A program made the translations under genes and the position numbers. Of a stretch of DNA of 64,000 nucleotides, positions 1 to 64,000 are shown one piece after another. The notes beneath the pieces are model-generated. The model searched no databases, was not told where the DNA came from, and saw nothing but the letters and a program-made list of their open reading frames with translations. Origin of the DNA: Gryllotalpicola protaetiae (GTDB lineage Bacteria; Actinomycetota; Actinomycetes; Actinomycetales; Microbacteriaceae); the NCBI RefSeq assembly GCF_003627055.1, contig NZ_CP032624.1, positions 434,001-498,000 on the forward strand, given 5' to 3'. The first letter of the stretch is position 1, and every line of letters begins with the position of its first letter.

Positions 1-1052
1 GGCTGGCCGACTACCGCTTCACGGGCACCATCACGGGCTACCGCGAGGGCGAGGTGTACTTCCCCGGCTCCCCCATCCTCACCGTCGAGGCGCCCTTCGC
101 CGAGGGCGTCATCCTCGAGACCCTCGTGCTCTCGGTGCTGAACTACGACTCGGCGATCGCGACCGCGGCGAGCCGTATGGTGCACGCAGCCGCCGGCCGA
201 CCGATCGCCGAGATGGGCTCGCGCCGCGCGAACGAGGACGCAGCGGTCGCAGCGACCCGCGCCGCCTTCATCGCCGGCTTCTCGGCGTCGTCGAACCTCG
301 AGGCGGGCCGGGTCTGGGGCATCCCCACCATGGGAACCGCCGCGCACGCGTTCACGCTGCTGCACGACACCGAGGAAGAGGCGTTCCGCTCGCAGGTGGC
401 CGCGATGGGCGTCGGCACGACCCTGCTCGTCGACACCTACGACGTCGCCGAGGGCATCGAGACGGCGATCCGCGTGGCGGGGCCCGAGCTCGGCGGCGTC
501 CGCCTCGACTCCGGCGACCTGCCGAAGCTGGTCGGCAAGGTACGCGCCCAGCTCGACGCGCTCGGCGCGACGGGCACGAAGATCACGGTGACCAACGACC
601 TCGACGAGTACGCGATCGCGGCACTGTCGGCGAGCCCGGTCGACAGCTACGGTGTCGGCACCTCACTCGTCACCGGCTCCGGAGCCCCCGCGGCGGGCAT
701 GGTCTACAAGCTGGTGGCGCACAAGACCGACGAGGGCGAATGGATTCCCGTCGCCAAGAAGTCCGACGGGAAAGCATCCGTCGGCGGTCGCAAGGTCCCG
801 ATTCGCCATCTCGACTCGTCGGGAACCGCGACGGCCGAGGTCGTGCACGTTCTGACCACGCGGCCGCCGCGCGATGCAGGCCGCGAGCTGCTCGTGACGC
901 TGATGGCCGACGGCGAGGCGGATGCCTCGTTCGTCGGCGCCGGCGGCGTCGCCGCCGCTCGCCTGCACAACGCCAAGGCGATCGACGAGCTTCCGGAGGA
1001 GGCGTTCAGACTCGGCGCCGGCGACCCGGCGCTGCACACGCTGTTCGTGTAG
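1..1052 (+). CDS. pncB: nicotinate phosphoribosyltransferase, 5'-truncated by window
   Basis: The enzyme joins nicotinate to PRPP with ATP hydrolysis, giving nicotinate mononucleotide in NAD salvage (cytosolic). The frame is open from base 3 with no start, so the N-terminal part lies outside the window; about 349 residues are visible. Family hallmarks are the FPGSPILTVEAP stretch near the visible start, GSRRAN, GTAAHAF, GVRLDSGDL and the SYGVGTSLV phosphate-binding loop. The protein ends at LHTLFV with TAG at 1050-1052. It faces the convergent DUF3039 gene 18 bases away, with no obvious terminator between them. Family assignment is firm; the true start cannot be given. Confidence 0.93.
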   Translation, partial: LADYRFTGTITGYREGEVYFPGSPILTVEAPFAEGVILETLVLSVLNYDSAIATAASRMVHAAAGRPIAEMGSRRANEDAAVAATRAAFIAGFSASSNLEAGRVWGIPTMGTAAHAFTLLHDTEEEAFRSQVAAMGVGTTLLVDTYDVAEGIETAIRVAGPELGGVRLDSGDLPKLVGKVRAQLDALGATGTKITVTNDLDEYAIAALSASPVDSYGVGTSLVTGSGAPAAGMVYKLVAHKTDEGEWIPVAKKSDGKASVGGRKVPIRHLDSSGTATAEVVHVLTTRPPRDAGRELLVTLMADGEADASFVGAGGVAAARLHNAKAIDELPEEAFRLGAGDPALHTLFV

Positions 1053-1070
1053 CTCGGGGCACGCCAGGCC

Positions 1071-1349
1071 TCAGGCCGCGAGCGAGTCGTAGATCTTCTT
1101 GCAGTCGGGGCACACCGGGAACTTCTCCGGATCGCGCCCCGGCACCCACACTTTGCCGCACAGCGCCTTCACAGGCTTGCCCGTCACGGCCGACTCGAGG
1201 ATCGCTTCCTTCTTCACGTAGTGCGAGAACCGATCGTGGTCGCCCTCTTCGATGGATTCGCGCTCCAGCAGCTCCTCGAGCTCGCGGTCGAGTGTCGCGG
1301 TGCTGCCGCCTTCGAGGGGTCCGCCGGGTTCGGAGATGCTCATGCTCAT
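1071..1349 (-). CDS. DUF3039 family protein
   Basis: This is a 92-residue protein of a small family found in actinobacteria and of unknown function. The N-terminal third is acidic (ELEELLERESIEEGDHDRF). The conserved C-terminal half reads KALCGKVWVPGRDPEKFPVCPDCKK, with Cys residues spaced like a small zinc-binding knuckle (C-x-x-C plus one upstream Cys). It starts 15 bases after the stop of the upstream ABC permease gene on the same strand, so it is probably the last gene of that unit. No function is assigned beyond possible metal binding, which is inference. Confidence 0.8.
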   Translation of the reverse strand: MSMSISEPGGPLEGGSTATLDRELEELLERESIEEGDHDRFSHYVKKEAILESAVTGKPVKALCGKVWVPGRDPEKFPVCPDCKKIYDSLAA

Positions 1350-1364
1350 CAGTGTACGAGCGAG

Positions 1365-3041
1365 CTACGCGGCCTTCACCGCGGCGTCCAGCATCTGCGG
1401 CCCGCGTCTGTTGAAGATCGCGCCACCCCCGACCACGCCGCCGGCGAGCCCCAGCGCGCCGACGACCAGTCCGGCCCACAGCGACGCGGTGAACCAGCTC
1501 GGGTCGACGAACACGCCGAGCACGCCGAACACGATCGACGGCGCGGACAGGACAAGGATCACCGTGAGGCTGAACCCCTGCACCACCGCCGCGATCGCGC
1601 CAACGCTCTGCGGCTGCTGGAACGGGCTGTCGCCGGGCTTCGGCACGGGGTAGGGCGCGAGCGTCGAGGTGACGCTCGACAGCCCGAGCCCGACGAACAG
1701 CTCGCACACGGTGACGCCGACCAGCGCGAGCGCGACATGGGCGTCGCCGTAGAAGTACACGGACACCGCGGTGCCGATCACGATGAGCGGGATGCCGATG
1801 AACAGCAGCGGCACGATACGGCCGACACGGTCGGCGAGCCCCGTCGTGCCGGCGACCACGTGCAGCCACACCGCGGTGCCGTCGAAGGCGACGTCGTTGT
1901 GCGCCGCCCAGCCGAGGAACAGCACCATGATCGGCAACGGCAGCAGAGCGGGGTACGTGCCGGGGATCGCATGCACCACGGCGAACGCCGTCAGGATGAT
2001 CACCGGGATGACGGGGATCATGATGAGCGAGACCCAGTAGCGGGCGTCCCGGCCCCAGTACGTGAGGCTGCGCGCCGCCACCACGCCCCACGCGGTGGCC
2101 GGCATCACGCCGAACCACCCGAGCCCCGAGTACGTCTTCACCTCGCCGGCGCGCGACGGCGTGATGAGCATGTGTGCCACCAGCGCGCGCCACGCGAGCC
2201 ACAGTCCGGCCAGGGCCGCGACCGCGATGAGCAGTTCGAGCGCGGCGGCACCCCCGTGACCAGCCGCGGTGTCAGCGGGCACAGCCCACGCGGCGCCCAT
2301 GGGCGACCAGCGCAGGATGTCTGCGAACACGCCGACGATCGACAGCCCCTGTGCGCCCCAGCCGACATTCGACAGCGACAGCACGAGCGGCGAGATCAGC
2401 ACGACGAGCAGGATGCCGATCACGCCGGTCAGCTCGCGCGCGCGCCGCGTATCGAGCAGGAACCCGGCGACCGCGGTCGCGACGCGCCCGGCCAGCACGC
2501 TCGTCGCCGTCGCGATCACCGCGCTGATGAACGCCAGCACGGTGAGCCAGAACCCGTGCGACCAGGTCACGACGGTCGCGAGCGCGCAGATCGCGAGCAC
2601 GATGGCGGGCACCGACAGGATCGAGCCCGCCGCGAGCCCGACCGCGAGCCGGTTGCGCGTGATGCCGAACAGTGCGAACTTGCGCGGGTCGAGTGTGTCG
2701 TCGACCCCGAACACGAGCGGCAGCAGCAGGAATCCGGTGGTCACGACGGTGCCCGCGACGATGACGATGGCGCGAACGGATTCCACATCGGGCACGAACC
2801 GAGCGGCGATCAGGCCGCCCACGAGCAGCACCGTCATCCCGATGCCGTAGAGCGACGCGAGAACGAGGCCGACCACCTGCCAGGGGCTGCGGCGGAACGC
2901 CCCGCCGAGCAGCACCAGCTTGAGCCTCAGGAAGCGGGGGACGTCGGCGAAGGCATCCGCCACACCATCGCCCAGCCTGTGCGCGAGCTCGGCCGCCTGC
3001 TTGCGACCCAGAACCGTCACTCCGAGAAGCTGTGCAGCCAC
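1365..3041 (-). CDS. ABC exporter membrane subunit, multi-pass
   Basis: A roughly 558-residue integral membrane protein with about a dozen hydrophobic segments (for example VVGLVLASLYGIGMTVLLVGGLIAA and AIVLAICALATVVTW). It follows the ATPase gene on the same strand and is taken to be its membrane partner; the substrate is unknown. Two starts are possible. GTG at 3041 has an upstream GGAGGG Shine-Dalgarno. GTG at 3020 overlaps the ATPase stop as GTGA, the usual coupled arrangement here, and would shorten the protein by seven residues. No binding protein is nearby, so export or a membrane-remodelling role is more likely than import. Confidence 0.8.
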   Translation of the reverse strand: MAAQLLGVTVLGRKQAAELAHRLGDGVADAFADVPRFLRLKLVLLGGAFRRSPWQVVGLVLASLYGIGMTVLLVGGLIAARFVPDVESVRAIVIVAGTVVTTGFLLLPLVFGVDDTLDPRKFALFGITRNRLAVGLAAGSILSVPAIVLAICALATVVTWSHGFWLTVLAFISAVIATATSVLAGRVATAVAGFLLDTRRARELTGVIGILLVVLISPLVLSLSNVGWGAQGLSIVGVFADILRWSPMGAAWAVPADTAAGHGGAAALELLIAVAALAGLWLAWRALVAHMLITPSRAGEVKTYSGLGWFGVMPATAWGVVAARSLTYWGRDARYWVSLIMIPVIPVIILTAFAVVHAIPGTYPALLPLPIMVLFLGWAAHNDVAFDGTAVWLHVVAGTTGLADRVGRIVPLLFIGIPLIVIGTAVSVYFYGDAHVALALVGVTVCELFVGLGLSSVTSTLAPYPVPKPGDSPFQQPQSVGAIAAVVQGFSLTVILVLSAPSIVFGVLGVFVDPSWFTASLWAGLVVGALGLAGGVVGGGAIFNRRGPQMLDAAVKAA

Positions 3042-4024
3042 TCCAGGCCCTCCGCCGCCTTGCGCCCCCCAGCCAGTTCGACGAAGCGCTCCTCAAGGGT
3101 CTTCTGCCCGCGCACCTCGTCTGCGGTGCCCGAGTCGAGCACCACCCCCGCGACGATGATCGCGACGCGGTCGCAGATGCGCTGGATGAGATCCATGCTG
3201 TGGCTCGACAGCACCACCGTGCCGCCCGCCGCCACGTACTTCTGCAGGATCTCGGTGATGTTCGCCGCCGACACCGGGTCGACCGACTCGAACGGCTCGT
3301 CGAGCACGAGCACACGCGGCGAGTGGATGAGCGCCGCTGCGAGCGCGATCTTCTTCGTCATGCCGGCCGAGTAATCGGCGACGAGGCGCCCCACCGCGGT
3401 CTCGAGGCCGAACGCCGCGACGAGGTCGTTGACGCGCTGCTTCACGGTGTGGCCGTCGAGGCCGCGCAGCGTGCCCGAGTAGTAGAGGAGCTGTGCGCCG
3501 GTCAGGCGGTCGAACAGGCGCAGCCGGTCGGGCAGCACGCCGATCAGCCGCTTCGCGTGCTCCGGCTGCTTCCAGACGTCGACGTCGTGCACCACGACCT
3601 GGCCGGAATCGGGCCGCAGCAGGCCGCTCACGATCGACAGCATCGTGGTCTTCCCTGCGCCGTTGGGGCCGACGATGCCGAAGAACGAGCCCTCTGGCAC
3701 ATCGATGCTGACGCCGTCGAGCGCGATGGTGCCGCCGAAGCGCTTGTAGAGCTGGCGGATGCCGAGGGCGGTCGGCTTGGGTTCGGGGATCGGCGCGGGC
3801 GGAGCCTTCGGAGCGGCCTTCGCACGCGGGGCCCGTGGGGCTCGCGGCTTCGCCGGCGTACGTGGCTTCGCCGGCGTGCGCGGCGTTGTCTGTCGGGCTC
3901 GCGGCGCCCTCGGCGCTGTGGGCTTTTTCACCTCTGACGAGGCATTTTCCGCGACCGGTTCAACGGGCGAGATGGGGTTCGTCTGGGGGCCGTCTTCAGG
4001 TGGCGTCTCCGGAAGCGAACTCAT
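3017..4024 (-). CDS. ABC transporter ATP-binding protein with Pro/Ala/Lys-rich N-terminal extension
   Basis: This 335-residue ATPase energises the adjacent permease. The first ~100 residues are low-complexity Pro/Ala/Lys/Arg repeats (AKPRTPAKPRAPRAPRAK), probably disordered and strongly basic, and are not part of the ABC fold. The fold follows with Walker A GPNGAGKTT, a signature-like YSAGMTKK in place of the canonical LSGGQ, Walker B VLVLDEPFE and a switch His in VVLSSHSMD. The degenerate signature is typical of exporter-type ATPases related to CcmA/NatA. The basic tail is the unusual part; it could contact nucleic acid or acidic lipid, but nothing shows this directly. Confidence 0.88.
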   Translation of the reverse strand: MSSLPETPPEDGPQTNPISPVEPVAENASSEVKKPTAPRAPRARQTTPRTPAKPRTPAKPRAPRAPRAKAAPKAPPAPIPEPKPTALGIRQLYKRFGGTIALDGVSIDVPEGSFFGIVGPNGAGKTTMLSIVSGLLRPDSGQVVVHDVDVWKQPEHAKRLIGVLPDRLRLFDRLTGAQLLYYSGTLRGLDGHTVKQRVNDLVAAFGLETAVGRLVADYSAGMTKKIALAAALIHSPRVLVLDEPFESVDPVSAANITEILQKYVAAGGTVVLSSHSMDLIQRICDRVAIIVAGVVLDSGTADEVRGQKTLEERFVELAGGRKAAEGLEWLHSFSE

Positions 4025-4163
4025 GTGGCCACCGTAGCAAGAGGCCCCGACCTCGCGCGCCCCTTGCTAAGAACCGGTTACGAAAATGGGCGTTCAGGGC
4101 ACCCACGGGCACGGACCGGGTAAACTTGGAGTGAACGTCTGTCGTCTACCTTGAGGAGAAAGC

Positions 4164-4868
4164 GTGACTACACAGATCGTGATTCTGGCCGCGGGCATGG
4201 GAACCCGCCTCGGCCGTTCGCTGCCGAAGTGCCTCACCGAGCTCGTCGACGGCCGCACGATCATGGGTCAGCAGCTCGGCAACGTCGAGGCGGCCTTCGG
4301 GAAGGACGCCGAGGTGACCATCGTCGTCGGCTACCGCGCCGAAGAGATCGTGGAGCGCTACGGCGACCGCGCGAAGTTCGTCTACAACGAGCAGTACGAC
4401 CAGACCAACACCAGCAAGAGCCTGCTCCGCGCCCTGCGCGCGTCGAGCAAGGGCGGCGTGCTGTGGATGAACGGCGATGTGGTCTTCGACCCCGCCGCTC
4501 TCGTCCGCGCCAAGGAGCTCATCGACCGCGGCCAGAGCTTCGTCACCGTGAACACCTCGAAGGTCTCAGACGAAGAGGTCAAGTACACCGTCGACGCCGA
4601 GGGCTTCATCGACAAGCTCTCGAAGAAGGTCGATCTCGGCAAGGCGCTCGGCGAGGCCGTCGGCATCAACTTCATCTCGGCCCGTGACAAGGCCGGCTTC
4701 ATCCGCGCACTCGACAAGGTCGACGCGCAGGAGTACTTCGAGGGCGGCCTCGAGCTGTCGATCGGCCGTGACGGCATCCGCGTCGAGCCGATGGACATCA
4801 CCGACCTGTACGCCGTGGAGGTCGACTTCGCGGAAGACCTCGAGCGCGCGAACCATCTCTTCGCGTAG
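4164..4868 (+). CDS. sugar-/choline-phosphate nucleotidyltransferase-like protein
   Basis: A 234-residue GT-A-fold nucleotidyltransferase. The N-terminal VILAAGMGTRLG is the NTP-binding loop, followed by PKCLTELV with the conserved Lys. Metal-binding acids are suggested by WMNGDVVFD and by the late EVDFAEDLERAN. Such enzymes transfer CMP/UMP/dTMP to a phosphorylated sugar, glycerol or choline. The length and absence of a hexapeptide tail resemble LicC/RmlA-type short enzymes, but the substrate cannot be read off. A GAGGAG Shine-Dalgarno lies just before the GTG start, and a TAAACT -10-like box sits at 4121-4126. It stands alone, though teichoic-acid-type genes lie 7-19 kb downstream. Confidence 0.75.
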   Translation: MTTQIVILAAGMGTRLGRSLPKCLTELVDGRTIMGQQLGNVEAAFGKDAEVTIVVGYRAEEIVERYGDRAKFVYNEQYDQTNTSKSLLRALRASSKGGVLWMNGDVVFDPAALVRAKELIDRGQSFVTVNTSKVSDEEVKYTVDAEGFIDKLSKKVDLGKALGEAVGINFISARDKAGFIRALDKVDAQEYFEGGLELSIGRDGIRVEPMDITDLYAVEVDFAEDLERANHLFA

Positions 4869-5945
4869 CTAATCCTTGGGGCTGACCGCGACGGGCCGCC
4901 CCTTGAACCGCAGCGCGACGCCCTCGCCGGGTTGCGGCTTGTCGCTCACGTCGTGCTGCACGGCGACGACGGTCTCGTCGGCGAGCCGCACGAAGGTGCG
5001 CCGCAGCGACCCGAGGAAGCTCGTGGACACGACGGTGGCCGGCAGCCCCGCATCCGCCGTCAGTGCGATGTCCTCTGGCCGCACGAACGCCGTCACCGGG
5101 CCGGCAGCAGGTGCCTCGCCCAGCACGTTCAGCGGCTGGCCGTAGACGGTCACCACTCCCCCGGCGACGTTGCCGTCGAGCTTGTTCGACAGCCCGACGA
5201 AGTCGGCGACGAACGAGGTGCGCGGGTTGAGGTACAGCTCTTCGGGGGTGCCGATCTGCTCGATGTCGCCCGAGTTCATGACGGCGACGCGGTCGGCGAC
5301 GGCGAGCGCCTCCTCCTGGTCGTGGGTGACGAACAGGGTCGTGATGCCAAGGTCCTTCTGAATGCGGCGGATCTCGTCGCGCAGGCTGACGCGCACCTTC
5401 GCGTCCAGCGCCGACAGAGGCTCGTCGAGCAGCAGCACACGCGGCCGGGTGACGAGCGCGCGGGCGAGCGCGACGCGCTGCTGCTGGCCGCCGGACAGCT
5501 GATGCGCGTATCGCTCGGCCAGATGGCCGAGGCCGACCAGCTCGAGCGCCTCCGTCGCGCGGGTGCGTCTGGCCGAGGCATCCACCTTGCGCATGCGCAG
5601 CCCGAATTCGACGTTCTGCAGCGCTGTCATGTGCGGGAACAGCGAGTACGACTGGAACACCATGCCGATGTCGCGCTTGTTGACCGCGATCTGCGCGACG
5701 TCCTTGCCGTCGATCAGGATGCGGCCGCCGTCGATCTGCTCGAGGCCCGACAGCGCACGCAGCGCGGTCGTCTTGCCGCAGCCCGACGGGCCGAGCAGGG
5801 CGATGAACTCCCCGGGTTCGACGCGCAGGTCGACGCCGGCAAGCGCTTGGTGGCCTGCATAGGTCTTGACGACCCCGACGAGCTCGACGGCGGTGCCGGC
5901 GACCTCGAGCGCTGCTGCGGCTGAGACGGTTTCGACGGTGGACAT
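4869..5945 (-). CDS. ABC transporter ATPase, phosphonate (2-AEP-type) importer
   Basis: This 358-residue ATPase belongs to the PotA/CysA-like family. Walker A is GPSGCGKTT, the signature is HQLSGGQQQRVALARAL, Walker B is VLLLDEPLSALD and the switch His is in LFVTHDQEEA. A C-terminal TOBE-like beta domain follows (about residues 240-358, including TAFVRPEDIAL). It is the last gene of the minus-strand operon that begins with the FAD oxidoreductase at 10141, three bases after the stop of the second permease. Its role as importer motor is clear from family and position; the phosphonate substrate is inferred from the oxidoreductase and hydrolase at the other end of the locus. Confidence 0.88.
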   Translation of the reverse strand: MSTVETVSAAAALEVAGTAVELVGVVKTYAGHQALAGVDLRVEPGEFIALLGPSGCGKTTALRALSGLEQIDGGRILIDGKDVAQIAVNKRDIGMVFQSYSLFPHMTALQNVEFGLRMRKVDASARRTRATEALELVGLGHLAERYAHQLSGGQQQRVALARALVTRPRVLLLDEPLSALDAKVRVSLRDEIRRIQKDLGITTLFVTHDQEEALAVADRVAVMNSGDIEQIGTPEELYLNPRTSFVADFVGLSNKLDGNVAGGVVTVYGQPLNVLGEAPAAGPVTAFVRPEDIALTADAGLPATVVSTSFLGSLRRTFVRLADETVVAVQHDVSDKPQPGEGVALRFKGRPVAVSPKD

Positions 5946-5948
5946 CGG

Positions 5949-6791
5949 CTATGCGGCCTTTCGCTTGGCGGACCCGCCGATCGAGCCGACGGCTCCGATC
6001 AGCACGAGGATCAGGAAGATGAGCAGCAGTGCGGCGAGCGCGAAGGTCGCGGCGACATACGGGTCGGCGTGCTGCAGCAGGGCGAGCGCCGTCTGGAACG
6101 TGTTCTGGGTGAGGAACGAGGCGATCGTGTACTCGCCGAGCACGACGGACACGGTGATGAGCGCGGACGAGAGGATGCCGCGGCGCAGGTTCGGCAGGAT
6201 CACGGACCACACCGTCTGGAACCACCCGGCGCCGAGCGAGCGCGACGCCTCGGACAGCGTGACCATGTCGAGGCCGGACATGTTCGACTGGATCGGCCGG
6301 TACGCGTACGGCAGCACGATGATGCCGATCGCGAAGGCGAGCACCCAGGCGACCGAGCCCGTCACATGCCAGATCTGCTGGTAGACCGGTACGAACCCGA
6401 CCGCGAGCACCACCGTCGGAATCGAGATGGGCAGCAGGCATACGAACTCGATGACCTGCCGCAGCGCACGGTAGCGGAGCTCTGCGAGGATCATCGCGGG
6501 CAGCAGGAACACGACCATCAGCACGACCGTGACGATCGCGATGACGAGCGAGTTCTGGATGCCCTCGAACAGCTGCGAGTACATGTAGGCCTGACCCGGG
6601 TCGCCGAGTCGCTCGAGGTGCTGCAGCGTGAAGCCGTGCGTCTGCGCGGTCGGCCAGAACGCGAAGCGGAACAGAGCGTACAGCGGGTAGAGGAAGCCGA
6701 GGGCGGCGAGCACCAGGATGACCGTCGACGTCGTGCGGCTCGGCACCGCGCCGACGCGGGCCGAGCCGGATCGGCGCAGTCCGCGGCTCAT
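5949..6791 (-). CDS. ABC importer permease (second), phosphonate-type
   Basis: An inner-membrane permease of the binding-protein-dependent (MalG/PotC-like) type, about 280 residues. It has six hydrophobic segments and an EAA-like cytoplasmic loop near LSEASRSLGAGWFQTVWSVILP, the contact with the ATPase. I place the start at ATG 6791 because it overlaps the preceding permease stop as ATGA; a longer reading from 6836 adds 15 residues that lie inside the upstream gene. It works as a heterodimer with the next permease, and translational coupling fits equal stoichiometry. Confidence 0.85.
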   Translation of the reverse strand: MSRGLRRSGSARVGAVPSRTTSTVILVLAALGFLYPLYALFRFAFWPTAQTHGFTLQHLERLGDPGQAYMYSQLFEGIQNSLVIAIVTVVLMVVFLLPAMILAELRYRALRQVIEFVCLLPISIPTVVLAVGFVPVYQQIWHVTGSVAWVLAFAIGIIVLPYAYRPIQSNMSGLDMVTLSEASRSLGAGWFQTVWSVILPNLRRGILSSALITVSVVLGEYTIASFLTQNTFQTALALLQHADPYVAATFALAALLLIFLILVLIGAVGSIGGSAKRKAA

Positions 6792-7717
6792 CGCTGCCAC
6801 CTCGCCGCTCGGCGCTGCAGCAGCGAGTACAGCCACATGACGAGCGCCATGATCACGATCATGCCGACGGCGAGCACGCCGGGCACATGGGCGATGCCCG
6901 GCAGCGTCTCGCTGCTCAGGTCCTGCTGCATGATGATCGGGATGATGACGCCCGAGTTGGTCAGGGCCGACGCCGTCGCGTAGGACGAGAACGCGCCGGC
7001 GAACACGAGGATCAACGAGCCGAAGAACGACGGCGCGAGCACGGGGAACCCGACGTGCCGCCAGTAGCTCCAGCGACCGCCGCCGAGGGTCGCGACGGCC
7101 TCACCCCACTGCGGTCGCAGGCCGACGAGGGCAGGCATGAAGGCGATCACCATCAGCGGCACCGAGAAGTACACGTAGACGAAGAACATGCCGGAGACCT
7201 GGTTGATCAGCGGGCCCGCCGTCTGGTCCAGTGCGAGCGAGTTGATGTCGAAGCCGAATGCCTGCTTCAGGAACAGGGTCAGCAGGCCGGTGGTGCCGAT
7301 GGTGGCGACGAAGGCGAACGCCAGCATGACGCCGCCGAATTGGGCGAAGACGGATGCCGCGGCATCCGCCACCACGCGCGTGAACCCGGTCGGGTTCACC
7401 GCGAGCAGCGCGACGCAGATGACCGCGCCGATGATGGCGCTCGCGACCGCGGTCGCGAGCGAGAGGACGATCGAGTTGGCGAATGCCTTCAGGATGATGT
7501 GGTCCCCGAACACCTCGAAGTTGGCGAGGGTGAAGGCGCCGCTCTCGGTTGTGAGACCGCTCCACACCGCGAGCACGGTCGGCACAGCGAGGAAGACCAG
7601 CGTGTACGCGGCGAACGGCGTGAAGCCGAGCCAACCGAGCCGATGGCGCCGGGGCTTGACGTGAGCCCCGGCGCCGGCGGACCGGTCGGTCGCCGCACTG
7701 GGTGCGACAACGGTCAT
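6788..7717 (-). CDS. ABC importer permease (first), phosphonate-type
   Basis: A 309-residue membrane permease of the PotB/PhnU-like class. After a short basic N-terminus (KPRRHRLGWLG) the first membrane helix is FTPFAAYTLVFLAVPTVLAVW; six helices are discernible. The EAA-type loop is at GEAVATLGGGRWSYWRHVGFPVL. The gene lies 15 bases downstream of the binding-protein gene and overlaps the second permease by four bases. It belongs to the same transcription unit as the FAD oxidoreductase, which supports uptake of that enzyme's substrate. Confidence 0.85.
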   Translation of the reverse strand: MTVVAPSAATDRSAGAGAHVKPRRHRLGWLGFTPFAAYTLVFLAVPTVLAVWSGLTTESGAFTLANFEVFGDHIILKAFANSIVLSLATAVASAIIGAVICVALLAVNPTGFTRVVADAAASVFAQFGGVMLAFAFVATIGTTGLLTLFLKQAFGFDINSLALDQTAGPLINQVSGMFFVYVYFSVPLMVIAFMPALVGLRPQWGEAVATLGGGRWSYWRHVGFPVLAPSFFGSLILVFAGAFSSYATASALTNSGVIIPIIMQQDLSSETLPGIAHVPGVLAVGMIVIMALVMWLYSLLQRRAARWQR

Positions 7718-7732
7718 GATGGGTCCCTGACC

Positions 7733-8902
7733 TCAGCCCATCGCCGCGGGCCAGAGGGTCGCGATCTGCGTGCCCGCAGCGGTCGCCTGGTCCGCGGAGA
7801 GAAGGGTGATGTCGGAAGGAGCGTCGCCGACCTTCGCCAGCACGTCCTTGTCGACCGAGCCGTCCTTCTTCATGGCGTCGAGCATCGCCGGGTAGGCGCC
7901 GGCCGCGAGGTACAGGTTCTGCACCTGCGGCGTGTAGATGTACTCCTCCCACAGGCGGGCGGCCGCCGGGTCGGCCGCGTCAGAGGCGACGGCCTGGTTG
8001 TAGTAGGAGCCGACGGCAGCGCCGGGCAGGACGACCGACTTGAAGTTCGGGTTGCCGCCCTGCGAGGCGTCACCCCACGCGACGTTGTTGAACGACCACT
8101 GCAGCACGACCGGGGTCTGGCCGTTGTTGACGGTCGCCTGCGACGCGACGGTCGGCACGAAGTTGCCCGCGTCCTTGAGCTTCTTGAAGAAGTCGACGCC
8201 GGTGCTGAGGTCGGAGACCTGGCCGCCGTCCTGCTCGGTGGCGAGCACGACGTCCATCAGCGACTCGTTCGCCTTGACGGGCGAGTCCTTGATCGCGACG
8301 GCGTTCTTGTACGCGGAGCCCAGCAGGTCGTCGAGCTTCTTCGGCGCGGTCTTGATCTTCGACGAGTCGTAGCCGATCGAGATGAGGCCCGTGTAGTCGT
8401 AGTACCAGTTGCCGTCGGGGTCCTTGAAGTCCGCCGGGATCTTGTCCCAGTTCTGCACCTTGTAGGGCGTGACGACGTCGGGGTTGGCGCTCAGCACCGT
8501 GGTGCCCATGTCGAACACGTCGGGCGCGGTCGACTGGCCCTTGTCGGCCTTCGCCGCATCGACCTCGTCCTGCGACGAGCCGTCGGGGTTCTCCGAGTTG
8601 ATCTTGATCTGCGGGTACTTGGCCTGGAAGCCGGCGATGATCTTGCCGTAGTTCGCCCATGACGGCGGCAGGGTGATCACGTTGAGGTGGCCCTCCTTCT
8701 CTGCGGCCTGTGCGAGGCAGTCGAGGCCTCCGAAGTCGGCGGCGCTCGTGGCCTTGGCGGCCTCGTCCTTCGAGAGGGTCTTGCAGTCCTTCGCGCTGGA
8801 GGCGCTGGAGGCGCTGCTGTTGCCCGCGCACGCGGTCAGCGCGATGGCTGCCGCGGCGACGAGCACGAGGCCCGGGCCAACGCGGCGGAGCTTGCTGTTC
8901 AT
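7733..8902 (-). CDS. extracellular solute-binding lipoprotein, phosphonate (2-AEP-type) importer
   Basis: A 389-residue binding protein tethered to the membrane. The signal peptide ends in a lipobox (IALTACAG), followed by a Ser/Ala-rich linker. The mature part has the type-2 periplasmic-binding fold sequence pattern shared with spermidine, iron and 2-aminoethylphosphonate receptors (VITLPPSWANYGKIIAGFQAKYP near the start). The ATG at 8902 has a strong AGGAG Shine-Dalgarno. It lies 48 bases downstream of the FAD oxidoreductase stop on the same strand. The ligand is inferred from context; spermidine or iron-type ligands are not excluded by sequence alone. Confidence 0.85.
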   Translation of the reverse strand: MNSKLRRVGPGLVLVAAAAIALTACAGNSSASSASSAKDCKTLSKDEAAKATSAADFGGLDCLAQAAEKEGHLNVITLPPSWANYGKIIAGFQAKYPQIKINSENPDGSSQDEVDAAKADKGQSTAPDVFDMGTTVLSANPDVVTPYKVQNWDKIPADFKDPDGNWYYDYTGLISIGYDSSKIKTAPKKLDDLLGSAYKNAVAIKDSPVKANESLMDVVLATEQDGGQVSDLSTGVDFFKKLKDAGNFVPTVASQATVNNGQTPVVLQWSFNNVAWGDASQGGNPNFKSVVLPGAAVGSYYNQAVASDAADPAAARLWEEYIYTPQVQNLYLAAGAYPAMLDAMKKDGSVDKDVLAKVGDAPSDITLLSADQATAAGTQIATLWPAAMG

Positions 8903-8950
8903 TGTTCTCCTCGTGGATTTACAGGGGGAATGTGGGGTGTGAAGCAGGAT

Positions 8951-10141
8951 TCAGAGATCGAGAACGGATGCCGCGAGCCCGAGCGCCGTCGTCATGCCGA
9001 TGCCGCTCGTGACCGAGACGGCGGTGACGCCGGGCGCGGGGCTCGCGACCAGATAGGGGCCTCGCGGGCTCGAGGCGTAGACGCCACGCCAACGCCGCCG
9101 GACCACGAGGTGGTCGGCGCCGAGCAGTTCCCGGAACTCGGCGAGCAGCAGCTCGTCGCTCGCCTCGTCTTCGAACGGCGTCTCGGTGAGGCTGTAGTGG
9201 TGGGTGTCGCCGAGCACCAGCCGGCCGGCGGCCCCGCTGTGCGACAGTCGCTGCGTGAACATCAGGTTCACGCCGTGCTCTCCGAGCGCGGGGGCCTCGC
9301 GGGCGAGCGCGTCGCGCAGCGCCTCCGCTGACTTCGTCTCGGCGAAGCCGTCGTAGCGCAGCAGCGAGGTTCCCGTGAAGACGCCGGGGTCGACGGTGAT
9401 GCCGGCCGGAGCATCCGCCTCGATCATGCGCAGGCGGCAGCGCACGACGCCGTGCTCTTCTGCGAGCGCCGGGAAGAAGCGGTCGACATCGTGGCCGACG
9501 GCGACGATGACGCGGTCCGCGGCCACGTCGCCTGCCGTGGTGACCACCCGGTCCGACTCGACGGCGAGCACGTTCGAGCGGTACCGGAACTCGACGCCGC
9601 GGCCCGCCAGGTGCGCGGCGAAGGCGGGGATCGCGGTCGGCGAGTCGACCCGCAGGTCAAGGCTCAGCCACGCTCCCCCGAGCGCGCCCGGGGCGTCGAA
9701 GCCGAGCCTGTCGGCGAGCTGCGCCGGGGTGAGTAGCACGTTGTCGTCGCTGCGCTCGCCGACGAACTCCTCGAGCACGGCGAGCTCCTCAGGGCGGCGG
9801 GCGATGACGGCTGTGCCGTGCGCGGCGACGGGGATGCCGGCATCCGCGCCGATCGTCAGCCATTCTTCGCGTGCCCGCAGCGCGTACTCGTAGACCAGCC
9901 CCGACTGCGCGGTCGTGCAGATGTGGCCGAAGTTGCGGATGCTGGCGCCGACCGCGAACTCATCGCGCTCGAGCACCACGACTCTGAGGCCGGCGCGCAC
10001 AGCGTGCCACGCGTGCGCGAGCCCGACGACGCCGGCGCCGACGACGGCGACGTCGAAACGGGCAGGCGGAACCGTGGGGGCTGGGGTCACGGATGCCACT
10101 GTGGCTGAGCGGCGACTGCGGATGCCAGGTCGGCGCGGCAC
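8951..10141 (-). CDS. FAD-dependent amine oxidoreductase of phosphonate catabolism (TIGR03364-like)
   Basis: A DAO-type flavoprotein with dinucleotide-binding motif VAVVGAGVVGLAHAW, then VVVLERDEFAVGASIRNFGH typical of the glycine/D-amino-acid oxidase superfamily. The TIGR03364-type branch recurs next to phosphonatase-like hydrolases and aminophosphonate transporters. Recent family knowledge has such enzymes oxidising 2-aminoethylphosphonate (or an N-methyl or hydroxylated form) to phosphonoacetaldehyde. The conserved fold starts near residue 28, so translation may begin at GTG 10099 rather than at 10141, removing 14 Arg/Pro-rich residues. It leads the importer operon and is divergent from the GntR gene. 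No PhnW transaminase is present. Confidence 0.82.
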   Translation of the reverse strand: MPRRPGIRSRRSATVASVTPAPTVPPARFDVAVVGAGVVGLAHAWHAVRAGLRVVVLERDEFAVGASIRNFGHICTTAQSGLVYEYALRAREEWLTIGADAGIPVAAHGTAVIARRPEELAVLEEFVGERSDDNVLLTPAQLADRLGFDAPGALGGAWLSLDLRVDSPTAIPAFAAHLAGRGVEFRYRSNVLAVESDRVVTTAGDVAADRVIVAVGHDVDRFFPALAEEHGVVRCRLRMIEADAPAGITVDPGVFTGTSLLRYDGFAETKSAEALRDALAREAPALGEHGVNLMFTQRLSHSGAAGRLVLGDTHHYSLTETPFEDEASDELLLAEFRELLGADHLVVRRRWRGVYASSPRGPYLVASPAPGVTAVSVTSGIGMTTALGLAASVLDL

Positions 10142-10197
10142 TTGTCATGAGAAGTTCAATCAGCCGGACCGGAAAAGTAACGGTAGGTGAACAGACC

Positions 10198-10210
10198 GTC
10201 GTATATCGAC
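10198..10210. promoter_or_regulatory. candidate GntR operator between divergent phosphonate genes
   Basis: The sequence GTCGTATATCGAC has GTCG/CGAC arms around TATAT and lies in the 103-base divergent gap. Size and symmetry resemble HutC/PhnF-type GntR operators, and the regulator gene starts 35 bases away. Only one clear copy is seen, so this is a suggestion. Confidence 0.35.
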
Positions 10211-10244
10211 TGGGTGCGGCGGATGTGGCACTTGTATTGAAACC

Positions 10245-11030
10245 GTGCGAGTGCCCCTACACGTGGTCGTCGCCGATGCCCTGCGCGAGCGGATCAGCTC
10301 GGGCGAGCTGGCTGTCGGCGCCCCGCTGCCCTCAGAGTCCGAGCTCGGAGCGAAATTCGGCGCGAGCCGCGGGCCGGTGCGCCAGGCGCTCGCCCAGCTG
10401 CGCAACGAGGGGCTCATCGAGACCAGCCAGGGCCGTGTGCCGACGGTGCTCGGCCGGCCGCTCGCGCACTCGATCGACGACTTCTTCTCGTTCAGCGCGT
10501 GGGTGCAGGCGACGGGCCGCACCCCCGGTCAGCACACCATCGAGCTCGCCTGGCGCGTGCCACCGGCTGACGTGGCCGCGAAGCTCCAGTTGGCGGCATC
10601 CGAGCGCGCGGTCGTGATCGTGCGCCGCCGTTCGATCGACGGGCTGCCCGCGATGCTCGAACGCAGCTGGTACATCTCGGAGGTCGGCCGGCAGCTGTTC
10701 GACTTCGACCCGGACGAGGGGTCGATCTTCGGCGCGCTCATCGAGCGCGGGGTGGCGCTCGACAGCGGCACGCACACGATCGACGCCGTCGCCGCCGACG
10801 CGATCGACGCCGAGCAGCTGGACGTCGCTGTCGGCACGCCCCTGCTGCGCGTCGAACGGCTGACCTCGTCGGCGGGCGGGCAGCTGCTCGAATACGCCGA
10901 CGACCGCTATCGCACCGATCGGGCGAAGCTCGCCATCCGCAACTCGCGCTCGACCTCCGCCGTCTCGCGGCCGAGCGTCGCGCGCCTCGCGTCGCTTTCC
11001 CCCGTTTCCTCAGAAGGAGTCACCGCATGA
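10245..11030 (+). CDS. GntR-family (HutC/PhnF-type) transcriptional regulator
   Basis: A 261-residue regulator. The N-terminal winged helix (about residues 1-70) carries the GntR signature: LRERISSGELAVGAPLPSESELGAKFGASRGPVRQAL. A UTRA-type ligand-binding domain follows (about 90-235), with LLRVERLTSSAGGQLLEYADDRYRTDRAKL being typical of HutC-subfamily effector domains. It is presumed to repress the phosphonate genes on both sides and respond to an aminophosphonate or its aldehyde. Its stop overlaps the start of the hydrolase as ATGA, so the two are co-translated. The GTG start at 10245 leaves almost no residues before the DNA-binding helix, which is normal for this family. Confidence 0.88.
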   Translation: MRVPLHVVVADALRERISSGELAVGAPLPSESELGAKFGASRGPVRQALAQLRNEGLIETSQGRVPTVLGRPLAHSIDDFFSFSAWVQATGRTPGQHTIELAWRVPPADVAAKLQLAASERAVVIVRRRSIDGLPAMLERSWYISEVGRQLFDFDPDEGSIFGALIERGVALDSGTHTIDAVAADAIDAEQLDVAVGTPLLRVERLTSSAGGQLLEYADDRYRTDRAKLAIRNSRSTSAVSRPSVARLASLSPVSSEGVTA

Positions 11031-11731
11031 CCATCCGCCTCGTCTCCCTCGACATGGCCGGCACGACGATCGCAGAGGCGGGCACCGTCTACGCCGTGCT
11101 GCGTTCGACGGTCGAGGAGGCCACCGGAAAGGCCATCGGCAACGAGCTGCTGTCGAAGTGGGGCGGCACGAGCAAGCACGCAGCGATCGGCGGTCTGCTC
11201 GATGCGCTCGGTGAGGCGCCGGATGCCGCACGGCAGGACGCGCTGTTCGAGGCGTTCCGGTCGACGCTGCGTGCCCGCTATCTGGCCGACAAGCCGACGA
11301 TCATCCCGGGTGTGCGCGAGGCGGTCGCGTCGCTGCGCGCATCCGGAGTCAAGGTTGCCCTGCAGACCGGGTACTCGCGCGACGTCGCGGAGCTGCTGCT
11401 CGAGATCGTCGGGTGGACGGTCGGTGGCCCCGACGCCGACATCGACGCGCTGACCACCTCGGACGAGGTTCCCGCCTCGCGCCCTGCGCCGTACCTGATC
11501 TTCCATGGCATGGAGGCGACCGGTGTCACCTCGGTCGCCGAGGTCCTCGTCGCGGGCGACACCGCCAACGACCTCGGCGCGGGCGTCGCCGCGGGCGCGC
11601 GCTATGTCGTCGGGGTGCTCACAGGCGCCTACACGGCGGAGCAGCTCGGCCGCTACCGCCACACCCACCTGCTCGGTTCCGTCGCCGACATACCGGCCCT
11701 CCTCGCCGCCGCCGGCGACCTCCCCGCCTGA
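11027..11731 (+). CDS. phosphonatase-like HAD hydrolase (TIGR03351-like)
   Basis: A 234-residue HAD-superfamily hydrolase related to phosphonoacetaldehyde hydrolase (PhnX), which cleaves the C-P bond to acetaldehyde and phosphate. The nucleophile is Asp9 in SLDMAGTT. The Lys in GGTSKHA (Lys50) lies where PhnX carries its Schiff-base Lys on the cap domain. Motif II is ALQTGYSRD and the metal-binding motif is VLVAGDTANDLGAG. Association with the FAD oxidoreductase and 2-AEP-type importer makes a phosphonate role likely. Whether Lys50 is truly the catalytic Lys needs a structural alignment; a beta-phosphoglucomutase-like role is less likely in this setting. Confidence 0.85.
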   Translation: MTIRLVSLDMAGTTIAEAGTVYAVLRSTVEEATGKAIGNELLSKWGGTSKHAAIGGLLDALGEAPDAARQDALFEAFRSTLRARYLADKPTIIPGVREAVASLRASGVKVALQTGYSRDVAELLLEIVGWTVGGPDADIDALTTSDEVPASRPAPYLIFHGMEATGVTSVAEVLVAGDTANDLGAGVAAGARYVVGVLTGAYTAEQLGRYRHTHLLGSVADIPALLAAAGDLPA

Positions 11732-11783
11732 CTCACCGTCGCGGCGCGTCCGGCGCCCAGGCACGCCCTCTACGATTGACGCC

Positions 11784-12605
11784 GTGACCAGCTCCACCCT
11801 GGTGCGCCCCGCACAGCGCACGCCGTTCGCCAGATACCGCCACTCCCTGTGGCTCCTGACGAAGCGCGACCTGTCGGTGCGCTACACGACGAACGCCCTC
11901 GGCTACGTGTGGTCGGTGCTCGACCCGCTGCTGATGTCGCTCATCTACTTCTTCGTGTTCGTCGTGGTGTTCAAGCGCGGCGACCACGCCGGCGAGGACC
12001 CGTACATCGTGTACCTGATGGCGGGCCTGCTGCCGTGGACCTGGTTCAACGGCGCGATCACCGACGCGGCGCGAGTGTTCGCGAAGGAATCGAAGCTCGT
12101 GCGCTCGGTGAGCCTGCCTCAGACGCTGTGGGTCGCGCGCATCGTGCTGTCGAAGGGCATCGAGTACGTGGCATCCCTCGCTGTGCTCGTGATCTTCGCC
12201 ATCCTCTTCCACGCGCCCGTCACCTGGTACGTGTTCTGGTTCCCCGTCGGGCTGATCCTGCAGGCGATCCTGGTCTACGGCATCGGCCTGATCGTCGCGC
12301 CGCTGACGGTCTTCTACAAGGATCTCGAACGCGCCATCCGACTGATCCTTCGTCTGTTCTTCTATGCGTCGGCGATTCTGTACTCGCCGACCCAGTGGCC
12401 GGAAGAGGTGCACGGGATCCCGGTGAGGGCGATTCTGCAGCTGAACCCGCTCACCGGCATCATGGGTCTCTACCGTTCGGCCTTCTGGCCGAAGGAGTTC
12501 AACGTGTTCCACGTCATCGTCTCAGCGGTCGGGTCACTCGTGATCCTCGGCATCGGGTTCCTCGTGTTCCGACGTTCGGTTCCCGCCGTGCTGAAGGAGA
12601 TGTGA
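11784..12605 (+). CDS. ABC-2 type exporter permease, teichoic acid/polysaccharide (TagG-like)
   Basis: A ~273-residue membrane subunit that exports a lipid-linked cell-wall polymer. TagG-family features are the N-terminal amphipathic KRDLSVRYTTNALGYVWSVLDPLLMSLIYFFVFVVVF and the ABC2 core with six helices (LLPWTWFNGAITDA; ILQLNPLTGIMGLYRS). I chose GTG 11784 because upstream in-frame codons overlap the previous gene in a shadow-like composition and TagG proteins begin at this point. The stop overlaps the ATPase start as TGATG. Together with the glycerophosphotransferase-type genes at 19.5-23.6 kb it suggests wall teichoic acid or a similar polymer. Confidence 0.85.
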   Translation: MTSSTLVRPAQRTPFARYRHSLWLLTKRDLSVRYTTNALGYVWSVLDPLLMSLIYFFVFVVVFKRGDHAGEDPYIVYLMAGLLPWTWFNGAITDAARVFAKESKLVRSVSLPQTLWVARIVLSKGIEYVASLAVLVIFAILFHAPVTWYVFWFPVGLILQAILVYGIGLIVAPLTVFYKDLERAIRLILRLFFYASAILYSPTQWPEEVHGIPVRAILQLNPLTGIMGLYRSAFWPKEFNVFHVIVSAVGSLVILGIGFLVFRRSVPAVLKEM

Positions 12606-13408
12606 TGGTCGCGGTCGAATCGACGCCCGTCGTGGGCACGGGCGGCAACGGCCACGTGATCGAGGTGGCCGGCCTCGGCATCCACTTCAAGCGCAACAAG
12701 CGGGCACGGCGGTCGTTCAAGGACCTCTTCGCCGGCCGTCGCCGCCGCGCCCGCCCCGATGAGTTCTGGGCGCTTCGGAACGTGTCGTTCGGCATCCGCC
12801 CCGGCGAAGCCATCGGGGTCGTCGGGCGCAACGGGCAGGGCAAATCGACGCTGCTCAAGCTGATCGCCGGCGTGCTGATCGCAGACGAGGGCACCGTCAC
12901 CGTGCGTGAGAACGTGGCGCCGCTGATCGAGATCACGGGCGGCTTCGTCGACGACCTGTCGGTGCGCGACAACGTGTACCTGACCGCGGGGCTGCACGGA
13001 ATGTCGAGGAAGCAGATCGACGCGAAGTTCGACGCGATCGTCGACTTCGCCGACATCCCGGGGTTCCTCGACACGCCCTACAAGCATCTGTCGTCGGGCA
13101 TGAAGGTGCGCATCGCGTTCAGCGTGATCACGTCGCTCGACGAGCCGATCCTGATCGTCGACGAGGTGCTCGCCGTCGGCGACAAGGCGTTCCGCGAGAA
13201 GTGCTATGGCCGCATCGAGACGTTGCTCGCGGAGGGGCGCACGCTGTTCTTCGTGTCGCACTCCGAGCGCGATCTGCGCCGTTTCTGCACGCGCGGGCTG
13301 TACCTGAAGAAGGGCGAGCTCGTGATGGACGGCCCGATCGACGACGTCATCAACCGCTACAACGCCGATTACGGCATGGGGTCGATCCCGCCGGTCATCG
13401 ACGCGTAG
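12605..13408 (+). CDS. ABC exporter ATPase, teichoic acid/polysaccharide (TagH-like)
   Basis: A ~267-residue ATPase of the TagH/RfbB group. It begins MVAVESTPVVGTGG and carries an Arg/Lys-rich insert ([29 protein letters not shown]) before the core, as in polysaccharide-exporter ATPases. Walker A is GRNGQGKST, the signature is HLSSGMKVRIAFSV, Walker B is ILIVDEVLAVGD and the switch His is in FFVSHSERD. The LSSGM signature and EVLAVGD are diagnostic of the O-antigen/teichoic-acid subfamily. The start is backed by GAAGGAG five bases upstream and a one-base overlap with the permease stop. It has no C-terminal sugar-binding extension. Confidence 0.9.
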   Translation: MVAVESTPVVGTGGNGHVIEVAGLGIHFKRNKRARRSFKDLFAGRRRRARPDEFWALRNVSFGIRPGEAIGVVGRNGQGKSTLLKLIAGVLIADEGTVTVRENVAPLIEITGGFVDDLSVRDNVYLTAGLHGMSRKQIDAKFDAIVDFADIPGFLDTPYKHLSSGMKVRIAFSVITSLDEPILIVDEVLAVGDKAFREKCYGRIETLLAEGRTLFFVSHSERDLRRFCTRGLYLKKGELVMDGPIDDVINRYNADYGMGSIPPVIDA

Positions 13409-13468
13409 CACTGCCGATCGGTGAGGAGCACGCCGCAGGCGCGCGTCTCTAGGCGATCGACGCGATGG

Positions 13469-14782
13469 TCACGGCGCAATTCGATGAGGGAACAGATTTG
13501 GTGCCGCCGGCAGCGATCGCAGGCGCGCGTCGCCCGGGTTCAGCGCCGCCGCGACGGCGACGCCCGAACGCAGTGCCGTCTCTTGCAGATCGGTGACGGT
13601 CGTGTAGTGGCCGGCGAAGTGCAGGCCCTCGTAGCCCTGCCACGCCTCGAGCTCGCGCGTCGCGTGCAGCGTCGCGGGGCTCAGCAACGGGTGCAGGAAC
13701 GTCTTCTCGGCAAGGATCTCGCTCGATTCGACCGGCCGCTGCGTCGCCCAGCTCTTGAACAGCTTCACCGGCTCACCCGTCGAGGGATTGGTGCGGAACG
13801 CGCCGAGCCAGATGGTCGCCTCGCACGTGTCGCCGTCGATGGCGGCGTTGTGCGAGCACCAGTCGCGCGTCTCTCGCGGCATGTAGATCGGGTCGGTGTG
13901 GATGATGAGACGCGCCGGGTAGTACTCGTGCCGGCCGAGGGTCTCGAGCAGTGCCTCGGGCACGCCGCGCAGGAACTCGCGGCTCGCGTGCGGCGGCGCG
14001 TTGACCATGACCTTCTCGTAGGGGCCGTGCCGGCCGTCTGGCGTCTCGACGAACCAGCCGCCGTCGATCTTCTCGAGCCTCGACACCGGCGCATCGACGT
14101 GCAGGCTCACGTTCTCGCAGCGGTCGAGCAGCAGCTGCAGGATGCCGCCCAGCCCGATGCGGGAGCAGTACGTCTTCGGCCGGTCGAGGATGCTGTCGGG
14201 GAAGATCCGCACGAAGAGCAGCAGGAAGGCGAGCAGCGACTGCCGCCTGACCGCCTCGACGCGGTAGCAGGTGAGCGAGGCGAGCCAGGGCAGCAGCACG
14301 TCGCGCGTGAATGACGCGCCGAGCGACAGCCCGTCGATCCACTCGCCGACGGTGACATCGGGCGACGGGTCCTCCGCTATGAACCGGCGGGCGGCCCGGG
14401 CGAAGCGCAACAGCCCGATCGCGTAGTGCGGGGTGCGCAACGCGTGGGAGGAGACGAAGCGCGGTGCGCGCGTGCGTGCGTCGAAGACCGAGAGCGTGCC
14501 GGGCATTGTGACGAGCACGTCGGCCGCGGCATCCGCCGCCCCGATCTCGCGCAGCAGCGACCAGTAGAGCGGGTGCGTGCGCGGGTTGAAGGACTCTGCG
14601 CCGATGTCGACGGCGACCTCGCCGCCGCCGTCGGGCACGAGGACCGTGGTCGCGTTGCCGCCCGGTGCGGGGCGCGCCTCGAACAGGTCGACCGCCCAGC
14701 CCGAGTCGCAGAAGTACGCGGTCGAGACGCCGCCCATGCCGGCGCCGATGACGGCGAGGCGGCGGGTCGGGCGTGAGGTCAC
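13469..14782 (-). CDS. FAD-dependent oxidoreductase, amine-oxidase fold
   Basis: A 437-residue flavoprotein. The ADP-binding loop is LAVIGAGMGGVSTAYF at residues 9-24, followed by DLFEARPAPGGNATTV, the second Gly-rich motif of the protoporphyrinogen/amine oxidase family. The C-terminal FAD motif appears as EGLHFAGHYTTVTDLQETALRSGVAVA. Members of this broad group (COG2907-like) include desaturases and uncharacterised enzymes, so no substrate is given. It is convergent with the TagGH operon across 60 bases and has no co-directional partner, which leaves its role open. Confidence 0.78.
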   Translation of the reverse strand: MTSRPTRRLAVIGAGMGGVSTAYFCDSGWAVDLFEARPAPGGNATTVLVPDGGGEVAVDIGAESFNPRTHPLYWSLLREIGAADAAADVLVTMPGTLSVFDARTRAPRFVSSHALRTPHYAIGLLRFARAARRFIAEDPSPDVTVGEWIDGLSLGASFTRDVLLPWLASLTCYRVEAVRRQSLLAFLLLFVRIFPDSILDRPKTYCSRIGLGGILQLLLDRCENVSLHVDAPVSRLEKIDGGWFVETPDGRHGPYEKVMVNAPPHASREFLRGVPEALLETLGRHEYYPARLIIHTDPIYMPRETRDWCSHNAAIDGDTCEATIWLGAFRTNPSTGEPVKLFKSWATQRPVESSEILAEKTFLHPLLSPATLHATRELEAWQGYEGLHFAGHYTTVTDLQETALRSGVAVAAALNPGDARLRSLPAAPNLFPHRIAP

Positions 14783-14914
14783 GCGCGCAGGCTAACAGCG
14801 AGAACGGCCTGTCTGGTACGCGTTCCGCGGCTCTTCCCCAGCACAGGCGGCGCGGCGGCTGCGTTGCTCGCATCTCGGTCAGGGGTGTCGGATGCCGCAT
14901 TTAGCGTGCCTCGC

Positions 14915-15193
14915 ATGTCAGACGTGCCCCTTGCCTATCCCGTCCCGTGGCTCTTTATCCGCGACCACGCCCCGACCTACGGACTGAAGAACGCGAGCCT
15001 CGAGACGCTGCGGCACGTGAGCTTCTCGCTCGTCGGGCCGGGTTCGCTGCCTGCGCACTTCCCGATGACCGTCAACGCCGGCGACACCGCCTGGCTGCCG
15101 ATCGAAGGCGACGACCTGGCGCGGTCGACGACACTCGTCGTCAGGTGGCGACGGCAGAATGACGATGAATACCTCTGGCGCTGCGTGTTCTAG
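14915..15193 (+). CDS. small hypothetical protein
   Basis: A 92-residue protein starting MSDVPLAYPVPWLFIRD; I prefer ATG 14915 over the upstream in-frame start at 14864 because the first 17 codons of the longer reading look non-coding. There is no signal peptide or membrane helix. Alternating hydrophobic residues (HVSFSLVGPG, TTLVVRWRRQNDDEYLWRCVF) suggest a small beta-sandwich. I do not recognise a family. Its 3' end overlaps the XRE gene on the other strand by four bases. Confidence 0.55.
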   Translation: MSDVPLAYPVPWLFIRDHAPTYGLKNASLETLRHVSFSLVGPGSLPAHFPMTVNAGDTAWLPIEGDDLARSTTLVVRWRRQNDDEYLWRCVF

Positions 15194-15504
15194 CGCTGCT
15201 GCGAGCGGCGCTTGCGCTCTTCGACGAACTCCGACGCGGTCAGCATGCGCTCCGCGCCAGGGATGTCGGTCTTCGTGAGGCCGGTGATGAGGGTGCCCGG
15301 GTCGACACCGAGCGCGTAGGCGATGCGCACCAGCGTCGTCAGCGAAGGGTTACCGAATCCGCGTTCGAGCACGCCGTAGCTCGTCACGTGCATGTCAGCG
15401 AGAACGGCCGCGTCCTCCTGGCTGATGCCCTTCTCGTGGCGGGCCGCCGCGATTCGAGACCCGACGATCTTCATCGCAGGCGACGGATTGCGGTTGGTCG
15501 GCAC
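15190..15504 (-). CDS. XRE-family helix-turn-helix regulator
   Basis: A 104-residue DNA-binding protein with a Cro/C1-type domain at about residues 14-72: IAAARHEKGISQEDAAVLADMHVTSYGVLERGFGNPSLTTLVRIAYALGVDPGTL. The short C-terminal tail is basic (EERKRRSQQR). Translation could also begin at Met11, just before the helix-turn-helix. It is divergent from the VapC-type module that follows and may regulate it, or be an independent lone regulator of the accessory patch. There are no effector domains. Confidence 0.85.
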   Translation of the reverse strand: MPTNRNPSPAMKIVGSRIAAARHEKGISQEDAAVLADMHVTSYGVLERGFGNPSLTTLVRIAYALGVDPGTLITGLTKTDIPGAERMLTASEFVEERKRRSQQR

Positions 15505-15562
15505 CCGTCATGTCTATGTGCCTCTATTCGAGGCATCCAGAGCGTGACTTCCTCAGGAATTT

Positions 15563-15753
15563 ATGCCTCTAGGTTTTGACCCTGCGATGAGCAGGCGTTT
15601 CTCGAGTTCGCTCGAGATTTCCGCCGAGAGACCGGCGGAGTCGACCTGGGCAAGTACATCCCACTGCGCGCAGTCGAGGAGAAGCCCAATCCGTTCCAGC
15701 ACGTCATCGACGAAGACAACGAACAGGTTGATGGCGGTGAACCGACGAATTGA
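15563..15753 (+). pseudogene. split antitoxin gene of the VapC-type module (single-base frameshift)
   Basis: ATG 15563 has an AGGA Shine-Dalgarno and starts MPLGFDPA, after which that frame turns into Ser/Arg-rich non-coding sequence. One frame over, from 15580, the DNA reads DEQAFLEFARDFRRETGGVD and continues GKYIPLRAVEEKPNPFQHV to a TGA at 15751-15753. That TGA overlaps the VapC TTG start, but this frame has no ATG, GTG or TTG of its own. Adding one base near 15585 joins both into one ~64-residue acidic protein (DPADEQAFLEF), typical antitoxin size. This is either a real frameshift, a sequencing error or a recoding site. I do not recognise the family of the joined protein. Confidence 0.55.
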
Positions 15754-16169
15754 TCGTCCTCGACACGAACACGCTGTCCGAGCTACTGGCACCCTCACCC
15801 GACCCCCGCGCTGCGGCGGTGATTGAGGAGCTTCTGCCCTCCGCCTACTTCACCGCGGTCACGGTGGCGGAGATAGCCGAGGGCGCCAAGCGGATGCCCA
15901 GAGGGCAGAAGCGCACTCGCATTGAGAGCCAGTTGTCGTCCCTCGTTGACGAGTTCAGCGCCTTCGCACTTCCTTTCACGCATCGGGAAGCCGACGACTT
16001 CGGGCGCATTCGGGCCGAACGATTCCGCATGGGACGGCCTGTCGGCGTGGCCGACGCCATGATCGCGGCGATCTGCGCGACTCGGGGCGCAACGCTGGTG
16101 ACCCGAAACGTACGCGACTCTGAACGGGTCGGCCTCGAACTCATCAACCCGTGGGACGCGGACCGATAA
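15750..16169 (+). CDS. PIN-domain ribonuclease toxin, VapC-like
   Basis: A 139-residue PIN-domain protein, expected to cleave RNA and be neutralised by a partner antitoxin. Acidic catalytic residues are visible: Asp5 in MIVLDTNTLSE, Glu in AVTVAEIAEGAKR, Asp in GVADAMIAAICA and the late TRNVRD motif. The start is a TTG overlapping the stop of the preceding small frame, the coupled layout typical of type II toxin-antitoxin pairs. All four acidic positions look intact, so the toxin is probably functional even though its antitoxin frame is broken here. Its end overlaps the MFS pseudogene tail on the other strand by 26 bases. Confidence 0.85.
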   Translation: MIVLDTNTLSELLAPSPDPRAAAVIEELLPSAYFTAVTVAEIAEGAKRMPRGQKRTRIESQLSSLVDEFSAFALPFTHREADDFGRIRAERFRMGRPVGVADAMIAAICATRGATLVTRNVRDSERVGLELINPWDADR

Positions 16170-17388
16170 CCGCGTCGGGCGGCGGCTCCGCCGGAACGAC
16201 ATCCGGCCGCTTCCTCAGCGCCCCGGCGACGACGACCGCGATCAGCAGCAGCACGATCGGCAGCAGCATCGCGTCGGTCACAGAGGTCACCTGGGCGATC
16301 AGGCCGATGATCGCCGGGCCGCCGAACACGCCGACGTAGCCGAAGGTCAGCACTCGCGAGAGCACGATCGCCGAGTTCGGCTGGTTGCCTGCGGCGGTGA
16401 AGATCTGCGGCACCCCGCCGCTGATGCCGAGGCCGAGCGCTGCCCAGCCGACGAGTGTCAGCCAGATCGCCGGCGACACCACGATGACCACGAGCCCGGC
16501 CAGCCCGAGCAGCGACCCGAAGCGCACCACCGCGGCCGGGCCGAACCGTGCCGCGATGCGATCGGCCGAAAGCCGGCCGACCAGCATCGCGACAGAGAAG
16601 AAGGTGTAGCCGAACGCCGCGATCCCCGCCGCCGCGCCGAACGCCTGCCGCAGCTGCCAGGCGCTCCAGTCCCCCGCGACGCCCTCGGTGCTCATCAGCG
16701 TGAGTGCGCCGAGGCCGAGCAGCACGGTCAGACGCGTCATGGGCACACGGATGCCGCGCTTTCGGCGCCCCCTCTCAGACGATGCGGCGTCGGTCGCATC
16801 CGCAGCCGCATCCGGGTCCGGCGGCTCCTCGCCCTTCCGCAGCAGTGACGCGCTCGCAAGGGCGACCTAGACGGCCGCGACCGCGGCGGCCAGCCCGAGC
16901 TGCTCGGGCGCCGACCAGTGCAGGGTCGCTGTCCAGAAGATGAGCAACGCGCCGAGCGCGCCGCCGACGGGGTACAGCGCATGGAACGCCGACATGATGG
17001 GCCGCTCATACAGCCGCTCGACGAACACCGCCTGCATGTTCATGCCCACGTCGTTGAGCCCGCCGCCGAAGCAGAACACCGTCAGCACCCCGAGCAGCAC
17101 CCACGCATTGGTCGCTAAGCCGACGCCGACGGCGCTGAGCGCCGCGATGCCGAGCCCGGCCAGGCACAGCCTGACGGTGCCGACCCACTGCTGAATCCGA
17201 CCGCCGAGCTGCGCACCCGCGACGATCCCGATCGAACTGACGAGCGAGATCACCCCGAGCAGCCCCGGCGACACCCCGGCCCGATGGGTGATGAGCGGCA
17301 CGTTGCCCGACCACACCCCGATCAGGAATCCGATCGTCGCGTAGACCGCGAACACGCTCACACGGGCTGCGCGCAGACGACGAGGCAT
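16144..17388 (-). pseudogene. MFS transporter interrupted by an in-frame amber stop
   Basis: A 12-helix major facilitator, FucP/YbjJ-like, read from ATG 17388 (MPRRLRAARVSVFAVYATIG). The first six helices end at LGLAAAVAAV, then TAG occurs at 16867-16869. The same frame continues without shift through an Ala/Asp linker (PDPDAAADATDAASSERGRRKRG) into MTRLTVLLGLGALTLMS and the last six helices, ending PRPTG. The stop sits exactly at the central cytoplasmic loop. Either a single nonsense mutation killed the gene, or the two halves are made separately (a Met follows at 16740), or the base is misread. The substrate is unknown. Confidence 0.8.
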
Positions 17389-17556
17389 CTGCGAACAGTG
17401 CCTTCGTGCTCCCGCGTCCGCAATGCGCACTTGCGCGTATGGCGGGTCTACCCCAGCACAGGACGGCCCCGCCCCGATCCGTCCACCATTCGGCGATCTG
17501 CACAGCGGCTGCAGCATGGTGGCCGCATAGCATTCCCGTACCTACAATGTGGTCAC

Positions 17557-17790
17557 ATGAGAGGCAAGCTCGTGAAGATCGGAAACTCGCAAGGGGTGCG
17601 CATCCCCAAAGCGCTCATCGAACAAGCCGGACTGACGGGTGATATCGAGTTCACGCTTCTGCCCGACGGTATCCTCATCTCACCGCTGGAAGAGCATGAT
17701 TCGGGGAATTTGTTCATCTTCGCCGGCAAGTCCGCGCTTGAGGAACTCAATACCCCCGAAGAGGACGCGGCGTGGGCGTTCTTGCAGTAG
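17557..17790 (+). CDS. AbrB/MazE-type antitoxin
   Basis: A 77-residue protein with the swapped-hairpin AbrB fold: MRGKLVKIGNSQGVRIPKALIEQAGL, then DIEFTLLPDGILISPLE. An acidic C-terminal tail (ELNTPEEDAAWAFLQ) is the part expected to bind and neutralise the toxin. I chose ATG 17557 because the family begins within a few residues of the KLVKIGNSQG motif. It overlaps the toxin gene by 19 bases. The pair probably represses its own promoter, as is usual for this family. Confidence 0.87.
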   Translation: MRGKLVKIGNSQGVRIPKALIEQAGLTGDIEFTLLPDGILISPLEEHDSGNLFIFAGKSALEELNTPEEDAAWAFLQ

Positions 17791-18107
17791 GCGAGATCGT
17801 TGCTGTCGATTTCCCATTCACCGACGGCTCACGGCTAAAACGACGACCCGCGATGGTGGTCGCTTCGATGACTCGAGGCGATGCCGTGGTGAGCTACATC
17901 ACGTCTCAGCCACAACCCGGTTCGGTCCTGCTCCCCTCAAGATTCGTCTCAACGACGGGCGGCGGTCTCCCGCTCGACAGCTTCATTCGCCCCGAAAAGC
18001 TCTACACAGTGGGACCCTCGGCCGTCGTACGACGACTCGGTGAGGCCGACCGCCGCGTGGTTCACGAGGTGCTCGCCCGTCTTCGCGAGCTCTTCACTCC
18101 CCGGTGA
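17772..18107 (+). CDS. MazF/PemK-like endoribonuclease toxin
   Basis: A 111-residue protein of the CcdB/PemK fold: VGEIVAVDFPFTDGSRLKRRPAMVV carries the conserved basic strand and RRPA loop of MazF-type interferases. The later stretch is VLLPSRFVSTTGGGLPLDSFIRPEKLYTV, and the C-terminal helix is HEVLARLRELF. Expected activity is sequence-specific mRNA cleavage, held in check by the AbrB-type partner just upstream. The GTG start at 17772 lies inside the antitoxin gene and gives tight coupling. This is the second toxin-antitoxin pair within 2.5 kb. Confidence 0.85.
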   Translation: MGVLAVGEIVAVDFPFTDGSRLKRRPAMVVASMTRGDAVVSYITSQPQPGSVLLPSRFVSTTGGGLPLDSFIRPEKLYTVGPSAVVRRLGEADRRVVHEVLARLRELFTPR

Positions 18108-18675
18108 GCTCCTCGAACTCCTCGTCGTAGCCGTCGAGCGGTTTCTGCTGATCGCGGCGCACGCGGTGGCGGTCGCGCAGCAGCCGCTCGTACCAGACGC
18201 CGTCGTCGTCGAGGTTCGCCGCGCGCAGCCCGATCGTGTAGATCCGCTCGGCTTGCGCCAGCTCGCCTGCGAGCTCGAACGAGTCACCGATCAGCTCGGC
18301 GACGATGGGGTCGGATGCCACACCCTTCCGCGCCTCGTCGGCGACGGCTTTCGCCGCTTCGATGTCACCGCGGTCGATGTGGATCTGAATCAGCGTCGCG
18401 TGCGGCTCGAACTCGTCCGGCCCCGCTGCGGCCTTCGCCTCCAGTGCGACAGCGAGCCCGCGGTCCGTGTCGCCGACGATCATGTAGTCCTCGGCTGCAC
18501 TCGAAAGCAGCGCTGCGCGGGTCACTCCTGCACCGAGTTCGTACTCCTCGGCATCCGTCGCCCACGAGTACAGCGTCGCCGCACGATCGCGCAGCTCATC
18601 GGGTGACGCGCCAGACAGCACAAGGCCCTCCATGCGCTCATCGAACATGTCTTGAGTGATCTGCAAGGGGGCCAT
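18094..18675 (-). CDS. TPR-like helical repeat protein, hypothetical
   Basis: A 193-residue cytosolic protein with no signal peptide. Helical pairs with TPR-like spacing are visible: AATLYSWATDAEEYELGAGVTRAALL, GDTDRGLAVALEAKAAAGP, IHIDRGDIEAAKAVADEAR and FELAGELAQAERIYTIGLRA. The C-terminus is charged (RRDQQKPLDGYDEEFEELTGE). The domain suggests protein-protein contacts but gives no pathway. It is divergent from the EcsC-like gene (31 bases apart), and its 3' end overlaps the MazF-like gene by 14 bases. Confidence 0.7.
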   Translation of the reverse strand: MAPLQITQDMFDERMEGLVLSGASPDELRDRAATLYSWATDAEEYELGAGVTRAALLSSAAEDYMIVGDTDRGLAVALEAKAAAGPDEFEPHATLIQIHIDRGDIEAAKAVADEARKGVASDPIVAELIGDSFELAGELAQAERIYTIGLRAANLDDDGVWYERLLRDRHRVRRDQQKPLDGYDEEFEELTGE

Positions 18676-18706
18676 AACCCGAAGATAACCGCCCTAGACT
18701 CGCCGC

Positions 18707-19489
18707 ATGGCTCGCAAGGTGAAGTCCAAGACCAAGACCAAAGAGCTCGTGAAAGTCGACAAGCAGGGGCAGGTGAAGGGCCGCTTCATTCCGAACACGA
18801 TCGAGAGATCCGTTGACACGCTCGTCGGCGTCCACCGCCCCGCAGTCGTTGCGCACCTCAACGCGATCAAGCGCAAGCATCCCGACGCCTCGGTCGAGCA
18901 GCTGCACTGGGTGCTCGAGCGCCGTTACCTCGCCACCGTCACCAGCACGGGTGCGGCGACCGGCGCGACCGCCGTCATCCCGGCCGTCGGCACCGCGACC
19001 GCGCTCGCGCTCTCCGCCGCAGAGACCGTCGCGTTCCTCGAGACCACCGCCCTGTTCGCCCAGTCGGTCGCCGAGCTGCACGGCATCAGCGTCGACGAGC
19101 CCGAGCGCACCCGCACCCTCGTGCTCGCACTGATGCTCGGCCACGAGGGCAGCGACATCGTCAAGCAGTTCGGCCTCGAGATGCTGAACGAAGACGTCAC
19201 ACGCGCCGGCTACTGGGGCGCGATCGTGAGCGACTCCGTGCCGACGGCCGTGCTCAAGCCCGTGCTGAACAAGCTGAAGACGATGTTCTTCAAGAAGGTC
19301 GCCGCCAAGCAGGCGGGCTCGATCATCGGCCGTGCGCTGCCCTACGGCATCGGGGCCGTCGTCGGTGGAGTCGGCAACAACCTGCTCGGCCGCCGCGTCG
19401 TGAACGCGGCCAGGAACGCGTTCCCGCCGGCCGACGTCATCGTGCTCGACGACGAGATCGCGAAGCGGGCGCTGGCGGCGCACGGCTAA
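18707..19489 (+). CDS. EcsC-like membrane-associated protein, hypothetical
   Basis: A 260-residue protein. A very basic N-terminus (ARKVKSKTKTKELVKVDK) is followed by helices and a Gly/Ala-rich hydrophobic stretch (GAATGATAVIPAVGTATALALSAAETVAFLETTALF). A second Gly-zipper segment near the C-terminus is IIGRALPYGIGAVVGGVGNNLLGRRVV. Paired Gly-rich segments and the final GVGN-type motif resemble EcsC-family proteins, whose biochemical role is unknown. The assignment is tentative. It converges with the glycerophosphotransferase-family gene, overlapping by four bases. Confidence 0.6.
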   Translation: MARKVKSKTKTKELVKVDKQGQVKGRFIPNTIERSVDTLVGVHRPAVVAHLNAIKRKHPDASVEQLHWVLERRYLATVTSTGAATGATAVIPAVGTATALALSAAETVAFLETTALFAQSVAELHGISVDEPERTRTLVLALMLGHEGSDIVKQFGLEMLNEDVTRAGYWGAIVSDSVPTAVLKPVLNKLKTMFFKKVAAKQAGSIIGRALPYGIGAVVGGVGNNLLGRRVVNAARNAFPPADVIVLDDEIAKRALAAHG

Positions 19490-20730
19490 GAGGCGGACGC
19501 CTCGCCCGAGTGCAGGGCCGCGTGGTGGTCCCACTCCTCCATGAGGAATCCGATCGCCTCGTGGAACCGCTTCGTCGCCGCACCCTGCGTCGTGTCGCCG
19601 AAGTAGTAGTCGACCCACTTGCGCAGGTGGGCGGCCGCAGCCTCGTCGTGCGCCATCGTGTCGATGACCGAGGCGACGGATGCCGCGTCGGAGGCCTGCA
19701 GCCAATCGGCGTCGGACAGATAACCGCCCTCGTCGATCTCGGCCCCAGGGTTCACGGGCCGGGTGACGAGCAGCGGCTTGCCGGCGGCGAGCCGGTCGTA
19801 GACCATCGCCGAGATGTCCACGATCGCCATGTCGGCGACGGCCAGCTGCCAGCCGAGCTCGGGGCCGTCGTCGAAGACATGGTGCGCGGTCGGGTTGGCG
19901 GCGTTCGCAGCCCGCAGCGCGGCGATGATCCGGTGGTTCGCCTCGCCGTACGCGCGGTGCACCGCACCGCTGCGAGGGTGCGGCCGATAGATCACGCGGT
20001 AGCGCGGGTCGGCGAGCAGGCTCGCGACGAGCGCCTCGCCGTGACTCGCGATCGAGCCGTAGGCTGCCGCCGGCCGGTCGCCCTCCCACGTGGGCGCGTA
20101 GAGCACGACCTGCCGCTCGTCGGGCGTGAACGGCAGCTTCCCTGAGTAGTGGTCGGCCTGCGGCCGCCCGATCTTGATGGCGCGCCGATCGATGTCCCAG
20201 TCCCACAGCACGCGGCCGAGGCGAGCGAGCGCGGCATCCCCCGCAACCAGGGCGTAGTCGTACGCCTTGAACTGGTTGGTGGTCATGTACATCTTGTCGC
20301 TCTCGCCATGGTTGATGAACACATGCCAGCGCTGGCCGTAGCGCATCATCTGGAAGTTGCGCATGTTCTGGTTGACGTAGAGGACGATGCGGATGTCTTG
20401 GTCGGCTATGAATCTCTCGATGTCGACCACGGTCTTGAGGTAGGCGACGGGCACCGGTGACTCGCGCAGCAGCGGCTCGGCGCCCGTGATGGTGCGCGAC
20501 ATGATGACGACCGGCCAGCGCTTGGCGAGCTCGGCGAGCGGCTTGTACCACTGACGCACCTGGTACAGGTTGACGTCGCCGTCGGCGAAGTACACGGCGA
20601 TCTTGAACTCGTGCGCCGGCAGAGGCGGGGCCGCGCGCAGCCGCTCGCGGTACCACCGGCGGGCGCGACGGCGATCGAACGCCTTGCGCACGAGGCGGAC
20701 CGCGGAGCGCGCGTCCTTCAGAAGTCCCAT
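19486..20730 (-). CDS. CDP-glycerol glycerophosphotransferase-family protein (TagB/TagF-like)
   Basis: A 414-residue GT-B-fold transferase that adds polyol-phosphate units in teichoic-acid-type polymer synthesis at the inner membrane face. Family landmarks are NHGESDKMY (the HG.P/S motif), VVLYAPTWEGDR, YRPHPRSG and VDISAMVYDRLAAGKPLLVT (equivalent of TDYSS). The TDYSS position reads VDISA, so the CDP-binding Ser is retained but the motif is divergent; it may use another activated polyol or sugar. It has no N-terminal signal and a basic amphipathic start (RLVRKAFDRRRARRWYRERL) suited to membrane contact. It is divergent from the double-headed homologue at 20782. Confidence 0.83.
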   Translation of the reverse strand: MGLLKDARSAVRLVRKAFDRRRARRWYRERLRAAPPLPAHEFKIAVYFADGDVNLYQVRQWYKPLAELAKRWPVVIMSRTITGAEPLLRESPVPVAYLKTVVDIERFIADQDIRIVLYVNQNMRNFQMMRYGQRWHVFINHGESDKMYMTTNQFKAYDYALVAGDAALARLGRVLWDWDIDRRAIKIGRPQADHYSGKLPFTPDERQVVLYAPTWEGDRPAAAYGSIASHGEALVASLLADPRYRVIYRPHPRSGAVHRAYGEANHRIIAALRAANAANPTAHHVFDDGPELGWQLAVADMAIVDISAMVYDRLAAGKPLLVTRPVNPGAEIDEGGYLSDADWLQASDAASVASVIDTMAHDEAAAAHLRKWVDYYFGDTTQGAATKRFHEAIGFLMEEWDHHAALHSGEASAS

Positions 20731-20739
20731 CGCGACCAG

Positions 20740-20772
20740 GGTATCGGCGGCAGGTAAGCGCCCGCTGATACC
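20740..20772. promoter_or_regulatory. inverted repeat between divergent teichoic-type genes
   Basis: GGTATC at 20740-20745 and GCGG at 20747-20750 pair with CCGC at 20762-20765 and GATACC at 20767-20772; the one intervening pair is G-T. This 11-bp imperfect arm fills most of the 51-base gap between the two start codons. It could be a shared operator or a 5' leader hairpin. No regulator gene is adjacent. Confidence 0.4.
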
Positions 20773-20781
20773 GTTTGAGGC

Positions 20782-23574
20782 ATGGGTCGCTTCACCTTCG
20801 CAGCGGGCAATGTGCGCAAGATCGCGGCCCTTCCTCTTTACGCGTTCGGGCGCGTCGCCGCTGGCGTCGTACCGCGCCGCCGCGATCTGTGGGCGTTCGG
20901 GTCAGGTGTGGGCGTCGGTGAGGGTGCGCTGGCGCTGCTCGAGCACGTGCGCGCGCACGACGCGAGCGCACACGTAGTGTGGCTGGCGCGCAATCAGAGA
21001 GATATAGCGGATGCCCGTGCGCTCGGCATCCCCGCCGCGTTGCGCTATTCGTGGCAGGGGTTCCGGCTGACGCTGCGGGCGAGGGTGCTGGTCGTGACCC
21101 ACGGCTTCGGCGATGTGAACCGCTTCGCGACGCGCCGTGCGTTCGTCGTGAACGTGTGGCACGGCATCCCGTTCAAGAGGTTGCGCATCGACTCGCCGGA
21201 GGCGATGCGCGTGCCCATCATCGGCCGGCTGCCTTTCGTCGGCCGCTGGGTGCGTCGCGCGTTCGGCCGCTCGGGTCGCGGCATCTCGCTGTTCGCGACG
21301 GCGTCGCCGCTGTCGGCCGCGCGCATCCGCTCGGCGTTCGCGCTGACACCGCGGCAAGCCGTTGTGACGGGCGACCCGCGCGACGACGTGCTGCTCGCCG
21401 GATCGGCGGAGGCGCGCGAGCGCACCGCACGCTCGCGCATCTCGGTCGCGCTGGGCGAGCCGCGTGCGCTCAGCGCGCGCATCGTGATGTACGCGCCGAC
21501 CTGGCGCGACGGGCGCGCTCACCCCGCCGTTCCTTCCGCTGACGAGTGGGCCGAGCTCGACGCGCTGCTCGAACGCACCGACTCGCTGCTGCTCATCCGC
21601 TCGCACCCGCTCGGCCGCGGCGATTTCGCGGCCGGCGTCGCCGCGAGCTCCCGGGTGCTGCAGCTCGGCGCCGAGCTGCAGCCGGACATCACGCCGGTGC
21701 TGCCCGCCGTGGACACGCTCATCACGGACTATTCGTCGATCGCGTTCGACTTCGCGCTCACGGGCGGCGCGATCCTGTTCCTCGCACCCGATGTCGCCGA
21801 GTACGTCGGCCGCCGCGGCGCCTACGAGCCCTACGCCGACTTCTCGGGGGGTCGCGAGGTCGCCAGCTGGGTGTCGCTTCTTCCGGTTCTCGGTGCGGTG
21901 CTGACGGATTCCTCGGCCCGCACTCCCTTCGTCGAGCACGCCGCCTGGCTGGCCGACAGGTACCACGCGTTCCACGACGGCCGCGCTACCGAGCGCCTCT
22001 ACGAGTTGATCGGGCGCCGCCTCGCCGGCGAGGTCGATGCCATGCCACCGGCGCCGCCGTCGATCGCGGCCTCCGTGCCGCTCCGGGTCGACGCGGTGCG
22101 CGTCGCGCCCGCCGGCACCGGGTTCGCGCTTGCCGTCGAGGGGTCGCTCGGTGCCGCGACGCCTGAGACGGTGCTGCTGCGCGGCACGCGTGCGGTGCTT
22201 CCCGGGACCGTCGAGGTCGCAGACGGTCGTTGGCTCGCCCGCATCCCGCTCGAGGTCGAGGTGTGGGGCGCAGCGCCCACCCCGCCGCGCTCCGGCGAAT
22301 ATGCCCTCACGCTCATGAATGCCGGCTGTCATCCGCTGGAGCTCGACACAGCCGCCGCGCTGCCGCCTGCGCGGCGCTACGGCGCCGCCTTCCGTGTCGC
22401 AGTGTCGGCGGCCCGCGGTGCGATCACCGTCGAGCTCTCTGCCCCGCTGGCCGACGCCGAGGTCGGCGCAGTGAATCAGCGGCGCCTCTATGCCGCCTAT
22501 CGCGCGAACACCGCGCCGCTCGAGAAGGCCGTGTTCTTCGAGAGCTACTTCGGCAACAACGTCTCGTGCAACCCGCTGGGCATCGACCGTGCGCTCGCGG
22601 CGTCGCACCCCGAGGTGATCCGCTACTGGTCGGTCGCCGACGCCTCGGTGCCAGTGCCTGACGGCGCGATTCGGGTCATCGACGGCAGCGCCGAGTGGTG
22701 GCGCGCTCGTGCGACCTCTCGTCTGCTCGTCGTCAACGACTGGCTGCGCAAGCGCTGGCGCAAACGGCCGGGGCAGACCGTGCTGCAGACCTGGCACGGC
22801 ACGCCGCTCAAGAAGCTCGCCCTCGACAAGTCTGGCCTGCGGCCGCGCGCCCGACTCGCGGCCAGGGCAGAGAGCTCCCGCTGGGACGTCCTGCTCGCCC
22901 AGAACCCGTTCAGCGCCGATGTATTCCGATCGGCGTATGCATTCCGCGGCCCGATCTGGGACGAGGGGTACCCGCGCAACGACGTCGTCGCACGGAACGA
23001 GGTCGGGCCGAGCATCCGCACGCGCCTCGGCATCGACGCAGACGCGACCGTCGTGCTCTACGCGCCCACCTGGCGCGACGATCGACCGGGCGCCGTCGAC
23101 CACCTCGACGTCGCCGCTTTCGCGCGGCGGCTCGGGCCGGGGTTCGTCACCCTGATCCGAGGACACTCGCGCACGCTGCAGCCCGGCGCCTCCGTCACCG
23201 CGCCAGGTGTCATCGACGTCACCGGCTACCCGGAGATCAGCGAGCTGTACCTCGCCGCCGACATCCTCATCACCGACTATTCCTCGGTCATGTTCGACTT
23301 CAGTGTCACCGGCAAGCCGATCTTCTTCTACGTGCCGGACTTCGAGCACTACCGCGACCAGACCCGCGGCTTCACCTTCGACCTGTTCCCGGTCGCGCCG
23401 GGGCCGGTGACGACGAGCCTGACCGAGCTGGCGGATGCCGTGGCAGACGCTTCACCGGCCGCCGTCACGCACGCGACCCGCTACGCCGAGTGGCGTGCGC
23501 GGTTCAACCCGCAGGACGACGGCCACGCAGGCGAGCGGGTCGTCGAGCGCATCTTCGACGAGGGACTGCTGTAG
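20782..23574 (+). CDS. double-headed CDP-glycerol glycerophosphotransferase-family protein
   Basis: A 930-residue protein carrying two complete glycerophosphotransferase domains. Domain 1 has HGIPFKRLRIDSPE (His127), YAPTWRDGR, RSHPLGRGDF (His275) and ITDYSSIAFDF (Asp316). Domain 2 has WHGTPLKKLALDKSG (His672), YAPTWRDDRPG, RGHSRTLQPG (His795) and ITDYSSVMFDF (Asp832). A beta-rich linker (about 415-560) separates them. In known TagF-type enzymes these His and TDYSS residues are needed for transfer from CDP-glycerol. Both sites look intact, so the protein may add two different units or alternate on a growing chain. Together with the TagGH-like exporter it supports a wall teichoic acid-like product. 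Confidence 0.87.
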   Translation: MGRFTFAAGNVRKIAALPLYAFGRVAAGVVPRRRDLWAFGSGVGVGEGALALLEHVRAHDASAHVVWLARNQRDIADARALGIPAALRYSWQGFRLTLRARVLVVTHGFGDVNRFATRRAFVVNVWHGIPFKRLRIDSPEAMRVPIIGRLPFVGRWVRRAFGRSGRGISLFATASPLSAARIRSAFALTPRQAVVTGDPRDDVLLAGSAEARERTARSRISVALGEPRALSARIVMYAPTWRDGRAHPAVPSADEWAELDALLERTDSLLLIRSHPLGRGDFAAGVAASSRVLQLGAELQPDITPVLPAVDTLITDYSSIAFDFALTGGAILFLAPDVAEYVGRRGAYEPYADFSGGREVASWVSLLPVLGAVLTDSSARTPFVEHAAWLADRYHAFHDGRATERLYELIGRRLAGEVDAMPPAPPSIAASVPLRVDAVRVAPAGTGFALAVEGSLGAATPETVLLRGTRAVLPGTVEVADGRWLARIPLEVEVWGAAPTPPRSGEYALTLMNAGCHPLELDTAAALPPARRYGAAFRVAVSAARGAITVELSAPLADAEVGAVNQRRLYAAYRANTAPLEKAVFFESYFGNNVSCNPLGIDRALAASHPEVIRYWSVADASVPVPDGAIRVIDGSAEWWRARATSRLLVVNDWLRKRWRKRPGQTVLQTWHGTPLKKLALDKSGLRPRARLAARAESSRWDVLLAQNPFSADVFRSAYAFRGPIWDEGYPRNDVVARNEVGPSIRTRLGIDADATVVLYAPTWRDDRPGAVDHLDVAAFARRLGPGFVTLIRGHSRTLQPGASVTAPGVIDVTGYPEISELYLAADILITDYSSVMFDFSVTGKPIFFYVPDFEHYRDQTRGFTFDLFPVAPGPVTTSLTELADAVADASPAAVTHATRYAEWRARFNPQDDGHAGERVVERIFDEGLL

Positions 23575-23580
23575 CCCGCT

Positions 23581-24609
23581 TCAGCGACCGGTGAACTCAG
23601 CGAGGTTTCGCGTCAGCTTGAGGAACCCGAGGATGAAACCGAAGCCCCACGTGAAGTGGATCACCGGCAGCACGACCACGAACCACGCCATCGCCTTGAG
23701 CCCGTGCGCGCGGGCGATGACGCTCGCGGCGATCACGATCAGCAGGTAGCCGGCGGGGATCACGAAGCCGAGCAGCCACCACGGTGACATCTCTGAGAGC
23801 AGGCCGGCGATGATGCCGAGCACGATCAGCACGACAGCGATCGGCGGCGCCCAGTAACGCAGGCCGTTGTTCGCCGGGAAGCGGCGGGCGAGCTCGCCGC
23901 GCCAGACCCCGGTCGAGAAGAACTGCTTCGCGAGAGCGAGCACGCTCGCGCGGGGCCGGTAGCCGACCTTGAGCGCAGGGGTGAACCAGACCACGCCGCC
24001 GCGTGAACGGATGCGCCGGTTGAGCTCCCAGTCCTGACCGCGCTTGAACCCCTCGTCGAACAGGCCGGCGTCGATGAGGCTCTGGCGGCGGAAGACGCCG
24101 AGATAGACCGTCTCAGCCGGCCCTTCCTTGCCACTCGTGTGGTGGCGGGTGCCACCGAGGCCGATGCGACTGCCGTAGGCCACGGCGACCGCCTGCTCGA
24201 AGGCCGTGACGCCCTGCGCGTCCATCACGCCGCCGACGTTGTCTGCGCCCGTGCGCTGCATCACCTCGACGGCGGTGCGCGTGTAGTCGGCGGGCAGGAT
24301 CGAGTGCGCGTCGACGCGCACGACGACAGGGTACGAGGATGCTTCGATCGCCCGGTTCAGACCGGAAGGCGTCGCCCCGTCGGGGTTGCGGACAACCGTG
24401 ATGCGGGGCTCGGCCGCGAGAAGCGCCGCCACTGCGGCATCCGTGCCATCGCTACTCGGCCCGAGCGCCAGCACGACCTCCGACGGCCCCGCGTAGTCCT
24501 GCGCGAGCAGGCTGGCGACCGCCGCTGCCACGTGCTCCTCTTCATTGAGGACGGGCATCACGTACGAGACGCCGGGCTGCTCACCCAGATCGTGGAAGTC
24601 GTGCGTCAT
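23581..24609 (-). CDS. family 2 glycosyltransferase with C-terminal membrane helices
   Basis: A ~342-residue GT-A enzyme starting MTHDFHDLGEQPGVSYVMPVLNEEEHV (GT2 N-terminal signature). NPDGATPSGLNRAIEAS and VVVRVDAHSILP (DxD-like DAH) follow, then GLFDEGFKRGQDWELNRRIRSRGG, the ED-type acceptor/catalytic region. The last third holds about four hydrophobic helices. It resembles bacterial synthases and SpsA/ExoM-like enzymes that make cell-surface glycans. ATG 24609 is preferred; the longer reading to 24645 runs into an inverted repeat. It is probably co-functional with the adjacent envelope-polymer genes and converges on the double-headed transferase with a six-base gap. Confidence 0.85.
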   Translation of the reverse strand: MTHDFHDLGEQPGVSYVMPVLNEEEHVAAAVASLLAQDYAGPSEVVLALGPSSDGTDAAVAALLAAEPRITVVRNPDGATPSGLNRAIEASSYPVVVRVDAHSILPADYTRTAVEVMQRTGADNVGGVMDAQGVTAFEQAVAVAYGSRIGLGGTRHHTSGKEGPAETVYLGVFRRQSLIDAGLFDEGFKRGQDWELNRRIRSRGGVVWFTPALKVGYRPRASVLALAKQFFSTGVWRGELARRFPANNGLRYWAPPIAVVLIVLGIIAGLLSEMSPWWLLGFVIPAGYLLIVIAASVIARAHGLKAMAWFVVVLPVIHFTWGFGFILGFLKLTRNLAEFTGR

Positions 24610-24631
24610 GGATTCCAGTCGTTCGGCGGAC

Positions 24632-24659
24632 CTCCAGCCTACCAATCGGCAGGCTGGAG
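24632..24659. terminator. 9-bp inverted repeat between htrA-like and GT2 genes
   Basis: CTCCAGCCT at 24632-24640 and AGGCTGGAG at 24651-24659 form a perfect 9-bp stem with a 10-base loop. It lies after the protease gene and before the GT2 gene, both on the minus strand. There is no T-run, so it could be a rho-independent-like pause, an attenuator or an operator. Confidence 0.5.
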
Positions 24660-24708
24660 TCCGCTGAAACGACGGGCGCCGCGCGGCCCCGCAAGGTGGT
24701 TACGGCCG

Positions 24709-26376
24709 TTACGACTGCGGCGAGTAGCTGCCCAGGGTGACGTCGGTCTGGTAGGTCTTGCCGTCGCGCACATAGGTGAGCTTGACGGTCGAGCCTGCAG
24801 CCGCCGAGCGGATCTGCGCCGTCAGGTCGTCGGAACTCGTGATCGGAACGCCGCCCACGTTGGTGACGACGTCACCCGCCTTGAGACCCGCGTTGCCCGC
24901 AGCGCTGCCCGAGTTCACCGACTCGATGTGAGCGCCGACGGTCGTGGCATCCTGCTGGGCAGCCGCATTGCTCACGGTCGCACCGAGCAGGCCGTGGGTC
25001 GCCTTGCCGCTGTCCTTCAGCTCATCGGCGATGCGGTGCGCGACCGCCGCGGGGATCGCGAAGCCGACGCCGATGTTTCCCGACTGCGTCGAACCGTCGC
25101 TCGAGCCGGTGCTCGCGATGGCGACGTTGATGCCGACGAGCTCGCCGCTGTCGTTGAGCAGCGCGCCACCCGAGTTGCCGGGGTTGATCGCGGCATCCGT
25201 CTGAATCGCGGGCACGAAGATGCTGCTGGTGTCAGAGGACTGCTGGCCCTGGTCGAACGGGTTGCCACCCCCGAAGCCGCCGCCGAACGGGTTCTGGTCG
25301 TCGTTGCCGCCGCTGCCGCCCGCCTGCTTCGGCGCGCTCGACTCGAGGGTCACGCTGCGGTTCAGCGCGCTGACGATGCCGTCGGTGACGGTGCCCTGCA
25401 GGCCGAGCGGCGCACCGATCGCGATCACCTGGTCGCCGACGTTGAGCTTCGTCGAATCGCCCCAGTTGATCGGGGTGAGGCCGGACGCGTTGTTCAGCTT
25501 GATGACGGCGAGGTCGTCGGTCGGATCCGTGCCGATGACCTTGGCCGTGTAGAGCGAGCCGTCATTGGTCTGCACCTGGATCTGGCCGTCGGACTCGTCG
25601 CCGTCGAGCGTCACGACGTGCGTGTTGGTCAGGATGTAGCCGTCATCGGTCAGGATCACGCCCGACCCCGTGCCGGATTCCTGCTGCCCCGTCACGTTGA
25701 TCGTGACCACGCTGTTCGAGGCCTTCGCGGCGACGGCGGTGACCTGCGTCGCGTTCTTCGGGTCCTGCACGGTGATGTTCGAGGCGCCGCTACCGCCGCC
25801 GCTGATGCTCACGGGGGTGCCACTGTTGTGGTTCGCGAGAGCGTTGACGCCGCCCGCGACACCGCCGCCGAGCAGTCCGCCGACGACCAGAGCGGCCGCG
25901 ATGATCGCGATCGACTTGCCGGTCAGGGTGCTCCTGGGCTTCTGGACCTGCGGCTGGCCAGGTTGGCCGGGCTGGGGCTGCTGGCCGATGTTCATCGGCT
26001 GCGGCGAGGTGAACTGCGCGTAGTAGGGGTGCTGCTGGGGCTGCTGGGGGGCCTGCTGCTGAGGCTGCGCGTACCCGCCGAGCGGCTGCGTCGGCTGCGT
26101 GTGCTGGTAGCCGGGCTGGTACGTGCCCGGGTACGGCTGGGTCGACTGCGGAGGCTGCTGCGCCGCCGGCTGTGCGGGCTGGCCCGGCTGCTGCGACGCA
26201 TACTCACCCCATCGCGGAGCCTGCGGCGCGGCCGGCTGAGCAGGCGTCGCAGGCTGCTGAGGGGCGGATGCCTGCGCGGGCGCCTGCCATTCGGGCTGCT
26301 GCGCCGCGGTCGGGTTCTCGGGCTGGGCGCTCTCGGGCTGCTCTGGGTTCACAGGCTCGTTCGCGTTGTCGCTCAT
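24709..26376 (-). CDS. HtrA/DegP-type membrane-anchored serine protease with PDZ domain
   Basis: A ~555-residue protease for misfolded or envelope proteins. From ATG 26376: a Gln/Pro-rich cytoplasmic region (about 1-145), one membrane helix (IAIIAAALVVGGLLGGGVAGGV, about 157-177), an extracytoplasmic trypsin-like domain (about 205-445) and a PDZ domain (about 460-550). The catalytic triad is visible as His253 (TNTHVV), Asp288 (DPTDDLAVIKL) and Ser402 (NPGNSGGALL). A Gly-rich insert of about 30 residues (GGNDDQNPFGGGFGGGNPF) lies between beta-barrels and is longer than usual. The short upstream extension to 26409 is unlikely to be translated. Actinobacterial relatives act in envelope stress. 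Confidence 0.9.
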   Translation of the reverse strand: MSDNANEPVNPEQPESAQPENPTAAQQPEWQAPAQASAPQQPATPAQPAAPQAPRWGEYASQQPGQPAQPAAQQPPQSTQPYPGTYQPGYQHTQPTQPLGGYAQPQQQAPQQPQQHPYYAQFTSPQPMNIGQQPQPGQPGQPQVQKPRSTLTGKSIAIIAAALVVGGLLGGGVAGGVNALANHNSGTPVSISGGGSGASNITVQDPKNATQVTAVAAKASNSVVTINVTGQQESGTGSGVILTDDGYILTNTHVVTLDGDESDGQIQVQTNDGSLYTAKVIGTDPTDDLAVIKLNNASGLTPINWGDSTKLNVGDQVIAIGAPLGLQGTVTDGIVSALNRSVTLESSAPKQAGGSGGNDDQNPFGGGFGGGNPFDQGQQSSDTSSIFVPAIQTDAAINPGNSGGALLNDSGELVGINVAIASTGSSDGSTQSGNIGVGFAIPAAVAHRIADELKDSGKATHGLLGATVSNAAAQQDATTVGAHIESVNSGSAAGNAGLKAGDVVTNVGGVPITSSDDLTAQIRSAAAGSTVKLTYVRDGKTYQTDVTLGSYSPQS

Positions 26377-26495
26377 GGGTGTCGCTCCTTTTCCAAGCAC
26401 GTCAAGCATCCGACGCGAAGCTGTGCGGACGTTATGACGACTCTTGGAGGCGTCTCGAATATCGCCAAGTGTTACGGGCGACTAGTTGCCATGAG

Positions 26496-27284
26496 TTAAC
26501 AACCTGGTCCTGAGGGATTTTCGTCGCACGTCTTGCCGACCAGCACGGTCTTCACGCCCTTCACCGTCACGGTGATCGGGTCGGAGGTCAGGCCCAGCGT
26601 ACCCGCGATGTCGGCCCACCCCTGGCCTGCGAACTGATAGCGAGCGGCGAATTCGACGGTGACGGTCACCGCGTACGTGCCTCGCTCTGCATAGGCGTGG
26701 CTGGTGGGTGTTCTCGAGAAGGCAGGCAGGCCGGATGCCTCCCACGTCAGCCCCGGCGTCGCGGCCGACTGCCCCATCCCGTCGCCGTACCGCCAATCGT
26801 ATGCGACCGGGGTGAAGTGCACGGTCACGGGCTGTCCGAGCAGCTCGCCCGCCTGCTCCCGCTCCCCCGCGCTCGCGATGAAGTTGGTCTCGGCCCCGGC
26901 GATCGTCCACCCGTCCGGTTCGGACACGACGGTCGGATTCCCCACGAGGAACCGTGCCACGTCGACAACCCCGGGCGCACCCGGCGTCGAAGCCGGCGCG
27001 GTCCCGGTCGACCCCGGGCACCCATCACTCGAGTCGCAAACCACCCCGCGAGGGTTGGCGCCGCCCTTCCAAGGCACTGGGGGTGGTACAGAATCCCCAT
27101 CCGCGTCATGTCTCGTCCCTGAAGCAGTGGAAGGTTGGCGCGGCGAGGCTGAATCTCCATGAGTTTCGGCATTCACGTCAGCGCCATGCTCCTCCCAGTG
27201 GCCCGAGGTCGCGGGATCAGCGGCTCCCAGATAACCACCGCCTAGAAGGGCGATCACCAACGCGGCTCCGGCTAAGCCTTGCAA
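26496..27284 (-). CDS. secreted or membrane-anchored PKD-like domain protein, unknown
   Basis: A 262-residue protein with an N-terminal hydrophobic segment (GLAGAALVIALLGGGYLGAA, signal or anchor). A low-complexity Ser/Pro/Asp region with a Cys pair follows (VVCDSSDGCPGSTG), then a beta-rich domain from about residue 105. YDWRYGDGMGQSA and SHAYAERGTYAVTVTVEF are the WxFGDG and HxYxxxGxYxVxVTV signatures of PKD-type immunoglobulin folds. A C-terminal Cys pair (KTCDENPSGPGC) may form a disulphide. It overlaps the preceding lipoprotein gene by 13 bases, so the two are co-expressed. The function is unknown; a surface structural or adhesion role is inference. Confidence 0.68.
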   Translation of the reverse strand: MQGLAGAALVIALLGGGYLGAADPATSGHWEEHGADVNAETHGDSASPRQPSTASGTRHDADGDSVPPPVPWKGGANPRGVVCDSSDGCPGSTGTAPASTPGAPGVVDVARFLVGNPTVVSEPDGWTIAGAETNFIASAGEREQAGELLGQPVTVHFTPVAYDWRYGDGMGQSAATPGLTWEASGLPAFSRTPTSHAYAERGTYAVTVTVEFAARYQFAGQGWADIAGTLGLTSDPITVTVKGVKTVLVGKTCDENPSGPGC

Positions 27285-27841
27285 ATTCCGCCACCGCTCC
27301 AGTAGTCGATCGACTGGACGACGAGTTTGTTGGAGGACGTGCCCTCAAGCTCGATCAGGTAGGACACGAAATCCGCGCGACTCGGGTCAACGAGGGACAT
27401 GCCCGTGTCGTCCAGAATGTCCACACCAGAAAGGTCCTCGCAAACGTACATCCGAATCACCGCCTCACCACCGTCTTGACGATGAGATTCGAGCTGAGTG
27501 TTGTTGATGACAGTGCTCCCGGTCGCGTGAGCGTGTTGCGATCGGTATTTCGCCGCAGTCTCTTGCTCGTGTTTATAGCCGTCTGCCGACACGAGCGAGC
27601 GCAGCGGGCCGGGGTCCGTCCACCCGGCACTAGCCACGCGATCAGATGCTGCCTCGAATTGCGTAAAGGTGGTTGTCGCCGCTGCGAGGGCGTCGGCGTC
27701 TGACGTGAAGACCGGGGTCGGGGTTGATTTCGGAGTCTTGGTCGGCTCGGCCGCGGGGTGCGACGGCGTGCAGGCGGCCAGCAACGAGGCGGCGAGCGCG
27801 AGCGCGCATGCTGCGAGGACCGTGCGACCAGGAATCCGCAT
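27272..27841 (-). CDS. small lipoprotein, unknown function
   Basis: A ~189-residue protein. From ATG 27841 it begins MRIPGRTVLAACALALAASLLAACTPS, a signal peptide with lipobox LLAAC. A Pro/Thr-rich spacer leads into a compact domain with alternating strands (GEAVIRMYVCEDLSGVDILDDTG; FVSYLIELEGTSSNKLVVQSIDYWSGGGICKA) resembling nuclear-transport-factor-2-like lipoproteins, though I do not claim that family. Two Cys in the mature domain could be a disulphide. It forms a two-gene unit with the PKD-like gene. Paralogous lipoprotein/PKD pairs are common in Microbacteriaceae, their role unassigned. Confidence 0.72.
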   Translation of the reverse strand: MRIPGRTVLAACALALAASLLAACTPSHPAAEPTKTPKSTPTPVFTSDADALAAATTTFTQFEAASDRVASAGWTDPGPLRSLVSADGYKHEQETAAKYRSQHAHATGSTVINNTQLESHRQDGGEAVIRMYVCEDLSGVDILDDTGMSLVDPSRADFVSYLIELEGTSSNKLVVQSIDYWSGGGICKA

Positions 27842-27913
27842 GGCCCAAAGGTAGGCCATCGCCGAAAACCGGTGCCTGGTCTTTCCACAGGCGCGCACGG
27901 TTCGTCACGATCC

Positions 27914-27960
27914 GCACGATTCGTCACCCCGATCGTCGCGTTCGGGGTGACACATCGTGC
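27914..27960. repeat. long imperfect inverted repeat between divergent genes
   Basis: TCACCCCGA at 27924-27932 pairs perfectly with TCGGGGTGA at 27942-27950. Outside a 3-base mismatch, GCACGAT at 27914-27920 pairs with ATCGTGC at 27954-27960. The left part is also a direct repeat of GCACGGTTCGTCAC at 27895-27908. It sits between the lipoprotein gene and the aminotransferase gene and could be an operator or a dispersed hairpin element. Confidence 0.5.
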
Positions 27961-27994
27961 GTCGGGTGATCGGCACGGCCCTAGCGTTGACCTC

Positions 27995-29191
27995 ATGCAG
28001 ATTCCCGGACCCTGGCGCCGCGCAGCGGCCGGCGCCGGCCTGCTCGCGGCCGACGGCAGCACCGCGTCCACGATCTTCGCCGAGATGAGCGCCCTCGCGC
28101 TCACGACGAACGCGATCAACCTCGGCCAGGGATTCCCCGACGAAGACGGCCCTCGCGAAGTCCTCGACGCGGCATCCGAAGCGATCAAGAACGGCGTCAA
28201 TCAGTACCCGCCCGGCATCGGAATCCCGCAGCTCCGCCACGCGATCGCCGACCACCAGCACCACTTCTACGGCCTCGAGTACGACCCCGACCGCGAGGTG
28301 CTCGTCACAGCCGGCGCGACCGAGGCCCTCGCCGCCACCCTGCTCGCCCTGGTCGAGCCCGGCGACGAGGTCGTCACGTTCGAGCCGTTCTATGACGCAT
28401 ACGGCGCCCTCATCGGCCTCGCCGGCGGCACCCACGTCACGGTCCCCCTCAAAGCCCCTGAATTCACGCCGGATCTCGACCAGCTGACCGCGAGCGTCAC
28501 CGACAAGACCAAGGTCATCCTCGTCAACAACCCGCACAACCCGACCGGCGCGACTTTCGACGACGCGACGCTGCGAACCATCGTCGAGCTCGCCGAACGG
28601 CACGGCGCCTACATCGTCACCGACGAGGTCTACGAGCACCTGCGGTTCGAGACGCCGCACACGCCCATCGCGAGCATCCCTGGGGCATCCGACCGGACCA
28701 TCTCGATCTCCAGCGGCGGAAAGACGTTCGCGACCACCGGCTGGAAGATCGGCTGGGTCATGGCGAAGCCCGAGCTGATCACCGCGATCCTCGCGGTCAA
28801 GCAGTTCCTCACCTACGTCAACGGGGCGCCGTTCCAGCCCGCCATCGCGGTCGGCCTGGGACTGCCCGACGCGTTCTTCCAGACGGTGGCCACCACGCTC
28901 AAAGCCAAGCGCGACCTGCTCAGCGCCGGGTTGCGCACCGCAGGATTCGACGTGTTCCCCTCGCGCGGCTCCTATTTCGTGGTGGCGGATGCCGCACCCC
29001 TCGGCTTCCCCGACGCCGTCGAGTTCTGCCGCGAGCTCCCGCACCGAGCCGGCGTCGTGGCGATCCCGCTGTCGGCCTTCTACTCGGATGCCAACCGAGA
29101 CCAGGCCAAGTCGCTCGTGCGCTTCGCGTTCTGCAAGAAGGTCGACGTGCTCGAGGAAGCGAGCGGGCGGCTCGCCGGGCTGCGTGGCTGA
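27995..29191 (+). CDS. PLP-dependent class I/II aminotransferase
   Basis: A ~398-residue fold-type I aminotransferase. Features seen are INLGQGFPDEDGP, NQYPPGIGIPQLRHAIA, TAGATEALAATLLAL, VNNPHNPTGATFDD (the NPTG substrate loop), VTDEVYEHLRF and SSGGKTFATTGWKIGWV, in which the Lys binds PLP. A C-terminal Arg in VRFAFCKK binds the substrate carboxylate. This subgroup holds methionine/kynurenine aminotransferases and the actinobacterial DapC-type succinyldiaminopimelate transaminase; sequence alone does not separate them. ATG 27995 fits the family length. It converges with the nitrilase gene across a short repeat-like gap. Confidence 0.85.
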   Translation: MQIPGPWRRAAAGAGLLAADGSTASTIFAEMSALALTTNAINLGQGFPDEDGPREVLDAASEAIKNGVNQYPPGIGIPQLRHAIADHQHHFYGLEYDPDREVLVTAGATEALAATLLALVEPGDEVVTFEPFYDAYGALIGLAGGTHVTVPLKAPEFTPDLDQLTASVTDKTKVILVNNPHNPTGATFDDATLRTIVELAERHGAYIVTDEVYEHLRFETPHTPIASIPGASDRTISISSGGKTFATTGWKIGWVMAKPELITAILAVKQFLTYVNGAPFQPAIAVGLGLPDAFFQTVATTLKAKRDLLSAGLRTAGFDVFPSRGSYFVVADAAPLGFPDAVEFCRELPHRAGVVAIPLSAFYSDANRDQAKSLVRFAFCKKVDVLEEASGRLAGLRG

Positions 29192-29254
29192 TCGTTTCGA
29201 GACGCGCCTTCGGTCCTCGCGAGCGCAGCTCGCGCGGCGAACGCTCAACGATCG
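29189..29254. repeat. intergenic inverted element at a convergent gene junction
   Basis: The junction begins TGATCGTTTCGAGACGCGCC and ends with CTCAACGATC, so GATCGTT plus GAG recurs in inverted form at both ends. The element contains the stop codons of both flanking genes. From memory, similar GTTTCGAGACGCG...CTCAACGA junctions recur in Microbacteriaceae genomes, probably acting as bidirectional terminators. Only one copy is in this window. Confidence 0.4.
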
Positions 29255-30057
29255 GTGATCGGCTCCACGCGATAACGCCGCAGCGCGAGCGCCGGATTCA
29301 CGCCACGCACGTCGCGCACCCGCTCTGACGAGACGACGGCGAGCGCTGCATCCGCCTCGTCTTCGAGCTCGGCCAACACGATGCCCATGGGGTCGACGAT
29401 CAGCGATGCGCCGACTCCCACGGGCGGGATGTGGTCAGACGCCGCCACATAGACCGTGTTCTCGATCGCCCGCGCCGTGATCAACGTGCGCCAGTGATGC
29501 AGCTTGAGATTGCCGTGCACCCACTCGCTCGGCACGAGCACGAGCTCGGCCCCGGCGTCGACGATGCGGCGTGTCACCTCGGGGAAGCGCAGGTCGTAGC
29601 AGGTCTGCAGCCCGACGGTCAGGCCACCGGCGGCGAACACCTGGGGCTCGGCCAGCTCGCCGGGCGCCACCCACTCGGACTCCCGTGCGCCGAACGCGTC
29701 GTACAGATGCTGCTTGCGATAGCTCGCCACAAGGCCTTTGCCTGGCGCGACGGCCACGACGGTGTTCGTGAAGCGGCCGGGCTGGTCAGACGTCTCCGCC
29801 ATTCCTGCCACGACCGTGACCCCGCGCTCGTCGGCGAGCGCCGACAGCGCCTCGACGAACGGCCCGTCGAGGGGCTCGGCCGCGTCGAGAAAGGCCGCCC
29901 CCACCGGGTTCACGAAGAACGATGAGTACTCGGGAAAGACGGCCAGCTGGGCGCCGCGTTCGGCCGCGGCATCCGTCAGCGCACGGATCGTCTCGAGGTT
30001 GGCATCGGTGTCAGCGCCCGGCGCGAACTGTGCGACGGCGACCGAGAGCTCACTCAC
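29245..30057 (-). CDS. carbon-nitrogen hydrolase (nitrilase superfamily)
   Basis: A 270-residue amidase-type enzyme. The catalytic Glu43 (AVFPEYSSFF), Lys115 (YRKQHLYDAFG) and Cys153 (LQTCYDLRFPE) are all present, the full Glu-Lys-Cys triad of the superfamily. The YDLRFPE context is typical of the omega-amidase/deaminated-glutathione amidase branch (Nit2/YafV-like), which repairs alpha-ketoacid amides or damaged metabolites; that is inference. The GTG start overlaps the stop of the GH26 fragment as GTGA, so the upstream remnant still provides its translation context. Confidence 0.88.
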   Translation of the reverse strand: MSELSVAVAQFAPGADTDANLETIRALTDAAAERGAQLAVFPEYSSFFVNPVGAAFLDAAEPLDGPFVEALSALADERGVTVVAGMAETSDQPGRFTNTVVAVAPGKGLVASYRKQHLYDAFGARESEWVAPGELAEPQVFAAGGLTVGLQTCYDLRFPEVTRRIVDAGAELVLVPSEWVHGNLKLHHWRTLITARAIENTVYVAASDHIPPVGVGASLIVDPMGIVLAELEDEADAALAVVSSERVRDVRGVNPALALRRYRVEPITDR

Positions 30058-30551
30058 GATTCGACTCTATAGACCACAGTGCGCAGGCCGGAGAGGCCGG
30101 ACAGATACTCGACGGTGAACCGTCCGAGCGCATCGAATTCCTCCGGCGTCGCGCACGGATGCTCGCCGCCGACGGTCCACCAGAAGCGGTCCCCCGCGTG
30201 CTCGTGGAAAAGGTCGAACACGAGTGGAATGGGCTGACCAGAAGCATCCGTCAGCTGCTCGATGAACATGGCGACGTGATCGAGCCAGCGCACATACTTC
30301 TCATGGTTGTCACCACCAGGCAGAACGGATGCCACCGACATTGGCGCCGTGTTGTGACCGGCGTCGCCGTGCGTGAGCGGATTCACCGAGCTCCAGTGCA
30401 GCACGATGGGGATCCCGGCTTCATGCGCATCGCGGATCTGTCTGGCGAGCGTCAGGAACGGGACCCCGGCGACGTTGTGCCCGGCCAGCACTTCGATGCC
30501 ACCGATCTCGAAGACGGTCGCATGGGCATCGATCGGAGGCGTCTCCGCCAT
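30054..30551 (-). pseudogene. glycoside hydrolase family 26 remnant, truncated at both ends
   Basis: A 165-residue frame matching the middle of GH26 beta-mannanase-type enzymes. Visible pieces are GIPIVLHWSSVNP, TAPMSVASVLPGGDNHEKYVRWLDHVAMFIEQL, PLVFDLFHEHAGDRFWWTVGG (the acid/base Glu in FHEH, with FWW following) and FDALGRFTVEYLSGLSGL. Family members are usually 300 residues or more. Here the start of the barrel is missing, and the frame stops at VVYRVES, before the strand with the nucleophile Glu. There is no signal peptide. It is probably catalytically dead, though the frame is open and coupled to the nitrilase, so it may still be translated. Confidence 0.68.
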
Positions 30552-30582
30552 GCCCCAGAGCCTACGGAAGTCGGCCCTCGAT

Positions 30583-30611
30583 TTCGCGAGTGGTTCACAA
30601 GCTGGTAAAGT
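30583..30611 (+). promoter_or_regulatory. probable promoter of the initiator tRNA gene
   Basis: A TTCGCG -35-like box (30583-30588) and TAAAGT -10 (30606-30611) are 17 bases apart, and the tRNA begins 12 bases after the -10. Position and spacing support it; the -35 is weak. Confidence 0.45.
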
Positions 30612-30623
30612 GATCTCTTGTGA

Positions 30624-30700
30624 CGCGGGGTGGAGCAGCTCGGTAGCTCGCTGGGCTCATAACCCAGAGGTCGCAGGTTCAAATCCTGTCCCCGCAACCA
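30624..30700 (+). tRNA. initiator tRNA-Met (anticodon CAT)
   Basis: A 77-base cloverleaf: acceptor CGCGGGG pairs with CCCCGC, D-arm GGAGCAGCTCGGTAGCTC, anticodon stem CTGGG/CCCAG with loop CTCATAA (anticodon CAT), and T-arm CAGGTTCAAATCCTG. Two initiator hallmarks are visible: the C1-A72 mismatch at the acceptor end and three consecutive G-C pairs in the anticodon stem. CCA is encoded (30698-30700). A rho-independent terminator follows directly. Confidence 0.96.
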
Positions 30701-30702
30701 AT

Positions 30703-30736
30703 AACCCCCGGTCAGAGGCAATTCTGACCGGGGGTT
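30703..30736 (+). terminator. rho-independent terminator after tRNA-fMet
   Basis: AACCCCCGGTCAG (30703-30715) and CTGACCGGGGGTT (30724-30736) form a perfect 13-bp stem with an 8-base loop, followed by a T-rich CCTCTTTGTC. It also lies just past the stop of the convergent PPOX-fold gene and may serve both directions. Confidence 0.9.
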
Positions 30737-30745
30737 CCTCTTTGT

Positions 30746-31237
30746 CTAGCCGACCTGCACCTGCGCGAACAGCTCGGTCAGCGCCTCGGTGTAGACGGTC
30801 TCGAAGTCGATCAGCTTCGCCCAGCTCGGCGTGATCGTCACGGTCGCCCACTCCGGGTGCAGCGGGGCGAGGGCAGAGTCGATGAACCCCGTGACGTCGG
30901 CGCCGAGCGTGCGTGTCGTCGCATCGAGGTACTGGTCGGGTAGTCCCTCGCTGAGTTCGACCGCGGCGGTGCCGCGCACGAGCAATGCCCTCGCCGGCCA
31001 CGCCCCGGTCGTGTCGATCGACAGCGCGATGCGCGGGTCGGCCTGCAGTGCGGCGACTTTCCGCGCGTGCAACGGTGACGACACCCGGAACAGGCCGTCA
31101 TTGAGCGTGTACGAGATCGGCACGGACCGCGGCGCGCCGTCGAGTCCGGTGTAGGCGATGTGGGCGGGGATGTTCGAGGCGAACAACTCCTGAGCGAGCG
31201 GGCTCGACAGTATTTCGGTGACGGATTCCGGGGTCAC
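30746..31237 (-). CDS. pyridoxamine 5'-phosphate oxidase-fold (PPOX/F420-type) protein
   Basis: A 163-residue split-barrel flavin- or F420-binding family protein. The N-terminal strand-turn AHIAYTGLDGAPRSVPISYTLNDGLFRVSSPLHARKVAALQADPRIALSID follows the usual order for this fold, with LHARKVAAL as the conserved Arg-Lys phosphate contact. It acts alone in the cytosol; the substrate is not predictable. It converges with the tRNA gene, sharing the terminator region, and has no operon partner. Confidence 0.82.
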   Translation of the reverse strand: MTPESVTEILSSPLAQELFASNIPAHIAYTGLDGAPRSVPISYTLNDGLFRVSSPLHARKVAALQADPRIALSIDTTGAWPARALLVRGTAAVELSEGLPDQYLDATTRTLGADVTGFIDSALAPLHPEWATVTITPSWAKLIDFETVYTEALTELFAQVQVG

Positions 31238-31362
31238 GCGCGCACGCTAGGCATCCACCCGCCGCCCGGCAATGCGCGAATGCGCGTAACCTCCGCCGGG
31301 CCGCGCCGCGTAAACGCGAGCGTACCGACCACGACATGGGCACGCTCGGTCATCCTGCGACG

Positions 31363-32145
31363 CTAGCCGCGGGCGAGGACGACATCGTGCTGCGTTACGT
31401 CGTGTTCCTCGCCGATGAGCCCGCGGCGCTGCGCGATGCGGATCGCCTGCACGCGGTCGTGGCAGTCGAGCTTCTCGTAGATGTGCTCGACGTGCTTGCG
31501 CACGGTGCGGGGGCTGATGCGCAGCACGAATCCGATCTGGGTCGCGGTCAGCCCCTCGGCGAGCAGGTGGAGAACCGCGGTCTCGCGGCCGGTGAGCGGC
31601 GACTCGGCCGCCGACGCCGGCCCGCGCTGCGTCGCCTTGAAGGTGTCGAAGGCCGCAACCAAGGGCTGCACGGCGGCCGCGACCCCCATCTCGGCATCCG
31701 TGAAATCACTCTCGGCGCGGTTGAGGACCCAACCCGCCCAGACCGTGCCCGGCATCGGACGCAGCGGGATGGCGAGCTGGTGCTTCATACCCATCGGCAC
31801 GAACAGCTCGCGGTACACACGATGCTCGAGCCAGGCGCGCCCCGGCACGATGTCGCTGAGCCGTCGCGGGGCGACCGACATACGGTCGGCCACGAAGGCG
31901 ATCAGCATCGGATGCTCGAAGAACGTGTCCATGAGAGGAACGAGGACCGAGTCGCTCGTGAGCACAGGGGTGTCGCTCCACACCGCGACCTGGCGCATGG
32001 CCCCGTCGCCCTCGAGGGCTCCCGCGGAATCCGCCTGCACGAGCCGGCGCAGCGCGCCTGCGACAACCGATGCCCGGTCGGCGCTCAGCCAGCTGCCCTC
32101 GAGGTCATAGCTGAGGCCGAGCACACGATTCAGGACATCCGTCAT
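31363..32145 (-). CDS. LuxR-family transcriptional regulator
   Basis: A 260-residue regulator with a C-terminal LuxR/GerE helix-turn-helix (about residues 190-250): LTGRETAVLHLLAEGLTATQIGFVLRISPRTVRKHVEHIYEKLDCHDRVQAIRIAQRRGL. The N-terminal ~180 residues (SYDLEGSWLSADRASVVAGALRRLVQADSAG) look like a GAF-like sensor and carry no receiver phosphorylation site, so this is not a canonical response regulator. It lies downstream of the xylanase gene on the same strand, 93 bases away. Direct repeats upstream of its start may be its own binding sites. Confidence 0.85.
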   Translation of the reverse strand: MTDVLNRVLGLSYDLEGSWLSADRASVVAGALRRLVQADSAGALEGDGAMRQVAVWSDTPVLTSDSVLVPLMDTFFEHPMLIAFVADRMSVAPRRLSDIVPGRAWLEHRVYRELFVPMGMKHQLAIPLRPMPGTVWAGWVLNRAESDFTDAEMGVAAAVQPLVAAFDTFKATQRGPASAAESPLTGRETAVLHLLAEGLTATQIGFVLRISPRTVRKHVEHIYEKLDCHDRVQAIRIAQRRGLIGEEHDVTQHDVVLARG

Positions 32146-32178
32146 GATTCCCCCCGCCCGCGGGAAACGCCGTCACCA

Positions 32179-32215
32179 ATGGTGCAAACGATGGTACGAC
32201 CATGGTGAGCAAACG
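32179..32215. promoter_or_regulatory. direct repeats upstream of the LuxR-type gene
   Basis: ATGGTGCAAACG (32179-32190) recurs as ATGGTGAGCAAACG (32202-32215), and both are flanked by GTCACC on their outer sides. They lie 34-70 bases ahead of the regulator's start codon. Possible autoregulatory sites; no second locus in the window carries them. Confidence 0.35.
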
Positions 32216-32238
32216 TCACCCGCGGGCGGAGGCGACCG

Positions 32239-33414
32239 TTACGCGCGCGGCGGCGCGGCGCGATGCGTGGGACCGGCGGATGCCAGCTCGAGCACCTTCT
32301 GCAGCGAGTAGTACGCCTGCTTCGGCTGCTGGTTCACGTCGTAGATGCAGGCGTAGCCCTCGCCCGAGAAGGTGCTGGGCACCCAGGAATCCGAATCGGT
32401 CCAGCCCCAGACCGTGAACGAGATCACCTGGGGCACGGAGACCGCAGCCGACAGCATCGCCGCGTACTCGAACGGCTGTGCGAACTGGGCGAGGCTGTCG
32501 GTCGGCACCTGCGTGTCGGGGCCATCCACGAAGGTGCGCACGTCGGCTTCGGTGATGGCGATCTTGAGGCCGATTGACGCGTAGCGCTCGAGATCGCTCT
32601 GGAAGCGCTGCGGGTCGAAGCCGTACTGAGTGTCGAGATGAGCCTGGGTTCCCACTCCGTGGATCGGCACCCCGGCATCCCGCTGCTGCCTCACCCAGGC
32701 GAAGACGGCGTCACTCTTCGCGTTCGTGCCGTCCTCGCCGGTGATGTTGTAGTCGTTGTAGAACAGCAGCGCGTTCGGATCGGCCTGGTGCGCCCACTTG
32801 AACGCCTGCGGAATGATGTCGGCCCCCGCGTTCGCCACCCACCAGTTGTTCGGGTCGATGCCCGAGGGGTCGGCGTCGGTGAAGAACTCATTCGCGACAT
32901 CCCACTGCCAGATCTTGCCCTTGTACCGGCCGAGCTCGGTGAAGATGTGCTTCTCAAGGAGGCTCCACAGCTGGGTCTTCGTGATCGTGCCCGCAGCGAC
33001 ACCGTCGGTCAGCCAGGTGGGCAGCTGGTTGTGCCACAGCAGGGTGTGGCCGCGAACGAGCTGGTGGTTCGCCCGAGCGAAGGCGACGAGCTGGTCGGCA
33101 TCCGTCCAGTCATACGTGCCCTGCGTGTTGGGCTCGACCGTCTGCCACTTCATCGCGTTGGCGCCGGTCACGACCGAGAACTGGCCGCCGGAGATGCTGC
33201 CCCACTTCGTGATGTCGTCGGGTGTCAGCGCGCTGCCGATCGGCAGGTTGATCGCCGCACCGAGTGCCCGCAGCGACTGGGGGTCGCCGCTTCCGACGGG
33301 CTTCGGGCCGCGCTTGCCGGTGTCGGCGAGCGCCGGGGCCGCGGTGGCGACACCGCCCGCCAGAATCGCTGCCGCACCGACCGCGCCCATCGTGAGCACG
33401 CTTCGTCGTTCCAT
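32239..33414 (-). CDS. secreted endo-1,4-beta-xylanase, GH10
   Basis: A 391-residue xylan-cleaving enzyme. The N-terminus ERRSVLTMGAVGAAAILAGGVATAAPALAD has a twin-arginine motif, so Tat export is likely. The GH10 barrel spans about 45-375. It shows WHNQLPTWL and acid/base Glu176 in WQWDVANEFF, then LLFYNDYN, GVGTQAHL, nucleophile Glu289 in IAITEADVR and VISFTVWGWTDSDSW. No carbohydrate-binding module follows, making it a single-domain enzyme. It is divergent from the CBM9-CE15 gene across a regulatory region of about 350 bases, which suggests joint induction on glucuronoxylan. Retaining chemistry is known for the family. Confidence 0.93.
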   Translation of the reverse strand: MERRSVLTMGAVGAAAILAGGVATAAPALADTGKRGPKPVGSGDPQSLRALGAAINLPIGSALTPDDITKWGSISGGQFSVVTGANAMKWQTVEPNTQGTYDWTDADQLVAFARANHQLVRGHTLLWHNQLPTWLTDGVAAGTITKTQLWSLLEKHIFTELGRYKGKIWQWDVANEFFTDADPSGIDPNNWWVANAGADIIPQAFKWAHQADPNALLFYNDYNITGEDGTNAKSDAVFAWVRQQRDAGVPIHGVGTQAHLDTQYGFDPQRFQSDLERYASIGLKIAITEADVRTFVDGPDTQVPTDSLAQFAQPFEYAAMLSAAVSVPQVISFTVWGWTDSDSWVPSTFSGEGYACIYDVNQQPKQAYYSLQKVLELASAGPTHRAAPPRA

Positions 33415-33456
33415 GTTCCAGTACCTCCAAGTACACCGTTGTCTTTGGGCCCGGTC

Positions 33457-33485
33457 AGGCTACGTGGCCCCCTTTATGGGGGCAA
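33457..33485 (-). promoter_or_regulatory. candidate xylanase promoter with palindrome in the spacer
   Basis: Read on the minus strand, TTGCCC (33485-33480) and TAGCCT (33462-33457) are 17 bases apart. The spacer contains most of the perfect palindrome GCCCCC-TTTAT-GGGGGC (33467-33483), well placed for a repressor. It lies about 45 bases upstream of the GH10 start. Confidence 0.42.
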
Positions 33486-33567
33486 CCTATGAATTCCTAT
33501 GGATGCCTGCCGGCCACCCATGAATCGCTTCAGTCGGCGTGGAAACTTTTCCAGTCTTGCGCCGCCG

Positions 33568-33596
33568 TTGACGTGATAATGACTCGCTGATACGTT
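33568..33596 (+). promoter_or_regulatory. candidate promoter of the CE15 gene
   Basis: TTGACG (33568-33573) and TACGTT (33591-33596) are separated by exactly 17 bases. A LacI-type palindrome begins two bases after the -10. The start codon is about 170 bases further on, so the transcript would have a long leader. Confidence 0.5.
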
Positions 33597-33597
33597 T

Positions 33598-33615
33598 CAA
33601 GAAAGCGATTTCTTG
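33598..33615. promoter_or_regulatory. LacI-type operator in front of the CE15 gene
   Basis: CAAGAAA-GCGA-TTTCTTG has perfect 7-bp arms and the central CG typical of LacI-family operators. It abuts the -10 box, so a bound repressor would block initiation. The LacI gene at 36.7-37.7 kb is the nearest candidate, but its own upstream palindrome has different arms. Confidence 0.55.
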
Positions 33616-33711
33616 GCCCTTCTGCCGTGCACCTCTCGATGTGATCAACGGGGCCGCATCGGGCGCACGCGCGCCCACGACGTAGTGGGCGAACGGGCCG
33701 ACAGCCCCGTC

Positions 33712-33736
33712 GTCGGGTGCGCCGCGCACACCCGAC
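33712..33736 (+). other. leader hairpin before the CE15 gene
   Basis: GTCGGG-TGCG (33712-33721) pairs with CGCA-(CA)-CCCGAC (33725-33736) with a 3-base loop and a 2-base bulge. It ends about 20 bases before the Shine-Dalgarno. The 350-base gap between the xylanase and esterase genes otherwise holds only the two promoters and operators listed. Confidence 0.35.
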
Positions 33737-33766
33737 AATTCGTGCGACTCAGCTATGGAGATCCGT

Positions 33767-36640
33767 GTGCGAAAACTGAACCGTTCGCTCGCTGTCGTCG
33801 TCCCCGTGGTGCTGCTCGTCGGCGTGTTCGCGCCGTCGGCATTCGCCTCGCAGGGCGCCGGGCGTGCGTACCCGTACAACCAGCCGGGTGACAAGGACTA
33901 CGTCACCAACACCAACGTCATCGAGCGGTACTCGCCCGACGCCGGGAACAACGAAAGCTACAAGGTGGTGGCGAACCGCGCCAAAGCCAATGCAGCGTTC
34001 ACCGCGAACCCGATCACCGTCGACGGCGTCAAGGACCCGGCCTGGAACCAGGCGAAGGCCTACCCGATCGGCAACAAGTTCAACGCGACGATGACCGGCG
34101 ACGACCCCGGCGCCACGGCATCCGGCACCCTCAGGGTCATGTGGGACGGGCCGGTGCTCTACGGCCTCGTCCAGGTCAGCGGGGACAGCACGGAGTCCGA
34201 CAGCGGAACGCCGAACTGGAACACCGCGAGCTACGCGCCCAACACCGACGGCATCTTCGTCTCGATGGACGTGTACAACGACCAGTGGGGCCTCGAGACC
34301 GACACCCAGGGCACGTTCTTCCTCGGGGCCAATCCGAACCTCACCTCGGTCACGTCCTTCAACAACGCGGGAATCCCCTCGCTCGGCTCGTTCTTCAACC
34401 CGGCCAACCAGGACTACTCGACGCGGCTCCAGGCCTTCAAGTCCTCGGGCTATACCGCAGGCTCCGGCGTGAATTACACCTACGAGTTCGCGCTGCAGAT
34501 CGAGGGCTGGGGCGACGACCCGAACCGAAAGATCGGCAACGGGACGCAGATCGGGCTCGAGGTCGGCAACTACGACCAGGGCAACTCGTTCACGTACTGG
34601 AGCAAGACGCAGTACTTCGCCGGCCAGGAGGCCGGCTCGAACCTGCCGAACTCCGAGCGCATCCGCAACCGCGACTGGGGCGTCGTGACGCTCAGCGGCT
34701 GGAACGGGCGCACCCCGTTCGCCTACAGCGGCTGGCCTGCCGATGAGGACATCCGGTTCTGGGACTCGAAGAGCAATCCAGGCGGCTCAGGCACGGGGCT
34801 GGAAGCCGGCGACGACGGTGATGACAGCGCCGTCTGGACACCGGCGACGAAGAACCGCATGGTCGCCGCGAAGGCTGCGTATCTGGCGCTCAAGAACAAG
34901 CCGCATGTCAGCCGGGCGCAAGAGGAAGCGGCCGTGAAGAAGGTGACAGACGCCTTCGCCGGTCTGCGCTGGGCCGACACGAAGTATCCGGATCCGAACG
35001 ATCTGCCTGAGGATCAGACCGTCCCGAGCCCGCTGACGTTCTTCGATCCGCGCAAGGGCACCAACGGCGCCGTCACCAACTCGGCACAGTGGCAGCAGCG
35101 CAAGCAAGAACTGCTCAGCCTGGCCCAGTTCTACGAGTACGGCTACAAGCCGGTGCTCGGCACGGACTACACGATCACCGTGACCGGCAACAGCTATGAC
35201 GGCACCGGCAATCCCGTTGTCACCGCCCAGGTCGTCCCGACGAACAAGAACTTCAACGGCGGCGTCCCCGTGAGCATCTCGATCCCGATCACGCTTCCCG
35301 CGTCGGTTCCCGGCGGCGGCAAGGCCGCGATCGGATTCAGCACCAACTTCACGGCCAACGGAATCGCTAACGTCACCTTCCCGTTCTGGGCGGGCGACAA
35401 TCGAACGGATGCCGGCGCTTGGGGCAATCCGAACCGTGTCGGCACCTTCTACACGCTGTTCCCGTACCAGCGGAACAGCACGTCGGCCGATTCGAGCATC
35501 CTGATCGCCAACGCGACCGCGGTCTCGGTCTACCTCGACGCGCTGCAGGCCGCGGTGGCCCAGAACCCGGCGCTCGCCGCAAAGATCGACCCGAGCCGTG
35601 CGGTGACGAAGGGGTTCTCGATCAACGGCAAGGAGGCGTTCGTCGCCGCCATCTTCGATGACCGGGTCAAGGCGGTCATCGCAGGCGGAGCGGGGGCCAC
35701 CGGGCCTGCGAACTGGCGATACAACGCGCAGGGTCAGGAATACGACTTCAGCAATACGGCGTACTACAACCCGGGAGCCGAGAAGGTCGTGTCGCATGGC
35801 ACCGAGGGTCCGGGCAACTCCTACCGCCACAACCGTGTGCGCGAGACCGAGTTGTTCCGGCACTTCATGCCGACGGGTCACATGTATGCGCACGAGGACG
35901 GGTCATACGGCTACGGCGACTACAGCAAACTGCCGTTCGACCAGGCCGACCTGGTCGCGACCCTCGCGCCTGACCGTGCGATCATCATCGATACCAACCT
36001 GAACGACTACAACGACGGAGCCACCACCGACAACATGAGCCTCGAGATCGCCAAGAGCGTGTACAACAACCTCGGGGCCGACGGTGACGACTTGGTCAAG
36101 TTCAACAGCGGGAAGTACGTCTCATCCGGCGATCCCCACGGTGCGGCGGATGCTGCGCCGGAAGGCCGCTACCTGAGCGACTTCCTCTACGGGACGAAGA
36201 CGATGACCGCAGCCGATGCCACTCAGCTCGGCACCGACCCGTACTCGTTGAAGGTCTCCAACAACCAGACGGAGAGTCCCTACGACTACTACTGGGGCGG
36301 GTACAACACGATCACCGGCGGTACCGACGGCATCAGCGGCTCGAGCGGCTGGTACTTCTCGGGCTTCGACTCCGAGGCCAAGGGACTGCGCCAGACGGTG
36401 AGCGGGTGGCGCCTTCCCGGCAACGTCCCCTCTTCGCTCGCGAAGCGGCTCGATGACGCCGTCTCGAAGTCGCATGCCGGAAACACGGCGGCGGCCATCG
36501 GGGCTCTGAACGGATTCATCGGCCAGGTACAGGGGCTGAGGGCATCCGGGCGAGTGCCTTCGGCGCAGATCGCGGCGACGGTCGCCTCGGCGGAGCAGCT
36601 CGTGCTCGAGCTCAATTCCTCAGGGAAACACCTCAGGTAG
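33767..36640 (+). CDS. secreted multidomain glucuronoyl-esterase-like protein (CBM9-FIVAR-CE15-FIMAH)
   Basis: A ~957-residue exported protein. GTG 33767 has a GGAGA Shine-Dalgarno; ATG 33755 is possible but has none. After the signal peptide (LAVVVPVVLLVGVFAPSAFAS) comes a CBM9-like domain (about 70-310; ITVDGVKDPAWNQAKAYPIG, RVMWDGPVLYGLVQV). A small FIVAR-like helical piece follows (about 355-400), then a CE15-type alpha/beta hydrolase (about 405-830) with nucleophile Ser618 in GFSINGKEAF and probable His791 in GDPHGAAD. A C-terminal FIMAH-like helix bundle (about 890-950) closes it. CE15 enzymes split lignin-glucuronoxylan esters. The nucleophile motif reads G-F-S rather than the usual G-C-S. 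Confidence 0.85.
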   Translation: MRKLNRSLAVVVPVVLLVGVFAPSAFASQGAGRAYPYNQPGDKDYVTNTNVIERYSPDAGNNESYKVVANRAKANAAFTANPITVDGVKDPAWNQAKAYPIGNKFNATMTGDDPGATASGTLRVMWDGPVLYGLVQVSGDSTESDSGTPNWNTASYAPNTDGIFVSMDVYNDQWGLETDTQGTFFLGANPNLTSVTSFNNAGIPSLGSFFNPANQDYSTRLQAFKSSGYTAGSGVNYTYEFALQIEGWGDDPNRKIGNGTQIGLEVGNYDQGNSFTYWSKTQYFAGQEAGSNLPNSERIRNRDWGVVTLSGWNGRTPFAYSGWPADEDIRFWDSKSNPGGSGTGLEAGDDGDDSAVWTPATKNRMVAAKAAYLALKNKPHVSRAQEEAAVKKVTDAFAGLRWADTKYPDPNDLPEDQTVPSPLTFFDPRKGTNGAVTNSAQWQQRKQELLSLAQFYEYGYKPVLGTDYTITVTGNSYDGTGNPVVTAQVVPTNKNFNGGVPVSISIPITLPASVPGGGKAAIGFSTNFTANGIANVTFPFWAGDNRTDAGAWGNPNRVGTFYTLFPYQRNSTSADSSILIANATAVSVYLDALQAAVAQNPALAAKIDPSRAVTKGFSINGKEAFVAAIFDDRVKAVIAGGAGATGPANWRYNAQGQEYDFSNTAYYNPGAEKVVSHGTEGPGNSYRHNRVRETELFRHFMPTGHMYAHEDGSYGYGDYSKLPFDQADLVATLAPDRAIIIDTNLNDYNDGATTDNMSLEIAKSVYNNLGADGDDLVKFNSGKYVSSGDPHGAADAAPEGRYLSDFLYGTKTMTAADATQLGTDPYSLKVSNNQTESPYDYYWGGYNTITGGTDGISGSSGWYFSGFDSEAKGLRQTVSGWRLPGNVPSSLAKRLDDAVSKSHAGNTAAAIGALNGFIGQVQGLRASGRVPSAQIAATVASAEQLVLELNSSGKHLR

Positions 36641-36655
36641 ACACCGCCGGCACAC

Positions 36656-36692
36656 GGGAGGGCCCGGCCGGATCACCCGGTCGAGCCCTCCC
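36656..36692. terminator. hairpin between the CE15 gene and the LacI gene
   Basis: GGGAGGGC (36656-36663) pairs with GCCCTCCC (36685-36692), and the loop contains further CCGG self-pairing. It begins 16 bases after the CE15 stop and overlaps the last codons of the convergent LacI gene. There is no T-run; a bidirectional structure is plausible. Confidence 0.55.
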
Positions 36693-37695
36693 TCGCGCTC
36701 GACGCCCTGATCACCAGTTCCGGCTGGAATTGCACGGCCTGCGGCTTCGCGCCGAGGTCCTCCACTTCGCTGAACAGAAGCTGCACCGCGGTCTCTCCCA
36801 TGAGCGCGGCGGGCTGCCGTACAGAGGTCAGCGGAACGATCGACGCGCTGGCGAAGTCGATGTCGTCGTAGCCGACGAACGCGATGTCGTCGGGAACACG
36901 CACTTCGCCCGATGCGGCCAGGACCTGGAGCGCGCCGATCGCGAGGAGGTCGTTCGACGCGAAGATCGCATCGGGGCGATCGGCTTCGGCACGGGCGAGA
37001 ATCCGCCGCGCCACTTCGCTGCCCGCCTGCACGGTCGACGCCGACGCCTCGATGACCTCGAGCGCCGCGCCGGGATGGGCGGCGACCGCCGAACGCGCGC
37101 CGGCGAGCCGATCGCTCACCTGCCGGAACGACGCGGGGCCGCCCAGAAAGGCGATCCGCCGACGGCCGCTCTCGAGCAGATGGTTCGCGGCGATCGAACC
37201 GCCGGCGACATCGTCGACCGAGACGGAGCTGAAGGCGGAGTCCGCCGACACTCGGTCGACGAGCACGGCGCGGGTGCCCCGCTGACGCAGCTTGTGAAGC
37301 CGCGCACTCACATCGCCGATGGGCGAGATGAGGACTCCGCGAACGCGCTGCTGCTCGAAAAGGTCGAGATAGCCGGATTCGCGGGCGCTGTCCTCGTCGC
37401 TGTTGCCGAGCACGACCGAGAAGCCGAATCGCGCCGCATAATCCTCTGCGCCCCGGGCGAGTTCCGTGAAGAACGGGTTTCGCACGTCGAGGATCAGGAG
37501 CCCGATGGCGGTGCTGCTTCCCAATCGAAGCTGGCGGGCGGCGTCATTGCGGACGAATCCGAGTTTGTCGATCGCGTCCTGAACACGCTGCAGCGTCGCC
37601 GCGGTCACCTTCTCGGGGCTGTTCAAGACGTTCGACACGGTGCCAACGGAGACGCCGGCCAGCCTTGCCACGTCTTTCACGCTCACGGTGCCCAC
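36673..37695 (-). CDS. LacI-family regulator, probably of rhamnose/xylan-side genes
   Basis: A 340-residue repressor. The N-terminal helix-turn-helix is VSVKDVARLAGVSVGTVSNVLNSPEKV, followed by the hinge helix LRLGSSTAIGLLI and a periplasmic-binding-like effector domain (about 60-335), with DAIFASNDLLAIGALQVL and VRVPDDIAFVGYDDIDFASASIVPLTSVRQP as usual for sugar-responsive members. It is divergent from the rhamnose isomerase operon, with an operator-like palindrome in the gap, so rhamnose (or a derived metabolite) is the likeliest inducer. Control of the CE15 or xylanase genes on its other side is possible. Confidence 0.88.
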   Translation of the reverse strand: MGTVSVKDVARLAGVSVGTVSNVLNSPEKVTAATLQRVQDAIDKLGFVRNDAARQLRLGSSTAIGLLILDVRNPFFTELARGAEDYAARFGFSVVLGNSDEDSARESGYLDLFEQQRVRGVLISPIGDVSARLHKLRQRGTRAVLVDRVSADSAFSSVSVDDVAGGSIAANHLLESGRRRIAFLGGPASFRQVSDRLAGARSAVAAHPGAALEVIEASASTVQAGSEVARRILARAEADRPDAIFASNDLLAIGALQVLAASGEVRVPDDIAFVGYDDIDFASASIVPLTSVRQPAALMGETAVQLLFSEVEDLGAKPQAVQFQPELVIRASSAREGSTG

Positions 37696-37759
37696 GGAAA
37701 TCGATATTAGGGCCGACTTGCAACGGAGTTCGGCGATGTGGAACCATCGATCGAACTCA

Positions 37760-37777
37760 CTGAATGAAACGATTCAG
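37760..37777. promoter_or_regulatory. operator-like palindrome before the rhamnose operon
   Basis: CTGAAT-GAAACG-ATTCAG has perfect 6-bp outer arms; within it TGAAACGATTCA also shows a CG-centred LacI-type core. It lies between the LacI gene and the isomerase start at 37807, downstream of any -10, consistent with repression. Confidence 0.52.
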
Positions 37778-37806
37778 AACACCACCGCGGGCAAAGGAGC
37801 CAGACC

Positions 37807-38976
37807 ATGACGAGGGCGTTCACGGAGATCGCCGACCGGCTCGCCGAGCAGGCCATCGAGCTGCCGAGCTGGGCGTTCGGCAACTCGGGCACGAGGTTCA
37901 AGGTGTTCGGGCAGGCCGGCGTGCCGCGCGACCCGTTCGAGAAGGTGACGGATGCCGCTCAGGTGCACCGGCTCACCGGGCTCTCCCCCACGGTCGCGCT
38001 CCACATCCCGTGGGACCTCGTGGACTCGTACTCCGACCTCGCCGCGCACGCCGCTGAGAACGGCGTCGCCCTCGGCACGATCAACTCGAACACCTTTCAG
38101 GACGACGACTACAAGCTGGGCAGCCTCGCGCACGGCGACGCCGCGGTGAGGCAGAAGGCGATCGACCACCACTTCCGGTGCATCGACGTCATGAACGAGA
38201 CCGGCTCGCGCGACCTGAAGATCTGGCTGGCCGACGGCACGAACTACCCGGGACAGGACGATCTGCGCGGCAGGCAGGACCGGCTCGCGGAATCCCTCGC
38301 CGCGATCTACGCCCGCATCGGCGAGAGCCAGCGCCTCGTGCTCGAGTACAAGTTCTTCGAGCCGGCGTTCTATCACACCGATGTGCCTGATTGGGGCACG
38401 AGCTACGCGCAGGTCAGCGCCCTCGGCGAGCGTGCGGTCGTCTGCCTCGACACCGGCCACCACGCGCCGGGCACGAACATCGAGTTCATCGTGATGCAGC
38501 TGCTCCGCCTCGGGAAGCTCGGCAGCTTCGACTTCAACTCGCGCTTCTACGCCGACGACGACCTGATCGTCGGGGCGGCCGACCCGTTCCAACTGTTCCG
38601 CATCCTCTTCGAGGTGGTGCGCGGCGGTGGCTACGGCGCGGGCTCCGACGTGGCGTTCATGCTCGATCAGTGCCACAACATCGAGAAGAAGATCCCCGGG
38701 CAGATCAGATCCGTGCTGAACGTGCAGGAGATGACGGCCAGGGCACTTCTTGTCGATACGGATGCCTTGGCCGCAGCCCAGCGCGCCGGCGACGTGCTCG
38801 GCGCGAACGGCGTGCTGATGGACGCCTTCTACACCGACGTGCGCCCCGCCCTGGCCGAGTGGCGGGAATCCCGCGGGCTGCCAGCCGATCCGCTGGCCGC
38901 CTATGCGGCATCCGGCTATCAGGAGAAGATCGAAGCGGAGCGCGTCGGCGGCGTGCAGGCGGGGTGGGGAGCATGA
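37807..38976 (+). CDS. rhaI: L-rhamnose isomerase (actinobacterial RhaI type)
   Basis: A 389-residue metal-dependent isomerase converting L-rhamnose to L-rhamnulose. It has the TIM-barrel isomerase pattern: HIPWDLVDSY, DLKIWLADGTNYPGQDD, LVLEYKFFEPAFYHTDVPDWG (metal Glu), VVCLDTGHHAPGTNIE (metal Asp/His) and SFDFNSRFYADDDL. This belongs to the second isomerase family (TIGR02635-like), not E. coli RhaA. A GGAG Shine-Dalgarno precedes ATG 37807. It is first in a four-gene operon with ATGA overlaps to the next gene, under the divergent LacI regulator. Confidence 0.92.
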   Translation: MTRAFTEIADRLAEQAIELPSWAFGNSGTRFKVFGQAGVPRDPFEKVTDAAQVHRLTGLSPTVALHIPWDLVDSYSDLAAHAAENGVALGTINSNTFQDDDYKLGSLAHGDAAVRQKAIDHHFRCIDVMNETGSRDLKIWLADGTNYPGQDDLRGRQDRLAESLAAIYARIGESQRLVLEYKFFEPAFYHTDVPDWGTSYAQVSALGERAVVCLDTGHHAPGTNIEFIVMQLLRLGKLGSFDFNSRFYADDDLIVGAADPFQLFRILFEVVRGGGYGAGSDVAFMLDQCHNIEKKIPGQIRSVLNVQEMTARALLVDTDALAAAQRAGDVLGANGVLMDAFYTDVRPALAEWRESRGLPADPLAAYAASGYQEKIEAERVGGVQAGWGA

Positions 38977-41021
38977 GCGCGCAGCAGGACCTGATCGCCC
39001 GGTCGAATCGTCTCGGCGCCGACCCGCGCAACACCAACTACGCCGGGGGCAACACCTCGGCGAAGGGCACCGAGATCGACCCCGTGACGGGCGAGCCGGT
39101 CGAACTGCTGTGGGTGAAGGGCTCGGGCGGCGACCTCGGCACGCTCACCGAGGCGGGACTCGCGGTGCTGCGCCTCGACCGGCTTCGCGCGCTGCAACAC
39201 GTCTATCCGGGTGTCGAGCGCGAGGACGAGATGGTCGCGGCGTTCGACTACACGCTGCACGGCAAGGGCGGCGCTGCCCCGTCGATCGACACCGCCATGC
39301 ACGGGCTGGTGGATGCCGCGCACGTCGACCATCTGCACCCGGATTCCGGCATATCCATCGCTACAGCACAGGACGGCGAGGCGCTCACCGCGCGCGCGTT
39401 CGGCGGGCGCGTGGCGTGGGTGCCGTGGCGCCGCCCGGGCTTCCAGCTGGGTCTCGACATAGCGGCGATCAAGGCCGAGAACCCCGGCGTGATCGGCGCG
39501 ATCCTCGGCGGCCACGGCATCACGGCCTGGGGCGACACCAGCGACGAGGCCGAGGCCAATTCGCTGTGGATCATCAAGACGGCAGAGGAATACATCGCGG
39601 CCCATGGGAGCGCCGAGCCGTTCGGCGGCCGACGCGACGGGTACGCGCCGCTCGAGGCATCCGCCCGCCACGCCAAGGCCGCCGCGCTCGTGCCGCACCT
39701 GCGCGCGATCGCCTCGCACGACAAGCCTCAGGTGGGCCACTTCACCGACGCGGATGCCGTGCTCGACTTCCTCGCCTCCGAGCGCCTACCCGAGCTCGCC
39801 GCCCTCGGCACGAGCTGCCCCGACCACTTCCTCCGCACGAAGGTGAAGCCCCTCGTCATCGACCTGCCGGCCGACGCGACCGTCGCCGAGATCGTGGAGC
39901 GCCTACCCGCACTGCACGAGGCGTACCGCGCCGACTACACGGCGTACTACGAGCGCGGCGCCGCCGCCGCCCGAGCGCGCGGCGAGGAGCCGCCCGCGAT
40001 GCGCGGGGCGGACCCCGCAATCATCCTCGTGCCCGGCGTCGGCATGTTCTCGTACGGCGCCGACAAGCAGACCGCGCGCGTCGCCGGCGAGTTCTACGTC
40101 AACGCGATCAACGTCATGCGCGGCGCCGAGGCGCTCTCGACCTACTCCCCCATCGATGAGGCCGAGAAATTCCGCATCGAGTACTGGGCGCTTGAGGAGG
40201 CGAAGCTCGCCCGCCGCCCGAAGCCGAAGCCGCTCGCGACGCGCATCGCGCTCGTCACGGGCGCCGCGTCCGGCATCGGCAAGGCCACAGCCACCCGACT
40301 CGCCGCCGAGGGCGCGTGCGTCGTCATCGCCGACCTCGATCCGGAGAAGGCGCAGGCTGCCGCCGCTGAGCTCGGCGGCCCCGACGTCGCCGTCGGCGTG
40401 CAGGTGAACGTCACCGACGAGGCGCAGGTGCAGCACGCGGTGGATGCCGCGCTACTCGCCTTCGGCGGCCTCGACATTGTCGTGAACAACGCGGGCCTGT
40501 CGCTGTCGAAGTCGCTGCTCGAGACGACCGTCGCCGACTGGGACCTGCAGCACAACGTGATGGCCAAGGGCTCCTTCCTCGTCTCGCGCGCCGCGGCCCG
40601 CGTGCTCATCGACCAGAAGCTCGGCGGCGACATCATCTACATCTCGTCGAAGAACTCGGTGTTCGCAGGGCCCAACAACATCGCCTACTCGGCGACCAAG
40701 GCCGACCAGGCGCACCAGGTGCGGCTGCTCGCGGCCGAGCTCGGCGAGCACGGGGTGAAGGTCAACGGCATCAACCCCGACGGGGTCGTGCGCGGCTCCG
40801 GCATCTTCGCCGGCGGCTGGGGCGCGAAACGCGCCGCGGTCTACGGCGTGCCGGAGGAGAAGCTCGGCGAGTACTACGCCCAGCGCACCCTGCTCAAGCG
40901 CGAGGTGCTGCCCGAGCACGTGGCGAATGCGGTCTTCGTGCTGTGCACAGCCGACCTCGACCACACGACCGGGTTGCACATCCCTGTCGATGCGGGTGTG
41001 GCCGCCGCATTCCTGCGATGA
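38973..41021 (+). CDS. bifunctional rhamnulose-1-phosphate aldolase/lactaldehyde dehydrogenase
   Basis: A ~682-residue fusion (TIGR02632-like). The N-terminal class II aldolase/adducin domain (about 1-400) shows NYAGGNTSAKG, TAMHGLVDAAHVDHLHPDSG (zinc His) and GGHGITAWGDT; it splits L-rhamnulose-1-phosphate into DHAP and L-lactaldehyde. The C-terminal short-chain dehydrogenase (about 420-682) shows LVTGAASGIGKAT, NNAGLSLSKS, ISSKNSV and catalytic Tyr572 in IAYSATKAD; it oxidises lactaldehyde, so the toxic aldehyde need not leave the protein. The start overlaps the isomerase stop as ATGA, and the stop overlaps the kinase start as ATGA. Confidence 0.92.
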   Translation: MSAQQDLIARSNRLGADPRNTNYAGGNTSAKGTEIDPVTGEPVELLWVKGSGGDLGTLTEAGLAVLRLDRLRALQHVYPGVEREDEMVAAFDYTLHGKGGAAPSIDTAMHGLVDAAHVDHLHPDSGISIATAQDGEALTARAFGGRVAWVPWRRPGFQLGLDIAAIKAENPGVIGAILGGHGITAWGDTSDEAEANSLWIIKTAEEYIAAHGSAEPFGGRRDGYAPLEASARHAKAAALVPHLRAIASHDKPQVGHFTDADAVLDFLASERLPELAALGTSCPDHFLRTKVKPLVIDLPADATVAEIVERLPALHEAYRADYTAYYERGAAAARARGEEPPAMRGADPAIILVPGVGMFSYGADKQTARVAGEFYVNAINVMRGAEALSTYSPIDEAEKFRIEYWALEEAKLARRPKPKPLATRIALVTGAASGIGKATATRLAAEGACVVIADLDPEKAQAAAAELGGPDVAVGVQVNVTDEAQVQHAVDAALLAFGGLDIVVNNAGLSLSKSLLETTVADWDLQHNVMAKGSFLVSRAAARVLIDQKLGGDIIYISSKNSVFAGPNNIAYSATKADQAHQVRLLAAELGEHGVKVNGINPDGVVRGSGIFAGGWGAKRAAVYGVPEEKLGEYYAQRTLLKREVLPEHVANAVFVLCTADLDHTTGLHIPVDAGVAAAFLR

Positions 41022-42448
41022 CCCCCGCCGCCCGCCTTGCCGCGATCGACCTCGGGGCGACGAGCGGTCGAGTGATCCTGGGCAGCGTCGGGCCGAACGA
41101 GCTCGAGCTGCGGCAGCTCGCGCGTTTCCCGAACGACCCGGTGCCGCTGCGCGACGGGCTGCACTGGAATCTGCTCGGGCTCTACCGCAACGCGCTCGAC
41201 GGGCTGGCGCTCGCCGTGCGGGAGGAGCCCGGGCTGGCATCCGTCGGCATCGACTCGTGGGCCGTCGACTACGCGCTGCTGCATGACGGGCGGATGTTGG
41301 GCGCGCCGTTCCATTACCGCGACCCGCGCCGCGGCGCGGTCGGGCCGCCCCTGGTGCACGAGCACGTCGACGCGGCCGAGCTCTACCGCCGCAACGGCCT
41401 GCAGCACCTGCCGTTCAACACGATGTTCCAGCTCGCCTGCGACCGGGCCGACGGCGTGCTCGACGGAGCGGACACGATGCTCCTCATCCCCGACCTGCTC
41501 GTCTTCGAGCTGACCGGCGCGATCTCCGCCGAGCGCACCAACGCCTCGACGACCGGGCTGCTCGACGCCGCGACCCGCGAATGGGACGAGGGTCTGGCTG
41601 ACACGCTCGGGATTCCGCGGCGCGTGCTGCCGCCGCTCGTCGACCCGGGCACCCGGATCGGCATGGTCAGCGGCGCGGCGCTCGAGGTCGTCGGCGCCCC
41701 CGTGCCGGTCACGGCCGTCGGGTCACATGACACCGCGAGCGCCGTGGTCGCACTGCCGACGACGAGCGACGACATCGCCTACATCTCGTGCGGCACCTGG
41801 GGGCTCGTCGGGGTCGAGCTCGCGCACCCGGTGCTGACGGATGCCGCGCGCCGAGCCTCCTTCACCAATGAGGGCGGCGTCGACGGGCGCGTCCGCTTTC
41901 TGCACAACGTCATGGGGCTGTGGCTGCTGTCGGAGTGCGTTCGGGTGTGGGGTGAGGCGCTGCCGACCTTGCTGGAGCAGGCGGCGGCTGTGCAGGCATC
42001 CGTGCCCGTCTTCGATGTCGATGACCCGCGGTTTCTCGCGCCCGGCGACATGCCCGCACGCATCGCCGACTGGCTGCGCGAGCACGAGCTGCCGGTGCCG
42101 GCCTCGCGCCCGGCGCTGGTGCGGTGCATCGTCGAGAGCCTCGCCCAGGCGTTCGCGTCGACGGTCTCCGTGGCGGCGTCACTGTCGGGCGCCGCGGTCT
42201 CCGCCATCCATCTCGTCGGCGGCGGCGCGCAGAACGCGCTGCTCTGCCAGGCGACCGCCGACCGCTCGGGGCTGCCCGTCATCGCGGGCCCGGTCGAGGC
42301 CACCGCGATCGGGAACCTGCTCGTGCAGGCACGCGCCGTCGGCGCGGCCTCAGGCTCGCTGGAGTCGTTGCGCGCACTGGTGGCGGCGACGCAGCGGCCG
42401 CAGACGTACACTCCGACCACAACGAGAAAGCCGGTCACTCATGGTTGA
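41018..42448 (+). CDS. rhaB: rhamnulokinase
   Basis: A ~476-residue FGGY-family kinase phosphorylating L-rhamnulose at C1 with ATP. The N-terminal phosphate loop is [45 protein letters not shown] is rhamnulokinase-like; the catalytic Asp region is [13 protein letters not shown]; the adenine-binding Gly motif is [25 protein letters not shown]. The start overlaps the aldolase stop as ATGA, and the gene overlaps the lactate dehydrogenase start by eight bases. Full-length with all motifs. Confidence 0.92.
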
Positions 42449-43676
42449 GCGCCAGGTTCCGAAGCCCGCCGAGATCTTCGAGCTGATGAAGTTCAAGAAA
42501 CCGGAGCTCGACGGGCGCAAGCGGCGGCTGGATGCCGCGCTGACGATCTACGATCTGCGGGCGATCGCGAAGCGGCGCACGCCGGCCGCCGCGTTCGACT
42601 ACACCGACGGCGCCGCAGAGGGGGAGCTGTCGCTCGCGCGGGCGCGGCAGGCGTTCGAGGACGTCGAGTTCCACCCGTCGATCCTGCACGACGTGTCCCA
42701 CGCCGATGCCTCGACGACGGTGTTCGGCGGCCCGTCCGCCCTGCCGTTCGGCATCGCGCCGACCGGGTTCACGCGGCTGATGCAGACCGAAGGCGAAACG
42801 GCCGGGGCATCAGCGGCGGGGGCCGCCGGGATACCGTTCACCCTGTCGACCTTGGGAACCACCTCGATCGAAGGGGTGCGCGCCGCGAATCCCGCCGGCC
42901 GCAACTGGTTCCAGCTCTATGTGATGCGGGACCGCGCGATCTCCTACGGCCTCGTCGAGCGCGCCGCCGCCGCCGGGTTCGACACCCTGTTCTTCACCGT
43001 CGACACACCGATCGCGGGCGCACGCCTGCGCGACAAGCGCAACGGCTTCTCGATCCCGCCCCAGCTGACGCCGCGCATCGTCATCAACGCCATTCCACGG
43101 CCATGGTGGTGGTGGGACTTCCTGACGACCCCCAAGCTCGAGTTCGCGTCACTGTCATCGACCGGCGGCACCGTCGGCGAGCTGCTGGATTCCGCGATGG
43201 ACCCGACGATCTCATTCGACGACCTCAAGGTCATCCGCGAGATGTGGCCCGGCAAGCTCGCGATCAAGGGCGTGCAGAACGTCGAGGACGCGAAGAAGCT
43301 CGCCGGGCTCGGCGTCGACGGCATCGTGCTGTCCAACCACGGCGGCCGACAGCTCGACCGGGCGCCCATCCCCTTCCACCTGCTGCCCTCCGTGGTCCGC
43401 GAAGTCGGCCGCGATGTCGAGATCGTCGTCGACACCGGCATCATGAACGGCGCCGACATCATCGCCTCGATCGCCCTCGGCGCGCGCTTCACCCTCGTCG
43501 GACGGGCCTACCTCTACGGCCTCATGGCCGGCGGACGCGCCGGAGTCGACCGGGCGATCGCGATCCTGTCCGACCAGCTGATCCGCACCATGAAACTCCT
43601 GCAGGTGTCATCACTGGAGGAACTGACGCCCGCGCACGTCACCCAGCTTCGGCGGCTCGAGCCGCGGGAGCTCTAG
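42441..43676 (+). CDS. lldD: FMN-dependent L-lactate dehydrogenase
   Basis: A 411-residue alpha-hydroxyacid dehydrogenase. [30 protein letters not shown] opens the FMN barrel; [41 protein letters not shown] and [20 protein letters not shown] follow, the last holding the catalytic His and substrate Arg. [33 protein letters not shown] binds FMN phosphate. The protein feeds electrons from L-lactate to the quinone pool. As last gene of the rhamnose operon it completes the route: L-lactaldehyde is oxidised to L-lactate by the bifunctional enzyme and then to pyruvate here. Confidence 0.9.
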
Positions 43677-43708
43677 GGCTACGTATTTAACTTCTATATT
43701 CACGGCGG

Positions 43709-45073
43709 ATGGTCGGCCTCGCGCAGAGCGTGGAAGAGGTGCTGCGGCAGGCCGAGGCGATCACGCTCGCCGTCGCCAGGGAGTTCGACCGCCGGTCCGA
43801 CGAGACCCTCGGGGAGGACTCTTTGGCGCGGAAGCTCGGGGCGAGGAAGCCCTGGGGTGCGATCGAGACCGTGACCCGCACCTCGGCAGAGGATGCCCGC
43901 AGGCGCGTGCTGGAATCGCGAGCTCTGGCGAAGCTGCCCGTCATCGAGGAAGCGATGACTGCGGGGGCGCTCTCGCGGGCGCAGGCCGAGGTGATCGGCG
44001 CGCCGATCCTGAAGACCCTGCACACCGCAAACCCCGCCGATGTCGACGTGGCCTGCACCCAGCTTCTCGAGATGTCGCAGGCGCTGCCCGCCTCCGCGGT
44101 CGCCGCCGCCGCCGAAGTATGGAAAGCGGTCCTTGACCCCGACGGCATCGAACCTATTGAAAAGACCGCGATCGAGAAGCGCTTCCTGCGCCTCGGCAAG
44201 GCCCACGACGGTCTCGTGAAACTCACCGGGCTGCTGCCCATCGAAATCGCCGCGACCCTGCGCACCGTCCTCGACGCCTACCGCAACCCTCGCGCCGCCT
44301 CCTCCATCGCCTTCCACCCCGCCGACGAACCCGACGGCGAAGCCGCGCTCGAGGACAGCGCCGGTAACAACGACAGCACCAACCCCGCGGACGGCAGCAC
44401 CCACGGCGGCAGCGCCGGTGAGCTCCCACCCCCGCGAGACACCCGCACCCGCGAGCAGCAAGACCTCGACACCCTCCACATGATCATCAGCACCCACGCC
44501 CGATCCGGCGACGCACCCACCATGGGCGGAGCCCACCCCACCGTGCTCGTCACCGTCACCCGCGACGACCTCGACAACGGCACCGGCCCCGCCTGGATCG
44601 ACGGCGAAGCCGAACCGGTCAGCATCACAACCGCGAAGCGCATGATCGACACCGGCGGCTACCAAGAAGTCGAACTCTCCCCCACCGGCGAGATCCTGAA
44701 CCTCGGCCGCACCCAACGCTGCTTCACCCCGCAACAGCGCAGAGCCCTCGCCGCCCGAGACAAAGGCTGCATCATCCCGGCTGCACCACACCCGCCCGAT
44801 GGTGCGAAACCCACCACCTCACACCCTGGAAAGACGGCGGCAAAACCAATGTCATCAACGCCGCACTCCTGTGCTGGTGGCACCACCACCTCATCGACGA
44901 CGGCCCCTACCAACTCCGCACCAGCGAAGACGGCACACCCGAAATCAGATGGGTCTACGGCTCCCACGCCTCACCCTGGATACCCGCCGTCCACCGACCC
45001 AGGCGCTGAGTTCCATGCCCAGAACTGGGGACAGGTCGTCCCCGTCGATTTCGAGAAACCGCTTTCACGATAG
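43709..45073 (+). pseudogene. DUF222/HNH endonuclease-type protein, frameshifted in the HNH motif
   Basis: The DUF222 region (about residues 1-320) is intact in frame from ATG 43709. At the HNH domain the frame reads CIIPAAPHPPDGAKPTTS, non-coding in character. One frame over, the same DNA reads CTTPARWCETHHLTPWKDGG, then KTNVINAALLCWWHHHLID and SHASPWIPAVHRPRR with a stop at 45007-45009, the normal family ending. Insertion of one G near 44780 restores the usual CIIPGCTTPARWC. The gene is thus broken by one base or misread. The out-of-frame tail runs over the downstream operator to 45073. Such genes are numerous in actinobacteria; their role is unclear. Confidence 0.82.
45053..45070. promoter_or_regulatory. 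LacI operator, copy 1 (before the M24-like/GH5 operon)
   Basis: GAGAAACCGCTTTCACGA, CG-centred, is identical over all 18 bases to the site at 51078-51095 and shares GAGAAACCGCTTTC with the site at 52215. It ends 12 bases before the start codon at 45083, so bound repressor would block initiation or early elongation. Confidence 0.75.
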
Positions 45074-45082
45074 GCTGGCTGC

Positions 45083-46111
45083 ATGACGAGCGAGCTCGCG
45101 GTCAAGGTCGACCGCGTTCGAGGAGTGCTCTCCGAGCGCGGCCTCACCTCAGTGACCCTGACCAGCAGAGAAAGCCTGGCGTGGCTGCTGGGCGGTGCGC
45201 GCGTGACGGTGCCGACCAACGGCGATCCCGTGCTGAGCGCGCACGTGACGCACGAAGAGCTCAAGTTGTTCGTGTTCGCGAACGAGGTCGAACGGATGCA
45301 GCGCGAAGAGCTCGCGGCGCTCGGCGAGCTCGACGTGGTTCCGATCCCGTGGCACGAGCCGCTGCCACCGCTGCCCGCGGGCGCCGAGCCCGAGGCATCC
45401 CTCGCTGCCGAGCTGCGCGCGGCACGCGCGCAGCTGCTCCCGGTCGAAATCGAGCGTTACCGCGCCCTCGGCAGCGATCTCGCCCGCGCCGTGACGGCCG
45501 TCGCCCGTGAGCTGCGCGCCGCTGACAGCGAGCGGCACGCGGCAGCCGCGCTCGCGCACGCCGTGATCGAAGCGGGCGCCGAGCCCGTTGTGCTGCTGGC
45601 TGCGGGGGCTGGGCGGCTCGGGCTCAGGCATCCGCTGCCGACAACCGCGCCACTCGGTGATCGCGCCATGCTCGTCGTCGGGGCCCGCCGCCACGGGCTG
45701 ATCGCGAACCTCACCCGGTTCGTGGGCGACGCGAGTGATGCAGATGAGCGGCTGCTCGAGGTCGAAGCGGATGCCTTCGCCGCGACCCGACCCGACCGAT
45801 CGCTGGCCGAGGTGCTCGCCGACATCGCGAGCGCCTACCCCGCGCACGGCTTCCAGCCGTCCGAATGGCTGAACCACCACCAGGGCGGCCCGACCGGCTA
45901 CGCCGGCCGCGACCCCCGCGCGACCCCGACGGCCACCGATCTCGTCACCGACGGGCAGGCGTTCGCCTGGAATCCCAGCGCACCGCGGACCAAGGTCGAA
46001 GACACCGTCATCATCGCCGACGGCAAGGTCGAGGTGCTCACCGCCGACCCCGTCTGGCCGACCACCGACGTCAACGGCGTTCTGCGCCCTCTCCCCCTGC
46101 CCTTCGTCTGA
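45083..46111 (+). CDS. M24-fold (aminopeptidase P-like) protein lacking the usual metal ligands
   Basis: A 342-residue protein with the creatinase/prolidase layout: an N-terminal creatinase-like domain (about 1-135) and a pita-bread-like domain (about 140-330). Where M24 peptidases carry the first metal Asp pair, this reads MLVVGARRHGLIANLTRFV with no Asp. The His motif appears as LNHHQGGPTGYAGRDPRA, and late Glu ligands are not evident (AFAWNPSAPRTKVEDTVII). It is therefore probably not a standard metallopeptidase. It is first in an operon with a GH5 enzyme and has an operator just upstream, which ties it to glycan catabolism. Similar M24-like proteins recur in actinobacterial sugar loci without known function. 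Confidence 0.68.
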   Translation: MTSELAVKVDRVRGVLSERGLTSVTLTSRESLAWLLGGARVTVPTNGDPVLSAHVTHEELKLFVFANEVERMQREELAALGELDVVPIPWHEPLPPLPAGAEPEASLAAELRAARAQLLPVEIERYRALGSDLARAVTAVARELRAADSERHAAAALAHAVIEAGAEPVVLLAAGAGRLGLRHPLPTTAPLGDRAMLVVGARRHGLIANLTRFVGDASDADERLLEVEADAFAATRPDRSLAEVLADIASAYPAHGFQPSEWLNHHQGGPTGYAGRDPRATPTATDLVTDGQAFAWNPSAPRTKVEDTVIIADGKVEVLTADPVWPTTDVNGVLRPLPLPFV

Positions 46112-46123
46112 TTGAAGCGACGC

Positions 46124-47521
46124 ATGACTGAACTGACATTCCTCCGCACCCAGGGTTCCGACCTCGTCGACGAGTCGAGCGCCGTCGTGCGCCTCGCCGG
46201 CGTCGGCCTCGGCGGATGGATGAACATGGAGAACTTCATCTCGGGCTACCCCGGGAATGAGGAGGCGATCCGCGCGAAGCTGCGGCGGGCGATGGGCGAC
46301 GAGGCCTACGAGGCGTTCTTCGACGAGTATCTCGACGGCTTCATCGCCGACGAGGACGCCGCCTTCCTCGCATCCGTCGGCATCGACAGCGTGCGCATCC
46401 CGTTCAACTACCGGCACTTCGAAGACGACGCCCGGCCCTTCCAACTCAAGGAGTCGGGCTTCGCGCGGCTCGAGCGCGCGGTCGAGGTGCTTGGCCGTCA
46501 CGGCATCCGCTCGATTCTCGATCTGCATGCGCTGCCGGGGCGCCAGAACCAGCACTGGCACAGCGACAACCCGACGCACCTCGCCGAGTTCTGGAACCAC
46601 CCGCACTTCCAGGATCGAGTCGTCCACCTGTGGGAGGCCCTGGCCGACCGCTTCAAAGATCGGCCCGAGGTCGCAGGCTACAACCCGATCAACGAGCCGG
46701 CCGACCCCAGCGGTGAGGTGCTGCCCGTGTTCTACGAGAGGATCGAGAAGGCGATCAGGGCGATCGACCCACGGCACGTGCTGTTCCTCGACGGCAACAA
46801 GTACTCGACCGACTTCTCGTCGTTCGACGGTCGGCCGGCGCTGCCGAACGTGGTCTACACGGCGCACGACTACGCACTGCCCGGCATCACGAGCGCGACC
46901 GAGTACCCGGGGGTGACGCGCGGCGAGTACTTCGATCGCTCGGTGCTCGAGCAGACCTTCCTGCGCCGCACCGAGTACATGCGCCAGACAGGCACCCCGA
47001 TCTGGATCGGCGAGTTCGGGCCGGTGTACCCCGGCGGCGTCACGCAGGAATGGCGGCTGCAACTGCTGCAGGATCAGCTCGACATCTACCACGACCACGG
47101 CGCGAGCTGGGCACTGTGGACCTACAAGGACATCGGCCTGCAGGGCCTCGTCACAGTCTCCCCCGATTCCGACTATCTGCGACTGATCGCACCCGATCTG
47201 GCGACCAAGGAGCAGTTGGGCACGGATTCCTGGGGCGGGTCGGATGTCGGCGTACGAGACATCCTCGACCCCATCGACGCGGTCTTCGACCGCGAGTTCC
47301 CTGACTTCGCGCCGTACCCGTGGGGCCGGAAGCCGCACCTCGCGGTGCTCGTGCGGCACATCCTCCTCGCCGAGCCGCTGGCCGACCGCTTCGCGTCGCG
47401 GTTCGCGGGCGTGTCTGTCGAGCGGGCGCGACAGCTGGCGTCCGCGTTCCGCTTCGCGAGCACCGAGGTGCGCACCCCTCTCGTCGAGCTGCTGCAGGCC
47501 CACCTGCGCGCATCGCGGTAG
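46124..47521 (+). CDS. cytoplasmic GH5 glycoside hydrolase
   Basis: A ~465-residue clan-A beta/alpha-barrel enzyme. LAGVGLGGWMNMENFISGYPG begins the barrel; SVRIPFNYRHF, ILDLHALPGRQNQHWHSDN, then acid/base Glu191 in GYNPINEPADP, VVYTAHDY and nucleophile Glu297 in PIWIGEFGPVYPGG follow. No signal peptide is present, so it acts on imported oligosaccharides or glycosides. A C-terminal ~100-residue helical tail (VRHILLAEPLADRFASRF) lies outside the barrel. The start is ATG 46124; an in-frame TTG at 46112 is the alternative, both with weak Shine-Dalgarno. Specificity is unknown (beta-glucan, beta-glucosidase-like or mannosyl substrates occur in GH5). Confidence 0.85.
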   Translation: MTELTFLRTQGSDLVDESSAVVRLAGVGLGGWMNMENFISGYPGNEEAIRAKLRRAMGDEAYEAFFDEYLDGFIADEDAAFLASVGIDSVRIPFNYRHFEDDARPFQLKESGFARLERAVEVLGRHGIRSILDLHALPGRQNQHWHSDNPTHLAEFWNHPHFQDRVVHLWEALADRFKDRPEVAGYNPINEPADPSGEVLPVFYERIEKAIRAIDPRHVLFLDGNKYSTDFSSFDGRPALPNVVYTAHDYALPGITSATEYPGVTRGEYFDRSVLEQTFLRRTEYMRQTGTPIWIGEFGPVYPGGVTQEWRLQLLQDQLDIYHDHGASWALWTYKDIGLQGLVTVSPDSDYLRLIAPDLATKEQLGTDSWGGSDVGVRDILDPIDAVFDREFPDFAPYPWGRKPHLAVLVRHILLAEPLADRFASRFAGVSVERARQLASAFRFASTEVRTPLVELLQAHLRASR

Positions 47522-47569
47522 GAACCGGCCCTGAGACGCGCGATCGTGCCTACTGAACGGCGCAAACGC

Positions 47570-47601
47570 AGGAACGAACGTGCGTCTTGCGCACGGTTCC
47601 T
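47570..47601. terminator. bidirectional hairpin between convergent glycosidase genes
   Basis: AGGAAC-(gaa)-CGTGCG (47570-47584) pairs with CGCACG-GTTCCT (47590-47601) around a 5-base loop. It lies in the 104-base gap between the GH5 stop and the opposing glycosidase stop. There is no clear T-run. Confidence 0.6.
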
Positions 47602-47625
47602 ACGGCCGCGCGATCCCGGAGGGCC

Positions 47626-49674
47626 CTACGGCAGGGGCGTGATGCCCTCCCACACAGGGTGCCAGCCCGCCCCGAAGCCGGGGCGCGGCGCCGAGCCGTC
47701 GTGGCCGGCGGCCATGAGGCCCGTCGCCAGCAGCAGGCCGCCGTTGCCGGGCAGGTAGATCGGCAGCGAGGCATCCTGCCGGTTGTGGCCGTTGCGCAGG
47801 TAGGTGTTCTTCGGCACATCGAGCAGCAGCGCGTCGACCGCGAGCTCCGGCTCGCCGAGACGGGTCGCGGTCATCGCCGCCATGGGGAAGTCCCAGCCCC
47901 AGGCGGTCGGCCAGTCCCAGTCGGCGAGGGCGTCGCGGAGCGTCCGCCGCATCGTCGCGCGGTCGACGAGGGCGGTCTGCGGCACGACTCCGAGGGCGGC
48001 GAGCATGCTGGGGTGGTCGGTGCGCATGAGATACGGCGGCGAGCCGAGCGCCGCGTAGGTCCCCGTCTCGAGCACGGGCGGCGGGGCCATGCCGCGCGAG
48101 ACCTCGCGCCAGCGCGGCGGCGGCGTACGCCCGAGTCGCTCGAGCCACTGCGCGGCGACCTCGAGCGCCCACGACCAGTACGCGAGCTCGAAGGTCGGAT
48201 TCCTGTTGGTGGCGCGGCCCGCGTCGTAGGACTCCTGCGCAGGGATGATCGGTGGGCCCAGCTCGAAACCACCGGCGCCGGGGGTCGGGAATGCCGCCAT
48301 GAACTCGGCCGTCGCGACGACGACGTCGGCCCAGCGCTCGATCACCTCGCGCGACGGTGCCGCGCGGTACAGCAGCTCGGCGAGATGGATCGGGTGCGGC
48401 TGCTGCCACGCAAGGAACGGCCCGATGGGGCTCGGTGCCTCGATGCCGTCCGGCCCGATCTGCTTCGGCCAGCGCGCACCGGGGAGGCCTTGACCACGGG
48501 CCGTCTCACGCGCACGCCCGAGCACGGTCGGGTACCAGGCGAGCGAGCGCTCCAGCAGCTCGGGCCTGCCCCACTGCGGCAGCCAGCCGTGGTGCCACCA
48601 GTGCATCTCGAGGTGGAACTTGCCCCGCCACGAATTGAGCATCAGCCCGGTCTCGGCCGGCGGCAGCGACCCGGCCGACAGCGCGGACAGGTACTGCGAC
48701 AGCACCACCCGCCGCTCCAGCTCGAAGGCTCGCGGGTCGTCGCTGTCGGCCAGCTCGAGCGCGCCACCCGAATTCCAGAACCGATCCCAGTGCGCAGCGG
48801 CGGCAGCGAACACGAGGGATGCCTGAAGCTGCCCGTTCGCTTCGCCCGCCTCGCCGCGATGGAACTCGACCACGGCCTCAAGCCGCCCGCCGGCCGCGCG
48901 GAGCAGGAACTCATGAGTACCGACGCGCTCGAACCGCGCGCCGGGCGCGGTGATCGACACGGAGTACGAGAACTCGTGCAGCCGGCGACGCACACGCCAT
49001 CCGGCATCCGTCTCTTCGAGCTCGCTCGTGTGCGCCTCTGGCCGCGACCAGTCGGCCGCGTTCGCCCATGCCTCGGACCCCGCGGGAAACGCGAGCCGCA
49101 GCCCGACCTCGCCGGTGCCGTCGATCGACACCGCCAGCGCGTCACGCACGGGGTGCACCGCGGTACGGGTCGCGAAGGCACGGTCGCCCAGCCGGAAACG
49201 GCTGGTGATGGTGCCGGTCAGCAGCTCCAGGCGCTGCGCGACGTGGGACAGGGCGGATGCCTGAACCGGCTCGTCCCCCGCCCACAGCCCCACCCGGCCG
49301 AGATCGAGGCGGTGCGGGTTGTTCCGCAGCCACTCCTCCTCGCGGGACTGGCCGGCCGAGGCATCCGCCCCGAAAGACCCGCCGAGGTCTGCGTACAGAG
49401 CCGGGCCGTGCGGGCTGTCGTAGGTGCGCAGCTGCGGTTCGAGCGGCACTCGCCCGGGCGACGAGTCCCACCCCCAGTGCGACATCGTGCCGAGCAGCGT
49501 GCCCGGCGCGTCGCCGTACCGGGCGGCCACCGGGTACGCCTCTGGGAAGGTCTGCAGCCCCGTCACGTCGACGGTGACGCAGAACTCGCCGTTCCCGACG
49601 GAGAGCGGGGAATCGGGAACGAGCTGGTCGAGCAGCACACTGTGCCGCCCGACCAGCTCGGTTCTGTTGATCAC
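47626..49674 (-). CDS. (alpha/alpha)6 six-hairpin glycosidase-like protein, specificity unknown
   Basis: A 682-residue protein without signal peptide. The N-terminal beta-sandwich (about 1-280) opens LVPDSPLSVGNGEFCVTVDVTGLQTFPEAY, as in GH65/GH95-type enzymes. The C-terminal helical barrel (about 300-680) has MLNSWRGKFHLEMHWWHHGWLPQWGRPELLERSLAWY, GARWPKQIGPDG, NPTFELAYWSWALEVAAQWLERLG and TAWGWDFPMAAMTATRLGEPELAVDALL. The repeated acid/Trp loops suggest an inverting or phosphorylytic active site; FHLEMHWWH probably holds a catalytic acid. It follows the sugar-binding-protein gene by 15 bases, starting at GTG 49674, so it probably processes the imported sugar. I do not assign a family number. 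Confidence 0.65.
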   Translation of the reverse strand: MINRTELVGRHSVLLDQLVPDSPLSVGNGEFCVTVDVTGLQTFPEAYPVAARYGDAPGTLLGTMSHWGWDSSPGRVPLEPQLRTYDSPHGPALYADLGGSFGADASAGQSREEEWLRNNPHRLDLGRVGLWAGDEPVQASALSHVAQRLELLTGTITSRFRLGDRAFATRTAVHPVRDALAVSIDGTGEVGLRLAFPAGSEAWANAADWSRPEAHTSELEETDAGWRVRRRLHEFSYSVSITAPGARFERVGTHEFLLRAAGGRLEAVVEFHRGEAGEANGQLQASLVFAAAAAHWDRFWNSGGALELADSDDPRAFELERRVVLSQYLSALSAGSLPPAETGLMLNSWRGKFHLEMHWWHHGWLPQWGRPELLERSLAWYPTVLGRARETARGQGLPGARWPKQIGPDGIEAPSPIGPFLAWQQPHPIHLAELLYRAAPSREVIERWADVVVATAEFMAAFPTPGAGGFELGPPIIPAQESYDAGRATNRNPTFELAYWSWALEVAAQWLERLGRTPPPRWREVSRGMAPPPVLETGTYAALGSPPYLMRTDHPSMLAALGVVPQTALVDRATMRRTLRDALADWDWPTAWGWDFPMAAMTATRLGEPELAVDALLLDVPKNTYLRNGHNRQDASLPIYLPGNGGLLLATGLMAAGHDGSAPRPGFGAGWHPVWEGITPLP

Positions 49675-49689
49675 TGGGGATCGGCGGGA

Positions 49690-51051
49690 CTACTGGGCGG
49701 AGGCCAGGTCTTGCGACAGCTCGGAGACGAAGCTGTCCGCGCCATCGCTGCTCGACGTCTTGTTGAACAGGATGTCGGACTCGGTGCGCTGAGCGAGCTG
49801 CGTCTCGTTCTCGGCGCCGGCGGGCTGGATCGGCGCGACGACGCCGACCTTCAGCACGTTCTCCAGGTAGGTCGCGCCCTGCGCGTTGTTCGGGTCGAGC
49901 AGCGGCTGCACGACCTTCAGCACCTTGTCGTTGAACTGCAGACCGCGGTCGGCCAGGATCAGCTTCGCGGCATCCGGGTCATTCAGCATGTAGTTGACGA
50001 GCAGAGCGGCCTGCGCCGGATGCTTCGACTGACCGGCGATCGCCCAGAACTGCGACGGCAGCACCGAGACACCGGAGTTCTTGGTGTCGGTCGGCGGGGC
50101 GATGAGCGCGACGTTCGCACCCTTGAGGCCCTGCGTGTAGGCGCTGATCTGGTTCGAGTAGCCGAACGTGATGGCCGCCTTGCCCGTACCGAACAGAGTG
50201 CGGTCCGGGGTGACGTTCCAGTTCTGCGCGATGACCGACGGGTCGGGCAGAGCGCCGTCCTTCACCATCGCCTTCTCCTGGTCGTACCACTTCTTGATGA
50301 CGCTGGACTTGACCGCGACCTTGCCGTCGGAGCCGTAGAGGCCGACGTTGTTCTCCTGCGCGGCATAGGTGCCGAGGATGTCCTGAACGCGCAGGTCGAG
50401 GCCGACGATGCCCTTGCTCTTCTCGGCCGCCGAGATCTTGGCCGCGTCCTTGTCGAGCTGGGCCCAGGTGATCGTGCCGGTCGGAACGTCCACCCCGGCA
50501 TCCGCCCAGATGTCCTTGTTGATCAGCATGCCGACCGCGTTGCCGCCAGTCGGAAGCGCGTACTGCACGCCGTTCACCGTGCCGTTCGCGAGCGAGAACT
50601 TGGGATAGTCCTTCTCATAGGGCAGGTACTTCGAGACCGTGCTCAGGTCGAGCAGGGCGCCCTGCGAGCCGTAGTCCTGCGGCTTCGAACCGCCGAGGGC
50701 GAACACGTCGGGGGCAGTGCCGGCGGCGAAGTCGGTGGCCAGGCGGTTGAACTCGTCATCGGGCGAGCCGACCGGCTGCGCCGTGACGGTGATGTTCGGG
50801 TACTTGGCCTCGAACGCGCTGAACACCTTGGTCATGATGGCGGTGCGGGAGTCGGCCCCCCACCACGTCACGTTCAGGGTGACCTTCTGCTTCGGGTCGT
50901 ACTTGGCCTGAGAGCTGCTGGAGCTGCCAGCATCGCTCGTGCTGTGGCTCTTGGTGCTCGCGCCGTTGCCGGAGCACCCGGTGAGCGCGAGGGAAACTGC
51001 GACGATGGTCGCCGCTGCGGCACCTGCGATGGTGCGGGATTTACGCGTCAT
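49690..51051 (-). CDS. sugar ABC transporter substrate-binding lipoprotein
   Basis: A ~453-residue receptor. From ATG 51051 (AGGAG Shine-Dalgarno) the signal peptide ends in lipobox ALTGCSG, followed by a Ser-rich linker. The mature domain is the family-1 (maltose/oligosaccharide) type: TLNVTWWGADSRTAIMTKVFSAFEAKYPNITVTAQPVG, RLATDFAAGTAPDVFALGG, and LPSQFWAIAGQSKHPAQAALLVNYMLNDPDAA near the end. It is first in a two-gene unit with the six-hairpin protein. Its permeases are transcribed from a separate operon (52290-54123) under the same operator type. Confidence 0.9.
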   Translation of the reverse strand: MTRKSRTIAGAAAATIVAVSLALTGCSGNGASTKSHSTSDAGSSSSSQAKYDPKQKVTLNVTWWGADSRTAIMTKVFSAFEAKYPNITVTAQPVGSPDDEFNRLATDFAAGTAPDVFALGGSKPQDYGSQGALLDLSTVSKYLPYEKDYPKFSLANGTVNGVQYALPTGGNAVGMLINKDIWADAGVDVPTGTITWAQLDKDAAKISAAEKSKGIVGLDLRVQDILGTYAAQENNVGLYGSDGKVAVKSSVIKKWYDQEKAMVKDGALPDPSVIAQNWNVTPDRTLFGTGKAAITFGYSNQISAYTQGLKGANVALIAPPTDTKNSGVSVLPSQFWAIAGQSKHPAQAALLVNYMLNDPDAAKLILADRGLQFNDKVLKVVQPLLDPNNAQGATYLENVLKVGVVAPIQPAGAENETQLAQRTESDILFNKTSSSDGADSFVSELSQDLASAQ

Positions 51052-51077
51052 TGCGCCTCTCCTTGGTGACTGCGGCC

Positions 51078-51124
51078 GAGAAACCGCTTTCACGAACGGT
51101 AGCGGCGAGCTAAAACGTTGTCAA
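51078..51124 (-). promoter_or_regulatory. promoter plus LacI operator copy 2 for the binding-protein operon
   Basis: On the minus strand TTGACA (51124-51119) and TACCGT (51101-51096) are 17 bases apart. The operator GAGAAACCGCTTTCACGA (51078-51095, plus-strand reading) begins directly after the -10. The start codon is 27 bases further on. The layout is classic repressor-over-start-site. Confidence 0.78.
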
Positions 51125-51166
51125 TGTGACAGTGACAACAATTTGGCATACCACGCTCGACGCGAT

Positions 51167-52171
51167 TCAGGCGGCGACCGGCGCCGTCGAGTCGCGCACC
51201 TCGAGGCGGGGCTGGAACATCAGATCGAAGCCACGGCTCGCGTCGCTGATGACCGAATTGAGGCGCAGCCAGGCCTCTGCGCCGAGCTCCTCGTGCGGCA
51301 CAGAAGCGGTGGTCAGCGTCGGCGTGAAGAAGCGCGCGAAGCGGATGTCGTCGAAGCCGGTCACCGAGATGTCCCCAGGCACGCTGACGCCGAGCTCGGC
51401 GAGCCCGTTGATCAGCCCGACTGCGACCAGGTCGTTGAAGGCGAGCGCCGCGCTCGCGCCCGTGCCGCGCACGGCGTCCGCCATGGCGAAGCCGTCCTCG
51501 AAGGCCGCTCCCCCGCGGATCCGGTCGAGCACCACGTCGGGGTGGGCGCGCCGGAACTCGTCGAGCCCGCGCACGCGATACGAGTTCGACGCGCTCTCCT
51601 CCGGCCCCTCGACGAAGACGAGGTGCCGGTGGCCCAGCTCGTACAGGTGCGTGGCCAGGGTCTGGATGCCGGCCTGGTAGTCGATCGACAGCGACGGGGC
51701 GCTCACGGCGCGCGACGTGCGGTTGATCAGCACGAGCGGCTGCAGGGTTGCGGCGAGCTTCACGAGCTCGGTCTCCGGCATACGCGGCGCGCACAGCACC
51801 ACCGCGTCACAACGGCTGCGGATCTCGGTCGCGAGCAGGGCCTCCTCCGACGACGACTCGTCGGAATCCGCGATCAACGCGCGATACCCGTCGCGCGAGG
51901 CCGCCTTGCTGAACCCCGACAGGATCTCCTGGAAGGTCGGGTTCGCGAGGTCTGGGACCAGGAATCCCACAGCCTTCGTACGGCCGAGCGCCAGCGAGCG
52001 CGCGAGATGGCTGGGCGAGTACGACAGCTCCCGAGCGGATGCCCGCACCCGATCCGCCACCGCCGGTTCGCCGACGAAGCGGCCGTTCATCACGCGCGAG
52101 ACGGTCGCAGGCGACACCCCCGCGTGCTTCGCCACCTCGGCGATCGTCGTCGTGCCTGTGCGAGAAACCAT
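51167..52171 (-). CDS. LacI-family regulator of the glycan import/uronate regulon
   Basis: A ~334-residue repressor. ATG 52171 gives MVSRTGTTTIAEVAKHAGVSPATVSRVMNGRFVGEPAVADRV (helix-turn-helix); upstream in-frame codons to 52465 overlap the divergent permease gene and look non-coding. The hinge is HLARSLALGRTKAVGFLVPDL, and the effector domain (about 65-325) includes AALAFNDLVAVGLINGLAELGVSVPGDISVTGFDDIRFARFFTPTLTTASVP. It sits between the binding-protein operon and the permease operon, each with the same operator, so it is the obvious cognate regulator. A palindrome AAACCATGGTTT overlaps its own start codon. Confidence 0.9.
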   Translation of the reverse strand: MVSRTGTTTIAEVAKHAGVSPATVSRVMNGRFVGEPAVADRVRASARELSYSPSHLARSLALGRTKAVGFLVPDLANPTFQEILSGFSKAASRDGYRALIADSDESSSEEALLATEIRSRCDAVVLCAPRMPETELVKLAATLQPLVLINRTSRAVSAPSLSIDYQAGIQTLATHLYELGHRHLVFVEGPEESASNSYRVRGLDEFRRAHPDVVLDRIRGGAAFEDGFAMADAVRGTGASAALAFNDLVAVGLINGLAELGVSVPGDISVTGFDDIRFARFFTPTLTTASVPHEELGAEAWLRLNSVISDASRGFDLMFQPRLEVRDSTAPVAA

Positions 52172-52174
52172 GGT

Positions 52175-52230
52175 TTGACATTCGCACGACTCGTCGTGAC
52201 AATCAATCGAATGTGAGAAACCGCTTTCTC
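52175..52230 (+). promoter_or_regulatory. promoter plus LacI operator copy 3 for the permease/uronate operon
   Basis: TTGACA (52175-52180) and GACAAT (52198-52203) are 17 bases apart. GAGAAACCGCTTTCTC (52215-52230), with perfect GAGAAA/TTTCTC arms around CCGC, begins 12 bases after the -10. This is the most symmetric of the three copies and probably the strongest site. It also lies upstream of the divergent LacI gene, giving autoregulation. Confidence 0.78.
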
Positions 52231-52289
52231 GACTGTCGAATGCAGACAGTGGGAAACGGAATGAGCCCGAGCGAGACGAGGAGGTCTCC

Positions 52290-53234
52290 GTGAGCAGTCT
52301 TGGTGAGCTGCGCACCCTGGCGCTGAATGCGCGCAAGGGGGGCGTCAAGCTCAAGAACCGCTTCCCCGACAACAAAGCGGGGTATGCCTTCATCGCCCCG
52401 TGGCTGGTCGGCATCCTGGTCTTCACGATCGGCCCGATGCTGTACTCCCTGTACCTGGCCTTCACGAACTACAACCTGTTGCAGCCGCCGCACTGGGCGG
52501 GCACCGCGAACTTCGTGCAGATGTTCCACGACCCGCGCCTGTGGAACTCGCTGAAGGTGACGCTGATCTATGTCGGCATCGGTGTGCCGCTGCAGCTGGC
52601 ACTCGCGCTCGCCCTCGCGATCCTGCTCGACCGTGGCATGCGGGGCCTCGGTTTCTACCGCTCGGTGTTCTACCTGCCGAGCCTGCTCGGCGGCTCGGTC
52701 GCCGTCGCGATCCTGTGGACGCAGGTGTTCGGCAAGAACGGCCTGCTCAACTCGTTCCTCGCGATCTTCGGCATCCACAACGCGCCCGGCTGGGTCTCCG
52801 ACCCCAACTTCGCGCTCGGCACCCTGATCGTGCTGCACATCTGGACCTTCGGCTCACCGATGGTCATCTTCCTCGCGGGCCTGCGCCAGGTTCCCGACAT
52901 GTACTACGAGGCCGCGCAGATGGACGGCGCGGGCGCGGCCAGGCGGTTCTTCTCGATCACGTTCCCGCTGCTCACGCCGATCATCTTCTTCAACCTCGTT
53001 CTGCAGGTGATCTTCGCGTTCCAGTCCTTCACGCAGGCCTACATCGTCTCGGGCGGCACCGGCGGCCCCTCCGACTCGACGATGTTCTTCACGCTGTACC
53101 TCTACCAGCAGGCCTTCACGCAGCTGCACATGGGCTACGCCTCGGCGATGGCCTGGTTCCTGCTGCTCATCATCGGCGGCCTCACCGCCCTCAACTTCTG
53201 GCTCTCGCGATTCTGGGTGTTCTATGACGACTGA
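52290..53234 (+). CDS. sugar ABC transporter permease (MalF/UgpA-like)
   Basis: A 314-residue inner-membrane permease. A basic N-terminus (ARKGGVKLKNRFPDNKAG) leads to six helices beginning YAFIAPWLVGILVFTIGPMLYSLYLAF. The EAA loop is YYEAAQMDGAGAARRFFSITFPLLTPIIFF, contacting a shared ATPase. No ATPase gene is in the operon, as is common in actinobacteria, where MsiK-type ATPases encoded elsewhere serve many importers. GTG 52290 has a GAGGAGGT Shine-Dalgarno. It heterodimerises with the next permease. Confidence 0.9.
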   Translation: MSSLGELRTLALNARKGGVKLKNRFPDNKAGYAFIAPWLVGILVFTIGPMLYSLYLAFTNYNLLQPPHWAGTANFVQMFHDPRLWNSLKVTLIYVGIGVPLQLALALALAILLDRGMRGLGFYRSVFYLPSLLGGSVAVAILWTQVFGKNGLLNSFLAIFGIHNAPGWVSDPNFALGTLIVLHIWTFGSPMVIFLAGLRQVPDMYYEAAQMDGAGAARRFFSITFPLLTPIIFFNLVLQVIFAFQSFTQAYIVSGGTGGPSDSTMFFTLYLYQQAFTQLHMGYASAMAWFLLLIIGGLTALNFWLSRFWVFYDD

Positions 53235-54123
53235 AAGACTGTCCGTGACGACGCTCGCCATCGGCTCAGACGGGTGGCGCCGGGCGCACAAGAGGCGCCG
53301 GATCACGGCATCCGTTCTCAAGCATGTCGGGCTGATCGCCCTGTCCATCGTGATGATCTACCCGCTCATCTGGCTGGTCGTGTCGTCGTTCAAGCCGAAC
53401 GGCGAGATCTTCACCGACTTGAGCATCTTCACGAGCACGCACACGCTCGACAACTACGTGAAGGGCTGGACCTCGCAGGGTCTCGGGTTCCAGGTGTTCC
53501 TCGGCAACTCGTCGATCCTCGTGCTCGGCGCGATCATCGGGAACCTGATCTCGTGCTCCATGGCCGCCTACGCGTTCGCGCGCCTCAGGTTCCGGCTACG
53601 GTCGCTGTTCTTCGCGGTGATGCTGTGCACGATCATGCTGCCGATCCACGTGGTGCTCGTACCGCAGTTCATCATCTTCAAGAACCTCGGCTGGCTCGGC
53701 ACCTTCCTGCCGCTGATCGTGCCGAAGTTCCTCGCGACCGACGCGTTCTTCATCTTCCTGATGGTGCAGTTCATCCGCGCGCTGCCTCAGGAGCTGTTCG
53801 AGGCCGCCATCATCGACGGAGCGGGGCAGGTGCGCACCTTCCTCCAGGTGACGATCCCGCTGATGGTCCCTGCGCTCGCGACGACCGCGATCTTCACCTT
53901 CATCTGGACGTGGAGCGACTTCTTCGGCCCCCTCATCTATCTGAGAGAGACACCGAAATTCCCGGTGTCGGTCGCGCTGAAGGGGTTCGTCGACGCGCAG
54001 TCGACCTCCGACTACGGCGGGATGTTCGCCATGTCGGTGGTCTCGCTGCTGCCGCTGTTCATCGTCTTCGCGCTCGGCCAGCGCTACCTGCTGCGCGGAA
54101 TCGCGACCACCGGAATCAAGTAA
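53224..54123 (+). CDS. sugar ABC transporter permease (MalG/UgpE-like)
   Basis: A 299-residue permease overlapping its partner by 11 bases (ATG 53224). A basic cytoplasmic start (WRRAHKRRRITASVLKHVG) is followed by six helices. The EAA loop is ELFEAAIIDGAGQVRTFLQVTIPLMVPALA. The C-terminal LFIVFALGQRYLLRGIATTGIK is the usual carbohydrate-uptake-1 ending. It imports the ligand of the binding protein at 49.7-51.1 kb, inferred from the shared operator. Confidence 0.9.
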   Translation: MTTERLSVTTLAIGSDGWRRAHKRRRITASVLKHVGLIALSIVMIYPLIWLVVSSFKPNGEIFTDLSIFTSTHTLDNYVKGWTSQGLGFQVFLGNSSILVLGAIIGNLISCSMAAYAFARLRFRLRSLFFAVMLCTIMLPIHVVLVPQFIIFKNLGWLGTFLPLIVPKFLATDAFFIFLMVQFIRALPQELFEAAIIDGAGQVRTFLQVTIPLMVPALATTAIFTFIWTWSDFFGPLIYLRETPKFPVSVALKGFVDAQSTSDYGGMFAMSVVSLLPLFIVFALGQRYLLRGIATTGIK

Positions 54124-54132
54124 AGGAACTGC

Positions 54133-55473
54133 ATGTCTTCCCGCATCCGCTATCTGCTCGTGGGCACGGGCTCCAGGGCCCAGATGTACCTCGACGCGAT
54201 CGCCGGCCCGCATGCCGACGTCGCCGAGCTGGTCGCGTGGACCGATACCAACCAGGGGCGCCTCGACCACTATGAGGCGCGGCTCGCGGCCGCCGGCGTG
54301 CCCGCCCCGGCGCGCTTCGAGCCGGACAGGCTCGCCGACACCGTGCGCGAGCTTCGGATCGACCGCGTGATCGTCACCTCCCCCGACTTCACGCACGCGC
54401 ACTATGTCGCGACGGCGCTCGGCGCTGGGGCTGACGCGATCACCGAGAAGCCGCTCACGACGAGCGTCGAGGGCGTGCGCGAGATCGCCGGAGCCGTGCG
54501 CGGGACCGGCCGCGACGTGACGATCACGTTCAACTACCGCTACTCGCCGCGCAACACCGCGCTCAAAGAGGTCATCGCCTCAGGCGAGATCGGCGAGGTC
54601 ACCTCCGTCCACTTCGAGTGGGTGCTCGACACGGCGCACGGCGCGGACTACTTCCGCCGCTGGCACCGCCAGAAGGAGAACTCGGGCGGCCTCCTGATCC
54701 ACAAGGCGAGTCACCATTTCGACCTGGTCAACTGGTGGCTTGCGGATGCCCCGACCAGAGTCTTCGCGAGCGGGGGCCTGCGCTTCTACGGCGCCGACAA
54801 CGCGGCGCGCCGCGGGCTCGGCGAGCGTGCGCCACGCGGCTCGATCGACTCGCCCCTGCGTGACGCGTTCAGCCTCGACCTGCGCGAGGACCCGCAGCTG
54901 CGCGCCCTGTACTTCGACCAGGAGTCCTTCGACGGCTACCTGCGCGACCGCGACGTGTTCGATCCGGGCATCACGATCGAGGACAACCTGTCGCTCGTCG
55001 TCGACTACGCCCGCGGCGCGTCGATGTCGTACTCGCTGAACGCGCACTCGCCGTGGGAGGGATACAACGTGGCCGTCAACGGCACGAAGGGGCGCGCGGA
55101 GCTCACGGTGATCGAGCGCGGCGCGGTGGTCGTCGACGAATCGGGGAAGCACGTCGTCGACCCGAGCGCGCACCCCGAGGCGGTCGTGCGCGGGGGCGCG
55201 CGGCCGGTCGGCGACCGACTCGTGGTGCAGAAGCACTTCGAGCTGGCGCGCGAGGTGCCGATTCCAGAGGGCGAGGGCGGCCACGGCGGCGGCGACGCCC
55301 GCCTGCTGCGCGAGGTGTTCGTCGGCGTGGGCGCCGACCCGCTCGGGCACGCGGCCGACTGGCGCGACGGCGTGCGTGCCGTCTCAGTCGGGCTCGCCGG
55401 GAACCGCTCGCTCGAGAGCGGCCAGGCCGTGACCGTCGAGGAGCTCGGGCTGGGATCCGGGGACGAGCGATGA
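54133..55473 (+). CDS. Gfo/Idh/MocA-family oxidoreductase
   Basis: A 446-residue NAD(P)-dependent sugar oxidoreductase. The N-terminal Rossmann fold is RYLLVGTGSRAQMYLDAIAG, and VIVTSPDFTHAHYVATALGAGADAITEKPLTTSVEGV holds the conserved EKP lysine. The C-terminal half shows ITFNYRYSPRN and GGLLIHKASHHFDLVNWWLAD, whose His is the usual acid/base. Substrate is not fixed by family; with a uronate-type pathway downstream it could act on a sugar acid or on a modified (for example 4-O-methyl or deoxy) uronosyl unit. The stop overlaps the next start as ATGA. Confidence 0.86.
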   Translation: MSSRIRYLLVGTGSRAQMYLDAIAGPHADVAELVAWTDTNQGRLDHYEARLAAAGVPAPARFEPDRLADTVRELRIDRVIVTSPDFTHAHYVATALGAGADAITEKPLTTSVEGVREIAGAVRGTGRDVTITFNYRYSPRNTALKEVIASGEIGEVTSVHFEWVLDTAHGADYFRRWHRQKENSGGLLIHKASHHFDLVNWWLADAPTRVFASGGLRFYGADNAARRGLGERAPRGSIDSPLRDAFSLDLREDPQLRALYFDQESFDGYLRDRDVFDPGITIEDNLSLVVDYARGASMSYSLNAHSPWEGYNVAVNGTKGRAELTVIERGAVVVDESGKHVVDPSAHPEAVVRGGARPVGDRLVVQKHFELAREVPIPEGEGGHGGGDARLLREVFVGVGADPLGHAADWRDGVRAVSVGLAGNRSLESGQAVTVEELGLGSGDER

Positions 55474-56399
55474 GCACGATTCTCGTCACCGGCGGCGCAG
55501 GCCGGCTCGGCCGCAGCGTCGTCACTGTGCTCGCCCACGCCGGGCACGACGTCGTCTCGGTCGACCGGGTCGAGGTCCCGGGCCTGCCCGCGACCCAGAT
55601 CGTCAGGGAGCTCGGCGACGCCGCGTCCTTCCGCGAGGTCTTCGAGGCGCATCAGCCGGACGCCGTCGTCCATCTGGCGGCGATCGCCGTGCCGTTCAGC
55701 GCCCCCGACGAGGTGATCTATCGCACCAACACCACGCTCGCATTCGGGGTCGTCGAGGCGGCGAAGCAGACGGGTGTCGGCACGGTGCTCATCGCGAGCA
55801 GTCCGACGGTCATCGGCTACAACGCGCCGGACGGTTGGCAGCCGACCTTCCTGCCGCTCGACGAGGACCACCCGCTCGCGCCGTGGAACGCGTACTCTCG
55901 GGCGAAGGTCAAGATCGAGGAGTTCGTGGAGGAAGAGGTGCGCGCGGGCACTCCCCTGCGGCTCGGAGTCTTCCGCCCCTGCTATGTGATCGCGCCGGAG
56001 GAGTGGTTCGGGGCACCGACCCAGCAGGGCCACACCATCGAGGAGCGCCTCGACGACCCGGCCCTGTCGGCGGTGTCCCTGTTCAACTACGTCGACGCGC
56101 GCGACGCGGGCGACTTCGTGCTCGCGTGGCTCGCGCAGCCGCACGCCGCGCCGAACGGCAGCGTGTTCTTCGTCGGCGCAGGCGATTCCCTCGTGCGCGA
56201 GCCCGTTCCCGGCGCCCTCGCGCGGTTCGTGCCAGAGACTGCGGCGCTCGCCGATGCTCTCGGCGACACCGACCCCGTCTTCTCGAGCGCGCGCGCCGAG
56301 CGGCTGCTCGGCTGGAGTCCGCGGCGCTCATGGCGCACGGAGTTCGCAGCGGAGTCGGACGAGTCGGAAGAGGCGCGGGAATCGGAGGCCACCGCATGA
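55470..56399 (+). CDS. extended SDR, probable uronate dehydrogenase-like/epimerase
   Basis: A 309-residue NAD-binding protein. ILVTGGAGRLGRSVVTVLAHAGHDVVSVDRV (GxxGxxG) starts the fold; VVHLAAIAVPFSAPDEVIYRTN follows; the catalytic set is Ser110/111 (LIASSPTVIG), Tyr142 and Lys146 (NAYSRAKVKIEE). Extended SDRs of this type include UDP-sugar epimerases and NAD-dependent uronate dehydrogenases. Placement directly before a KdgD-like dehydratase and an enolase-superfamily dehydratase favours oxidation of a hexuronate to an aldaro-lactone, but this is context inference. ATGA overlaps occur at both ends. Confidence 0.8.
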   Translation: MSTILVTGGAGRLGRSVVTVLAHAGHDVVSVDRVEVPGLPATQIVRELGDAASFREVFEAHQPDAVVHLAAIAVPFSAPDEVIYRTNTTLAFGVVEAAKQTGVGTVLIASSPTVIGYNAPDGWQPTFLPLDEDHPLAPWNAYSRAKVKIEEFVEEEVRAGTPLRLGVFRPCYVIAPEEWFGAPTQQGHTIEERLDDPALSAVSLFNYVDARDAGDFVLAWLAQPHAAPNGSVFFVGAGDSLVREPVPGALARFVPETAALADALGDTDPVFSSARAERLLGWSPRRSWRTEFAAESDESEEARESEATA

Positions 56400-57304
56400 C
56401 AGGGTTCGCGTTCGCCGACGGGCCGCTGTTCTTCCCCGTCACGCCGTTCGACGAGGCAGACCGCGTCGACGCCGAGCTGCTCGCGCAGCACGTCGCGAGC
56501 GGTGTCGAGGCGGGCACCGCCGGCGTGTTCGCGGCCTGCGGCACGGGCGAATACCACGCGCTGTCCGCCGAGGAGTCCGCCCTCGTCGTGCGCGAATCGG
56601 TGGCCGCCGTCGCCGGGCGGGTGCCGGTGCTCGCGGGCGCGGGCGGGCCGTTGGGGCACGCGCGCCAGGTCGCGCGTGCCGCGGCGGATGCCGGCGCCGA
56701 CGGCCTGCTCGTGATGCCGCCGTACCTCGTCGGCGCCCCGCAGGCGGGGCTGCTCGCCTACGTCGATGCGATCACGCAGGCATCCGCTCTGCCTGTCATC
56801 GTGTACCACCGCGCCAACGCGCAGCTCACGGAATCGACCGTCGCGGCGCTCGTCGAGCGCGACCACGTCGCAGGCATCAAGGACGGCGTCGGCGACGTCG
56901 CGCTCATGCAGCGCTTCGTGCTCGCCGCGCGGCGAGCTGGGCGCGAGCTGCAGTTCTTCAACGGGCTGCTCACGGCTGAGCTCAGCCAGGCGGCGTACCG
57001 CGCGATTGGGGTGCCGCTGTACTCGTCAGCCGTGTTCGCGATGGCCCCCGACCTCGCCACCGCCTGGTTCGAGGCCTACCGCGACGGCGACGACGCCCGT
57101 CAGCAGGAGCTGCTCGACGGCTTCTACGTGCCGCTCGTGCGGCTGCGCGACGAGACGCCTGGCTTCGCGGTCTCGCTCGTCAAGGCGGGCGTTCGGCTCG
57201 CCGGGCTGCCGGTCGGGTCGGTGCGCGCCCCGCTCACCGACCCGACTCCGGAGCAGACCGGGCGCCTCGCCGCGATCATCGCCCAGGGCAGAGCGCTGCT
57301 GTGA
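56396..57304 (+). CDS. DapA-family dehydratase, 5-dehydro-4-deoxyglucarate dehydratase-like
   Basis: A 302-residue class I aldolase-fold enzyme. FFPVTPFDEADRVDAELLAQHV begins the barrel; GVFAACGTGEYHALSAEE replaces the usual GTTGE loop in the manner of KdgD; Tyr137 (VIVYHRAN) and the Schiff-base Lys162 (VAGIKDGVGD) are the catalytic pair. KdgD converts 5-keto-4-deoxyglucarate to 2-oxoglutarate semialdehyde with loss of CO2 and water. The following semialdehyde dehydrogenase is not in the window. It is coupled by ATGA/GTGA overlaps to the flanking genes. Confidence 0.86.
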   Translation: MTGFAFADGPLFFPVTPFDEADRVDAELLAQHVASGVEAGTAGVFAACGTGEYHALSAEESALVVRESVAAVAGRVPVLAGAGGPLGHARQVARAAADAGADGLLVMPPYLVGAPQAGLLAYVDAITQASALPVIVYHRANAQLTESTVAALVERDHVAGIKDGVGDVALMQRFVLAARRAGRELQFFNGLLTAELSQAAYRAIGVPLYSSAVFAMAPDLATAWFEAYRDGDDARQQELLDGFYVPLVRLRDETPGFAVSLVKAGVRLAGLPVGSVRAPLTDPTPEQTGRLAAIIAQGRALL

Positions 57305-58365
57305 ACCAGGCGGTCATCGCGGCGATCCGCACACGGCTGAAGCGCATCCCGCTCACGCGCCCGTGGGGCCCCGACGTGCGCGACATCTCGATCATCGAGG
57401 TCGAGGTCACCGACTCGGACGGCGCGACGGGCTACGGATTCTCCTGGACGCCCTCCATCGGCGCGACCGCCGTCAAGGCGCTGATCGACGACGACATCAC
57501 GAGCTTCGCGCTCGGCCGTGAGGCCGCGTCGCGGCGCTGGTCGGAGGCGTGGACGCATCTGCACGAGGCGGGCGGCGGCGGGATCACGACGATCGCTCTC
57601 GCGGGCGTCGACCTCGGCCTGTGGGATCTCGCCGCGCGCCGCGAGTCCGTGAGCGTCACCGAGTTCCTCGGCCGAGCGCACCGCTCGCTCGACACCTACG
57701 GCAGCGGCGTGAACCTGCATTACCCGCTTGCCGAGCTCGTCGCCCAGGCCGAGCGCTGGGCGGCGGCCGGCTTCCCCGCCATCAAGGTGAAAGTCGGCAA
57801 GCCGGAGCTCGCCGAGGACCTCGACCGGCTGCAGGCGGTCCGCGAGGTGATCGGCCCCGACGTCGAGCTCATGGTCGACGCGAACCAGCGCTGGACGCTT
57901 CCGCAGGCCGTGGCAGCCGCACACGCGTTCCGCCCTCTCGACCTCACCTGGCTCGAAGAACCCCTGCGCGCCGACGACCTGCGCGGCCACGTCGAGCTGA
58001 AGCGCGAGACCGGCGTGCGCATCGCCGTCGGCGAGAACCTGCACACCGAGTACCGCTTCGCTGAGTTCATCGACGCGGGCGCGGCCGACGTGCTGCAGCC
58101 GAACGTGATCAGGGTCGGCGGCATCACGCCCGCGCTGCGCATCGCCGAGCTCGTGCAGTCCGCCGACAAGGAGCTCGCGTTCCACCTGCTGCCGGAGCTG
58201 TCTGCGCAGCTGGCGTTCGCGGTCGCGAAGCCGACCCGCATCGAGGTGGTCGAGTCCGCCGGCTTCGCAGAGCTCGGGGCGCTCGCCGAGCCGACCGGGC
58301 TCGAGTTCGCGAGAGGCCGCGTGACGGGCGGGCCGACGCTCGGCACCGGCATCCGTTTCAGCTGA
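57301..58365 (+). CDS. enolase-superfamily (mandelate racemase/muconate lactonizing) dehydratase
   Basis: A 354-residue enzyme with an N-terminal capping domain (about 1-125) and a beta/alpha barrel. Lys162-x-Lys164 (IKVKVGK), Asp193 (MVDANQRW), Glu219 (WLEEPL), Glu245 (GENLHTE) and His295 (FHLLPEL) are the expected acid/base and magnesium ligands. The combination of KxK and His resembles the mandelate racemase subgroup that holds glucarate, galactarate and related acid-sugar dehydratases. It would make the substrate for the KdgD-like enzyme. GTG 57301 overlaps the previous stop as GTGA. Its end overlaps the FMN reductase gene tail by eight bases. Confidence 0.86.
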   Translation: MNQAVIAAIRTRLKRIPLTRPWGPDVRDISIIEVEVTDSDGATGYGFSWTPSIGATAVKALIDDDITSFALGREAASRRWSEAWTHLHEAGGGGITTIALAGVDLGLWDLAARRESVSVTEFLGRAHRSLDTYGSGVNLHYPLAELVAQAERWAAAGFPAIKVKVGKPELAEDLDRLQAVREVIGPDVELMVDANQRWTLPQAVAAAHAFRPLDLTWLEEPLRADDLRGHVELKRETGVRIAVGENLHTEYRFAEFIDAGAADVLQPNVIRVGGITPALRIAELVQSADKELAFHLLPELSAQLAFAVAKPTRIEVVESAGFAELGALAEPTGLEFARGRVTGGPTLGTGIRFS

Positions 58366-58900
58366 GCAGGGCGGCGAGCTCGTCGAGCTGAGCTTCGAGG
58401 ACGGCGTCGAGTCGCTCGTCGGTGACGAAGGCGCCGCGCTCGTCGATGCGCTGCGCGACCCACTGGATCTCGACGTTCGCCGCGGTGCCCCGCATCGCGA
58501 AGTTCGCGAGCACGACCTGCAGCGCCACGGTCGCACGGGTGCCGGCCGAGACGCCGCCGTAACTGACGACGCCGACCGGCTTGCCGCGCCACTCCTGCAG
58601 CAGGTAGTCCATGGCGTTCTTGAGTGCGCCCGGGATGCTGTGGTTGTACTCGGGCGTCACGATGATGAATCCGTCTGCATCGTCGACGATCGCGCTCCAC
58701 TGCCTCGTGTGCTCGTACTCGTACTGCTTGAGGCGCGGATGGTGCGGCTCGTTCATGATCGGCAGGTCGAGCTCGCGCAGATCGGCGACCTCCACCTCGA
58801 ATCCGGAGCGCTGCGTGGCGTGCTCGAGCACCCATTCGGCGACCGCTCCTCCGATGCGGGTGGGTCGGACGCTCGCGACGATGACGAGAAGAGTGCTCAT
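58358..58900 (-). CDS. NADPH-dependent FMN reductase family protein
   Basis: A 180-residue flavodoxin-like reductase. VIVASVRPTRIGGAVAEWV binds FMN phosphate; IVTPEYNHSIPGALKNAMDYLLQEWRGKPVGVVSYGG is the hallmark of the ArsH/YieF/azoreductase-like group. It is expected to reduce free FMN or quinones with NADPH. It lies seven bases upstream of no gene but next to the ribose-type permease on the same strand, so it may be read with the importer unit behind it. Its relation to that importer is unclear. Confidence 0.85.
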   Translation of the reverse strand: MSTLLVIVASVRPTRIGGAVAEWVLEHATQRSGFEVEVADLRELDLPIMNEPHHPRLKQYEYEHTRQWSAIVDDADGFIIVTPEYNHSIPGALKNAMDYLLQEWRGKPVGVVSYGGVSAGTRATVALQVVLANFAMRGTAANVEIQWVAQRIDERGAFVTDERLDAVLEAQLDELAALLS

Positions 58901-58907
58901 GCCCCCA

Positions 58908-59855
58908 TCATCGCCTCAGCACCCGCGACCACGCGTCGACACCCACCGCGAGCAGCAGGATGACCCCGAGCGTGATCTGCTCGTACAGCGCATTCGCGCC
59001 CAGCAGGTCGTAGCCGTTGCCGATCAGCGCGATGAACAGCACGCCGACGACCGTGCGCCACACCGCGCCCTCGCCCCCGAGGATCGAGGTGCCGCCGACC
59101 ACGATGCCCGCGAGCACCGTGAAGGTGAGGGTCGTGCCGGAGGACGACTGCGTGCTGAGCACGCGCGAGGTGTCGATGATGCCGCCGAGCGCCGCCGTGA
59201 ACCCGCTGATCGTGAACGCGAGGATGCGCGCGAGATTGACGCGGATGCCGGCGAGCCTGGCCGCCTCGGCGTTGCCGCCGGCCGCATAGAGGTACCGGCC
59301 GTTGGTCGTGCGCGCGAGCAGCAGCCCGAGGACGACCACGATGACGACCGCGATCCAGATCGAGGTGCGCACCCCGAGGAAGTCGGTCTGCGCGATCTTC
59401 GCGAAGTTCGGCGAGTTCGTGAGGACGATGAGGTTGCCCTTCGACACGCTGCTGCCGACCCCCGAGATGATGAACGACATCGCGAGGGTGGCGATCAGCG
59501 CGTTTATGCGCCCGTAGGTGCTGACGACGCCGTTGACGAGCCCGACGACGACACCGACCGCGAGCCCGGCGACCACCGCGAGCGCCAGGCCGTGGGTCTG
59601 CGCGACTTCGGCCGCGACGACCGCCGAGAGCGAATAGGTGGCGCCGACTGAGAGGTCGATGCCGCCCGCGATCAGCACGAGCGTGCCCGCAGCCGCGATG
59701 ATGAGGGTCGACGACTGCTGGTCGAGGATGTTGAGCAGGTTGATGCTCGTGAGGAACGGCCTGCTGCCGATCGACAGGGCGATGAACAGCACGAGGAACG
59801 GCACCAGGATCGCGATCGACCTGAACGACGGGCGCCTGAGCGCGAGCCCTCTCAT
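58908..59855 (-). CDS. ribose-type sugar ABC permease (RbsC-like)
   Basis: A 315-residue BPD_transp_2 family permease with 8-10 helices: FLVLFIALSIGSRPFLTSINLLNILDQQSSTLIIAAAGTLVLIAGGIDLSVGATYSLSAV is the family signature, and GTSILGGEGAVWRTVVGVLFIALIGNGYDLLGANALYEQITLGVILLLAVGVDA is the conserved C-terminal part. The ATG start overlaps the ATPase stop as ATGA. It forms the channel of a carbohydrate-uptake-2 importer. The monosaccharide or polyol taken up cannot be read from sequence. Confidence 0.9.
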   Translation of the reverse strand: MRGLALRRPSFRSIAILVPFLVLFIALSIGSRPFLTSINLLNILDQQSSTLIIAAAGTLVLIAGGIDLSVGATYSLSAVVAAEVAQTHGLALAVVAGLAVGVVVGLVNGVVSTYGRINALIATLAMSFIISGVGSSVSKGNLIVLTNSPNFAKIAQTDFLGVRTSIWIAVVIVVVLGLLLARTTNGRYLYAAGGNAEAARLAGIRVNLARILAFTISGFTAALGGIIDTSRVLSTQSSSGTTLTFTVLAGIVVGGTSILGGEGAVWRTVVGVLFIALIGNGYDLLGANALYEQITLGVILLLAVGVDAWSRVLRR

Positions 59856-61375
59856 CGTGACTCCTCTCCGGCGGCGCCGAACGCCGCCCTCAGCACATTC
59901 GCCTCGGTCATCCGCTCGCCCTCCAACTCGGCGCTCACCGCGCCGTTCCTCATCACGAGCACGCGGTGTGCGAGCCCGAGCACCTCGTCCAGGTCGGACG
60001 AGATCATCAACACGCCGACGCCGCGCGCCGCCTGCTCGACGAGCAGGTCGTAGATCGCGCGCCGCGAGCCGACGTCGACGCCCCGCGTCGGCTCGTCGGC
60101 GATCAGCAGCACGGGAGCGCGCAGCATGCCGCGAGCGAACAGCACCTTCTGCTGGTTGCCGCCGGACAGGCTCGCGACGGGCTCAGGGGCCGCGTCGACG
60201 CGCACCGTCACGTCGCGGAGGGCGCCCTGCGCAGACATCCGCTCTCGGCCTGCCCTGATCCAGCCGCCGATGCTGAACTCGCGCACGCTCGCAAGCGTCA
60301 CGTTCTCGCGCACCGGGCGCTGCAGCACGAGGCCCTGCTCCTTGCGCGACTCGGGGATCAGGTAGGCGCCGTGGCGCAGCGCGCGCCGGGGCGAGCCCCT
60401 GCCGACCGCGCGGCCGCCGATGCGCACGACACCGCCGCTGCGACGCACCGAGCCGAACAGGGCGTGCGCGAGCTCGCTGCGGCCGGAACCGACCAAGCCG
60501 GCGAGACCGACGATCTCGCCCGCGCGCACGGCGAGCGACACATCGTCGACGCCCGGGGCGCGCAGGCCCTCGACCTCGAGAACGGCGTCGGCGCCAGCGA
60601 CCGCCGCGGCCTTCTCGGGGTAGAGCGCGGTCAGCTTGCGACCGAGCATGCTCTCGATCAGCGAGGATTCCGTCTCGGCGCTCGCAGGCCCGCCTCGCAC
60701 GATGCGGCCGTCACGCAGGATCGTGACGTCATCGGCCAGGTCGAGCACCTCGCCCAGGAAATGCGAGATGAGCAGGACGGTGTGATCGGATGCCGCGAGC
60801 CGCCGCACCACGTCGTGGAGCCGCGCCGTGTCATCGCGCGAGAGCGCTGCGGTCGGCTCATCCATGATGATGAACGAGGCACCCCGTGACATCGCACGCA
60901 GGATCTCGACCTTCTGCTGGTCGGCGGTGCGCAGGCCGCCGACCACCGCGTCGGGGTCGAGCTCGAAGCCGGCGCCGGCAGCGAGCTCGAGGAACTGCGC
61001 GCGCAGCCGGCGGCTGCTGATGAAGACGCCCCGCCGAGGCTCCGAGCCGAGGTAGACGTTCTCGGCGACGGTGAGGCTCGGCACGAGCGAGAGCTCCTGC
61101 GCGATGGTCGCGATCCCCATGGCGAGCGCTTCGCGGGGGGAGCGGAAGCTCACCTCCTGCCCGTCGACGAGCAGCTCGCCGCGGTCGGGCTGGCCGATGC
61201 CCGCGATGATGCGGCCGATCGATGACTTGCCTGCGCCATTCTCGCCGACGAGGCCGTGCACCGTGCCACGAGGGATCGTCAGGTCGATGTCGGTGAGCAC
61301 CGGGGTGCCCCCGTACGACTTGCCGATCCCTCGCAGCTCGAGATGGATCGGGCGCGCACTGGGCGACAGGCTCAT
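59852..61375 (-). CDS. double-domain sugar ABC ATPase (RbsA/MglA-like)
   Basis: A ~507-residue protein with two ABC domains. Domain 1 has a full Walker A (GENGAGKSS), a signature region around GLRTADQQKVEILRAM and Walker B FIIMDEPTAAL. Domain 2 has the degenerate loop GLVGSGRSE, signature SLSGGNQQKVLFARGM and VLLIADEPTRGVDVGSR, as usual for this family. I choose ATG 61375, which overlaps the binding-protein stop as ATGA; the longer start adds three residues. It drives the RbsC-like permease. Confidence 0.9.
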   Translation of the reverse strand: MSLSPSARPIHLELRGIGKSYGGTPVLTDIDLTIPRGTVHGLVGENGAGKSSIGRIIAGIGQPDRGELLVDGQEVSFRSPREALAMGIATIAQELSLVPSLTVAENVYLGSEPRRGVFISSRRLRAQFLELAAGAGFELDPDAVVGGLRTADQQKVEILRAMSRGASFIIMDEPTAALSRDDTARLHDVVRRLAASDHTVLLISHFLGEVLDLADDVTILRDGRIVRGGPASAETESSLIESMLGRKLTALYPEKAAAVAGADAVLEVEGLRAPGVDDVSLAVRAGEIVGLAGLVGSGRSELAHALFGSVRRSGGVVRIGGRAVGRGSPRRALRHGAYLIPESRKEQGLVLQRPVRENVTLASVREFSIGGWIRAGRERMSAQGALRDVTVRVDAAPEPVASLSGGNQQKVLFARGMLRAPVLLIADEPTRGVDVGSRRAIYDLLVEQAARGVGVLMISSDLDEVLGLAHRVLVMRNGAVSAELEGERMTEANVLRAAFGAAGEESR

Positions 61376-62394
61376 CCCGGCCATTCCGCGGTGAACTTGT
61401 CTGCGTTCTCCTTGGTGATGAGGCCCTTGCCCGGCAGCTGCGCCACCGGGTCGATCGCGCCGCTCGACTTTCCGGTGCGGATCGCCTTGATCAGCGCCTG
61501 CACGCCCAAACGCCCCTCAGAGGCAGGCGCCTGCGCCGTCTCGGAGAAGATCGTGCCGGCCTTGAGACCGTTGATGCCCGCCCCGCTCGCGCCGAACCCG
61601 ACGAGCCCGACCTGCTTCTTCGTCGAGGCGAGCACCGTGAGCGCGCCCTCGAGTCCCTGGTCGGAGCCCGAGATGATCTTGATCTCCGGGTGCGCCTGCA
61701 GCATGTTCTGCACGGCGGTCACGCCGCTCGCTGGGGTGAAGAAGTCCTCGCCCTCTGCGACGACCTTGACCGGCGAGCCGGAGACCGCCTTGTCGAACGA
61801 CTGCCGGATCGCGACGTCGAGCGTCGAGGCCTTGATGTCGTAGAGGTAGCCGACGTCGCACGGGTCGAGGCTCTGCGCCGCGCACGCGGCCACGGTCTGC
61901 TCGCCGAGCCCCTTGCCGATATCGGTCGGCACGAAGGTGACGTTGGCCGAGAGGCCCTTGATCTGCGGCTCGTCGGTCGAATAGCTCGGCCCGAGGATCT
62001 GATCGATGTTGACGACCTTCATGCCCTTGCCGATGGCCTGCTCGACGAGGCTCGTGAGCCCGGTCGACAGGATCGGCTGGGTGATGATTCCGTCGTACTT
62101 GCCGGAGGCGATGGCGTTCTGCAGCTGGGTGAACTGCTTCTGCGGGTCGTTGTTCGCGTCGAACACGGTCAGCTTGGCGTTCCCGTCCGCGGCCGCGGCC
62201 TGCGCGGCCGCGAGCATGGGGGCGTCATAGCTGTTCGCGACGGCGAACGAGAGGTAGGCGATCTGAAGGGTCTTGTTCGACGCGGGTGTCGACTGCGTCG
62301 ACGCGGTGCCGGTGCTGCAGCCGGCCAGCGTCATGGCGGCGGCCGCAGCCACCGCCGAGACCACGACAGCGCGCGCTCTGATGCGCGGTGACAT
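61372..62394 (-). CDS. sugar-binding lipoprotein of a ribose-type ABC importer
   Basis: A ~340-residue receptor. From ATG 62394 the signal peptide ends in lipobox MTLAGCSTG. The mature part is a type-1 periplasmic-binding domain: LQIAYLSFAVANSYDAPMLAAAQAAAADGNAKLTVFDANNDPQKQFTQLQNAIASGKYDGIITQPI, typical of RbsB-like proteins, with IKIISGSDQGLEGALTVLAS later. It is first in the importer operon, with an operator-like palindrome 39-63 bases upstream of the start. The N-terminal extension to 62439 is not needed and runs into that site. Confidence 0.9.
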   Translation of the reverse strand: MSPRIRARAVVVSAVAAAAAMTLAGCSTGTASTQSTPASNKTLQIAYLSFAVANSYDAPMLAAAQAAAADGNAKLTVFDANNDPQKQFTQLQNAIASGKYDGIITQPILSTGLTSLVEQAIGKGMKVVNIDQILGPSYSTDEPQIKGLSANVTFVPTDIGKGLGEQTVAACAAQSLDPCDVGYLYDIKASTLDVAIRQSFDKAVSGSPVKVVAEGEDFFTPASGVTAVQNMLQAHPEIKIISGSDQGLEGALTVLASTKKQVGLVGFGASGAGINGLKAGTIFSETAQAPASEGRLGVQALIKAIRTGKSSGAIDPVAQLPGKGLITKENADKFTAEWPG

Positions 62395-62432
62395 GTGGAC
62401 TTCTCTCTTCTCGTCATTGAGCGTGAGACTGG

Positions 62433-62457
62433 CGGACAACTGTCCGTCATACGGACA
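62433..62457. promoter_or_regulatory. candidate IclR operator before the sugar importer operon
   Basis: CGGACAACTGTCCG (62433-62446) matches the site at 63413-63426 in 13 of 14 bases. It overlaps a second perfect palindrome, TGTCCG-TCATA-CGGACA (62441-62457), making three alternating half-sites. A TTGACA box on the minus strand (62503-62498) lies upstream. Confidence 0.62.
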
Positions 62458-62540
62458 CTCGGGTGTCGTCAGTAATGATCAACGCGCCGAACGGCGCTGT
62501 CAAGCACCGGACGAGCGAACGGATGCCGGAAAGAGATGCG

Positions 62541-63344
62541 CTACTTGGCGCCAACGACGGCGACCGGGCGGGATTCCCACAGCGCCCAGTCGGAGCTCAG
62601 CTCGCCGGCGATGCGCAGCAGCTTCGGCAGGAAGTCCTCTGTGAGGGTCTCAAGGCTCGTCTCGGCGGCATGCGCATTCACGTTCACGGCGGCGACCACC
62701 CTGCCCTCGCCGTTGCGCACCGGCGCCGCCACCGAGCGGATCGCGGGAGCCAGCTGCTGGTCGGTCAGCGCCCAGCCCTTCGCACGCACTTCACGCAGCA
62801 CCGCATCGATCTCGGCGCGGTCGGGTCGCCACGACGGCACCACGCCGGAGCGCGAGGGGGCGGCGAGCACAGCGTCGAGCTCCTCAGGCGAGAGAGCGGC
62901 CAGCAGCACCTTGCCAAGCGAGGTCGGAAGCGCAGGGAAATGCGTACCGACGCTGACCGACAAGGTCACGAGCTTCGGCACCGCAACGCGCGAGACGTAG
63001 ACGATGTCGGGCCCGTCGAGCTGCGCGATCGAGCACGACTCGTTGGTCAGTCCGACGAGCTCCTCGAGGCGCGGGCGGGTGACCGTCCAGAGGTCGCTCG
63101 ACGAGATGTACGACATGCCGAGCTCCAGCACACGGGGCGTCAGCTCGAAGACGCCCGCCGTTCCGCGCACGTAGCCGAGATCGGTGAGCGTGAGCAGGAT
63201 GCGCCGCACCGTCGGCCGCGCGAGCCCCGTCGCCGCCGCCAGGTCGCTCAGCGACATCGTGCGGTAGCCGCGCCCGAACGCCCGCACCACGTCGAGCCCC
63301 CTTGCGAGCGACTCGATGAAATCGGGACCCGCCTTCTCGCGCAT
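62541..63344 (-). CDS. IclR-family transcriptional regulator
   Basis: A ~267-residue regulator. From ATG 63344, with a GAGGAGGG Shine-Dalgarno, it reads MREKAGPDFIESLARGLDVVRAFGRGYRTMSLSDLAAATGLARPTVRRILLTLTDLGYV (winged helix). A GAF-like IclR effector domain follows (about 85-260), with VSRVAVPKLVTLSVSVGTHFPALPTSLGKVLLAALSPEEL and RSVAAPVRNGEGRVVAAVNVNAHAAETSLE. PcaR/CatR-like relatives sense aromatic or acid metabolites. It lies between the importer operon and the divergent CoA transferase gene, both of which carry the same palindrome. Confidence 0.9.
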   Translation of the reverse strand: MREKAGPDFIESLARGLDVVRAFGRGYRTMSLSDLAAATGLARPTVRRILLTLTDLGYVRGTAGVFELTPRVLELGMSYISSSDLWTVTRPRLEELVGLTNESCSIAQLDGPDIVYVSRVAVPKLVTLSVSVGTHFPALPTSLGKVLLAALSPEELDAVLAAPSRSGVVPSWRPDRAEIDAVLREVRAKGWALTDQQLAPAIRSVAAPVRNGEGRVVAAVNVNAHAAETSLETLTEDFLPKLLRIAGELSSDWALWESRPVAVVGAK

Positions 63345-63364
63345 GATCCCTCCTCGTGCGGCCA

Positions 63365-63394
63365 TTGACTCACGTGCACGCATGAGCATAGATT
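63365..63394 (+). promoter_or_regulatory. candidate promoter of the CoA transferase gene
   Basis: TTGACT (63365-63370) and TAGATT (63389-63394) are 18 bases apart. The IclR-type palindrome follows 18 bases after the -10, within the expected early transcribed region. Confidence 0.55.
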
Positions 63395-63412
63395 GAAAAT
63401 CTGACCGGCTGA

Positions 63413-63426
63413 CGGACAACCGTCCG
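63413..63426. promoter_or_regulatory. candidate IclR operator before the CoA transferase gene
   Basis: CGGACAACCGTCCG has CGGAC/GTCCG arms around AACC and matches the site before the importer operon in 13 of 14 bases. It lies 42 bases ahead of the CoA transferase start. Confidence 0.62.
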
Positions 63427-63467
63427 AAAATCTCGTCGATGATGACAAGAAAGGTCCGTTCCCACAG

Positions 63468-64000
63468 ATGACCAGCAGCGCCGAAAGCCCGCGGGGACCG
63501 CTCGACGGCATCCTCGTCGCCGATCTCTCGCGCGTGCTCGCCGGGCCGTACGCGACGCAGCAGCTGGGCGACCTCGGCGCGAACGTGATCAAGGTCGAGA
63601 GCCCGGTCGGCGACGAGACCCGGGGCTGGGCGCCACCGGAGCGCGACGGCGTCTCGACCTACTACCTCGGGGTGAACCGCAACAAGCGCGACGTCGTCCT
63701 CGACTTCCGCGACCCCGGCGATCTCAGGCTGGCGCACGAGCTGACCCGTCGCGCCGACGTCGTCATCGAGAACTTCAAGCCGGGCGGGCTCCTCAAGTTC
63801 GGGCTCGACTACGACAGCGTCGCCGCGCGGAATCCCACCGTCGTCTACACCTCGATCTCCGGCTTCGGCTCCGCAGGCGGGGCAGGACTGCCCGGCTACG
63901 ACCTCATCGTGCAGGCGATGAGCGGGCTGATGTCGCTCACCGGCGACGCCCACGGGCCCGCGTACCGCAGCGGCGTCTCGGTGTTCGACGTGATGAGCGG
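63468..64000 (+). CDS. CaiB/BaiF-type (family III) CoA transferase, 3'-truncated by window
   Basis: 177 residues are visible before the window ends; family members have about 400. The start MTSSAESPRGPLDGILVADLSRVLAGPYATQQLGDLGANVIKVE is the strongly conserved N-terminus, followed by VNRNKRDVVLDFRD, DVVIENFKPGGLLKFGLDY and TSISGFGSAGG. Asp174 in GVSVFDVMSG lies where family III enzymes carry the Asp that forms the acyl-enzyme anhydride. The enzyme would activate a carboxylic acid by CoA exchange. It is divergent from the IclR gene and shares its palindrome with the sugar importer. No stop occurs before base 64000. Confidence 0.9.
   Translation, partial: MTSSAESPRGPLDGILVADLSRVLAGPYATQQLGDLGANVIKVESPVGDETRGWAPPERDGVSTYYLGVNRNKRDVVLDFRDPGDLRLAHELTRRADVVIENFKPGGLLKFGLDYDSVAARNPTVVYTSISGFGSAGGAGLPGYDLIVQAMSGLMSLTGDAHGPAYRSGVSVFDVMS

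Follow-up and report, generated by a model that had tools for sequence, protein, structure and literature searches.

The 64,000-nucleotide stretch of the Gryllotalpicola protaetiae genome analysed here (the window) carries at 33767–36640 (+), by its open reading frame and Pfam matches, a gene for a CE15-like secreted multidomain protein from a clade in which isoleucine replaces the arginine that follows the nucleophilic serine. On balance, alignment favours a secreted CE15-family serine esterase of this Ile-elbow clade that would de-esterify cell-wall uronic acids, with Arg550 standing in for the elbow Arg. Since Ser622, Lys626, Glu699, Asp751 and His795 are all kept, the protein probably still hydrolyses uronoyl esters, though with a changed specificity. 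The oxyanion Arg and the substrate Trp of characterised bacterial glucuronoyl esterases are both replaced (Ile623, Asn753), and for that reason it is not called a glucuronoyl esterase (EC 3.1.1.117).

The open reading frame list of the window gives 961 aa from an ATG at 33755 to 36640 (+), and residues are numbered here from that ATG, so that the catalytic Ser618 and His791 of an initial annotation become Ser622 and His795. A GTG at 33767, the start used in that annotation, gives 957 aa with the same end and is the likelier start, as a GGAG (33757–33760) lies 6 nt before it, with ATG 33755 also possible; a comparable GGAG-to-start spacing was seen by eye in L002, L005 and L007. A probable Sec signal peptide (33767–33850, +) was recognised by eye from its basic start, hydrophobic stretch and AxA. 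Next comes a CBM9-like domain (residues 89–279; 34019–34591, +), for which Pfam CBM9_1 scored 36.4 bits against a cut-off of 23.4 (E 6.5e-9), in agreement with the initial annotation, and which is present in six of seven scanned relatives (P0002–P0006 and P0008). CBM9 modules feature a ligand-binding Trp sandwich and bind reducing ends. Residues 363–402 (34841–34960, +) are modelled as a two-helix hairpin linker; it had been taken for FIVAR, a reading that fell away, as the Pfam search of the window protein gave no FIVAR match at E ≤ 1. The C-terminal FIMAH-like bundle (residues 871–956; 36365–36622, +) is modelled as four helices (pLDDT in blocks of 76–89, dropping to 60 at the end), with Pfam FIMAH at 13.5 bits against a cut-off of 24.8. 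FIMAH scores in relatives P0002, P0004 and P0005 (16.1, 20.6 and 19.8 bits) were all below the cut-off too, and the other four scanned relatives had no match at E ≤ 0.1. Structure matches of the bundle (Z about 12, e.g., 7nsn) were discounted as chance level for helical bundles.

The catalytic part is a CE15 alpha/beta-hydrolase domain (residues 421–831; 35015–36247, +), identified by Pfam and by sequence and structure matches. Pfam GCE_fung/CE15 (PF22244) scored 76.5 bits against a cut-off of 27 (E 3.7e-21), bearing out the family assignment first made from the sequence, and all seven scanned relatives passed the same cut-off. Structure prediction, the fold half of a refuting check that the initial annotation had itself proposed, did not refute it and returned an alpha/beta-hydrolase of the CE15 type: when the first of two AlphaFold models was compared with the PDB, the best 32 of 50 listed entries were all CE15 (Z 24.3 to 19.4), and the next match after the CE15 entries was the BT1017 methylesterase (Z 14.7). 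The mean pLDDT of that first model was only 50, and both models fell below 50 in the active-site loops, nucleophile elbow included, so the triad is taken from the alignment. The best fold match (Z 24.3) was RfCE15, the CE15 domain of Ruminococcus flavefaciens CesA (8tse), which resembles the window protein in lacking a disulphide and in carrying its acid on a later loop (RfCE15 Glu677), but keeps the Arg in GxSRxGK and is 26% identical. The best sequence match (E 2.9e-36) was CkXyn10C-GE15A of Caldicellulosiruptor (7nn3), with which the window protein shares a GFS elbow without Cys, the absence of disulphides and CBM9 modules beside CE15 in one protein; unlike the window protein, it has Arg after Ser (GFSRYGK) and a GH10 xylanase fusion, at 28% identity.

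The elbow itself, GFSINGK, was read where it had been reported, at residues 620–626 (Ser622, Ile623, Lys626; 35612–35632, +). It matches GxSRxGK at Gly, Ser, Gly and Lys and departs from it in having Ile for Arg; alignment places Ile623 and Lys626 at the positions of Arg268 and Lys271 in OtCE15A (6syr and others; numbering counted on 6syr_A). Since GFSI[NG]GK recurs in all nine homologous loci found, neither chance nor a sequencing slip accounts for it. The missing Arg proved a sound point of interest: the residue after Ser was Ile in 10/10 clade domains, and Arg in 41/43 and Tyr in 2/43 of the other CE15 domains. This tally comes from 63 loci (10 clade, 43 others and 10 weak PF22244 loci with E > 1e-20 that were left out, two with GHSLGGK and eight without an accepted motif, including L038 with GSSRNGR). 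L013 and L042 were excluded as second matches of proteins already counted, and L054 was counted as Arg, its correct frame reading GHSRLGK; of 21 matched rows without a locus, two are L023 and L024, one is a second L070 stretch, and 18 lie outside the tally. PMC11096219 describes the Arg side chain beside Ser as a feature that CE15 shares with no other alpha/beta-hydrolases. Its loss is no bar to membership, as OtCE15B and PrCE15, accepted members, are natural CE15s without the elbow Arg, though with Tyr after Ser, not Ile.

The Cys fared differently. The residue before Ser in the 22 other aligned domains, hand-picked from the 43, was His in nine, Val in eight, Cys in three, Phe in one and Ala in one, which does not fit the initial annotation's GCSRxGK as the usual bacterial elbow. 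The missing Cys, which it had also thought odd, is normal for CE15s with the other acid position, as in RfCE15 and CkGE15A, both without a disulphide; the whole window protein contains no Cys. By these alignments, Cys absence is ordinary for CE15, whereas Arg absence is not.

In a tree of nine clade and 22 other rows, the Ile clade formed one group (support 100/100) on a long branch (1.42), with L070 (elbow GFSRCGK) as the nearest outgroup. Its records are actinobacterial, clostridial and acidobacterial, and the homologues are 37–88% identical to the window protein. The Ser-His-acid triad is present by alignment: Ser622 and His795 (36137–36139, +; for His408), the catalytic pair of the initial annotation, occur in 31/31 rows. 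Lys626 and Glu699 (35849–35851, +; aligned with OtCE15A Glu305) are likewise found in 9/9 clade and 22/22 other domains, and Asp751, matched to Asp356 as the probable triad acid, in 9/9 and 17/22. Asp751 is followed by Tyr752 and by Asn753, which replaces Trp358 (the three at 36005–36013, +). OtCE15A thus has equivalents of Ser267, His408, Asp356, Lys271 and Glu305 in the window protein, and differs from it at Arg268/Ile623, Asp207/Arg550, Trp358/Asn753 and Glu290/Gly645. The loss of the Trp358 equivalent and the adjoining rhamnose catabolism genes described below had no place in the initial annotation.

The Arg loss is paired with a second change. Arg550 (35402–35404, +) occupies the position of OtCE15A Asp207, which clamps Arg268 according to PMC6937553, where the roles of Arg268, Lys271, Glu305 (a uronate O2/O3 ligand) and Trp358 are also described; the role of Arg268 is further described in PMC8933493. 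Read by an ungapped offset of 14 from a conserved strand Gly, the clamp residue was Asp in 41/41 Arg-bearing domains, Arg in 10/10 Ile-bearing domains, and Pro and Tyr in the two Tyr-bearing domains (L047 and L048, neither being OtCE15B or PrCE15); L069, which lacks the script motif and so stood outside the alignment, was included in these comparisons. Column placement of Arg550 is aligner-dependent: in two of three MAFFT modes other residues stand in its column, and MAFFT L-INS-i places an Arg there for one of the two Tyr domains as well. The Arg-to-Ile/Asp-to-Arg swap happened once on the tree. The pairing of Arg with Asp is not universal, since fungal CE15s keep the Arg with Gln at the clamp (PMC6937553). 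The clade-wide coupling of the Arg loss to the Asp-to-Arg change is an addition to what the initial annotation contained.

The swap seems to be a relocated guanidinium. Ser622 would attack the ester, with the triad completed by His795 and Asp751, the uronate hydroxyls held by Lys626 and Glu699, and the backbone part of the oxyanion hole, the NH of residue 623, kept; Arg550, on the loop that bears the Asp clamp in other bacterial CE15s, may supply the guanidinium or position the substrate instead. The enzyme would strip methyl, lignin-type or other alcohols from uronic acids in a glycan of the plant cell wall, to which the CBM9-like and helical domains may tether it. As the clade lost the Arg, kept the other machinery and changed the clamp in step, it offers a natural swap in which the role of the guanidinium can be probed.

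A rather improbable alternative is an ordinary glucuronoyl esterase acting on esters between lignin and glucuronoxylan, in which Ile arose by neutral drift, the backbone NH is enough and Arg550 is non-catalytic. The GH10 xylanase-like divergent neighbour found by profile search (32239–33414, −), the joint occurrence of CBM9 and CE15 in CkXyn10C-GE15A, and PrCE15, whose activity on BnzGlcA is close to that of RfCE15 despite Tyr at the elbow, would suit it. However, Tyr-bearing OtCE15B is crippled, and in the R268A variant of OtCE15A, assayed on MeGlcA, kcat dropped about 90-fold and kcat/Km 12-fold while the acyl-enzyme accumulated (PMC8933493). Drift also poorly explains the invariance of Ile623 and Arg550 in 10/10 sequences at identities down to 37%, and the Trp358 equivalent is lost as well.

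That both Arg268 and Trp358, central to oxyanion stabilisation and glucuronate recognition, are replaced would also accord with a CE15 fold whose reaction has changed, for instance to that of a transferase or of an acetyl or other esterase, with a rhamnose-containing glycan as the substrate. The long clade branch and the inactivity of some CE15s with seemingly competent sites on model substrates (PMC10807430) speak for this, but the Ser, His and Asp of the triad do not vary, nor do the uronate-binding Lys626 and Glu699, and such a change is unlikely. Very unlikely is a catalytically dead carbohydrate-binding relic, which the missing Arg and two of the nine homologue records with a broken gene (frameshifts in L007, a single in-frame TAA in L009) might suggest; against it, the triad and sugar-binding residues are invariant among the homologues despite their divergence, and a putative operator is kept 5' of the gene in five loci. 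That LacI-type operator-like palindrome, GAAAGCGATTTC, lies between the divergent GH10 and CE15 genes (33601–33612, +) and matches GAAANCGNTTTC exactly; equivalents in L002, L003, L004 and L007 bring the count to five of six actinobacterial loci including the window, L005 being the exception.

For the esterase with Arg550 in place of the elbow Arg, the neighbouring genes bear on the substrate. Downstream lie a LacI-family regulator (36673–37695, −; profile search), a Gram-positive-type L-rhamnose isomerase, RhaI (37807–38976, +; TIGR02635, 639 bits against a cut-off of 531), a bifunctional rhamnulose-1-P aldolase/dehydrogenase (38973–41021, +; TIGR02632, 994 against 568) and a rhamnulokinase-like FGGY kinase (41018–42448, +; TIGR02627, 403 bits, below the cut-off of 528). 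L-rhamnose catabolism genes adjoin the CE15 gene in three of ten loci (window, L003 and L009), about two independent cases, as the window and L003 share one arrangement. Rhamnose isomerase was found in 9/10 clade genomes at E ≤ 1e-20 (7/10 above the curated cut-off) and in 5/14 control genomes, a set not matched to the clade genomes. A rhamnose/pectin context is shared with PvCE15 (8qcl; 24% identical over the aligned part), PdCE15 and PiCE15A, which differ in being from Bacteroidota, as proteins active on model uronate esters, and in that their pectin-type PULs hold rhamnosidases and pectinases (GH106, GH78, GH28, PL11), whereas the window holds rhamnose catabolism genes. GH4 genes, of which one is close to a solved alpha-galacturonidase, were found directly upstream in L006 and some 8 kb downstream in L009. 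Besides the GH10 gene of the window, neighbours of the xylan type are seen in the L009 genome, where GH67, GH3 and a SASA esterase lie about 17–23 kb downstream; the GH67, at about 17 kb, would suit an ordinary glucuronoyl esterase. GH67, GH115 and GH78, however, were not found in the window genome by profile search at E ≤ 1e-5. Glucuronoxylan as sole target (GH67 in 4/10 and GH115 in 2/10 clade genomes) and pectin as sole target (GH78 in 7/10) were each considered, and these counts decide neither.

The rhamnose genes hint at a rhamnose/galacturonate glycan rather than plain glucuronoxylan. Asn753 for Trp358 suggests that the uronate has other sugars around it, which probably include rhamnose and galacturonate; candidates would be the Xyl-Rha-GalA-Xyl sequence at the reducing end of glucuronoxylan, or side chains of the pectic RG type or of arabinogalactan. 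A CE15 subfamily with its oxyanion guanidinium moved to the opposite loop and a new specificity for uronoyl esters of rhamnose/galacturonate glycans is put forward tentatively, as a conjecture with the odds against it, and its target may possibly be that reducing end, for which we know of no esterase. The clade also bears on an open question, the substrates of CE15 enzymes that are encoded elsewhere than in xylan loci (PMC10807430). In the text returned by word searches of open PMC, neither an Ile-elbow CE15 nor a link between CE15 and rhamnose isomerase was named.

Further clade members were sought in other collections. No clade member was confirmed in the viral contigs searched, and searches of 297 genomes from the same order (E ≤ 1e-20) and 396 from the same phylum (E ≤ 1e-10), two samples that overlap, gave the organism's own genome as the sole match. 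The plasmid search returned two distant Hymenobacter matches, 24% identical over the CE15 part.

A single open reading frame at 33755-36640 on the plus strand of the window encodes a protein of 961 amino acids, with the GTG at 33767, which is preceded by GGAG, being a likelier start for the CE15 gene than the ATG at 33755 from which residues are numbered here. Behind a signal-like N-terminus come a CBM9-like domain (residues 89-279), a helical hairpin, the CE15 catalytic domain (residues about 421-831), a conserved tail that ends in GWY at 865-867 and a four-helix bundle (residues 871-956) that ends the protein. The CE15 and CBM9 domains proposed in the initial annotation were borne out by a profile search, both scoring above their Pfam cut-offs; the FIVAR domain placed between them was absent from the Pfam results, and the C-terminal bundle, read as FIMAH, scored under the Pfam cut-off. 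The protein has no cysteines. Its closest solved relatives in a search against PDB sequences are CkGE15A (7nn3, E 2.9e-36) and RfCE15 (8tse, 4.2e-26), and for its predicted model, a weak one (mean pLDDT 50), CE15 structures rank above all other listed matches. The window protein has the CE15 fold and belongs to the CE15 sequence family, and the label "glucuronoyl esterase" should not be attached to it pending assay.

Six peptide patterns scanned against the GTDB species genomes gave nine loci homologous to the window CE15 gene, which by record title are four Actinomycetales/Demequina MAGs, Pseudolysinimonas kribbensis, a Hungateiclostridiaceae MAG, two Lachnospiraceae and an Acidobacteria MAG. 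The elbow GFSI[NG]GK is found in all ten sequences, and this CE15 variant is real and clade-wide; we found no published description of it. Nine of the ten were included in a 31-row tree, the broken P. kribbensis copy (L018) being left out, and formed one group (support 100/100, branch 1.42). The neighbour of this group, L070 from the Acidobacteria sample, has the elbow GFSRCGK and, ahead of its CE15 domain, a CBM9 for which the solved CBM9-type chain 1i82 is a match (E 1.2e-15); the CBM9-CE15 pairing therefore probably predates the Arg loss. The C-terminus differs among the relatives: actinobacterial loci L002-L005 carry two or three CBM5/12 modules past the helical bundle, the Hungateiclostridiaceae relative has added SLH domains, and the window protein terminates at the bundle without CBM5/12 modules. 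Among 297 same-order and 396 same-phylum genomes there was no match outside the window's own genome, and PF22244 was found in two of 296 phylum-sample genomes, that same genome and a weak one (9.9e-6). Transfer or mis-binning is possible for the copies in the clostridial and acidobacterial MAGs, given their 65-70% identity with the window protein. In the deposited record of P. kribbensis NBRC 108894 the CE15 gene (L007:10001-12868) is split by frameshifts, either an assembly error or a pseudogene, and the homologue in Lachnospiraceae bacterium G11 (L009:11102-12946) is interrupted by one in-frame TAA.

In OtCE15A, the oxyanion hole draws on both the backbone NH and the guanidinium of Arg268, the residue after Ser267, and Asp207 locks this Arg in place (PMC6937553). 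In the R268A mutant acyl-enzyme builds up, and kcat on MeGlcA is 0.214 per s, down from 19.0 (PMC8933493). Tyr takes the place of this Arg in OtCE15B, described as crippled (PMC6069808), and also in PrCE15 and 26 of 35 gut-fungal sequences (PMC11345330); PrCE15 is active. The residue after Ser was Arg in 41, Tyr in two and Ile in none of 43 other CE15 domains, collected at PF22244 E<=1e-20 from the phylum samples around genomes G686 (13) and G690 (28) and from G690 itself (2), a set without Bacteroidota, Verrucomicrobia and fungi. The clamp position was located by counting 14 residues, ungapped, from the conserved Gly with which the preceding strand begins, a count that falls on Asp207 in OtCE15A. 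All 41 domains with Arg after Ser have Asp at this position and all 10 with Ile have Arg; of the two with Tyr, one has Pro there and the other Tyr. By this tally and the OtCE15A count, the clamp residue (Asp to Arg) and the residue it held (Arg to Ile) have changed in concert. The pairing was reproduced by G-INS-i but not by L-INS-i or E-INS-i, and with L-INS-i one Tyr domain also shows Arg in the clamp column, contrary to the pairing. Fungal CE15s, with Arg and a Gln at the clamp, likewise run contrary to a strict rule (PMC6937553). The swap is one event on the tree, related sequences not being independent events, and the role of Arg550 in the window protein is one that we infer.

As for the rest of the active site, the alignment has Ser267, Lys271, Glu305 and His408 of OtCE15A kept in 9/9 clade and 22/22 other sequences, and Asp356 in 9/9 and 17/22. 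Trp358, a Trp in 19 of the 22, corresponds to Asn753 in the clade, and where OtCE15A has Glu290 the window protein has Gly645 (eight of the ten members have Gly here, two Ala). As described for OtCE15A, Glu305 and Lys271 bind the uronate O2-O4, while Trp358 contacts O2 and packs on the xylooligosaccharide (PMC6937553). The picture drawn from these residues would be of a working uronate pocket with an altered oxyanion side and sugar platform, from which we infer catalysis by the window protein.

On the 3' side of the window CE15 gene lie a LacI regulator (opposite strand), RhaI, a RhaD-dehydrogenase and a rhamnulokinase-like gene, and this order is found again in L003, an actinobacterial locus (RhaI 81% and RhaD 75% identical), with the LacI gene there on the other strand. 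L009 has a different set of genes (rhamnulokinase-like, tagaturonate reductase, a galactarate/altronate dehydratase-family gene, RhaA and RhaD) that ends directly upstream of the CE15 gene, with a GH43 following the latter. Just upstream of CE15 in the homologous locus L006 are a GH43 related to that of L009 (49%) and a GH4 whose sequence is close to that of alpha-galacturonidase 3fef (E 2.7e-139). About 8 kb downstream of the L009 CE15 gene lies another GH4, which shares 60% identity with the L006 one. Rhamnose isomerase adjoins the CE15 gene in 3/10 loci; among the remaining seven, L004, L005, L008 and L010 run into a contig end near the gene. Since the window and L003 may be a single inherited case, two independent associations are counted. 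Anywhere in the genome, the isomerase is present in 9/10 clade genomes at E<=1e-20 (7/10 over the curated cut-off), compared with 5/14 control genomes, a set unmatched to the clade genomes; in P. kribbensis it is about 40 kb from the CE15 gene. The genome of L003 has two over-cut-off isomerase genes, one beside CE15 and the other with a GH78 rhamnosidase some 4 kb away. Signs of a xylan type are a GH10 divergent to the window CE15 gene and, in the L009 genome, a mannonate dehydratase, GH67, SASA esterase and GH3 about 15-23 kb downstream of CE15. A glucuronoxylan terminus has been described as Xyl-Rha-GalA-Xyl (PMC6397879), and such an end would reconcile the rhamnose-type and xylan-type neighbours. 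For pectin-linked CE15s, one account proposes side-chain uronate esters of rhamnogalacturonans as the target and describes tests on pectin backbones in which activity was not found (PMC10807430). Any substrate assigned to the window protein on such grounds would be putative.

The exact LacI-type palindrome GAAAGCGATTTC, which is operator-like, is located 155-166 nt 5' of the GTG start. GAAAGCGGTTTC stands ahead of the CE15 gene in L002, L003, L004 and L007 and is not ahead of it in L005; a search of the four non-actinobacterial loci turned up neither GAAAGCGATTTC nor GAAAGCGGTTTC. The window holds four sites of the form GAAANCGNTTTC, at 33601, 45055, 51080 and 52217, all exact, against 0.71 expected in shuffles with up to one mismatch allowed, and the adjacent LacI protein is their putative binder.

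Two further window genes have counterparts at related loci. A GH5 at 46112-47521 (+), nearest to PDB entry 9ku5 "putative beta-xylosidase GE32" (E 8.6e-95), has a 76% homologue about 2.5 kb 3' of the CE15 gene in L002. The 682-aa protein encoded at 47626-49674 (-) has no Pfam, NCBIfam or PDB matches; its homologue in L009 (17688-19730; 34% identity across 718 aa) shows a faint GH65 N-terminal match, and both genes lie 3' of an ABC sugar-binding-protein gene on the same strand. It is possibly an undescribed glycoside hydrolase tied to the CE15/rhamnose context.
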